The notes under the pieces were generated by a model. It searched no databases, was not told where the DNA came from, and was given only the letters and a program-made list of their open reading frames with translations. Below, piece after piece: positions 1 to 34,879 of a stretch of DNA of 34,879 nucleotides. Source of the stretch: Gemmatimonadales bacterium. GTDB lineage: Bacteria; Gemmatimonadota; Gemmatimonadetes; Gemmatimonadales; GWC2-71-9. Position numbers and translations under genes: made by a program. Numbering within the stretch: the first letter of the stretch is position 1; each line of letters begins with the position of its first letter. The stretch is from the NCBI GenBank assembly GCA_025928955.1, contig JAICNA010000003.1, forward strand, positions 1 through 34,879, written 5' to 3'.

Positions 1-1
1 G

Positions 2-37
2 CTCAACGTGGCCCGGGCAGTCGGCGCCATCCCCTGA
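2..37 (+). CDS. 3' end of a CDS truncated by the window edge (…LNVARAVGAIP*)
   Basis: Open frame from the window start to TGA at 35-37, followed by a strong hairpin; family cannot be assigned from 11 residues. Confidence 0.35.
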   Translation, partial: LNVARAVGAIP

Positions 38-66
38 ACTTCGAGCGAACCGGGAAGCAGTTCGGC

Positions 67-90
67 CGCCGCCACCATTCGGTGGCGGCG
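67..90 (+). terminator. Terminator-like hairpin
   Basis: Perfect 10-bp stem CGCCGCCACC-ATTC-GGTGGCGGCG, followed by ACCCTTTCGTT (weak T-tract), just after the stop at 35-37. Confidence 0.5.
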
Positions 91-171
91 ACCCTTTCGT
101 TGCCGAGCGAAGCTCGCGATCAGCGTGATGTCGGCCACGGTCCCACCCACGCAGACCCGCTACCGTGACCG

Positions 172-789
172 ATGGCCCAGCCGTCGCGACACCAGGTCTT
201 TCTGCTCTCGCCCGCGCATTGCGGCGGCAAGCGCGCTCAGCTCCTCATGAACGAGAGGGCGAGCTTTCCGCTCGCGGAGCGCCTTCGCTCCCCGGAAGGC
301 CTCCCACTCGGCGAAGCATTCAGTTTCCTGAGCGGCCTCTATTTCCGTGGGAAGCTCGCGTACGCGGCTCGCTTCGGTACGCCGCACCAGGGACGGCCCG
401 GCGCCCTCGTGATCACGGCGAACCGCGGACTGGTGCCCGCCGGCACGGCGATCGACCTTGCCGAGCTGCGCGAATTCGGGAGCGTGGACATCCGTGCGGA
501 CGACGAACGGTATCGCGAGCCGCTCGTCCGCGATGCGACCACCCTCGCCGAGGATCCGGATACCGCCGTCGTGCTCCTGGGGAGCGTGGCGACGGGAAAG
601 TATGTGGACGTGCTGCTCGACATCTTCGGCGAGCGGCTGCTCTTCCCCGTGCAGTTCGTGGGGCGGGGAGACATGAGTCGCGGAGCGCTCATGCTCCGTG
701 CCGCGCGTGAAGGCACGGAGCTCGACTATCAGCCGGTGGCCGGCGCAGTGCGCCGCGGCCCCCGCGCGGCACGGATCGGAGAACGCTGA
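172..789 (+). CDS. Uncharacterised protein, first gene of the NHEJ operon
   Basis: 205-aa ORF; stop TGA 787-789 overlaps the ATG of the next gene at 789 (TGATG). Confidence 0.75.
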   Translation: MAQPSRHQVFLLSPAHCGGKRAQLLMNERASFPLAERLRSPEGLPLGEAFSFLSGLYFRGKLAYAARFGTPHQGRPGALVITANRGLVPAGTAIDLAELREFGSVDIRADDERYREPLVRDATTLAEDPDTAVVLLGSVATGKYVDVLLDIFGERLLFPVQFVGRGDMSRGALMLRAAREGTELDYQPVAGAVRRGPRAARIGER

Positions 790-1805
790 TGCCGGCGAAG
801 AAGCGGACGAGCAGCGCCGGGGCATCGGCGCGGCCGGTCAAGAAGGCGGCGCCCCGCCGGCCGGCGCGCGCCGGCGCGGTGCCCCACATCGAGATCCCCC
901 GCGATGCCAGGGACGTGACGCTCAGCATCGGCGGCAAGGAGCTCGACCTCACCAATCTCGACAAGGTCTTCTGGCCGGAGGAGGGATACACGAAGCGTGA
1001 TCTCCTCCAGTATTACGCCGACGTGGCGCACGTGATCCTCCCGCACCTGCGCGACCGGGCGATCACGATGAAGCGGTACCCGCACGGCATAACCGGCGAA
1101 TTCTTCTTCATGAAGCGGGCACCGGAGCACCGCCCCACCTGGATCGAGACCTGCTCGATCATGCACAAGTCGAAAAGCCTGATCGCGTTTCCGCTCGCGC
1201 AGGACGTTCCGTCGCTGCTCTGGCTCATCAACCTCGGCTGCATCGATCTCAACCAGTGGTACGGCACCTGCGATGACCCCGATCGCCCGTACTACCTGCA
1301 TTTCGATCTCGACCCGGGCGAGGGTGCCGGACTCGGCAAGGTGCTGGAGACCGCCTGCATCGTGCGCACCGCGCTCGAAGAGTACGGCATGACGCCGCTC
1401 GTCAAGACCAGCGGATCGAGCGGGGTCCATGTGTACGTGCCGATCGTGCGGGGTCCGCTGCAGAAGGCGGTGTGGACCTTCGCCAAGGCGCTGGCGAAGC
1501 GGCTCGAGCGGAAGCATCCTGACGTCATCACGGCCGAGTATCGCATCGCGGATCGTCCGCATGGGCGGGTGCTCGTCGATTACAACCAGAACGCGTGGGG
1601 CCGGACGCTCGCGTCGGTCTATTCGGTGCGCCCGAAGCCGCGCGCACCCGTGTCGACGCCCGTCACCTGGGAGGAAGTCGAACGGGGGTTCCGGATGGAG
1701 GATTTCACCATCGAGACGGTCCCGGCGCGCGTGCGGGAGCTGGGCGATCTCTGGCAGCCGCTCCTCGAGCCAAGAGGGCGCTTTCCCCTCGCGAAGCTGC
1801 TGTGA
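789..1805 (+). CDS. LigD-type DNA polymerase/primase domain protein (NHEJ)
   Basis: 338 aa; LTNLDKVFWPEEGYTKRDLLQYY, HFDLDPG, KTSGSSGVHVYVPI, VDYNQNAWGRTLASVYSVRP are hallmarks of the LigD polymerase domain. Confidence 0.95.
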   Translation: MPAKKRTSSAGASARPVKKAAPRRPARAGAVPHIEIPRDARDVTLSIGGKELDLTNLDKVFWPEEGYTKRDLLQYYADVAHVILPHLRDRAITMKRYPHGITGEFFFMKRAPEHRPTWIETCSIMHKSKSLIAFPLAQDVPSLLWLINLGCIDLNQWYGTCDDPDRPYYLHFDLDPGEGAGLGKVLETACIVRTALEEYGMTPLVKTSGSSGVHVYVPIVRGPLQKAVWTFAKALAKRLERKHPDVITAEYRIADRPHGRVLVDYNQNAWGRTLASVYSVRPKPRAPVSTPVTWEEVERGFRMEDFTIETVPARVRELGDLWQPLLEPRGRFPLAKLL

Positions 1806-2806
1806 GCCTTCCGCTGCCGTTCCCGTATCCGCCGATGGAGGCGGAATCGGTCCAGGAGCTGCCCCAGGGAAAGGAATGGCAGTTCGAGCCCAAGTGGGAC
1901 GGCTTCCGCTGCCTGATCTTCCGCGATGGAGACAAGGTTCGCGTCCAGTCGAAGGCCGGAAAGCCGCTGGACCGCTACTTCCCCGACGTCGTGGAAGCCG
2001 CGCTCGCCGTCGGCGCGCGGCGCTTCGTCGTGGACGGCGAGATCGTGATACCGGTCGACGGCCGGCTGTCGTTCGACGACCTCCTTCAGCGTATCCACCC
2101 GGCCGCCAGTCGCGTGACGAAGCTGGCCGCAAGCCATCCCGCGCGGATTCACGTCTTCGATCTCCTCGTGGACGAGCGCGGCACCTCGCTCGTCGGGAAG
2201 CCCATGGCCGAGCGCAGGGAACGGCTGGAGGCGTTCGCCGATCGACACTTCCCGTCGCGCGCAGCGATGCAGCTCTCGCGCGTCACCCGAAGCCGGCCCA
2301 CCGCCTTGCGCTGGCTCGCGGGTGGCGGCAAGGGCGACCTCGACGGCGTGATCGCCAAGCGCATCGACCTGCCATACCGCTCGGGCGAGCGCGACGGGAT
2401 GGTCAAGGTCAAGCGCCTGCGCACGGCCGACTGCGTGGTCGGCGGGTTCCGCTATGCGTCGCGCGGAAAGGTGGTCGGCTCGCTCCTCCTCGGTCTCTAC
2501 GATGACGCTGGCCTGCTGCACCATGTCGGCTTCTGCTCGAGCCTGGCCGAGAAGGAGCGTCGAGGACTGACGGAGAAGCTGGAGAAGCTCATTGCCCCGC
2601 CCGGCTTCACCGGGAAGGCGCCGGGCGGCCCGAGCCGCTGGAGCACCGAACGGTCGGCGGAATGGGAGCCGCTTCGCCCGGCGCTCGTGGTGGAAGTGGG
2701 CTACGACCACGTGAGCGGCGGCCGCTTCCGACACGGAACGCGCTTCCTGAGGTGGCGCCCTGACAAGGCGCCGGGACAGTGCGGAATGGAGCAGCTGGCC
2801 GGCTAG
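1802..2806 (+). CDS. ATP-dependent DNA ligase (LigD ligase-domain type)
   Basis: GTG start 1802 overlaps previous stop (GTGA); FEPKWDGFRCLIFRDG ligase motif I (KxDG variant KWDGFR), VDGEIV, DGVIAKR, MVKVK motifs. Confidence 0.93.
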   Translation: MSLPLPFPYPPMEAESVQELPQGKEWQFEPKWDGFRCLIFRDGDKVRVQSKAGKPLDRYFPDVVEAALAVGARRFVVDGEIVIPVDGRLSFDDLLQRIHPAASRVTKLAASHPARIHVFDLLVDERGTSLVGKPMAERRERLEAFADRHFPSRAAMQLSRVTRSRPTALRWLAGGGKGDLDGVIAKRIDLPYRSGERDGMVKVKRLRTADCVVGGFRYASRGKVVGSLLLGLYDDAGLLHHVGFCSSLAEKERRGLTEKLEKLIAPPGFTGKAPGGPSRWSTERSAEWEPLRPALVVEVGYDHVSGGRFRHGTRFLRWRPDKAPGQCGMEQLAG

Positions 2807-3207
2807 GCGGGCGCGGCCTGCATCGCTTCGCGGATGGCGGACGAGAGCGCGGAGGGAAGGAACGGCTTCCTGATGAACGGCCGTTCCGGAAGCAGGTTGT
2901 GCCCTGCGAGCGTCGTGGTCGGATAGGCCGACATGCAGAGCACGGGCTGCAGCGGCCGCTCTTCATTGAGAATCCGGGACAGCTCGAGCCCGTCCATCAC
3001 CGGCATCACGACATCGGTGAGCACGAGCGCAAAGGGCGCCTCGCGCTGCCGGATGAGCCTGAGGGCCTCTCGGCCGTCGCCCGCCTCCGCCACCTCGAAA
3101 CCGAGCCCCCGGATCATGCGGCACGCGGCGCGCCGCACGGTGAGCTCGTCCTCCACGACGAGGATCGTCGGTGGCGGAGGTGCGGGAGGGGAAAGCTCGT
3201 CGGACAT
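2803..3207 (-). CDS. Single-domain response regulator (CheY-like receiver)
   Basis: TILVVEDELTVRRAACRMIRGLGFEVAEAGDGREAL…LVLTDVVMPVMDGLEL; phospho-acceptor Asp context. Confidence 0.92.
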   Translation of the reverse strand: MSDELSPPAPPPPTILVVEDELTVRRAACRMIRGLGFEVAEAGDGREALRLIRQREAPFALVLTDVVMPVMDGLELSRILNEERPLQPVLCMSAYPTTTLAGHNLLPERPFIRKPFLPSALSSAIREAMQAAPA

Positions 3208-3213
3208 CTTCGG

Positions 3214-3750
3214 CTATTCCTGCACCTCGACGTGGTGGTCCATGCGCTGGAATGCGAGGAACTCGTGGACCGCTTTCACTGCGTCGGGATCGCGCGTGGT
3301 GATCCGCACCTCGCCTCCACCGGGCAGCGGGCGGAACTCGTAACGGATCCGGTCCCGCCGCGCCGCCATCGTGCGCACCCCGGGCACCTCGCGATCGTGC
3401 ACGAAGCCCGGCGTCTCGAAGTTGCCTGCCGCGAACGCCCGGGCGATCTGCTGCAGATGCTCCCGGATGGTGCGGACGCCGGCGGTGTCGGCGGGATCGC
3501 GCTGCAACTCGATCCGACCGCCGTCGGCAAGGTCATCGAACTGGTGCTCGGAGGTGTACTGATCCACCCCCATGGCGATCCGGCCGCGCGCCTGGACCGC
3601 GGCGAACGCGCTGTCTCCGCGGCTCGAATCGGCGGCCGGCTGCGCGCCATGCGACGGATGGTGCGCGTGGGTCTGTGCCTCCGCGCGGGCGGGGGCGAGG
3701 AGCAGCACCGAGGCAAGAACGGGCGCGAGCGCTGGTCGGGGTGACATCAT
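3214..3750 (-). CDS. Conserved hypothetical secreted protein
   Basis: 178 aa with N-terminal signal peptide (ALAPVLASVLLLAPARAEAQ); 6 bp upstream of the response regulator on the same strand. Confidence 0.7.
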   Translation of the reverse strand: MMSPRPALAPVLASVLLLAPARAEAQTHAHHPSHGAQPAADSSRGDSAFAAVQARGRIAMGVDQYTSEHQFDDLADGGRIELQRDPADTAGVRTIREHLQQIARAFAAGNFETPGFVHDREVPGVRTMAARRDRIRYEFRPLPGGGEVRITTRDPDAVKAVHEFLAFQRMDHHVEVQE

Positions 3751-3754
3751 GCGG

Positions 3755-4267
3755 CTAGCGGATCGTCACGTACCGCTCGAGCCGAGCCACCTCGGTCGAG
3801 TCCACATACTTGCCGATTTCACGGCGGAACTGCTCGATCGACGTATACGGGCGGTACTCCTCGAATTCGTGACGCATGCGGGGCCCGACGCCCGGAATGA
3901 GCTCGATCTCCGCTGGTGAGGCGGCGTTGAGATCGATCGGCTTCCAGAGACGGGTATAGATCGAGTCGCGCCGGGTGTCATCGAGCGAGCGCGCGAGCAC
4001 CGCGTCGACAGCCCGCATGTCGGCGTACGGCCGTCCCGCCACGAGAGCCGCGGCCGCCGCGCTGTCCAGCCCTGCAGCGACGAGGTCCGCGTGCGAAGCG
4101 GCATCGGGATCGAGCATTCCGCTCACCGAGGCGGTGGCGGTGGGCGCAGCGGGCGGGGCGGCCGGCATCGTGTCGGTTCCGGCTGCGGCGCGATCGTCGG
4201 CATCTCCTGCGCATGCCGCACCGAACGCGATCATGGCTGCGAACATCAGGCTGTGACGCTGGAGCAT
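3755..4267 (-). CDS. Helix-hairpin-helix domain (ComEA-like) exported protein
   Basis: Likely start MLQRHSLMFAAMIAFGAACAGD at 4267 with upstream AGAGGAGA; PIDLNAASPAEIELIPGVGPRMRHEFEEYRPYTSIEQF is an HhH signature. Confidence 0.85.
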   Translation of the reverse strand: MLQRHSLMFAAMIAFGAACAGDADDRAAAGTDTMPAAPPAAPTATASVSGMLDPDAASHADLVAAGLDSAAAAALVAGRPYADMRAVDAVLARSLDDTRRDSIYTRLWKPIDLNAASPAEIELIPGVGPRMRHEFEEYRPYTSIEQFRREIGKYVDSTEVARLERYVTIR

Positions 4268-4322
4268 CTGCTTCTCCTCTGACGATGAATTGATTTCCAC
4301 GCCCGCAAGATACCCGCCCGGC

Positions 4323-4898
4323 TCACCTCGCGGAGACCGCCGCCCGGATTCGCGCAAGCTGGTTCCGGTGCACGAGGTCATGCCCGGCGTAGAGCTTCAT
4401 CATGTGTTCCAGGCTCTCCTCACCGCGCTCGGCGTGAAGCCCCACTCGCTTCCGGTCCGCCGGGGAGGCGCGCTCGAACAGCTCGACGTTCGCTTCCCGA
4501 AGCATCGCGAACCGCCGGAGCGCCCGCTCGGCCACCTTGCGTGCGTCGCCAGCAGGTGGATGGAGCCGCCGGACCCATGCGTCCTGGTCATACCCCGGCA
4601 GCGCCGGGCGATCCTGCGTCAGCACCATCCTGAAGCGGAACGAGCCGACGAGCTCGGAATCGGTCAGATGATCGACCACCTCGCCGATCGACCACTTGCC
4701 GGGGGCCTCGGGCCGGGCGAGCTCGACGGCGCTCAGTCCGTCGATCGCAGCGCGGAGTGCCTCGGGCATCTCCCGCAGGACCGCGAGCGCGTCACGATCG
4801 CCGAGGAGATCGAGGAGGGCGGCGCTGTAGGCCTGCGCGTCCTCGAGTGCGGTAGAAGCGGGATTGCCGAAACGGGACATGGCGCGCTGCTGCTCCAC
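4323..4898 (-). CDS. DinB family protein
   Basis: GKWSIGEVVDHLTDSELVGSFRFR … HDLVHRNQLARIR, the His-motif layout of the DinB superfamily; start may be the internal Met (4880). Confidence 0.85.
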   Translation of the reverse strand: MEQQRAMSRFGNPASTALEDAQAYSAALLDLLGDRDALAVLREMPEALRAAIDGLSAVELARPEAPGKWSIGEVVDHLTDSELVGSFRFRMVLTQDRPALPGYDQDAWVRRLHPPAGDARKVAERALRRFAMLREANVELFERASPADRKRVGLHAERGEESLEHMMKLYAGHDLVHRNQLARIRAAVSAR

Positions 4899-5375
4899 TC
4901 AGGTTGAAGGCCGTGCGGGAATTACCGTGTGATAGATAGTGAGCGCCTCACCATCGTACTCGAGATCCTCGACCCGGCGCCAGCCGAGCCGCTCGAAGAG
5001 GGAACGGGCGGTACTCGTACCGGCATGAAGCTCGGCGAGCCCGATCTCCCCGGCGGTTCGTTCCGCCGCCCGCACGAGCGCCGTCCCGCGGCCCTGCCCG
5101 CGGGCGTCCGGCGCGACATACAGCGCGGCGAGCCAGGGTCCGAGGGCCGGGCGGCTCCGGACCGAGTCGTGCAGGAGCGCCACGGTCCCCACGAGCCGAC
5201 CGCCCTCGTAGCCGACGAGCGCGAGCGGAAGCGCATCCTTCCGCAGGCACTCGCGAAAGCGCGCCGCGATCGCCTCATGTCCCGTCTCGGCGGCATAAGC
5301 CGGCCATTCCTCGGCGAACGCGACGACCAGCCCCGCGATCGCATCAGGACGGTCGGCCAGGTAGCTGATCTCCAT
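4899..5375 (-). CDS. GNAT family N-acetyltransferase
   Basis: Start MEISYLADRPDAI at 5375; LAALYVAPDARGQGRGTALVRAAE (acetyl-CoA binding motif A), LFERLGWRRVE. Confidence 0.9.
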   Translation of the reverse strand: MEISYLADRPDAIAGLVVAFAEEWPAYAAETGHEAIAARFRECLRKDALPLALVGYEGGRLVGTVALLHDSVRSRPALGPWLAALYVAPDARGQGRGTALVRAAERTAGEIGLAELHAGTSTARSLFERLGWRRVEDLEYDGEALTIYHTVIPARPST

Positions 5376-5541
5376 CGGGCCCGACTCCAGGATGCGTCGA
5401 TGGCGGGTCGCCTTCGTCCCGGCCCCCAAGGTGCGCCACCCCCCGAGTCGCCGCGCGCGGTGACCTGCGCCGCATGGCCAGCGCCGGCTCGAGTATACGT
5501 TACGACAGGATCCCACGGAGTGACAGGAGGCAAGACCCCCG

Positions 5542-6504
5542 GTGTCCGATTCGATTCGCGACCTCATCTTCGGCCGCCCGCTCTTCGACGTGGTCGAGCC
5601 GAGGCGCACGTTCCAGGACGTCATCCTGCCGCCGTCGACGCTCGACGCGATCCGGCAGGCGCTCGCGCTGATCCGCAAGCAGAGCCTCATCTTCGACCGG
5701 TGGGGCCTGGCGGAGCGCCACGGGGGAACCGCCGGCCTCGCGCTTCATTTCGCGGGGCCGCCCGGGACCGGAAAGACGATTGCGGCCGAGGCGATCGCGG
5801 CCACCCTGGGCCGGAAGCTGCTGGTCGTGCGGTACGCGGAGCTCGAGTCGCGGTGGGTGGGACAGACCTCGAAACACGTCGCCTCGGTCTTCCGTGATGC
5901 GGCCAAGTCGGATGCGGTGCTCTTCTTCGACGAGGCGGACGCGATCGCGAGCCGGCGCTTCACGTCGCTGAGCCACGGGTATGAGCGCGAGGCCAACGCC
6001 ACGGTGAACGTCCTCCTCAATGAGGTCGAGCGGTTTCCCGGGGTGGTCATCTTCGCGACGAACCTCGCGGCCAACCTCGATCCCGCCTTCGAGCGCCGGA
6101 TCCGCACGCACATCCGCTTCGATCTTCCGGGTCTCGAGGAGCGCCAGAAGATCTGGCGCGCGCAGCTGCACGCCACGAAGACCCCGCTCGCGTCCGACGT
6201 GAGCTTCCAGGAGCTCGCGGAGCGGTACCCACGGAGCGGCGGCGACATCAAGAACGCCGTGCTGAAGGCCGCCCAGCTCGCCACCTTCGAGCCGGGACCC
6301 GATCCGGAGAAGCGGATCCATCAGCGCCACTTCGTCCAGGGCATGGAGGAAGTGATGGCGGCGCAGAGCGTCATGTCCCAGTCGCTCTACGAGGCGCGCG
6401 ATGCGGCGGCACTCCCCACGCCGCGCGAGCGCCAGCTGCTCCTGATCGCCGGCAGCGCGCTGCTCGTGGCGATCGCGGCGCTTCTCACGGCCATCCTGAC
6501 GTAA
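5542..6504 (+). CDS. AAA+ ATPase with C-terminal transmembrane tail
   Basis: GTG start with AGGAGG at 5525-5530; Walker A GPPGTGKT, Walker B AVLFFDEADAI, sensor ATNLAANLDPAFERRI; C-term LLLIAGSALLVAIAALLTAILT. Confidence 0.92.
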   Translation: MSDSIRDLIFGRPLFDVVEPRRTFQDVILPPSTLDAIRQALALIRKQSLIFDRWGLAERHGGTAGLALHFAGPPGTGKTIAAEAIAATLGRKLLVVRYAELESRWVGQTSKHVASVFRDAAKSDAVLFFDEADAIASRRFTSLSHGYEREANATVNVLLNEVERFPGVVIFATNLAANLDPAFERRIRTHIRFDLPGLEERQKIWRAQLHATKTPLASDVSFQELAERYPRSGGDIKNAVLKAAQLATFEPGPDPEKRIHQRHFVQGMEEVMAAQSVMSQSLYEARDAAALPTPRERQLLLIAGSALLVAIAALLTAILT

Positions 6505-6681
6505 CGGCCGCCCGCGGCCCTTCCCCCGCCTCCAAAGGGGGTCCTATGTTCCCGTGAGCGACGCATCAGCGCGCACGCGGCTCCGCCACGACACGCCACC
6601 GAGGGCATCGCCATCCCCACCTTCGAACTTCCCCGCTCCGTATCGCGACTCCTTCGCCGCCGGGCGGACCCGCACGAGACG

Positions 6682-9600
6682 GTGCTGGCCGGCCCGATTC
6701 GCGGTGACCTCCTCGGCGCCGAGCGCCTGGCCGAGCGGGCGCAGGCCCTCGCCAAGTCGCAACGGCTCGCCAGAGGGGGGCGCCGGAAGACCCCGCTGCT
6801 CGCGCGGCTGGACAGTACGCGGAGCATTCTCGCCGGCGCCCATCGCCGACTGCTCGATGCGGCGGACAGCGGCCGCGAAGTGGGACCGGCGGGCGACTGG
6901 CTGCTCGACAACTACTACGTCGTCCAGGAGCACATCGGCGAGGTGCGGGAAAGCCTCCCGAGCGGCTATTACCGCGAGCTTCCGGAACTGGCCACCGGAT
7001 CGCTCGCGGGATATCCGCGGGTGTACGAGCTGGCGATCACGCTGATCTCGCATACCGAAGGGCGAATCGACCTCCAGAACACATCGAGCTTCGTGGGCGC
7101 CTTCCAGCAGTCGGCGACGCTCACCATCGGCGAGCTCTGGGCGATTCCGGCGATGCTCCGCCTCGGCCTGATCGAGAACGTGCGGCGCATGGCGCTCCGG
7201 ACGGTCCAGCGGCTCGACAGCCTCGAAGCTGCGGATGCCGCGGCGGCCGGGATCCTGGCCGCCCAGGCCGACGAGCCGGCGCTCGAAGCCGCCTTGCAGG
7301 ACTTCATCTCGAGACGCCCGCCGCTCGACGCGATCTTCGTCTCGCGATTCCTGCATCAGCTTCGGTCCGAAGGCGGTGCACACCCGACGCTCCGCCGCCT
7401 CGAGCAGTGGGTGACCGAGGAGGCGTTCGGCGCTGAGGAAGCGACGTCCCGCTCGACGCAGCGGCTCGCCCTCACGCAGATCGCCATGGCGAACAGCATC
7501 TCCAGCCTCCGCGCCGTCGGACGGATGGACTGGAAGACGTTCGTCGAAGCGCAGAGCCGGATCGAGCACATCCTGCGCGCCGATCCCTCCGGGGATTACG
7601 CGCGCATGACATTCGCCACCCGCGACCGGTACCGGCACGTCGTCGAGAACATGGCGCGGCGGACTCGCAAGCCGGAGACCGCGGTGGCGGAGCTCGCCAT
7701 CGAGTGCGCGCGCCACGGCGCCGCCCTTCATCCCGGCGCCGCCCGCTACGCCCACGTCGGCTACTACCTCGTGGACGACGGGGTTGCCGAGCTCGAGCGG
7801 CTGACCGGCTACCGGCCCCATATCCGCGAGGGCCTGTACCGCTGGGTGCATCGTCACCCGGACGTGGTCTTCGTGGGCGGAGTCGCCGCCGCGACCGCGG
7901 CGGCGCTGGCCGCCCTCCTCTGGCTCGGCGGAGCGGGGGTGCGCACCGAGTGGCTCGCCGCGCTGCTCCTGGCGTTCATCCCCGCGAACGACATCGCCGT
8001 CAACGTGGTGAACCAGCTCGTCACGGCGCTGCTGCCGCCACGGCTCCTTCCGAAGCTCGACCTCCGGGAGCACGGAATTCCCCCCGAGTTCCGGACCGCG
8101 GTCGTGATCCCGACGCTCTTCGCGAGCCTGGAGGCGGTCGAGGAATCGCTCGAGAACCTCGAAGTGCAGTTCCTGGCCAACCGGGAAGCGCACCTGCATT
8201 TCGCGCTGCTCAGCGACTTCACCGATGCACCGACGGAGACACGCCGGGGGGACGAAGCGATCGTCGCCGCCGCGGCCGACGGCATCCGCGAGCTCAACCG
8301 CCGGTATGCCGCCGCGACCGGCGACGCCTTCTATCTCTTTCATCGCCCGCGGCGCTGGAACCCGCAGGAAGGCGTCTGGATGGGATGGGAGCGGAAGCGG
8401 GGGAAGCTCGCGGAGTTCAACCGCTTCGTGCTCGGTGAGGAAGGGAGCGGGTTCTCGACGATCGTCGGCGACGTCACGCCGCTCCGGAGCGTCCGGTACG
8501 TCATCACCCTCGATTCCGACACGGTGCTCCCGCCCGAGGCGGCTGCGCTGCTCGTCGGCGCGCTCGCGCATCCGCTCAACCGGGCCGAGTACGACCCCGC
8601 GCGCGGGCGCGTGGTTCGCGGCTACGGGATCCTGCAGCCCCGCGTCGGCGTGTCGCTGCCGAGTGCGCACCGTTCGCTCTTCGCCTCGATCCATTCGGGG
8701 CATCCCGGCGTCGATCCATACACCACCGCGGTATCGGACGTATACCAGGACCTGTACGGCGAAGGGAGCTTCGCCGGGAAGGGCGTCTACGACGTCGCCG
8801 CATTCGAGCAGGCCACGGGTGGCCGCTTCCCCGAGAACGCGCTCCTCTCGCACGACCTGATCGAAGGGAACTACGCGCGGGCCGGCCTCGCCACGGATGT
8901 GATCGTCTACGATGATTACCCCGCCCGATACCTCACCTATACCCGGCGCAAGCATCGCTGGACGCGCGGCGACTGGCAGCTGCTTCCCTGGCTCCGCCGC
9001 CGCGTGCCCGCGGCCGGGGGCCGCGAGCCCAACCGGCTCTCGCTGCTCTCGCGATGGAAGATCGTGGACAACCTGCGCCGGAGTGTCGTGGAAATCGCGC
9101 AGCTCACGTTCCTCCTCGCCGGCTGGCTGTTCATGCCGGTGACGCCGATCCGGTGGACGCTCGTCGGGCTCGGCGCGATCGCGGCTCCGTGGGTCGTGTC
9201 GCTGCTCCTCGCGATCGTGCGCCCGCCGTTCGACAAGTCGTGGCGCGCGTATTACGGAGCGGTGGCGCGCGACGCCGCGACGAGCGCCAAGCAGTTCGCG
9301 CTCGCCGTGGTCTACCTGCCGCATCAGGCGTGGAACTCGGCCGACGCGATCGTCCGCGCGCTGTGGCGCATGGCGGTATCCCGGAAGCACCTCCTCGAAT
9401 GGCAGACCGCGGTGCAGACCGAGCGGTCGACCGAGGATTCCGCGAGCGTGGTGTGGCGCGCCATGTGGCCCGCCGCGCTCGTCGCGGCGCTGGTGCTCGC
9501 GATCATCCTCTGGCGCGCAGCGCCCGGCAGCTCGCATCCGGCCCCGCTCTGGCAGCTGGGTGTCGGGCTCCTCACGCTCGTCATCGCCTGGGCCGTGTCC

Positions 9601-12600
9601 CCCGCCATCGCGCATGCCCTCGGCGCGCCGGCCATCGCCCGCGAACAGCGGCTCTCGCCGGACGCGAGAGGGCAGGTGATCCGGTACGCCCTGTTGCACT
9701 GGCGGTACTTCGAGACCTTCGTGACGGCCGAGACGAACTGGCTGGCGCCGGACAACTTCCAGGAAGACCCCACGCCCACCGTCGCGATGCGCACGTCGCC
9801 CACGAACATCGGGCTGCAGCTCATTTCCACGGTGAGCGCGGCGGACCTCGGCTTCATCGGGATCGGGCAGGCCGCGGAGCGGCTCGAGCGCGCCCTCCGC
9901 TCGCTCGAGCGGATGCGGCGATTCCGCGGGCACTTCTACAACTGGTACGGCCTCGCGGACCTGCACGTCCTCGAGCCGGGCTACATCTCGACGGTGGACA
10001 GCGGCAATCTCGCCGGGCACCTGATCGCGCTCCGGCAGGGCTGCCTCGAGCTGATCGAGACGCCGGCGGTCGATGCGCGGCTCATCAGGGCCGTCGAAAC
10101 GGCGCTCGATCTCTGCGAGCTCGCCCTGCTGGCCGCCCGCAACGCCCCAGAGGCGGATGGTGCCGAGCGGGCCGCTCGCAAGATTCCCGGCGAACTCGGT
10201 GCGGCGCGAGCCGCCGCGAAGGAGGCGCGCCGGGCACCGGTCTCGACGGCGGGGATCGAGAGCCTGGCCCAGCTGCTCCGGCGCGCGGAAGCCGCGCTTC
10301 GCGCAGACCGCGCCGAGGATGCCTACTGGGTGAGCTGGTCCCTCGCGCTCCTCGAGGCGCAGCGTCCCTGGATCTCGCTCGCCGAGCGGCAGCCCGCCGC
10401 GACGCTGCGCGAGCTCGCGCGCGATTCGGCGGAGGCCGCACGCCTCGTGTCGCGCCTCGAGGCGCTCGGTGAGCGGGCCTTCCAGTATGCGATGGACATG
10501 GACTTCCGCTTCCTCTTCGACGAGCAGCGACGCCTCTTCGCGATCGGGTTCCAGCAGACGAGCCACACCCTCGATGGATCCTATTACGACCTGCTCGCGT
10601 CCGAGGCCCGGCTCGCGAGCTTCGTGGCCATCGCCAAGAACGACGTGCCGGTCGAGCACTGGTTCCGCCTCGGGCGGACGCTCACGCGGGCGAGCGGCGC
10701 GCCGGCGCTCGTGTCGTGGAGCGGCAGCATGTTCGAATACCTCATGCCGATGCTGGTGATGCGGTCGTTCCCCTTCACGGTGCTGGCGGAAACGTACGAA
10801 GGGGCGGTGCAGCGGCACGCGTCATACGGCGCCGAGCGTAATGTGCCGTGGGGCGTGAGCGAGAGCGCTTACAACGTGCGGGACCGCACCTACACTTATC
10901 AGTACCGCGCCTTCGGCGTCCCCGACCTCGCCCTCAAGCGCGGCCTCGGTCGCGACCTCGTCGTGGCACCGTACGCGTCGATCCTGGCCGCGATGGTCGA
11001 GGCGCGCCGGGCCCTGCCGAACCTCATCCAGCTCGAGTCCCTGGGCCTGCTCGGCCCCTACGGGTTCCGGGAGGCGGTCGACTTCACGCGCCCCGATCCC
11101 GAGAAGGAGTTCGCGGTCGTCCGCGCCTACATGGCCCATCACATCGGCATGGGGCTCGTGGCGCTGACCAACATCCTCGCCGGGCAGGTCTGGCAGCGGC
11201 GATTCCACGCCGACCCGATGGTGCGCGCCGCGGAGCTGCTCCTGCACGAGCGCATCCCGCGGCGGCTCGTGATTCACCGGGCGCAGGGCGCGCGCCTCGA
11301 CGAGGCGCTGCCCGAACCGGAGATGGAGCGGCCCGCCGTCCGCGAGATCGAATCGGCGGACACGCGACGCCCGCACGTGGCGCTGCTTGGCCAGCTCCCA
11401 TACACGATCATGATCAGTCATTGCGGCGGCGGCTACAGCCGGTACGGGGGCATGGCCGTGACCCGCTGGCGCTCGGACGGGACGCGCGACGCCACCGGGC
11501 AGTTCTGCTACGTGCGCGACAACTCGACCGGGCAGGTCTGGTCGGCAACGCACCAGCCGGTCGGCGCCACGGCGGACTGGTACCGCGCCTACCTGGCCAC
11601 CGATCGCGTGACCGTGCACCGCGCGGACGGCGAGATCGAGACGCGCACCGAGATCGCGGTGGTACCCGAAGACTCCGCGGAGGTGCGGCGCGTGACGGTG
11701 ACGAACAACTCCGACGCCGTCCGTGAGGTCGACCTCACGAGCTATGGCGAGATCGTGCTCGCGGCGCCCGAGTCGGACCGCGCGCACCCCGCGTTCGGCA
11801 ACCTCTTCGTCGAGACCGAGTATCACGCGTGGTGCTCCGCGATCACCGCCACGCGGCGCCCGCGCTCCGGCAAGGAGCAGCCGATCTGGTGCGTGCACGT
11901 GGTCGCGACCGGCAGCGAGCGCGCCGACGCGGTGACGTGCGAGACCGACCGCGCGCGCTTCCTCGGCCGCGGGCGGACGACGGCCGATCCGGTGTCCGTG
12001 GAGAACGGGACACCGCTCTCCGGCACCACCGGCGCGGTGCTCGATCCCATCTTCGCGCTGCGCGTCCGGCTCCGGCTGGAGCCGGGTCAGGCGGCGAGCG
12101 CCTCGTTCACGACGCTCATTGCCCCGAATCGCGAACGGGCATTCGAGCTGGCGGATCGCTACAACGATCCGCATGCAGCCCAGCGGGCACTCGACCTCGC
12201 CTGGACCTCCACGCAGATCGAGCTCCGGGAGCTCGGCGTGACGCCCACGGAAGCGGCGGTGTTTCAGGAGCTGGCAGGCGACCTCCTCTATGGCGCAGCC
12301 GCGCGTCGCGCGACGCAGGCCGAGCTCCGGCTCAACCGCGGATCGCAGCCCCTGCTCTGGGCCAACGGCGTCTCGGGCGACTGGCCGATCCTCCTCGCGA
12401 CGATCGAGTCCGCCGAGGGCCTGCCGACGCTGCGCCAGCTCCTCACGGCGCACCGGTACTGGCGCCGGCGCGGCATGACGGTGGACCTCGTGATTCTCAA
12501 GACGCAGCCCTCGCAATACCTGGGGGATCTGTCCGAGCGGGTCACGGCGCTGCTGCACACGGTGGGCGAGAGCGGCGTGTTCGACCAGTCGGGCGGCGTC

Positions 12601-15324
12601 TTCATTCGCCAGGCGGACCAGCTCGGCGCCGACGAGCTCGCCATGCTGCGCGCCACTGCCCGTCTCCACGTCAACTGCGACGGCCGCGCGCTCGGGAGGA
12701 TTACCGAGGCCGCCGCGCCGTACGACGCGGCCGATCAGGATGAGGAGGAGTCGGCAGCGGCGCCCGACGAGCCGCGGAGCCCGGAGCGGCGGCGCCAGTC
12801 CCGCGTCGCGCGCGCGGTCCGGCGCCTCGGCGGGGCCCTTCCGTCGTTTCTCGCGCCGCTCGGCCCCGGGTCGGCGCCGGCCCATCCGCCGGGACCGGGC
12901 GCCGGCGCGCGCCACAGCGCGACGCCGGGGCTCGAGAACGGATTCGGGCGGCTCGCGCCGGATGGCGCGTACGAGATCGAGGTCGCGGGCGATCGCGTAC
13001 CGCCGGCACCATGGATCAACGTCGTCGCGAACCGCGCGGGCGGGTTCATCGTGTCGGAGCGCGGCGGCGGATGCGCCTGGGCGGAGAACAGCTTCTTCTA
13101 CCGGCTCACGCCGTGGCACAACGATCCGGTGAGCGATCCGGTGACCGACGCGATCTACCTGCAGGACTCGGCGAGCGGCGCACTCTGGACGGCGACACCC
13201 GGACCGGTGGACACCGGCGCGACGTTCACGGTCCGCCACGGACCGGGATATTCGTCGTTCGAGTCGGTGCACGATACGATCCGGACGCACCTCACGCTCG
13301 GCATGGCGGACGAGGCGCCGATACGCGTCTCGGTGCTCCGGGTCACGAACGAGGGCGCTGCCCCGCGCAGCCTCACGGTCACCAGCTATCTCGAATGGGC
13401 GCTCGGCGCGCTGCGTGAGCACACCCAGCACACCATCCGCACGGAGTTCGACGCCGGCACGGGAACGATCTACGCGTCGAACACGTTCGACCCCAGCTTC
13501 GCGTCGTGGCTGGCGTTCCACTCCATCAGCGCGGCCGTGTCGGCCCATACCGCGAGCCGGCGGGACTTCCTCGGCAGGAACGGATCACCGGCCGCACCCG
13601 CTGCGCTGGTGCACGGAGAGCCACTGGGCGGGCGAACAGGCGTCGGCAAGGACCCCTGTGCGGCGCTCCAGTGCCTGCTCGAGCTCGATCCGGGCGAGAC
13701 GCGGGAAGTCGTCCTCATCCTCGGCGCGGCGGCGTCGGCGGAGGAGGCCCGGCGCCTCGTGGCGGAACACCGTGACGGGCGCGTGGCGCGCGCTGCGCTC
13801 GACCGGTCCATCGAGGGGTGGTCCCGGCGGCTCTCGGTGGTGCAGGTCCGCACTCCCGAGCCGACCTTCGACGCGATGCTCAACCAATGGACCCTCTATC
13901 AGGCGCTCGCCTGCCGGATGTGGGGGCGGACGGCGCTCTATCAGAGCAGCGGCGCCTACGGATTCCGCGACCAGCTCCAGGACTCGATGGCCTTCCTGCA
14001 CGCCGAGGCGGGCGTCTCGCGCGAGCACCTGCTCCGTGCCGCGTCACGGCAGTTCCTGGAGGGGGATGTGCAGCACTGGTGGCATCCGCATAACGGGCGC
14101 GGTGTCCGGACGCGGTTCTCCGACGACCTCGCGTGGCTTCCGTTCGTCGTCGAGCATTACGTCGGCGTCACGGGGGACACTGCGGTGCTCGACGAACAGG
14201 TGCCGTTCCTGTCGATGCGGCTGCTCGAGCCGGAGGAACACGAGGTCTACGACCTGCCGGAGGTCGTGGCGCAGCGCGCGTCCCTCTACGACCATTGCCT
14301 TCTCGCGCTCCGGCGCGCGTGCACGACGGGAGCGCACGGCCTCCCGCTGATCGGCATCGGCGACTGGAACGACGGGATGAACCGGGTGGGGGTGGAGGGG
14401 CGCGGCGAAAGCGTGTGGCTCGCCTGGTTCCTGATCACGACCCTGCGGAGATTTGCCGCGCTCGCCGATGCGCGCAGCGACGACGCGACGGCATCCGAGC
14501 TTCGCGCGCAAGCCGATGCCTATGCCGCCGCCGTCGAGATGCACGCCTGGGACGGCGCCTGGTATCGCCGGGCGTGGTTCGACGACGGCACGCCGCTCGG
14601 ATCGTCGGAGAGCGAGGAGTGCCGGATCGATTCCATCGCGCAGAGCTGGAGCGTGATCTCCGGTGCCGGCGCGCCCGGGCGGCAGGCGCAGGCGATGCAG
14701 TCACTCGAGACGCACCTCGTGCGGGAGGACGCCCGCCTGCTCATGCTGCTGACGCCGCCGTTCGACAAGACGCCGCTCGATCCCGGGTACATCAAGGGCT
14801 ACCTGCCCGGGGTGCGCGAGAACGGGGCGCAATACACCCATGCGGCGCTGTGGGCGGTGCTGGCGACGGCGCTCCAGGGCAACGGAGACCGGGCGCTCGA
14901 GCTGTACCAGATGATCAATCCGCTCACGCACGCCCGAACGCCGGCTGACGTCGCCACCTACAAGGTGGAACCGTATGTCGTCGCGGCGGACGTCTACACG
15001 GCCGAGGGGCACCTGGGCCGCGGCGGTTGGACGTGGTACACCGGGTCGGCAAGCTGGATGTACCGGATCGGCCTCGAGGGCATCCTGGGACTCGAAAAGC
15101 GCGGGAATTCCCTCCACATCCAGCCACGCGCCCCCGCCGCATGGCAGGAGTACCAGATCGAGTACCGCTTCGGTGGAAGTACCTACGCCATCACGGTGCG
15201 GCGAGACGCCGGCACGACGTCGGTCGTCGCAGCCGTGGACGGCACGGAAACTCCGGACGGAAGCATTCCGCTCGTCGACGATGGACGGCGGCACGACGTC
15301 GTGGTGCGCCGGCCGGCGACGTGA
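6682..15324 (+). CDS. ndvB: Cyclic beta-1,2-glucan synthase-like protein (GT84 + glucoamylase-like + GH94-type domains)
   Basis: 2880 aa; VITLDSDTVLPPEAA, DLIEGNYARAGLATDVIVYDDYPARYLTYTRRKHRWTRGDWQ (GT), two carbohydrate-binding supersandwich repeats, C-terminal YGFRDQLQDSMAFLHAEAGVSREHLLRAASRQFLEGDVQHWWHP and GIGDWNDGMNRVG (GH94 catalytic region). True N-terminus uncertain (see findings). Confidence 0.93.
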   Translation: MLAGPIRGDLLGAERLAERAQALAKSQRLARGGRRKTPLLARLDSTRSILAGAHRRLLDAADSGREVGPAGDWLLDNYYVVQEHIGEVRESLPSGYYRELPELATGSLAGYPRVYELAITLISHTEGRIDLQNTSSFVGAFQQSATLTIGELWAIPAMLRLGLIENVRRMALRTVQRLDSLEAADAAAAGILAAQADEPALEAALQDFISRRPPLDAIFVSRFLHQLRSEGGAHPTLRRLEQWVTEEAFGAEEATSRSTQRLALTQIAMANSISSLRAVGRMDWKTFVEAQSRIEHILRADPSGDYARMTFATRDRYRHVVENMARRTRKPETAVAELAIECARHGAALHPGAARYAHVGYYLVDDGVAELERLTGYRPHIREGLYRWVHRHPDVVFVGGVAAATAAALAALLWLGGAGVRTEWLAALLLAFIPANDIAVNVVNQLVTALLPPRLLPKLDLREHGIPPEFRTAVVIPTLFASLEAVEESLENLEVQFLANREAHLHFALLSDFTDAPTETRRGDEAIVAAAADGIRELNRRYAAATGDAFYLFHRPRRWNPQEGVWMGWERKRGKLAEFNRFVLGEEGSGFSTIVGDVTPLRSVRYVITLDSDTVLPPEAAALLVGALAHPLNRAEYDPARGRVVRGYGILQPRVGVSLPSAHRSLFASIHSGHPGVDPYTTAVSDVYQDLYGEGSFAGKGVYDVAAFEQATGGRFPENALLSHDLIEGNYARAGLATDVIVYDDYPARYLTYTRRKHRWTRGDWQLLPWLRRRVPAAGGREPNRLSLLSRWKIVDNLRRSVVEIAQLTFLLAGWLFMPVTPIRWTLVGLGAIAAPWVVSLLLAIVRPPFDKSWRAYYGAVARDAATSAKQFALAVVYLPHQAWNSADAIVRALWRMAVSRKHLLEWQTAVQTERSTEDSASVVWRAMWPAALVAALVLAIILWRAAPGSSHPAPLWQLGVGLLTLVIAWAVSPAIAHALGAPAIAREQRLSPDARGQVIRYALLHWRYFETFVTAETNWLAPDNFQEDPTPTVAMRTSPTNIGLQLISTVSAADLGFIGIGQAAERLERALRSLERMRRFRGHFYNWYGLADLHVLEPGYISTVDSGNLAGHLIALRQGCLELIETPAVDARLIRAVETALDLCELALLAARNAPEADGAERAARKIPGELGAARAAAKEARRAPVSTAGIESLAQLLRRAEAALRADRAEDAYWVSWSLALLEAQRPWISLAERQPAATLRELARDSAEAARLVSRLEALGERAFQYAMDMDFRFLFDEQRRLFAIGFQQTSHTLDGSYYDLLASEARLASFVAIAKNDVPVEHWFRLGRTLTRASGAPALVSWSGSMFEYLMPMLVMRSFPFTVLAETYEGAVQRHASYGAERNVPWGVSESAYNVRDRTYTYQYRAFGVPDLALKRGLGRDLVVAPYASILAAMVEARRALPNLIQLESLGLLGPYGFREAVDFTRPDPEKEFAVVRAYMAHHIGMGLVALTNILAGQVWQRRFHADPMVRAAELLLHERIPRRLVIHRAQGARLDEALPEPEMERPAVREIESADTRRPHVALLGQLPYTIMISHCGGGYSRYGGMAVTRWRSDGTRDATGQFCYVRDNSTGQVWSATHQPVGATADWYRAYLATDRVTVHRADGEIETRTEIAVVPEDSAEVRRVTVTNNSDAVREVDLTSYGEIVLAAPESDRAHPAFGNLFVETEYHAWCSAITATRRPRSGKEQPIWCVHVVATGSERADAVTCETDRARFLGRGRTTADPVSVENGTPLSGTTGAVLDPIFALRVRLRLEPGQAASASFTTLIAPNRERAFELADRYNDPHAAQRALDLAWTSTQIELRELGVTPTEAAVFQELAGDLLYGAAARRATQAELRLNRGSQPLLWANGVSGDWPILLATIESAEGLPTLRQLLTAHRYWRRRGMTVDLVILKTQPSQYLGDLSERVTALLHTVGESGVFDQSGGVFIRQADQLGADELAMLRATARLHVNCDGRALGRITEAAAPYDAADQDEEESAAAPDEPRSPERRRQSRVARAVRRLGGALPSFLAPLGPGSAPAHPPGPGAGARHSATPGLENGFGRLAPDGAYEIEVAGDRVPPAPWINVVANRAGGFIVSERGGGCAWAENSFFYRLTPWHNDPVSDPVTDAIYLQDSASGALWTATPGPVDTGATFTVRHGPGYSSFESVHDTIRTHLTLGMADEAPIRVSVLRVTNEGAAPRSLTVTSYLEWALGALREHTQHTIRTEFDAGTGTIYASNTFDPSFASWLAFHSISAAVSAHTASRRDFLGRNGSPAAPAALVHGEPLGGRTGVGKDPCAALQCLLELDPGETREVVLILGAAASAEEARRLVAEHRDGRVARAALDRSIEGWSRRLSVVQVRTPEPTFDAMLNQWTLYQALACRMWGRTALYQSSGAYGFRDQLQDSMAFLHAEAGVSREHLLRAASRQFLEGDVQHWWHPHNGRGVRTRFSDDLAWLPFVVEHYVGVTGDTAVLDEQVPFLSMRLLEPEEHEVYDLPEVVAQRASLYDHCLLALRRACTTGAHGLPLIGIGDWNDGMNRVGVEGRGESVWLAWFLITTLRRFAALADARSDDATASELRAQADAYAAAVEMHAWDGAWYRRAWFDDGTPLGSSESEECRIDSIAQSWSVISGAGAPGRQAQAMQSLETHLVREDARLLMLLTPPFDKTPLDPGYIKGYLPGVRENGAQYTHAALWAVLATALQGNGDRALELYQMINPLTHARTPADVATYKVEPYVVAADVYTAEGHLGRGGWTWYTGSASWMYRIGLEGILGLEKRGNSLHIQPRAPAAWQEYQIEYRFGGSTYAITVRRDAGTTSVVAAVDGTETPDGSIPLVDDGRRHDVVVRRPAT

Positions 15325-15360
15325 CGCCCGCCGATCCGGGTCACGATCCGTCATGCCAGG

Positions 15361-15672
15361 TCAGGATCCGTCGTACTCGACCGACTGGTTCGGCGTTTCC
15401 CAGAGGCGGAGCCGGGTGAGGCGGGCAGGCAGGAAGCGCGGCGCAAGCTCGCCCCAGAAGGCCACGACCAGGTTCTCGGCGGTGGGCGCCGCGACGCCCG
15501 CGTCAATGACCCGCTTCACGGCCTCCCGCGCGACGTCACGCACGACATCGAAGTCGACCACCGACCCGGTCTCATCCACCGGGCCGGTGATCGATACTTC
15601 GAGCGCGTACGAAAGATCCCGTCCATGGTGGACGGCGTCGAACGTGACGCGGCGGATCACCGTGAGATTCAC
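15361..15672 (-). CDS. 6-pyruvoyl tetrahydropterin synthase/QueD superfamily protein, shortened and lacking metal-binding motifs
   Basis: VSITGPVDETGSVVDFDVVRDV … PTAENLVVAFWGEL … LRLWETPNQSVEYDG match the fold; GTG start overlaps the stop of the DUF4142 gene. Confidence 0.75.
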   Translation of the reverse strand: MNLTVIRRVTFDAVHHGRDLSYALEVSITGPVDETGSVVDFDVVRDVAREAVKRVIDAGVAAPTAENLVVAFWGELAPRFLPARLTRLRLWETPNQSVEYDGS

Positions 15673-16202
15673 TTCGCGGCGAGCTTCTTCGCGATCTGCG
15701 CTGCGGCATCGCGATGACCTTCGAAGGCCGGAGCGACCTTCACGACGAGGGCCCGGAGCTCGTCGTTGCTGATGGCGGGCAGCAGGGTCGTCGTCACGGC
15801 ATCGAGCACTCCCTGATGAAAGGCGACTTCGTGCGCGAGGAAGGCCTGGTCGAACTCGACGGCGGGCACCCGGCGCAGGCGTGCCATGGCTGCCGCGTGG
15901 GCCTTCGCGGCGCTGCTGTCCGCGGGGGGCGTCGGCGTGACGCCGAGCTTCGCGGCCAGATCCCGGCCCATCTGGCGAACGGCCTTGTGGTCCCGCATCA
16001 GCATCTGCCCGTAGTCGCGGACTTCCTGGCTTCGGCCACGCTCGACCGCGAGCGCTCCGGTTTCGATGTCCGCCGTGTTGGCTGCGTCGAATATGGCGAC
16101 GATCGTCGCGTCATCGAGAGGGGCCGGCGTCGATACGGCGCCAGCCACGAGGGCGACCGATGCAACGCCGCCGAGGAGTGCAAGAATGGACCTGCGCATC
16201 AT
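15669..16202 (-). CDS. DUF4142 domain-containing exported protein
   Basis: Signal peptide; DAANTADIETGALAVERGRSQEVRDYGQMLMRDHKAVRQMGRDLA…FLAHEVAFHQGVLD is DUF4142-like. Confidence 0.87.
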   Translation of the reverse strand: MMRRSILALLGGVASVALVAGAVSTPAPLDDATIVAIFDAANTADIETGALAVERGRSQEVRDYGQMLMRDHKAVRQMGRDLAAKLGVTPTPPADSSAAKAHAAAMARLRRVPAVEFDQAFLAHEVAFHQGVLDAVTTTLLPAISNDELRALVVKVAPAFEGHRDAAAQIAKKLAAK

Positions 16203-16225
16203 GTGTCTCCGAAAGGGTGAGACCC

Positions 16226-16254
16226 ACGATACGCCCGAAAATGGAATAAGTCAA
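16226..16254 (-). promoter_or_regulatory. Sigma70-like promoter of the DUF4142 gene
   Basis: Minus strand TTGACT - 17 nt - TATCGT, ~24 nt upstream of the ATG at 16202. Confidence 0.6.
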
Positions 16255-16266
16255 GGTTTTCCTTGA
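16251..16266. promoter_or_regulatory. Inverted repeat, candidate operator for the SufR-like regulator
   Basis: Perfect TCAAGG-TTTT-CCTTGA (CAAG-N6-CTTG), overlapping the -35 of the divergent DUF4142 promoter. Confidence 0.5.
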
Positions 16267-16321
16267 GATATTGGACGAATCAGTCCCGTATCGATAGATT
16301 CCCAGAGACCCGGGAGGCTCG

Positions 16322-16960
16322 ATGCAGCTGCGCACTGGCGAAAAACGGTTTCTGGAAACCACACGCGGACAACTGGTTACGCTGCTCAGGCGGGGGCCGC
16401 AGCCGGTCGATGCGCTCGCGGCATCGCTCGGCCTCACACCCAACGCGGTGCGCGCTCACCTCCTCACGCTCGAGCGCGACGGGCTGGTCCGTCAGCGGGG
16501 CACCAGACGCGGCCAGGGCGCGGGGAAGCCGGCGACCCTGTTCGAGCTGCATCCCGACGCTGAGACCATGATGTCCCGCGCCTACGCTCCGGTGCTCCGC
16601 GCCCTGCTCGAGGAGCTCGCCTCGACGCTCCCGCCCGATCAGCTCGAATCGCTGCTCGATGGGCTCGGCCGTCGGCTTGCCGGCGAAAACCCCACCGGTA
16701 CGGGGGCACCCTCCCGCCCGCGTGCAGAAGCCGCGGCGGACGTCCTCCGTTCGCTCGGCGGGCTCGTCGAGGTCGAAGAGCGGGACGGCCTGCCGGTCAT
16801 TCGCGGCTATGGCTGCCCGCTCGCGGTCGCCGTCGAGCGGCGGCCCGAGGCGTGCCGCGCCGTGCAGTCGCTGCTGCGGGAAGTGGTCGGCAGCGAAGTG
16901 CGCCTCTGCTGCAGCTACGAAGAGCGCCCGAGCTGCTGCTTCGAGCTGCCCGCGGCATGA
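16322..16960 (+). CDS. HTH transcriptional regulator, SufR-like with Cys-rich C-terminus (predicted Fe-S sensor)
   Basis: N-terminal winged HTH (LTPNAVRAHLLTLERDGLVRQRGTRRGQGAGKPATLFEL); C-term GCPLAVAVERRPEACRAVQ…LCCSYEERPSCCFEL. Confidence 0.83.
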   Translation: MQLRTGEKRFLETTRGQLVTLLRRGPQPVDALAASLGLTPNAVRAHLLTLERDGLVRQRGTRRGQGAGKPATLFELHPDAETMMSRAYAPVLRALLEELASTLPPDQLESLLDGLGRRLAGENPTGTGAPSRPRAEAAADVLRSLGGLVEVEERDGLPVIRGYGCPLAVAVERRPEACRAVQSLLREVVGSEVRLCCSYEERPSCCFELPAA

Positions 16961-17874
16961 ACGTTCCACGGATCACCCGGCGTAACCTCCTCCTGCGCGC
17001 GGGGGCCATCACGGCGATCGCCGGAATGCCTCGCCCGCTGCTGGCATTGGCCGGACTCCCGGCGAGTCCCGATGAGGAGCGGCTCGCGGCGTGGGTGGCG
17101 AAGCTTCGGGCGGAAGGATTGACGGCTCAGGATGTCGCGTTCGGCCGTGCCGTCATCCGCGCCGCCGAGCTCGCGATCGGTACGCCGTACGAGGCGGCTA
17201 CGCTGGAGGCGTACCTGAAGAACGGGGGCTCGCCACGGCGCGAGCCACTCACGATTTCGCTGACGCGGTTCGACTGCGTGACGCTCGTGGAGGCATCGAT
17301 CGCCGTGGCGCGGCTCGCCGTACGTCCCGGAGCCCCGGCGTGGGCCGACTTCGGCCGCGAAGTCGAGCGCATGCGGTATCGCGACGGCCTCCGAATCGGA
17401 TACGCGTCGCGCCTGCACTATTTCAGCGAGTGGATCAGTGACGGCAGCCGCCGGGGATTGCTCAGTGACCTGGGACGGACCTTCGGCGGAATCCGCGACG
17501 AGCGGCCGCTTCGCTTCATGACCGAGCATCGCGACGCCTACCCCGCCCTGGCCGACGACGCCGCTTTCCTCGAGATCGGCGCGATGGAGCGGCGGCTCGA
17601 CGGCGTACCGCGGTATTTCATCCCCCGCGCCGCCCTGGACGACGCCGCTGACTGCATCGAGACGGGCGATGTCGTGGCATTCGTCACGGGGATTCCGGGG
17701 CTCGATGTGACGCACGCTGCGTTCGCCTGGCGTGATGGGCGCGCACTCCGCGTGCTGCACGCGCCGCTCTCGGGAGGCGTCGTCGAGGTGACGCGGACGA
17801 CGCTTCCCGAATATGTCGCCGCGATCCGGAACTGCACCGGGATTCTCGTCGCCCGGCCGCTCCGCGCCGCGTAG
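16957..17874 (+). CDS. DUF1460 (N-acetylmuramoyl-L-alanine amidase-like) family protein with Tat-like N-terminus
   Basis: ATG overlaps regulator stop (ATGA); RRNLLLRAG; LTRFDCVTLVEASIAVARL, YASRLHYFSEWISD, DVVAFVTGIPGLDVTHAAFAWRDG. Confidence 0.85.
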   Translation: MNVPRITRRNLLLRAGAITAIAGMPRPLLALAGLPASPDEERLAAWVAKLRAEGLTAQDVAFGRAVIRAAELAIGTPYEAATLEAYLKNGGSPRREPLTISLTRFDCVTLVEASIAVARLAVRPGAPAWADFGREVERMRYRDGLRIGYASRLHYFSEWISDGSRRGLLSDLGRTFGGIRDERPLRFMTEHRDAYPALADDAAFLEIGAMERRLDGVPRYFIPRAALDDAADCIETGDVVAFVTGIPGLDVTHAAFAWRDGRALRVLHAPLSGGVVEVTRTTLPEYVAAIRNCTGILVARPLRAA

Positions 17875-17880
17875 GCGCGT

Positions 17881-18813
17881 TCAGCTGGCCGCCTCGCGCG
17901 GCTCGCCCGGCGGAATCGTGCGCTTCTCCCGCCTCACCCGCACTGCCCCATCCTCCGGCTCGATTCCCTTCCCGCGCGCCGATGCCCACGCCTGCGTGAA
18001 CTCCGCCCCAAGCAGCACGATGATCGACGAATAGTAGATCCAGAGGAGCAGCACGGCGAGCGATCCCGCCGCGCCGTACGCTTCGCCCGGGTTGCTCTTC
18101 CCGAGGTAGAAGCCGATCAGGAACTTGCCGACCATGAAGAGCAGCGCCGTGAATCCTGCCCCGACCCAGACGTCGCGCCAGGCGATCTGCGCATCCGGGA
18201 GCACCTTGAACATCACGGCGAACAGCAGGCCGATCACGAGCAGCGAGATGACGACATTGATCACGAAGAGGAGCGCGGAGGACATGCCGTCCGGCAGGAT
18301 GCCGGCGATCCGGTCGCCCATGGCGGACAGCGCTGCGCTCACGGCGAGCGAAACGAGGAGGAAGAAGGCGATGGCCATGAGGAGGCCGAGCGAGAACACC
18401 CGCTTGCCGATGAACGCCCTGATGCCCCCGCCCTTCGTCTCCACCTCCCACGCACGGTTGAGCGCCTGCTGCAGCTGGAGCAGGGCGCCCGTGGCGCCGA
18501 AGAGGAGCGCGCCGATACCGAGAAGCGTCGGCAGCAGGCCTCCGTCGGGCTGGTCCGCCTCGGAAAGGATCGTCCGCACGCTGCTCCCGGCGCTCGGGCC
18601 CATGAGCGACTGAAGCTGCCGCTCGAGGCCACCGCGCACGTCCTCGGGATCCATGACCGCGCCGAGCACGAGGAGGAGGAGCACGAGCACCGCGGGAAGG
18701 GAGAACACCGTATAGTAGGAAAGCGCCGCGGCGGCGCTCATGCAGTCGTCATCGAGGAAGTCCCTGACGCCGCGCTTCACGACGCCGAAGACCCCGCGCT
18801 TCTCTCGTTCCAT
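17881..18813 (-). CDS. YihY/virulence factor BrkB family membrane protein
   Basis: Start MEREKRGVFG at 18813; DDDCMSAAAALSYYTVFSLPAVLVLLLLVLGAV, ALNRAWEVE, LLWIYYSSIIVLLGAEFTQAWA. Confidence 0.93.
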   Translation of the reverse strand: MEREKRGVFGVVKRGVRDFLDDDCMSAAAALSYYTVFSLPAVLVLLLLVLGAVMDPEDVRGGLERQLQSLMGPSAGSSVRTILSEADQPDGGLLPTLLGIGALLFGATGALLQLQQALNRAWEVETKGGGIRAFIGKRVFSLGLLMAIAFFLLVSLAVSAALSAMGDRIAGILPDGMSSALLFVINVVISLLVIGLLFAVMFKVLPDAQIAWRDVWVGAGFTALLFMVGKFLIGFYLGKSNPGEAYGAAGSLAVLLLWIYYSSIIVLLGAEFTQAWASARGKGIEPEDGAVRVRREKRTIPPGEPREAAS

Positions 18814-18916
18814 TGCATCGACCCCGTTCAGGACGCCCCAAGATGACGCACGCCGCTCCGCGAACGGGTGACGCGAGTCACGCGGTGGGGCTCTGTCCAT
18901 CCGTCAGGCGCGTCCC

Positions 18917-20275
18917 ATGGCGCGCCCCACACGGCCCATTCATATTCGCCGTTCGATGAGACGTCTCGCCGCATCGATTCGCCGCCGCCTCGGGGCCCGC
19001 CGCATCCCACTCCCACCCGGCCAGGCGGGTGACGAGCTGCGCGAGCGCGTGCTCGGCACCGCTCCCCGCCTCGAGCGCATCCTCTTCGAGAACATCCTGC
19101 CCTTCTGGTACCCGCGCGTCCTCGACCTGAAGCACGGTGGCTATCACCTGAATCACGGCCCCGACGGCACATCGCTCGGCCCGGCGCGGAAGAGCCTCGT
19201 CGGGACGGCCCGGACGCTCTGGTTCTTTTCCAGGATGGCACGTGCGGGGCACCAGCGCGATGCGATGCTGGAGGCGGCCCGGCACGGGTACGACTTCCTC
19301 GTGACGAGCTTCCTCGATGACCGGCACGGCGGGTTCTACTGGCACGTTTCCGAGGACGGCGCGGTGCCGCTCGATGCGACGAAGCATCAGTACGGACAGG
19401 CGTTCGCGATCTTCGCCCTCGCGGAATACGCGATGGCGACGGGATCCGAAGGGCCTGCACTGGTCGCGGAGGAGGCCTGCGAGCTGGTGGAGCTGCACCT
19501 GCGCGATCCGGAGCGCGGCGGATACTGGGACCAGCTCGAGCGGACCTGGGGGCCGGGGGCGCTCGAGCCGACCCGCACGCGAGGCGGCGCCAAGTATCTC
19601 GGCTCGATGCACCACCTGATGGAGGCGTACACCTGGCAGGCCCGGGCGCGGCCGGGGTCCATCGCAGCCGCCCGTCTCCCGGAGCTCATCCTCGTCTGTG
19701 CGAATGCGGTCGTCCGCATGCGGGAAGGCGCGCTGACCGACGCGCACCGACCCGACTGGTCGCCGCTCCTCGATGAGGAGCACGCGCGCGTCTCCTACGG
19801 TCACGACATCGAGACGATCCATCTCCTCATCGCCGCATGCGAGGCCGCGGGCGTCACGCCGCACGTGCTCTCCGGCCTCTATCGCGCGCTCCTGCAGAAC
19901 GCGCTGGCGCACGGGCACGACCGGCGGAAGGGCGGCTTCCACTACATGGGGCCGCTCGGGAAGCGGGCGGATCGCCGCGAGAAGATCTGGTGGGTACAGG
20001 CGGAGGCACTGCTCGGTACTCTCGAGATGTACCGGATCACCGGCGATCGCGCGCCCGCCGAGACGTACCTCTCTACGCTGGGCTGGGTCGAATCACGGCA
20101 GGTGGACTGGACGCATGGAGAGTGGCACGCGACCGTGCCCCCGCGCGGCCGCCCCTACGGCAGGAAGGCCGACGCCTGGAAAGGGCCGTACCACTCCGGC
20201 CGCGCGGTCATTCACTCACTGGAGGCGCTGGCGGCGCTGAGGGCGCCACGCGACGGCGACCGATCGAGCGCTTGA
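18917..20275 (+). CDS. AGE (N-acylglucosamine/cellobiose 2-epimerase) family protein
   Basis: LPFWYPRVLDLKHGGYHLNHG, KSLVGTARTLWFFSRMA, KHQYGQAFAIFALAEY, SYGHDIETIHLL, KIWWVQAEALLG, KGPYHSGRAV. Confidence 0.9.
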   Translation: MARPTRPIHIRRSMRRLAASIRRRLGARRIPLPPGQAGDELRERVLGTAPRLERILFENILPFWYPRVLDLKHGGYHLNHGPDGTSLGPARKSLVGTARTLWFFSRMARAGHQRDAMLEAARHGYDFLVTSFLDDRHGGFYWHVSEDGAVPLDATKHQYGQAFAIFALAEYAMATGSEGPALVAEEACELVELHLRDPERGGYWDQLERTWGPGALEPTRTRGGAKYLGSMHHLMEAYTWQARARPGSIAAARLPELILVCANAVVRMREGALTDAHRPDWSPLLDEEHARVSYGHDIETIHLLIAACEAAGVTPHVLSGLYRALLQNALAHGHDRRKGGFHYMGPLGKRADRREKIWWVQAEALLGTLEMYRITGDRAPAETYLSTLGWVESRQVDWTHGEWHATVPPRGRPYGRKADAWKGPYHSGRAVIHSLEALAALRAPRDGDRSSA

Positions 20276-20936
20276 GCATGGTGAACATGTCCTCCGCGCT
20301 CGCGTTCCAGTTGGCGGTGAGGTTCCGCCCGTGCCTGCGACGGCGGACGAGGACGTCCGGCACGCATTCGGTCACGATGCCCGCCTCCCGCGCCCGGAAG
20401 TGCCAGTCGGTATCCTCGCCGGTGCGGAGCGCCGGGTCGAACGGCCCGATCCGGTCGAACAGCTCCCGCCGCATGAGCATCAGCGGTGGACCATGCGCGA
20501 GATGCGGCTGCGCGAGCCACGTGTCCCGCGCCCGCTCCTCGATCTCCCTGAGCTCCGGCTCCCAGAAGTTCTGGAGGTAGCCGACGCAGAGGTCGATCGA
20601 CGGATTGCGTCGGAAGCAGTCCATCTGCCGCTCGAGCTTGTCCGGCACCCAGAGGTCGTCCGCGTCCTGGAAGGTGAGCCATCCCCCGCGCGCTTCCGCC
20701 ACGCCGCGGTTGCGCGCAGCCGAGGGGCCGGCGTTCGGCTGGAAGAACGTGCGGATCCTGTCGCCGAACCCCGCGAGGATGTCCTCGGTCCCGTCGGTGG
20801 ACCCGTCGTCGACCACGATGACCTCGAGGGGTCGGTAGGCCTGCGCCAGGACGCTCTCGATGCTCGCGGCGACGAATCGTGCCCCGTTGTACACAGGGAT
20901 GACGCAGCTGACGAGGTCCGGATCGTATCGGGTCAC
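20208..20936 (-). CDS. Glycosyltransferase family 2
   Basis: LVSCVIPVYNGARFVAASIESVLAQAYRPLEVIVVDDGSTDGT … FQDADDLWVPDKL; GTG start overlaps the upstream stop (GTGA). Confidence 0.93.
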   Translation of the reverse strand: MTRYDPDLVSCVIPVYNGARFVAASIESVLAQAYRPLEVIVVDDGSTDGTEDILAGFGDRIRTFFQPNAGPSAARNRGVAEARGGWLTFQDADDLWVPDKLERQMDCFRRNPSIDLCVGYLQNFWEPELREIEERARDTWLAQPHLAHGPPLMLMRRELFDRIGPFDPALRTGEDTDWHFRAREAGIVTECVPDVLVRRRRHGRNLTANWNASAEDMFTMLKRSIGRRRVAPSAPPAPPVSE

Positions 20937-21631
20937 GAGGACGGCACCTCCTTCCGTCGGTCCTTGTTGCGCTTGAGCAGCGCGAGAAATTCGTCGCGGC
21001 TCTGCGGGGCGGCCTTCCGCGAGCGGTTGTTCGCGTGGATGCGGCGGCGCAGGAGCACGTCTGGCAGCAGCTCACCGCGCAGGCCGGCCTCCCGGGCGCG
21101 CAGGAACCAGTCGGCCGAATCGCCGTGGCCGAGCTCGGCGTTCATCGGGCCGACGCGGTCGAAGGCCGCCCGCCGCGCGAGCAGCGTCGGCGACACCCAT
21201 CCCGCGATCGGCTCCGAACGCCGGTGGCCCCTGTAGCGGTCCGCCTCGTCCTGCATCTCCTCGACCCAGAAGTTCTGCACGTGCGCCACGCAGAAATCGA
21301 GCTCCGGTTTCGCGTCGAGCAGCGCCAGCTGCACCGCCAGCTTCTCCGGTGTCCACAAGTCGTCGGAGTCGTTGAAGGCGATGAAGTCGCCGCGCGCCAC
21401 GCCGAGGCCGGTGTTCCGCGCGACGGCCGGTCCGGCGTTCGCCTGGCGCAGGCCGCGGACCCGGTCGCCGAAGCGGCGGATCACGGCAGGGGTTCCATCC
21501 GTGGAGCCGTCGTCGACGACGATGATCTCGAGCGGCCGATGCGCCTGGGCGAGGATGCTCTCGATCGACTGCGCGAGGTATGCCTCGCAGTTGAACACCG
21601 GGACGATGCAGCTCACCAGGGGACTGCTCAT
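20933..21631 (-). CDS. Glycosyltransferase family 2 (paralogue of the adjacent gene)
   Basis: LVSCIVPVFNCEAYLAQSIESILAQAHRPLEIIVVDDGSTDGT … NDSDDLWTPEKL; start MSSPLVSC at 21631, 4-bp overlap with the upstream gene. Confidence 0.93.
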   Translation of the reverse strand: MSSPLVSCIVPVFNCEAYLAQSIESILAQAHRPLEIIVVDDGSTDGTPAVIRRFGDRVRGLRQANAGPAVARNTGLGVARGDFIAFNDSDDLWTPEKLAVQLALLDAKPELDFCVAHVQNFWVEEMQDEADRYRGHRRSEPIAGWVSPTLLARRAAFDRVGPMNAELGHGDSADWFLRAREAGLRGELLPDVLLRRRIHANNRSRKAAPQSRDEFLALLKRNKDRRKEVPSS

Positions 21632-22689
21632 TCGGCCTCTCCGCGGAGCATGCGGCCGATCGCGTCGGGAATGCCCGGCAGATCGGATCCGAGCTCCAGC
21701 CAGTAGGTGGGTACCGATTCGACGAGCGCGGCCATCGTGTCGAAGCGGGCGCGGCCGGCGCCCAGGAACGGAAGCTGGAACAGTGAGCTGGGCGCGAGCT
21801 GCTTCAGCACGGCAACCTTCGACGCGGGGCGGAATCGCGTCTCGACGCGCGGCACCACGCGCGGAAGCGCAATGGCACGAATCGCCGCGCCGTTGGCGAA
21901 TCCTTCCGGAAACAGCCCCGACAGAAGGACCATGTGCTTGTCTTCGCGCTCGAGCTTCCCCGGCATCGCGTGCGGCACGAGGTCGGGAAACCGCTGGAGG
22001 TGGTGTGGCTCGAAGTGGCTCGATGAATAGAGGCTGTGGCCGAACCAGGTGCCGTCGTCCCGCCGCTCGAGTCCGACATAGTCGTCGGCGAGGTACTGGT
22101 AGCCGGCCCGGAGGCACGTCACGGCCGTCGTCGTCTTCCCCGATCCTCCCGGTCCGCCGAAGAGCACGCCTTCACCGTCGCGGGCGACGAGACCGGCATG
22201 CACGGCCTGGATCCCGCGATCGCGCATCCAGAGGAGGAGCGACGCATGGAGCGGGCGGCCGAGCTCGTACTGGGTGAGCCGTTCCGCCGAGCTCACCCAG
22301 CCGGTCTTCGCGCTCGCCTGGCGGTCGGAGAGCGTCACCGTGCACGGGCTCTGCTGCTTTACGTGCCGTCCGCCGTCGTAAACCATCACGGTGCCGTGAG
22401 CGTTCGGGTCGCTCCCCTCGACGCAATCCTCACAGCCCACGCCTGTCGCCGCTTCGTCCCACAGGTCGATCGTGAGATCGGGCGCGGCGGCGCTTTCGGC
22501 AGCGCGAAGGTGGGCGAGCGGCCGGTCGTATGCGTCGCCGAGTGCGCGTCCGGCGAACCGCATCCGCACCGGACGTCCGGCGATGCGGTAGTCTCGCACC
22601 ACGACCTGGTCCGGTTGGGCCGCGCAGGCCGCGCGGAACGCGCCCGACAGCCGCTCGTACGTGGCGACACCAGCCGCGCTGGAATTCAT
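21628..22689 (-). CDS. HPr kinase-like P-loop protein
   Basis: LLWMRDRGIQAVHAGLVARDGEGVLFGGPGGSGKTTTAVTCLRAGYQYLADDYVGL (P-loop and DD motif); start MNSSAAGV at 22689. Confidence 0.87.
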   Translation of the reverse strand: MNSSAAGVATYERLSGAFRAACAAQPDQVVVRDYRIAGRPVRMRFAGRALGDAYDRPLAHLRAAESAAAPDLTIDLWDEAATGVGCEDCVEGSDPNAHGTVMVYDGGRHVKQQSPCTVTLSDRQASAKTGWVSSAERLTQYELGRPLHASLLLWMRDRGIQAVHAGLVARDGEGVLFGGPGGSGKTTTAVTCLRAGYQYLADDYVGLERRDDGTWFGHSLYSSSHFEPHHLQRFPDLVPHAMPGKLEREDKHMVLLSGLFPEGFANGAAIRAIALPRVVPRVETRFRPASKVAVLKQLAPSSLFQLPFLGAGRARFDTMAALVESVPTYWLELGSDLPGIPDAIGRMLRGEAE

Positions 22690-23903
22690 GCGATCTCCGC
22701 CTCGAGGGAGCCCGGCATCCTGACCCGTCGCACGCGCTCGCGGAAGGCGGCGATGCCATGGTGCCAGATCCGGTATGGGTAGAGCAGTGGAACCGGCAAT
22801 CGCCGGCCGCGGTAGGCGTGACGCAGGTACGACGCCGAGGGGAAGAGCAGCCAGCCGAGTGCCCAGAGCCTGGGCCGAACACCTCCCGGGACGCGACGCA
22901 CGAGTGCGAGCGCCGGCAGCCCGGCCCGAGCCCCGTAGAGCGCAATGTCGCGGGCGATCGGCGAGGCCTCGCGTGCCAGGCTGTCGAGCCGATCGAGCAC
23001 CGCTCCCGGGATCGGACTCTCGAGCTCTTCCGCGAGATAGCGCAGCATCACCGAAACCGGCAGCGCAAGGCGCGCTGCTGCAGCTCCGCTGACGGCGACT
23101 TCCCAATCGATCTCGGGACCGCGATGGATCAGCAGCCATGCATCGATGACCCATCGAAGACTCCCGCGAACCGGGCTCTGCGACGCGCCGCCGCAGATGT
23201 GCAGGAGCTGGTCGGCGGCGCCGAGCGTCCGCACGCGCTCGCCGAGCAGGGCGCGCCGCTCGGCGCGACCGTGCATCCCGGGGAGCTCCGCGGCATAGTA
23301 CGGATCGAGAAAGAGCGATGAGTGGATCTCGACCGGGAGACCCGACGGATGTACCAGGCGGACGCCGCCCGGCAGACGATCGGGATCGTCGGCCCGCTCC
23401 GTGAACCCTGCCGCCCGCGCGGCATCCACGGCGCGCTCGAGTTCGGCGGGCGGAACGAAGAGGTCGATGTCGTGGGTGTGGCGGCGGAACGGCTCCGGAT
23501 ACACCGTCTCGGCCAGCACGATCCCGCGCAGGAGGATCGCATCGACGCCACGATCCGCGAGTGATGCGATCAGGCTGCGCGCGAGTCGCCGCACGGTCTC
23601 GTAGCGAACCCGCTCGCGCGCGGCGGCCATGCGGAGCACCCGCAGGGAGTCGCCGCCGACGTGCGGTGCGCCATCGGCGTCCGCCGCCCTCGCTTCGAGC
23701 AACGGGCTCAGCGTCCGCAGCGCGGCCCGCTGCGGGGCCGGGAGGAGCTGCGGCCGCTCGAGCTCGGGCGCAATGCCGGCGAGCGCGCGGCGACCCGCTT
23801 CACCCCGAAGGAGCGCAGCGCGGAGCAGCCGCGTCTGCCCGCCGTCGGGCAGCAGCAGCGCGAGGCCCGACGTGAGAGCGGCCTCGCGAGCAGTCACAGC
23901 CAT
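22686..23903 (-). CDS. Uncharacterised nucleotidyltransferase family protein (NTP_transf_5-like)
   Basis: ILLRGIVLAETVYPEPFRRHTHDIDLFVPPAELERAVDAARAAGF; DxD pattern; 4-bp overlap with the HPrK-like gene. Confidence 0.85.
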   Translation of the reverse strand: MAVTAREAALTSGLALLLPDGGQTRLLRAALLRGEAGRRALAGIAPELERPQLLPAPQRAALRTLSPLLEARAADADGAPHVGGDSLRVLRMAAARERVRYETVRRLARSLIASLADRGVDAILLRGIVLAETVYPEPFRRHTHDIDLFVPPAELERAVDAARAAGFTERADDPDRLPGGVRLVHPSGLPVEIHSSLFLDPYYAAELPGMHGRAERRALLGERVRTLGAADQLLHICGGASQSPVRGSLRWVIDAWLLIHRGPEIDWEVAVSGAAAARLALPVSVMLRYLAEELESPIPGAVLDRLDSLAREASPIARDIALYGARAGLPALALVRRVPGGVRPRLWALGWLLFPSASYLRHAYRGRRLPVPLLYPYRIWHHGIAAFRERVRRVRMPGSLEAEIA

Positions 23904-23912
23904 GGCGAGAGA

Positions 23913-24350
23913 TTATCCGGCGACGGTCGCGTCGCCCCAGGCCGACTCGTCGAGCCCGGGCATCGGAGGATCGAGTGCGAGCAGGTCCGCCATGTCGGTG
24001 AACTTCTGCAGCGACGGCGTGGCGTATTCGGCCTGCATGCTCACGTACGGGACCGCAGCTGGAGCGGGGCGCTCGGCGACGACCAGAAGCTCCTCGGCGA
24101 GGAGGTCATCGACGACGGCGTCGACGTCGCGCTCGAGCATCTCACGCGCCACGTCGAAGCGCTCGGCGAGCGCGGAGACGGATTCCTCGCGGCTGCACCC
24201 CTGCTCGAGCAGCTCCCAGAGCGCGGCGCCTACGCCGTCCATGCTGTAATACGCTCCGGTCGCCAGGTTCATGATGATGGCTTCGCCATCGATCACCTTG
24301 CCGGTCACGTCGCCGCTCCGGAGCTGATATCGCACCGCTGCATCGGACAT
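23913..24350 (-). CDS. PqqD family protein (RRE-like) with lasso-leader-like C-terminal tail
   Basis: Start MSDAAVRYQLRSGDVTGKVIDGEAIIMNLATGAYYSMDGVGAALWELLEQGCSREESVSALAERFDV; tail YATPSLQKFTDMADLLALDPPMPGLDESAWGDATVAG encoded at 23913-24026. Confidence 0.88.
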   Translation of the reverse strand: MSDAAVRYQLRSGDVTGKVIDGEAIIMNLATGAYYSMDGVGAALWELLEQGCSREESVSALAERFDVAREMLERDVDAVVDDLLAEELLVVAERPAPAAVPYVSMQAEYATPSLQKFTDMADLLALDPPMPGLDESAWGDATVAG

Positions 24351-24405
24351 CGTTGGCCTCGTTTGAAGTTCCAGGGTTGGTACGTGCCCTGAGCAGAAAG
24401 CGGGC

Positions 24406-25635
24406 CTACGGAAGGGTTCTCCAGACGCCGAGGTCGCGCCGGCCCGTGTCGGTCGCCAGGCCGAGCGGCGCGCAAAGCGCGATCCAGCATTGGTATAGCG
24501 CGAGCGAAAGCGCCAGCCGCGCGCCGGTGCCGCCCCGTCGCCGGGCGCCGTCCGGATCGTCGGCTCCCTGCCAGACCCACTCCAGCGGCTCCTCCTCACC
24601 GGCCATCAGCCGCCTCAGATGTTGCGTCCGCGCGGCACCGGCAGCGAGCCAGATCTCCTGCAGGAATGCGCCGAGCCCGCGCTCCGGCCCGGTTCCCCTC
24701 GCGATCCCTGATACCGGTGTGAGCAACGCCAGCGCCGCCTGCGCCGCGCGACCGACACCGAGGCGGCGCACCAGGTCGGAAGGGACCGCGGTGCCGAGCA
24801 GGCGATGCGACAGCTGGAGCGACAGCGCCACCGGCGCACCGAGGCCGCCGCGCCTCGCTTCCGCAACCACGGCATCCCAGTCGATCGGGTGTGCCGCAAT
24901 CACCCGGTCGAGATCCACCAGGCGGCGGAGCTTGGAGAAGTGATCCTCGGTGTTCTGCGAGGACAGGTGGAGCACCATGTGCTCGGCACACGGAACGCGC
25001 GCCACCCCGCCGCCGAACTCGACGCGCTCGGCGCGCGCGATGAACTCCCGCGCATCGAGCCGGTGGGTGCTCACGTCGGGCGTCAGCGCCCAGTGCAGCT
25101 CCGCTTCGAACCCGTTCGGGTGATGGAGCGGCAGGTGGAAGTGGTGATCGCGAAAGCCGTCGATCACCGCCTGCGAATCGGGCATCCGGTATCCGGCCGC
25201 CACGAGCCGCTCGACGACGCGATCCATTTCCGCGTCGGGGACGAGGAGGTCGAGGTCGCCGACCGGCCGCTCGACGGGATTGCGATAGGTCGTGAGGCGG
25301 AGCGCAGCGCCCTTGAGCAGGACCGGCGAGAGCCCCTCGCGCGCGAGGAGGGCGAGGACGCGATCGCGCTCCATGTCCCAGAGACGGGCCTGCTGAGCGA
25401 GGGTCCGGAGCGGCGCCGTGATCGCGCTCGAGGTCGCGGCATCGAAGCCATGCGGCGCGCGCGATCGGAAGGCGGAAAGCACCAGGCCCAGCACGCCCTG
25501 GCGCATCGCATAGGCGTGGAACGCACCGCGATCGGCCGCCCGCCCCAGCGGACGCAGCTGGTCGGAATCCAGCTGCTCGGACGCATCCCGGCGGCTGAGC
25601 GCGAGCGTGAGCTCGAAGGCTTCTCCGATCTTCAT
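24406..25635 (-). CDS. Uncharacterised nucleotidyltransferase family protein (NTP_transf_5-like), paralogue of 22686-23903
   Basis: VLLKGAALRLTTYRNPVERPVGDLDLLVPDAEMDRVVERLVAAGYRMPD; ELHWAL; HLSSQNTEDHFSKLRRLVDLDRVI. Confidence 0.85.
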   Translation of the reverse strand: MKIGEAFELTLALSRRDASEQLDSDQLRPLGRAADRGAFHAYAMRQGVLGLVLSAFRSRAPHGFDAATSSAITAPLRTLAQQARLWDMERDRVLALLAREGLSPVLLKGAALRLTTYRNPVERPVGDLDLLVPDAEMDRVVERLVAAGYRMPDSQAVIDGFRDHHFHLPLHHPNGFEAELHWALTPDVSTHRLDAREFIARAERVEFGGGVARVPCAEHMVLHLSSQNTEDHFSKLRRLVDLDRVIAAHPIDWDAVVAEARRGGLGAPVALSLQLSHRLLGTAVPSDLVRRLGVGRAAQAALALLTPVSGIARGTGPERGLGAFLQEIWLAAGAARTQHLRRLMAGEEEPLEWVWQGADDPDGARRRGGTGARLALSLALYQCWIALCAPLGLATDTGRRDLGVWRTLP

Positions 25636-25845
25636 TCAGGCTCCCGGCGCGAATGACGCCCAGTTCCCGTGGCGGCGGTGCGAATTGCTCGAAATCGTTC
25701 GAATGGCCACGCACACGCCCCAGGCGGCGGTGGCGGCGGGCGTGGCGCGGACGAACTGCAGGAAACGTGCACGACGGCTCGCCCCCGATCGGCCCGCAGG
25801 GAGCACCTTGCCTCCGGCGTAATTAGATGTATATACATCTTTCAT
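25636..25845 (-). CDS. Candidate small ORF (69 aa) directly upstream of the nucleotidyltransferase gene
   Basis: MKDVYTSNYAGGKVLPAGRSGASRRARFLQFVRATPAATAAWGVCVAIRTISSNSHRRHGNWASFAPGA; stop abuts the next ATG (TGAATG); no strong SD, no family recognised. Confidence 0.25.
   Translation of the reverse strand: MKDVYTSNYAGGKVLPAGRSGASRRARFLQFVRATPAATAAWGVCVAIRTISSNSHRRHGNWASFAPGA
25825..25840. promoter_or_regulatory. Perfect 16-bp palindrome, candidate MarR operator
   Basis: AGATGTATATACATCT in an AT-rich pocket of the divergent intergenic region, 3 bp before the possible MarR ATG (25844). Confidence 0.65.
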
Positions 25846-26428
25846 GGAGCCCCATCGTACGGCAGCCGCGGCCATGACGGCCGACTGTCTCTGCTTCCGC
25901 GCCCGCCGCGTCTCCCGCGTCATCACGCGCCTCTATGACGAGTCGCTGCGCCCCCTCGGCATCCAGGCGACCCAGCTCACCCTGCTCAATGCCATCGCCA
26001 TGAGCGGCGAGCGTGGCGCCATGATGGGGCGGCTCGCCGACGTGCTCGCGCTGGACGCGACGACGCTCTCGCGGAACCTCCGCCCGCTCGTGGCGCTGAG
26101 GCTCGTGAAGCTCGCCCGCCCGCCGGGTGACCGGCGCGTCCGCCTCGCCCGACTGACGCCGGCGGGCGAGCGGCTCGTCGCGGAGGCGCTTCCCCTCTGG
26201 ACGAGCGCCCATCGGCGGGTAGTCTCCATGCTTGGTCCGGAGGCCGCAGCGGAGCTGCGCGACCTGTTCGATGTTGCCGCGGCAGCTGCTGCCGACTCAC
26301 CTCTCCCGGTTCCGGAGCCATCGCATGACGAGCACGATCCCGATTCCCCGAGTCGTCCCGCGCGACGAGTGGCTGGCAGCACGCAAGGCGCTCCTCGTCG
26401 AGGAAAAGGCGCTCACCCGCGCGCGTGA
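25844..26428 (+). CDS. MarR family transcriptional regulator
   Basis: CLCFRARRVSRVITRLYDESLRPLGIQATQLTLLNAI…LADVLALDATTLSRNLRPLVALRLVKLARPPGDRRVRLARLTPAGERLV; start may be internal Met at 25874. Confidence 0.9.
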   Translation: MEPHRTAAAAMTADCLCFRARRVSRVITRLYDESLRPLGIQATQLTLLNAIAMSGERGAMMGRLADVLALDATTLSRNLRPLVALRLVKLARPPGDRRVRLARLTPAGERLVAEALPLWTSAHRRVVSMLGPEAAAELRDLFDVAAAAAADSPLPVPEPSHDEHDPDSPSRPARRVAGSTQGAPRRGKGAHPRA

Positions 26429-27095
26429 CGCGCTGAACGCGCGCCGGCGCGCCCTGCCTGCGGTCGCGCTCGACAAGGCATACGAATTCGACACGACCCG
26501 CGGCCGCGCGGCGCTGGCGGACCTGTTCGACGGCCGCGGCCAGCTCATCGTCTACCATTTCATGTTCCTCAGGGACCAGCACCAGGGATGTCCCGGCTGC
26601 TCGTTCATGGCCGACAACCTGCCCCACCTCGCGCACTTCCATGCGCGCGACACGACGTTCGCGCTGGTCTCGCGCGCGCCGCTCGCCGAGATCGAGCCGT
26701 TCCGCGAGCGGATGGGGTGGACGGTGCCGTGGCATTCCTCCTTCGGAAGCGATTTCAACTATGACTTCCACGCGACGACCGATGAGGCCGTCCGGCCGGT
26801 CGAGTACAACTATCGCAGCAAGGCGGAGCTCGAGGCGCTCGGTCAGACCTATCACGTTCACGGCGAGCAGCCGGGCATCAGCGTCTTCCTGCGGGATGGT
26901 CATCGCGTGCTCCACACGGTTTCCTGCTACGGCCGCGGGCTGGACCTCCTGATCAATACGTACAACTGGCTCGACCTCACGCCGTTCGGGCGTGGCGAGG
27001 GGTGGGACGGCATGCCGGACGTCGGGGGCGCGGGGATGGAGTGGCTGCGGCATCATGATCGGTATGAGGGGCAGGAGGCAGGAGGGAGGAGGTAG
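26325..27095 (+). CDS. DUF899 (thioredoxin-like) family protein
   Basis: PRVVPRDEWLAARKALLVEEKALTRARDALNARRRALP, FLRDQHQGCPGCSFMADNLPHLAHFHARDT, FGSDFNYDFH. Confidence 0.93.
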   Translation: MTSTIPIPRVVPRDEWLAARKALLVEEKALTRARDALNARRRALPAVALDKAYEFDTTRGRAALADLFDGRGQLIVYHFMFLRDQHQGCPGCSFMADNLPHLAHFHARDTTFALVSRAPLAEIEPFRERMGWTVPWHSSFGSDFNYDFHATTDEAVRPVEYNYRSKAELEALGQTYHVHGEQPGISVFLRDGHRVLHTVSCYGRGLDLLINTYNWLDLTPFGRGEGWDGMPDVGGAGMEWLRHHDRYEGQEAGGRR

Positions 27096-27183
27096 TCGGC
27101 AGGCGCGGGGCGAAGTGCCGGGGTGAATCGGAGCGTGCGGGTTCTGCGTCAGGTGAGGTATCGCACTCGAGAGGGAGGGAGTC

Positions 27184-27549
27184 ATGCAATACGTCGATGG
27201 ATTCGTCATTCCGGTTTCGAGGCGGCATCTGGCGTATTACCGCCGGATCGCGCAGAAGGCGGGGAAGATCTGGAAGGAGCATGGCGCGCTGGCCTACGTC
27301 GAGGCGGTTGGGGACGATCTCAAGCCCAAGGGCATCGTCGCGACGTTTCCGAAGCACGCACGCGTGAAGGCCGGCGAGACGGTGATCTTTTCCTTCATCC
27401 TCTACAAGTCGCGCGCCCACCGGGATCGCGTCAATGCGAAGGTGATGAAGGACCCGCGGATGAACGCGATGATGGAGCAGGGCGCCAGCATGCCGTTCGA
27501 CATGAAGCGGATGGTCTACGGCGGGTTCAAGTCGATCGTGGACCTCTGA
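27184..27549 (+). CDS. DUF1428 family protein
   Basis: MQYVDGFVIPVSRRHLAYYRRIAQKAGKIWKEHGALAYVEAVGDD…ETVIFSFILYKSRAHRDRVNAKVMKDPRM; GGGAGGGAG RBS. Confidence 0.93.
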   Translation: MQYVDGFVIPVSRRHLAYYRRIAQKAGKIWKEHGALAYVEAVGDDLKPKGIVATFPKHARVKAGETVIFSFILYKSRAHRDRVNAKVMKDPRMNAMMEQGASMPFDMKRMVYGGFKSIVDL

Positions 27550-27557
27550 GGCGCGGA

Positions 27558-29033
27558 GTGAGCGACGGCGCGGTCCCGCTCGAAGTGTCGGCACCGGCCA
27601 CGCCGGGGCCGGCGGCCGCGGCCGCGCCCACGATTCCGCCACGAAAGTACGACCGTTCGCTCGTCGAGGGTCCCCTTCGCTCCGCGGTGTGGAAGCTCGC
27701 CTGGCCGACGATGCTGACCAACATCATCGGCGGGCTGCAGGGCATCGTGGACCACGTCATGGTCGGGCACTTCGTGGGCTTCGCGGCGAATGCCGGGATC
27801 GGCGTCGCCACCCAGATCTGGATCGTCATCATCGTCTTCATCACCTCGCTCTTCACCGGCATGAGCGTGCTCGTCGCGCGCTTCGCCGGCGCGGGCGACG
27901 AGGCGAAGGTGGACCGCACCGTCTACCAGGCGTTCCTGACCGCGATGGCGATCTCCCTGCTGATCATGGCGCCCCTCGGCTACTTCCTGGCGCCGTCGCT
28001 GCTCGACCTCGTCAATGCCGCACCGGAGGTCCAGCGCGAGGCGCTTCCGTACCTCCGCATCATGTTCCTGTTCAGCAGCGGGATGCTGCTCTTCTTCATG
28101 CTGAGCGGCGCGCTCCGATCCGCCGGGGATGCGCGGACCCCGATGGTGCTCGGCATCGTGATGACCGTGCTCAACATCGTGCTCAACGTGATCCTGATCC
28201 GGGGACTCGGCCCGATCCCGGCCCTCGGGACGGCGGGCGCGGCGCTCGGGACCGTCATCGCCGCCGGCGTCATCGGCGCGTATGCGGTCTACAAGTTCTG
28301 GCATGGCGGATGGGTCGTCTCGTTCCCCCCGGGGATGAGCCTTCGGCCCGACTGGCAGGTCATCCGAGCGCTCTTCCGCTTCGGCCTGCCGACCGGCATT
28401 CAGGGGATCGCGATGAACGTCGGCGGCGTGCTGATGCTCGCCTTCATCGGCTCGCTGGCGGAAAGCGCCGCGGCGCAGGCTGCGTTCGCCGTATCGTATT
28501 CCCAGCTCTTCTCCCTCATCACCTGGACGTCGGTCGGGCTGATGGGTGCGGCCGCCGCGGTCGCGGGGCAGAATCTCGGGGCCGGCCATCCCGATCGTGC
28601 CGACGGCGCGGTCCATGCCGCGGCCAGGATCGGGCTCACCGGAGCGGCGCTCGTCGGCGCATGCTTCCTGTTCTTTCCGGAGCAACTGCTCGCGGTGTTC
28701 GGGATGGACGAGCCCGCCGCGGTGCGCATCGGGACGCAGCTGCTCCGCGTGCTCAGCCTGTCGGGACTCTTCATCGCAGTGGCGCTCACGTACACCGGCG
28801 GGCTCCAGGGCACCGGGGACACGCGCAGCCCGCTCTACATCTCGATCATCTCGCAGGTCGTGATCCCGCTGGGCATCTGCTTCGTGATCCAGCGAACCGG
28901 AACGCTGCAGCCGCTGCACATCTGGTTCGCGATCCTCGCCGGGCACGCGACACGCTGCGTGCTGAGCGTGGCGCGCTTCAATCAGGGCCAGTGGCGGACC
29001 ATCGCTGTGGACATCGGCCCGGGCGCGCGCTAG
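27558..29033 (+). CDS. MATE family efflux transporter
   Basis: WKLAWPTMLTNIIGGLQGIVDHVMVGHFVG, multiple TM segments, AAAVAGQNLGAGHPDRAD; GTG start 27558. Confidence 0.93.
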   Translation: MSDGAVPLEVSAPATPGPAAAAAPTIPPRKYDRSLVEGPLRSAVWKLAWPTMLTNIIGGLQGIVDHVMVGHFVGFAANAGIGVATQIWIVIIVFITSLFTGMSVLVARFAGAGDEAKVDRTVYQAFLTAMAISLLIMAPLGYFLAPSLLDLVNAAPEVQREALPYLRIMFLFSSGMLLFFMLSGALRSAGDARTPMVLGIVMTVLNIVLNVILIRGLGPIPALGTAGAALGTVIAAGVIGAYAVYKFWHGGWVVSFPPGMSLRPDWQVIRALFRFGLPTGIQGIAMNVGGVLMLAFIGSLAESAAAQAAFAVSYSQLFSLITWTSVGLMGAAAAVAGQNLGAGHPDRADGAVHAAARIGLTGAALVGACFLFFPEQLLAVFGMDEPAAVRIGTQLLRVLSLSGLFIAVALTYTGGLQGTGDTRSPLYISIISQVVIPLGICFVIQRTGTLQPLHIWFAILAGHATRCVLSVARFNQGQWRTIAVDIGPGAR

Positions 29034-29072
29034 CCGCCGCCCCTCCTCGAACCTCGAACCAGGGAGCAACGG

Positions 29073-30188
29073 ATGAGTGGAGTACGGGTACTCGTCGGAA
29101 CGCGGAAGGGCGCCTTCGTCCTGACGGCGGACGGAACGCGGAAGAAATGGAACGTGAGCGGGCCGCATTTCGCCGGGTGGGAGATCTACCATGTGAAGGG
29201 CTCCCCGGTGAATCCCGACCGGATCTACGCCTCGCAGACGAGCGGCTGGTTCGGCCAGCTGCTGCAGCGCTCGGACGACGGGGGCAAGTCATGGGAGCCT
29301 GTCGGCAACGAATTCGCGTACGACGGTGAGACCGGGACGCATCAGTGGTACGATGGCACGCCGCACCCGTGGGAGTTCAAGCGGGTGTGGCACGTCGAGC
29401 CATCGCTCACGGAGCCGGACACGGTTTATGCAGGCATCGAGGACGCCGCGCTCTTCCGCTCGAAGGACGGGGGCAAGTCGTGGCAGGAGCTGTCGGGGCT
29501 TCGGAAGCACGGGTCAGGATCGCACTGGCAGCCGGGCGCTGGCGGAATGTGCCTGCACACCATCATCCAGGATCCGTCCAACCCCCAGCGCATGTACATC
29601 GCCATCTCCGCGGCCGGCACCTTCCGCACGGACGACGGGGGCACGACATGGAAGCCGGTGAATCACGGGCTCCGCTCGGAGTTCATGCCGGACCCCACCG
29701 CGGAAGTGGGCCACTGCGTGCATCGGATCGCCCTGCATCCCTCGCGGCCGAATGTGCTGTTCATGCAGAAGCACTGGGACGTGATGCGGAGCGACGACGC
29801 CGGTGATTCGTGGCACGAAGTCAGCGGGAACCTGCCGACGGACTTCGGCTTCCCGATCGACGTGCACGCGCACGAGCCCGAAACCATCTATGTCGTCCCC
29901 ATCAAGAGCGACTCGGAGCACTTTCCTCCTGAAGGGAAGCTGCGCGTCTACCGGAGCCGGAGCGGCGGGAACGAGTGGGAGGCGCTCACGAAGGGCCTGC
30001 CGCAGCAGGACTGCTACGTGAACGTGCTCCGCGACGCGATGGCCGTCGACTCGCTCGACACCTGCGGCATCTATTTCGGCACCACCGGCGGCCAGGTGTA
30101 CGCCTCGGCCGACGGAGGTGACTCGTGGAACTCGATCGTGCGCGACCTGCCGCCCGTCCTCTCGGTCGAGGTGCAGACGCTGCAATGA
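29073..30188 (+). CDS. BNR/Asp-box repeat beta-propeller (sialidase/VPS10-like) protein
   Basis: Repeated Asp-box-like motifs [40 protein letters not shown]; upstream GGGAG. Confidence 0.9.
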
Positions 30189-30481
30189 TCACCGTGACGC
30201 TCCCGGCGCACCTCCGCACGCTCGCGCGCGTGGAGGGAGACGTGCGCGTCGAAGTGCCCGGAACGGTGACGCGGCGCGCCGTGCTGGACGCGCTCGAGAC
30301 GGCGTATCCGATGCTGCGCGGCACGATCCGGGATCATGGCACCCTGAAGCGCCGCGCCTTCGTCCGGTTTTTCGGGTGCGGCGAAGACCTTTCGCACGAG
30401 CCCGACGATGCGCCGCTGCCACCGGCGATCGCCGACGGCCGGGAGCCGTTCATGGTGGTCGGCGCCATCGCCGGGGGCTGA
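30185..30481 (+). CDS. MoaD/ThiS (beta-grasp) family protein
   Basis: ATG overlaps propeller gene stop (ATGA); 98 aa ending …[10 protein letters not shown] with C-terminal diglycine. Confidence 0.85.
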
Positions 30482-30544
30482 CGGCGCGTGGAACCGCGAG
30501 CGACCACGCGTCGTAGTGGCCCGATCTCGCATTGGGATTCCGCC

Positions 30545-30985
30545 ATGCTCCGTACCCTGCTCCTTGCCGCAGCGGCGCTCACCGGCCTGGGATCGCCGGT
30601 CCGCGCGCAAAGTGGCGCGGCACCCGACCTGACGCGCCAGGTATTCGCAGCCGAGAGCAGCTTCGCGGCGACGATGGCGAACCGCGACCTCGAAGCCTTC
30701 GCGGCGTTCATTGCCCCGGAGGCGGTCTTCTTCGGGGAGACTCCGCTCCGCGGCCGGGACGCTGTCGTCGCTGCATGGCAGCGGTTCTTCGACGGTGCGG
30801 ACGCCCCGTTCTCCTGGCGGCCCGAGACAGTGGAAGTGCTACCCTCCGGCACGCTCGCGCTTACCTCCGGACCAGTGTACGACCGGAGCGGCACACGCAC
30901 GAACACGTTCACCTCGATCTGGCGGCTCGATCCCGACGGCAGGTGGCGGGTGATCTTCGACAAGGGGTGTCCGATCGACGAGTAG
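30545..30985 (+). CDS. DUF4440/SnoaL-like (NTF2 fold) exported protein
   Basis: Signal peptide MLRTLLLAAAALTGLGSPVRAQ; VFAAESSFAATMANRDLEAFAAFIAPEAVFFG…GRWRVIFDKG. Confidence 0.87.
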   Translation: MLRTLLLAAAALTGLGSPVRAQSGAAPDLTRQVFAAESSFAATMANRDLEAFAAFIAPEAVFFGETPLRGRDAVVAAWQRFFDGADAPFSWRPETVEVLPSGTLALTSGPVYDRSGTRTNTFTSIWRLDPDGRWRVIFDKGCPIDE

Positions 30986-31035
30986 CGGCGCGCGACGCAC
31001 GCCCCCCGCTTGACACCCGATCGGAAGATCCGCAC

Positions 31036-31058
31036 ATTGCCTCATCTACTGAGGCAAT
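31036..31058. promoter_or_regulatory. Inverted repeat, candidate PadR autoregulatory operator overlapping the RBS
   Basis: Perfect 9-bp arms ATTGCCTCA-TCTAC-TGAGGCAAT; GAGG (31051-31054) is the likely SD of ATG 31060; TTGACA at 31010-31015. Confidence 0.65.
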
Positions 31059-31059
31059 C

Positions 31060-31413
31060 ATGACACCCATTCCCCAGCGACTCTTTCAGGGCACCCTCGA
31101 TGCCCTGATCCTCCAGGCCCTCCGCGCCGGGCCACGCCACGGCTACGACATCGCCGCGTGGCTCGAAGCCACGAGCGACGCCGCCCTCAGCATCGAGGAC
31201 GGCGCGCTCTATACCGCGCTGCACAAGCTCGAAGAACGCGGCTGGATCGTCGCGGAATGGGGCATCTCCGACAAGAAGAAGCGCGCGAGGTTCTATCAGC
31301 TGACGCCCGAGGGCCGCCGGAACCTGGTGACCCGCGTTCGCGAATGGGCCGCGTACGTCGACGCCGTGGATCGCATCCTCCGGCCGGCTGGCGGCGTGGC
31401 GAGACCGGCGTGA
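31060..31413 (+). CDS. PadR family transcriptional regulator
   Basis: LFQGTLDALILQALRAGPRHGYDIAAWLEATSDAALSIEDGALYTALHKLEERGWIVAEWGISDKKKRARFYQLTPEGR. Confidence 0.95.
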   Translation: MTPIPQRLFQGTLDALILQALRAGPRHGYDIAAWLEATSDAALSIEDGALYTALHKLEERGWIVAEWGISDKKKRARFYQLTPEGRRNLVTRVREWAAYVDAVDRILRPAGGVARPA

Positions 31414-34067
31414 GCGAACCGATCTGGCGCCGCCTCCGGCGTCTCTACGGACCGGATCCGCGCGCCGACGTGCGGGACGAATTCGCGTTCCATCTCGAGG
31501 AGCGTACCGAGGCGCTCATGGCGACGGGGCTCTCCGAAACGGAGGCACGCGCGCGCGCGCTCGAGCGATTCGGAAACCTCGCGGAGGCGGAGGCCGCCTG
31601 CTCGGGCGTCGGCAGGCGCCGGGTTCGCCGGCTCCGGTGGGGCGAGATGCTCGGGGGTCTCGTGCAGGATTTCCGGTATGCGGCCCATGGCATCCGGCGC
31701 GCACCGGGGTTTGCCCTCGCCGCGATCCTGACCATCGCGCTCGGTATCGGCGGCAACACCGCCGTCTTCAGCCTCCTCAACGCGCTCCTGCTGCAGCCGC
31801 TCGACGCGGCGGATCCGGACGCCCTTGTGCGCGTCTACACCAGCGAGGGCCGCGAGCTCCGGACGCCCGCCGACCGGTTCGGCGGCTCGTCCTACGCAGA
31901 CTACGCGGATTTCGCGAGCTCAGGTCTCCTGGCAGGACTCGCCGCACAGATGCCCTTCGGCACGATCGTTCAGCTGGACGGCGGGACCGCGCGATTCGAG
32001 GCGCGTGTGGTATCCGAGAACTACTTCGATGTGCTCGGCCGGCGGCCGGCGGTCGGCGGCTGGCGGCCGGAGGCGAAGCGCGGCCGCGCGCTGGAAGCGA
32101 TCGTGAGCCACGACTTCTGGACCACACGGCTCGCGGGCGCCTCGGACGTGCTCGGCCGCACCCTCGTCGTGAACGGCAAGCTGGTGCAGATCGCCGGCGT
32201 CACCGGCAAGGAATTCGCCGGCGTAGAAACGTCCACCGTGAGCCTTTACTTCCCCTTCACATCGGCCCCGGTACTCACCGGCCGGCCGGGGATCCTGACC
32301 GATCGCGGAGACCGGTCCCTGAGGCTCCTCGGGCGCCTCGCGTCCGGGGCGACGGCCGAAGCGGCCGAACGCGATCTCACCGCGATCATGCGGACGATCG
32401 CGGTCGAATCACCTTCGAGCAATGCGAACCGGGTGGTGAGCGTGCGCCACGCGACGTCGATCGTGCCGCTCGAACTGGCCGGCGACGCGATCCTGCCGAC
32501 CGCCGCGCTGGTCTTCGGGGCGACGCTCGCGATGCTCGCAATTGCCGGGGTGAACGTCGCGGCGGTCCTCCTCGCTCGCACCATCAGGCGCCGCCGCGAG
32601 CTGGCGGTCCGGCTTTCGCTCGGTGCGAGTCCGGTCCGGCTCGTGCGCCAGCTCGTGTCGGAGAGCGTCCTGCTCGCGCTCGCCGCGAGCGTCCTCGTGG
32701 TGCTCCTCCTTTCCTATCTGACGCCGATCGCCGCGCGGATCGGCGTCCCGAAATCGATGCAGCCCGAGGTGGACCTCACCGTTCTCGCCTATGCGATCGC
32801 GATGGCGCTCGGCGCCGGTCTCCTCTTCGCGCTGGCGCCGGCGCTCATCACGGTCCGGTCGGACGTCGTCGCTGCGCTCCGGGCGGGTGAGGCCGACTCG
32901 CGCCCGCGCGCCCGCGCCCAGCGCGTTCTGGTCGGCGCCCAGCTCGCGCTTTCGATGTTGCTCCTCATCATCAGCGGCGCGCTCCTGCAGAGCCTGGCGC
33001 GACAGCGATCGATCGATCCGGGGTTCGTCCCGGCGGGGCTCATCGTGGCGGAGCTCGTGGATCCGGCCGGTGTCGTCGACCACGCGCGCGAGCGCGCGTT
33101 CACGGATGTCGCGGTGAAACGGATCGCCGCGATTCCCGGCGTCACGTCGGTGACGGTAGCCTCCATGGCACCGCTCACGGGCGACGGGATGCGGAGCTCG
33201 ATTCACATTCCCGAGCATGCGGAGGCGGGCGGTGAGAGCCCGGAAATCGCGGCCGTGACCGCCGCCCCGGACTTCTTCGCCACGCTCCGCATTCCCATCG
33301 TGCGCGGCCGGGAGCTCACCTGGACCGACGGCGATACGCTCGCCAAGGTCGTCGTCAATGCATCCATGGCTCGCCGATACTGGGGCACGCGCGATCCGGT
33401 CGGCAGCGTCGTGGAGCTCGGTGGTCGAGGGGGGACGGCCGCCGAAGTCATCGGCGTTGCGGCGGACGCGCGGTTCTACACGCTCGACCAGCCTCCCGTT
33501 CCGCTGTACGCCATCCAGCGGCGAGCCCGCGGCGGGACCACGCTCGTCATCCGCACCGACGCGAATCGCGACGTCGTCCTGGGCATGGCGCGCGCAGCGC
33601 TGACGCGATCCGACATTCCGCTCGCGCTCGCCAGCCTGCGCACGATGGACGATATCCTCGAAAGCTCGCTCCTCGTGTCACGTGCGATCACCAGCACGCT
33701 GATGGCGATCGGGGCGCTGGCCGTGCTCCTCGCGACCATCGGCCTCTACGGCGTCGTCTCCTACATCACTGCAGGACGCACGAAGGAATTCGGGATCCGG
33801 CTGGCCCTCGGCGCCAGCCGCACTTCGATCTCGCGCCTCGTGATCGGATTCGGCCTGAGGACGACGCTCATCAGCGGCGTCCTCGGAACCGCGGCGGGAC
33901 TGGGCGCGCTGCGCGCGCTCGATGGCATGCTTCTCGGCGCCCGGGGATCACTCGCCGTCGTCACGGCGGTGTGGGTGGCGCTCGGCACCGTGACCCTGGT
34001 TGCCTGCACCCTCCCGGCGCGGCGGGCGACCGCCATACCCCCGGCCAGCGCGCTCCGCGCCGAATAG
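31410..34067 (+). CDS. ABC transporter permease, ADOP/MacB-FtsX type
   Basis: GTG start overlaps PadR stop (GTGA); RLYGPDPRADVRDEFAFHLEERTEALMATGLSETEARARALERFGN N-term; duplicated FtsX-like membrane regions (GNTAVFSLLNALLLQPL; VSYITAGRTKEFGIRLALGAS). Confidence 0.93.
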   Translation: MSEPIWRRLRRLYGPDPRADVRDEFAFHLEERTEALMATGLSETEARARALERFGNLAEAEAACSGVGRRRVRRLRWGEMLGGLVQDFRYAAHGIRRAPGFALAAILTIALGIGGNTAVFSLLNALLLQPLDAADPDALVRVYTSEGRELRTPADRFGGSSYADYADFASSGLLAGLAAQMPFGTIVQLDGGTARFEARVVSENYFDVLGRRPAVGGWRPEAKRGRALEAIVSHDFWTTRLAGASDVLGRTLVVNGKLVQIAGVTGKEFAGVETSTVSLYFPFTSAPVLTGRPGILTDRGDRSLRLLGRLASGATAEAAERDLTAIMRTIAVESPSSNANRVVSVRHATSIVPLELAGDAILPTAALVFGATLAMLAIAGVNVAAVLLARTIRRRRELAVRLSLGASPVRLVRQLVSESVLLALAASVLVVLLLSYLTPIAARIGVPKSMQPEVDLTVLAYAIAMALGAGLLFALAPALITVRSDVVAALRAGEADSRPRARAQRVLVGAQLALSMLLLIISGALLQSLARQRSIDPGFVPAGLIVAELVDPAGVVDHARERAFTDVAVKRIAAIPGVTSVTVASMAPLTGDGMRSSIHIPEHAEAGGESPEIAAVTAAPDFFATLRIPIVRGRELTWTDGDTLAKVVVNASMARRYWGTRDPVGSVVELGGRGGTAAEVIGVAADARFYTLDQPPVPLYAIQRRARGGTTLVIRTDANRDVVLGMARAALTRSDIPLALASLRTMDDILESSLLVSRAITSTLMAIGALAVLLATIGLYGVVSYITAGRTKEFGIRLALGASRTSISRLVIGFGLRTTLISGVLGTAAGLGALRALDGMLLGARGSLAVVTAVWVALGTVTLVACTLPARRATAIPPASALRAE

Positions 34068-34088
34068 CCCCTTCGCGGGCCCGGACCC

Positions 34089-34664
34089 TCAGTGCGTCCC
34101 GCGCCCCACCTTCACCTGCACACCGATCTCGATGGCGGTAGCGCTCACCGCAGGGTTCTCGGGCCCGACCGGTGACCGCAACGGGCGCACGATCGGCTGC
34201 CAGACGTCGCTCTTGATGAGCGCGCCGATCACCGCCCCGGTCGCCGCGCCACTGAGCGGGTAACCGATCATGCACTGCGCGGGCGTCGGCGTGAGCCAGC
34301 CGGGATCCTCATTGGCACAGAAGAACCCAAGCACGACGCCCACTCCGCCGCCGATCAGTGCGCCGCGCCCGGCATTGCCGCGTCGGCCAACCCGCTTTTC
34401 CAGGCGGGCGAGCGTTGCGGTCGGGATCGACGCAGGGACCCACTCGGCGGCACCTCCCGTCATGCTCGGGATGAGGCGCTCGACCACGATGGTGTCGGTG
34501 CGCACGCTCACGATCCGGGCGACGAAGAGTCTGCTGCTGTCCTGCATGAACGAGTAGCGGATGCGATCACCGTCCATCGGGACGGGGGAAGGGCTCACGT
34601 GAGTGGGGGCGCAGGCGGACGCGAGCAGCGCAATGAATGCAAAACCACGACAGGACTGTGTCAT
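34089..34664 (-). CDS. Lipoprotein with glycine-zipper-like segments
   Basis: FIALLASACAPT lipobox; GNAGRGALIGGGVGVVLGFFCANEDPGW and GAATGAVIGALI segments. Confidence 0.8.
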   Translation of the reverse strand: MTQSCRGFAFIALLASACAPTHVSPSPVPMDGDRIRYSFMQDSSRLFVARIVSVRTDTIVVERLIPSMTGGAAEWVPASIPTATLARLEKRVGRRGNAGRGALIGGGVGVVLGFFCANEDPGWLTPTPAQCMIGYPLSGAATGAVIGALIKSDVWQPIVRPLRSPVGPENPAVSATAIEIGVQVKVGRGTH

Positions 34665-34879
34665 ACGGCCATCCTGTGAGACGTGCTCAAGACTTGATGC
34701 CTGATGGTGAGAGCGGCGTGAAGTCCACCTGAGACTCCGTTCACATTGCCCGTCGGACCTCGGCTGCCCGCTCGCGGACCGCCCGCGGCCATGTCCGCGG
34801 CACCCGGGGCGAGATCCCGCGCGCCCGGGGCGTTCCCACCGGTACGATCACCATCCGATCGATTCGGCTCCGGGAACCC

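Follow-up and report, generated by a model that had tools for sequence, protein, structure and literature searches.

RREs are known to read separate leader peptides. The locus described here raises the question of why a gene for a PqqD-family RRE should also encode, at its own C terminus, a segment resembling such a leader. The gene lies in the window, by which we mean the whole stretch of DNA analysed (34,879 nucleotides of contig JAICNA010000003.1 from a Gemmatimonadales bacterium), at 23913..24350 on the minus strand, and encodes 145 amino acids. Its tail occupies 23913-24026 (minus strand), from the Tyr109 codon through the stop codon, and reads YATPSLQKFTDMADLLALDPPMPGLDESAWGDATVAG. Four parts, all on the minus strand, can be distinguished: an RRE domain (residues 23-89; 24084..24284); a linker that is variable by sequence and by comparison of its length with relatives (residues 90-108; 24027..24083); a leader-like tail half that is predicted to be docked on the RRE (residues 109-119, YATPSLQKFTD; 23994..24026); and a second tail half that is predicted to be undocked (residues 120-145, MADLLALDPPMPGLDESAW...; 23916..23993). 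A protein search of the assembly, which is 78.5% complete, returned one match to the RRE-tail protein.

The Pfam PqqD profile PF05402 matches residues 23-89 with 62.5 bits against a cut-off of 23.4 (E = 4.9e-17). In a scan of the NCBIfam profiles the RRE fell below every cut-off, including those of the lasso_PqqD models (49.2 bits vs 80 and 38.5 vs 70) and of TIGR04353, PqqD_rel_X (HPr-rel-A) (15.8 bits vs 35); the models that match the tail-bearing family are seven general PqqD models and no others. As modelled with AlphaFold2 (AF2) from an 88-sequence alignment, the window protein has a winged-helix RRE fold. The top Foldseek matches are the TbiB1-leader complexes 5V1V and 5V1U (36-37% identity, 1.1 Å, E = 2.2e-06), which makes TbiB1 the nearest solved relative, followed by the TfuB1-leader complex 6JX3.

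The preliminary description aligned the tail without gaps to the leaders of lasso precursors. That register is correct: the tail has Y0, P3, L5, D10 and L14, and positions +9 and +15 hold T and L. The motif match is real but covers only half of the conserved unit, which continues through DMx(D/E)LLxLDP and beyond; the consensus derived from the sequence logo is (F/Y/W)xxPxLxx(Y/F)(T/S)DMx(D/E)LLxLDPIH(D/E)VxExGWP. At position 0 Phe is commoner than Tyr in the family, and the T at +9, previously read as a replacement of the leader Gly, reflects a T/S position typical of the family and not the decay of a Gly. To collect homologues, GTDB species genomes were scanned with a degenerate nucleotide pattern encoding DMx(D/E)LLxLDP, which yielded at least 117 loci, mostly from MAGs and including a few near-duplicates; at least about 87 of these have an RRE gene ending in the tail. 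Positions within the pattern are conserved by construction, but Y/F0, P3, L5, Y/F8 and the residues after LDP lie outside it and are conserved as well. The motif [YFW]xxPx[LIVFAMY] is correctly placed in 79 of 94 related proteins, compared with 0.28 expected from shuffled tails. Among the matches listed, at least about 100 RRE proteins end in the tail and, judging from record titles, they come from at least 12 phyla (Gemmatimonadota, Bacteroidota, Chloroflexota, Cyanobacteriota, Acidobacteriota, Planctomycetota, Verrucomicrobiota, Nitrospirota, Actinomycetota, Pseudomonadota, Chlamydiota and Omnitrophota, among others) and one archaeon. A lack of conservation at the Y/P/L/D positions in homologues would have refuted the leader resemblance; these positions are conserved across phyla.

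Several homologues found by a whole-protein search of the phylum align through the tail. In a plasmid collection the full-length query recovered only distant PqqDs, aligned over the RRE part alone, and the tail on its own gave one match, a plasmid-borne PqqD of the cyanobacterium Crinalium whose flanking genes encode a nucleotidyltransferase, an HPr kinase and glycosyltransferases. The second tail half, in which DLLxLDP is conserved and mostly followed by IH(D/E)VDExGWP, is more conserved than the leader-like half. It has no counterpart in lasso leaders, and a profile of the tail matched no PDB chain. In seven members, including the window protein (ALDPPMP), DPIH is replaced by a minority variant, ALDPP(M/L/V)P, and these members form a loose grouping on a tree of the RRE domain. 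Tail proteins as a whole cluster strongly on that tree, which neither shows nor excludes a single origin.

Fusion of the tail to the RRE is close to invariant. Among the matches listed, 99 of the 101 strong tail ORFs contain a PqqD domain in the same frame, and an archaeal ORF (L091), whose RRE had been hidden by a cut at the locus edge, is the 100th case. The tail profile alone identified 13 clear tails (E <= 5.5e-9) in 395 Gemmatimonadota genomes, one per genome and all within RRE frames of 150-282 codons; it found no stand-alone tail peptides in those genomes. The linker between domain and tail is 14-28 amino acids long in relatives, with a single case of 56. A 99-aa ORF with a perfect tail and no PqqD domain (L113, identical to L173) occurs in a fragmented Acidobacteria MAG alongside two other copies that are fused; it may reflect an assembly break or may be a true stand-alone tail.

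Does the leader-like half occupy the groove in which leaders bind? In the AF2 model of the window protein, the RRE has a pLDDT of about 95 and residues 111-120 reach 91, with a strand at 115-117; beyond residue 120 the pLDDT falls to about 60. In the model of the family member from Oscillatoria sp. PCC 10802, residues 111-130 have pLDDT values of 87-89 and the tail forms strands at 116-117 and 123-126. That model has an additional RRE strand at 65-66, which maps in an ungapped alignment to the E61 site of LppB, where the protein backbone anchors LppB's leader (PMC13381572). A tail predicted to lie away from the groove would have counted against the leader reading; instead, AF2 sets YxxPxLxxF/Y as a strand against the RRE. 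Placement in the groove itself is inferred from the strand pattern, the model confidence and covariation, and was not measured on coordinates.

The covariation analysis shares its alignment with the AF2 model. In LppB, D70 hydrogen-bonds the leader tyrosine, and N33 contacts the leader backbone and secures the kink at the proline, on which F74 packs (PMC13381572). The counterparts in the window protein are residue 75 for D70, residue 38 for N33 and residue 79 for F74. An LppB-type pocket that reads the tail should have Asp75 (24126..24128, minus strand) paired with Tyr, and not with Phe or Trp, at position 0. Of the 26 proteins that have Tyr at position 0, 14 carry Asp at the D70-equivalent site; of the 57 that have Phe or Trp, 3 do (Fisher 1.4e-6). 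When redundancy is reduced at 60%, this association ranks first among 330 column-residue tests (2.5e-6; the runner-up reaches 1.6e-3), and reduction at 40% identity leaves it standing (0.0012). The only safeguards against shared ancestry were this thinning of the alignment and the ranking against other columns, with no full phylogenetic model. By corrected mutual information, the two top RRE-tail pairs are E86-K116, in which E goes with K and H with V, and D38-Q115, in which R goes with E and D with N. The window protein itself combines Tyr109 with Asp75 and Lys116 with Glu86. Of 88 tail proteins, 27 have N or D at the N33-equivalent position, compared with 18 of 19 tailless RREs (the latter counted by eye). 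Such a relaxation would be expected if tethering took the place of tight capture, which we only infer.

The TbiB1-like fold, the modelled placement of the tail against the RRE and the covariation of Asp75 with Tyr together make it very likely that the tail is a leader on a tether, docked in its own family's groove. We have high confidence in the docking of the leader-like half as such, as predicted jointly by the model and the covariation, but docking in cis and swapped docking in trans between two copies are indistinguishable with these data. The earlier proposal that a leader-like segment is covalently joined to an RRE-like domain is accordingly supported by cross-phylum conservation, the AF2 placement and the pocket covariation together.

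In the window, the gene is part of a tight operon on the minus strand in which several genes share a few bases with their neighbours. The order is an upstream nucleotidyltransferase (24406..25635; PF14907, NTP_transf_5, by Pfam), the RRE-tail gene, a second nucleotidyltransferase of the same family (22686..23903) starting 9 bp past the RRE stop codon, a 353-aa HprK-like kinase (21628..22689) overlapping the stop codon of the preceding gene, and two family 2 glycosyltransferases (GT2; 20933..21631 and 20208..20936) assigned by family profile. A 2880-aa ORF near this glycosyltransferase operon (6682-15324, plus strand) resembles, by eye, a protein of the cyclic beta-glucan synthase/phosphorylase type.

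Similar partners recur elsewhere. Of 27 well-flanked tail loci, 22 have an HprK-like kinase near, 23 a GT2, 17 an NTP_transf_5 and 12 an ABC exporter, the exporters scoring best against MsbA-like and peptide-exporter models; kinase and NTP transferase are both near in 14. At the level of sequence, then, the conservation of the tail, its invariant fusion and its operon partners are established. Several RREs without the tail (L019-L021, L024, L025 and L030) have HprK-like genes at their flanks too, so the tail is not required for the HprK association. A Smithella locus with a tail-bearing RRE encodes an HprK-like kinase fused to GT2 (L101, 3448-5244, plus strand).

The preliminary description had compared the tail with lasso leaders. 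The leader-like segment stands, but no lasso cyclase or B2 protein was found nearby, and it is the tailoring set of LPP/paeninodin that the operon resembles (PMC13381572). A macrolactam cyclase (Asn synthase-like) and a B2 peptidase are absent from the window operon and from all families assigned to 73 downstream genes, and neither is among the 25 commonest families of 118 further neighbours, a list that leaves out 50 rarer families. No SipW-like or other signal peptidase was found in the window operon, the 73 downstream genes or those 25 commonest families; S26-like ORFs, recognised by eye, adjoin only the different tail of L014 and L028 described below. A regular-expression search of the tail loci for a separate precursor with a lasso-like leader, run without a positive control, returned spurious ORFs only, and when small ORFs near tail genes were clustered, the sole peptide in common was a Tat-like pair from two loci. 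These small Tat-signal-like peptides (L033, 6200-6694, plus strand; L064, 40-219, minus strand) end in IQSRAHAS or a near variant and lie near tail-bearing RRE genes of a planctomycete and an unclassified bacterium, with two copies in L033.

We propose that the protein acts as a self-loaded adaptor, offering the enzymes of its operon an invariant segment to dock on. This function is inferred, without experiment, and we consider it about evenly balanced between right and wrong. The Y/F-x-x-P-x-L-x-x-Y/F segment would fold back across the linker of about 20 residues and add a strand to its own RRE, sitting in the groove used by lasso and LPP leaders, and the tethered leader would keep the RRE in a leader-bound state without a separate precursor. 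The second half (DMx(D/E)LLxLDPIH(D/E)VxExGWP, or the DLLALDPPMP form in the window) would then face outward as a fixed recognition surface by which the HprK-like kinase, the nucleotidyltransferase and/or the glycosyltransferases could be recruited or switched on, and these enzymes would act on a substrate that needs no leader of its own. That the second half recruits enzymes and that a separate substrate is modified are inferences, and there is no supporting evidence for any particular partner as its reader.

The main rival to the adaptor is a built-in substrate, in which the tail would itself be the precursor, its leader half docked in cis and its near-invariant core phosphorylated, nucleotidylated or glycosylated, making the protein a self-modifying carrier. 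We regard this as possible although rather unlikely. The operon matches the LPP/paeninodin tailoring set, whose HprK-like kinases act on the peptide (PMC13381572), the search near tail genes, run without a positive control, turned up no other leader-like ORF, and a peptide-type ABC exporter lies near 12 of the 27 well-flanked loci. Yet the second half has no conserved Ser, Thr, Tyr or Cys column, and 16 of 97 members lack both Ser and Thr in it; for this reason we favour the adaptor. The tail also occurs in one copy per RRE with an invariant sequence, unlike variable RiPP cores, and no leader-peptidase family is among the neighbour families listed. A broader version, in which the system is RiPP-like and widespread, a single polypeptide serves as both recognition element and precursor, the RRE holds its own leader and the invariant C-terminal segment is modified in place, is somewhat more doubtful still; if true, the HprK-like kinase, the nucleotidyltransferase and the glycosyltransferases would modify that segment, and the protein could be a reusable carrier for surface-glycan assembly.

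An autoinhibitor, ranked after the built-in substrate, would block the groove until displaced by a precursor encoded elsewhere. The occupancy of the groove predicted by AF2 suits such a role, as does the relaxation of the free-leader-capturing residues at the N33-equivalent site, by which the cis leader may be weak; but it leaves the higher conservation of the second half over the leader-like half unexplained and has no candidate precursor near tail genes, and we consider it improbable. We give even less credence to the tethered leader serving merely to complete the fold, with the second half a localisation or partner tag unrelated to RiPPs. Without leader, LppB is insoluble and the stability of PbaB1 is marginal (PMC13381572), but a specific partner is indicated by how strictly DLLxLDP...GWP is conserved and by the setting of the operon. 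Chance or decayed resemblance in an ordinary low-complexity C terminus, which has only the original single-sequence match in its favour, can be dismissed almost entirely given the cross-phylum conservation, the invariant fusion and the covariation.

The closest known system is the LPP pathway, lppAKBSDN of Paenibacillus alginolyticus (Popov et al. 2026, PMC13381572). Its precursor, LppA, is a separate peptide with the motif YxxPxVLxHQxIxFETxxS and a variable core; the kinase phosphorylates Ser3, the SipW-like LppS cuts the precursor, and the pathway was described as restricted to Bacillota (PMC13381572). The two systems share a discrete lasso-B1-type RRE, docking of a YxxPx[V/L] leader (predicted for the tail family), an HprK-like kinase, an NTP transferase, an MsbA-like transporter and a glycosyltransferase-rich setting. 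In contrast to LPP, the tail family has leader and RRE in one chain, no variable core and members in many phyla; its operon amounts to the LPP set minus the separate precursor and the SipW-like leader peptidase, the latter missing from the window operon and from the neighbour families listed. With the lasso B1 RREs (TbiB1 5V1U/5V1V, TfuB1 6JX3, PbaB1 9X90) the family shares the RRE fold, the predicted β-strand addition and the leader motif [Y/W]xxPx[L/V/I/F/A], but its leader is covalent, Phe is commoner than Tyr/Trp, and no cyclase or B2 is seen. HPr-rel-A (TIGR04352/TIGR04353) and SynChlorMet (TIGR04248/TIGR04249) likewise pair a PqqD-like protein with an HprK-like kinase, but scores are far under the curated cut-offs and the 74-84-position PqqD models align within the RRE only.

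ConFusion enzymes are engineered RiPP enzymes to which a leader has been joined genetically (reviewed in PMC11002830). The covalent leader, owing to which the substrate needs none, is common to both; the tail family differs in being natural, in carrying the leader on a discrete RRE rather than a catalytic enzyme and in having an added conserved segment. By analogy, the self-loaded adaptor that we favour would be a natural counterpart of these constructs (PMC11002830). A search of the open-access literature, which leaves subscription papers uncovered, returned no natural leader-RRE fusions, PqqD C-terminal extensions or tail motif; the arrangement appears to be undescribed, and its novelty is provisional.

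Leader fusions have so far been built by hand by chemists, and the tail family looks like a natural leader-RRE fusion. It appears to have kept leader contacts while the leader changed, Tyr giving way to Phe together with loss of the Tyr-binding Asp, and it occurs in phyla ranging from Gemmatimonadota and Bacteroidota to cyanobacteria, and in one archaeon, with a short and nearly invariant motif below every NCBIfam cut-off. Genome miners hunting for precursor genes in tail loci would otherwise do so fruitlessly. The family also offers a compact test system for the targets of the uncharacterised PF14907 nucleotidyltransferases and of HprK-like kinases in RiPP/capsule loci, and for the hand-over of substrate from RRE to enzyme.

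Two Gemmatimonadota RREs, the only such cases in the 395 genomes, carry a different tail, (Y/W)ExPxxxxFGELEQLILSGE, in which the leader Gly at +9 is present (L014, plus strand, from 1440; L028, an RRE ORF on the minus strand). Both adjoin an ORF that by eye is signal-peptidase-like (S26-like) and an HprK-like kinase, and L028 also a nucleotidyltransferase; with these neighbours, the loci look like an LPP-type cassette outside Bacillota.
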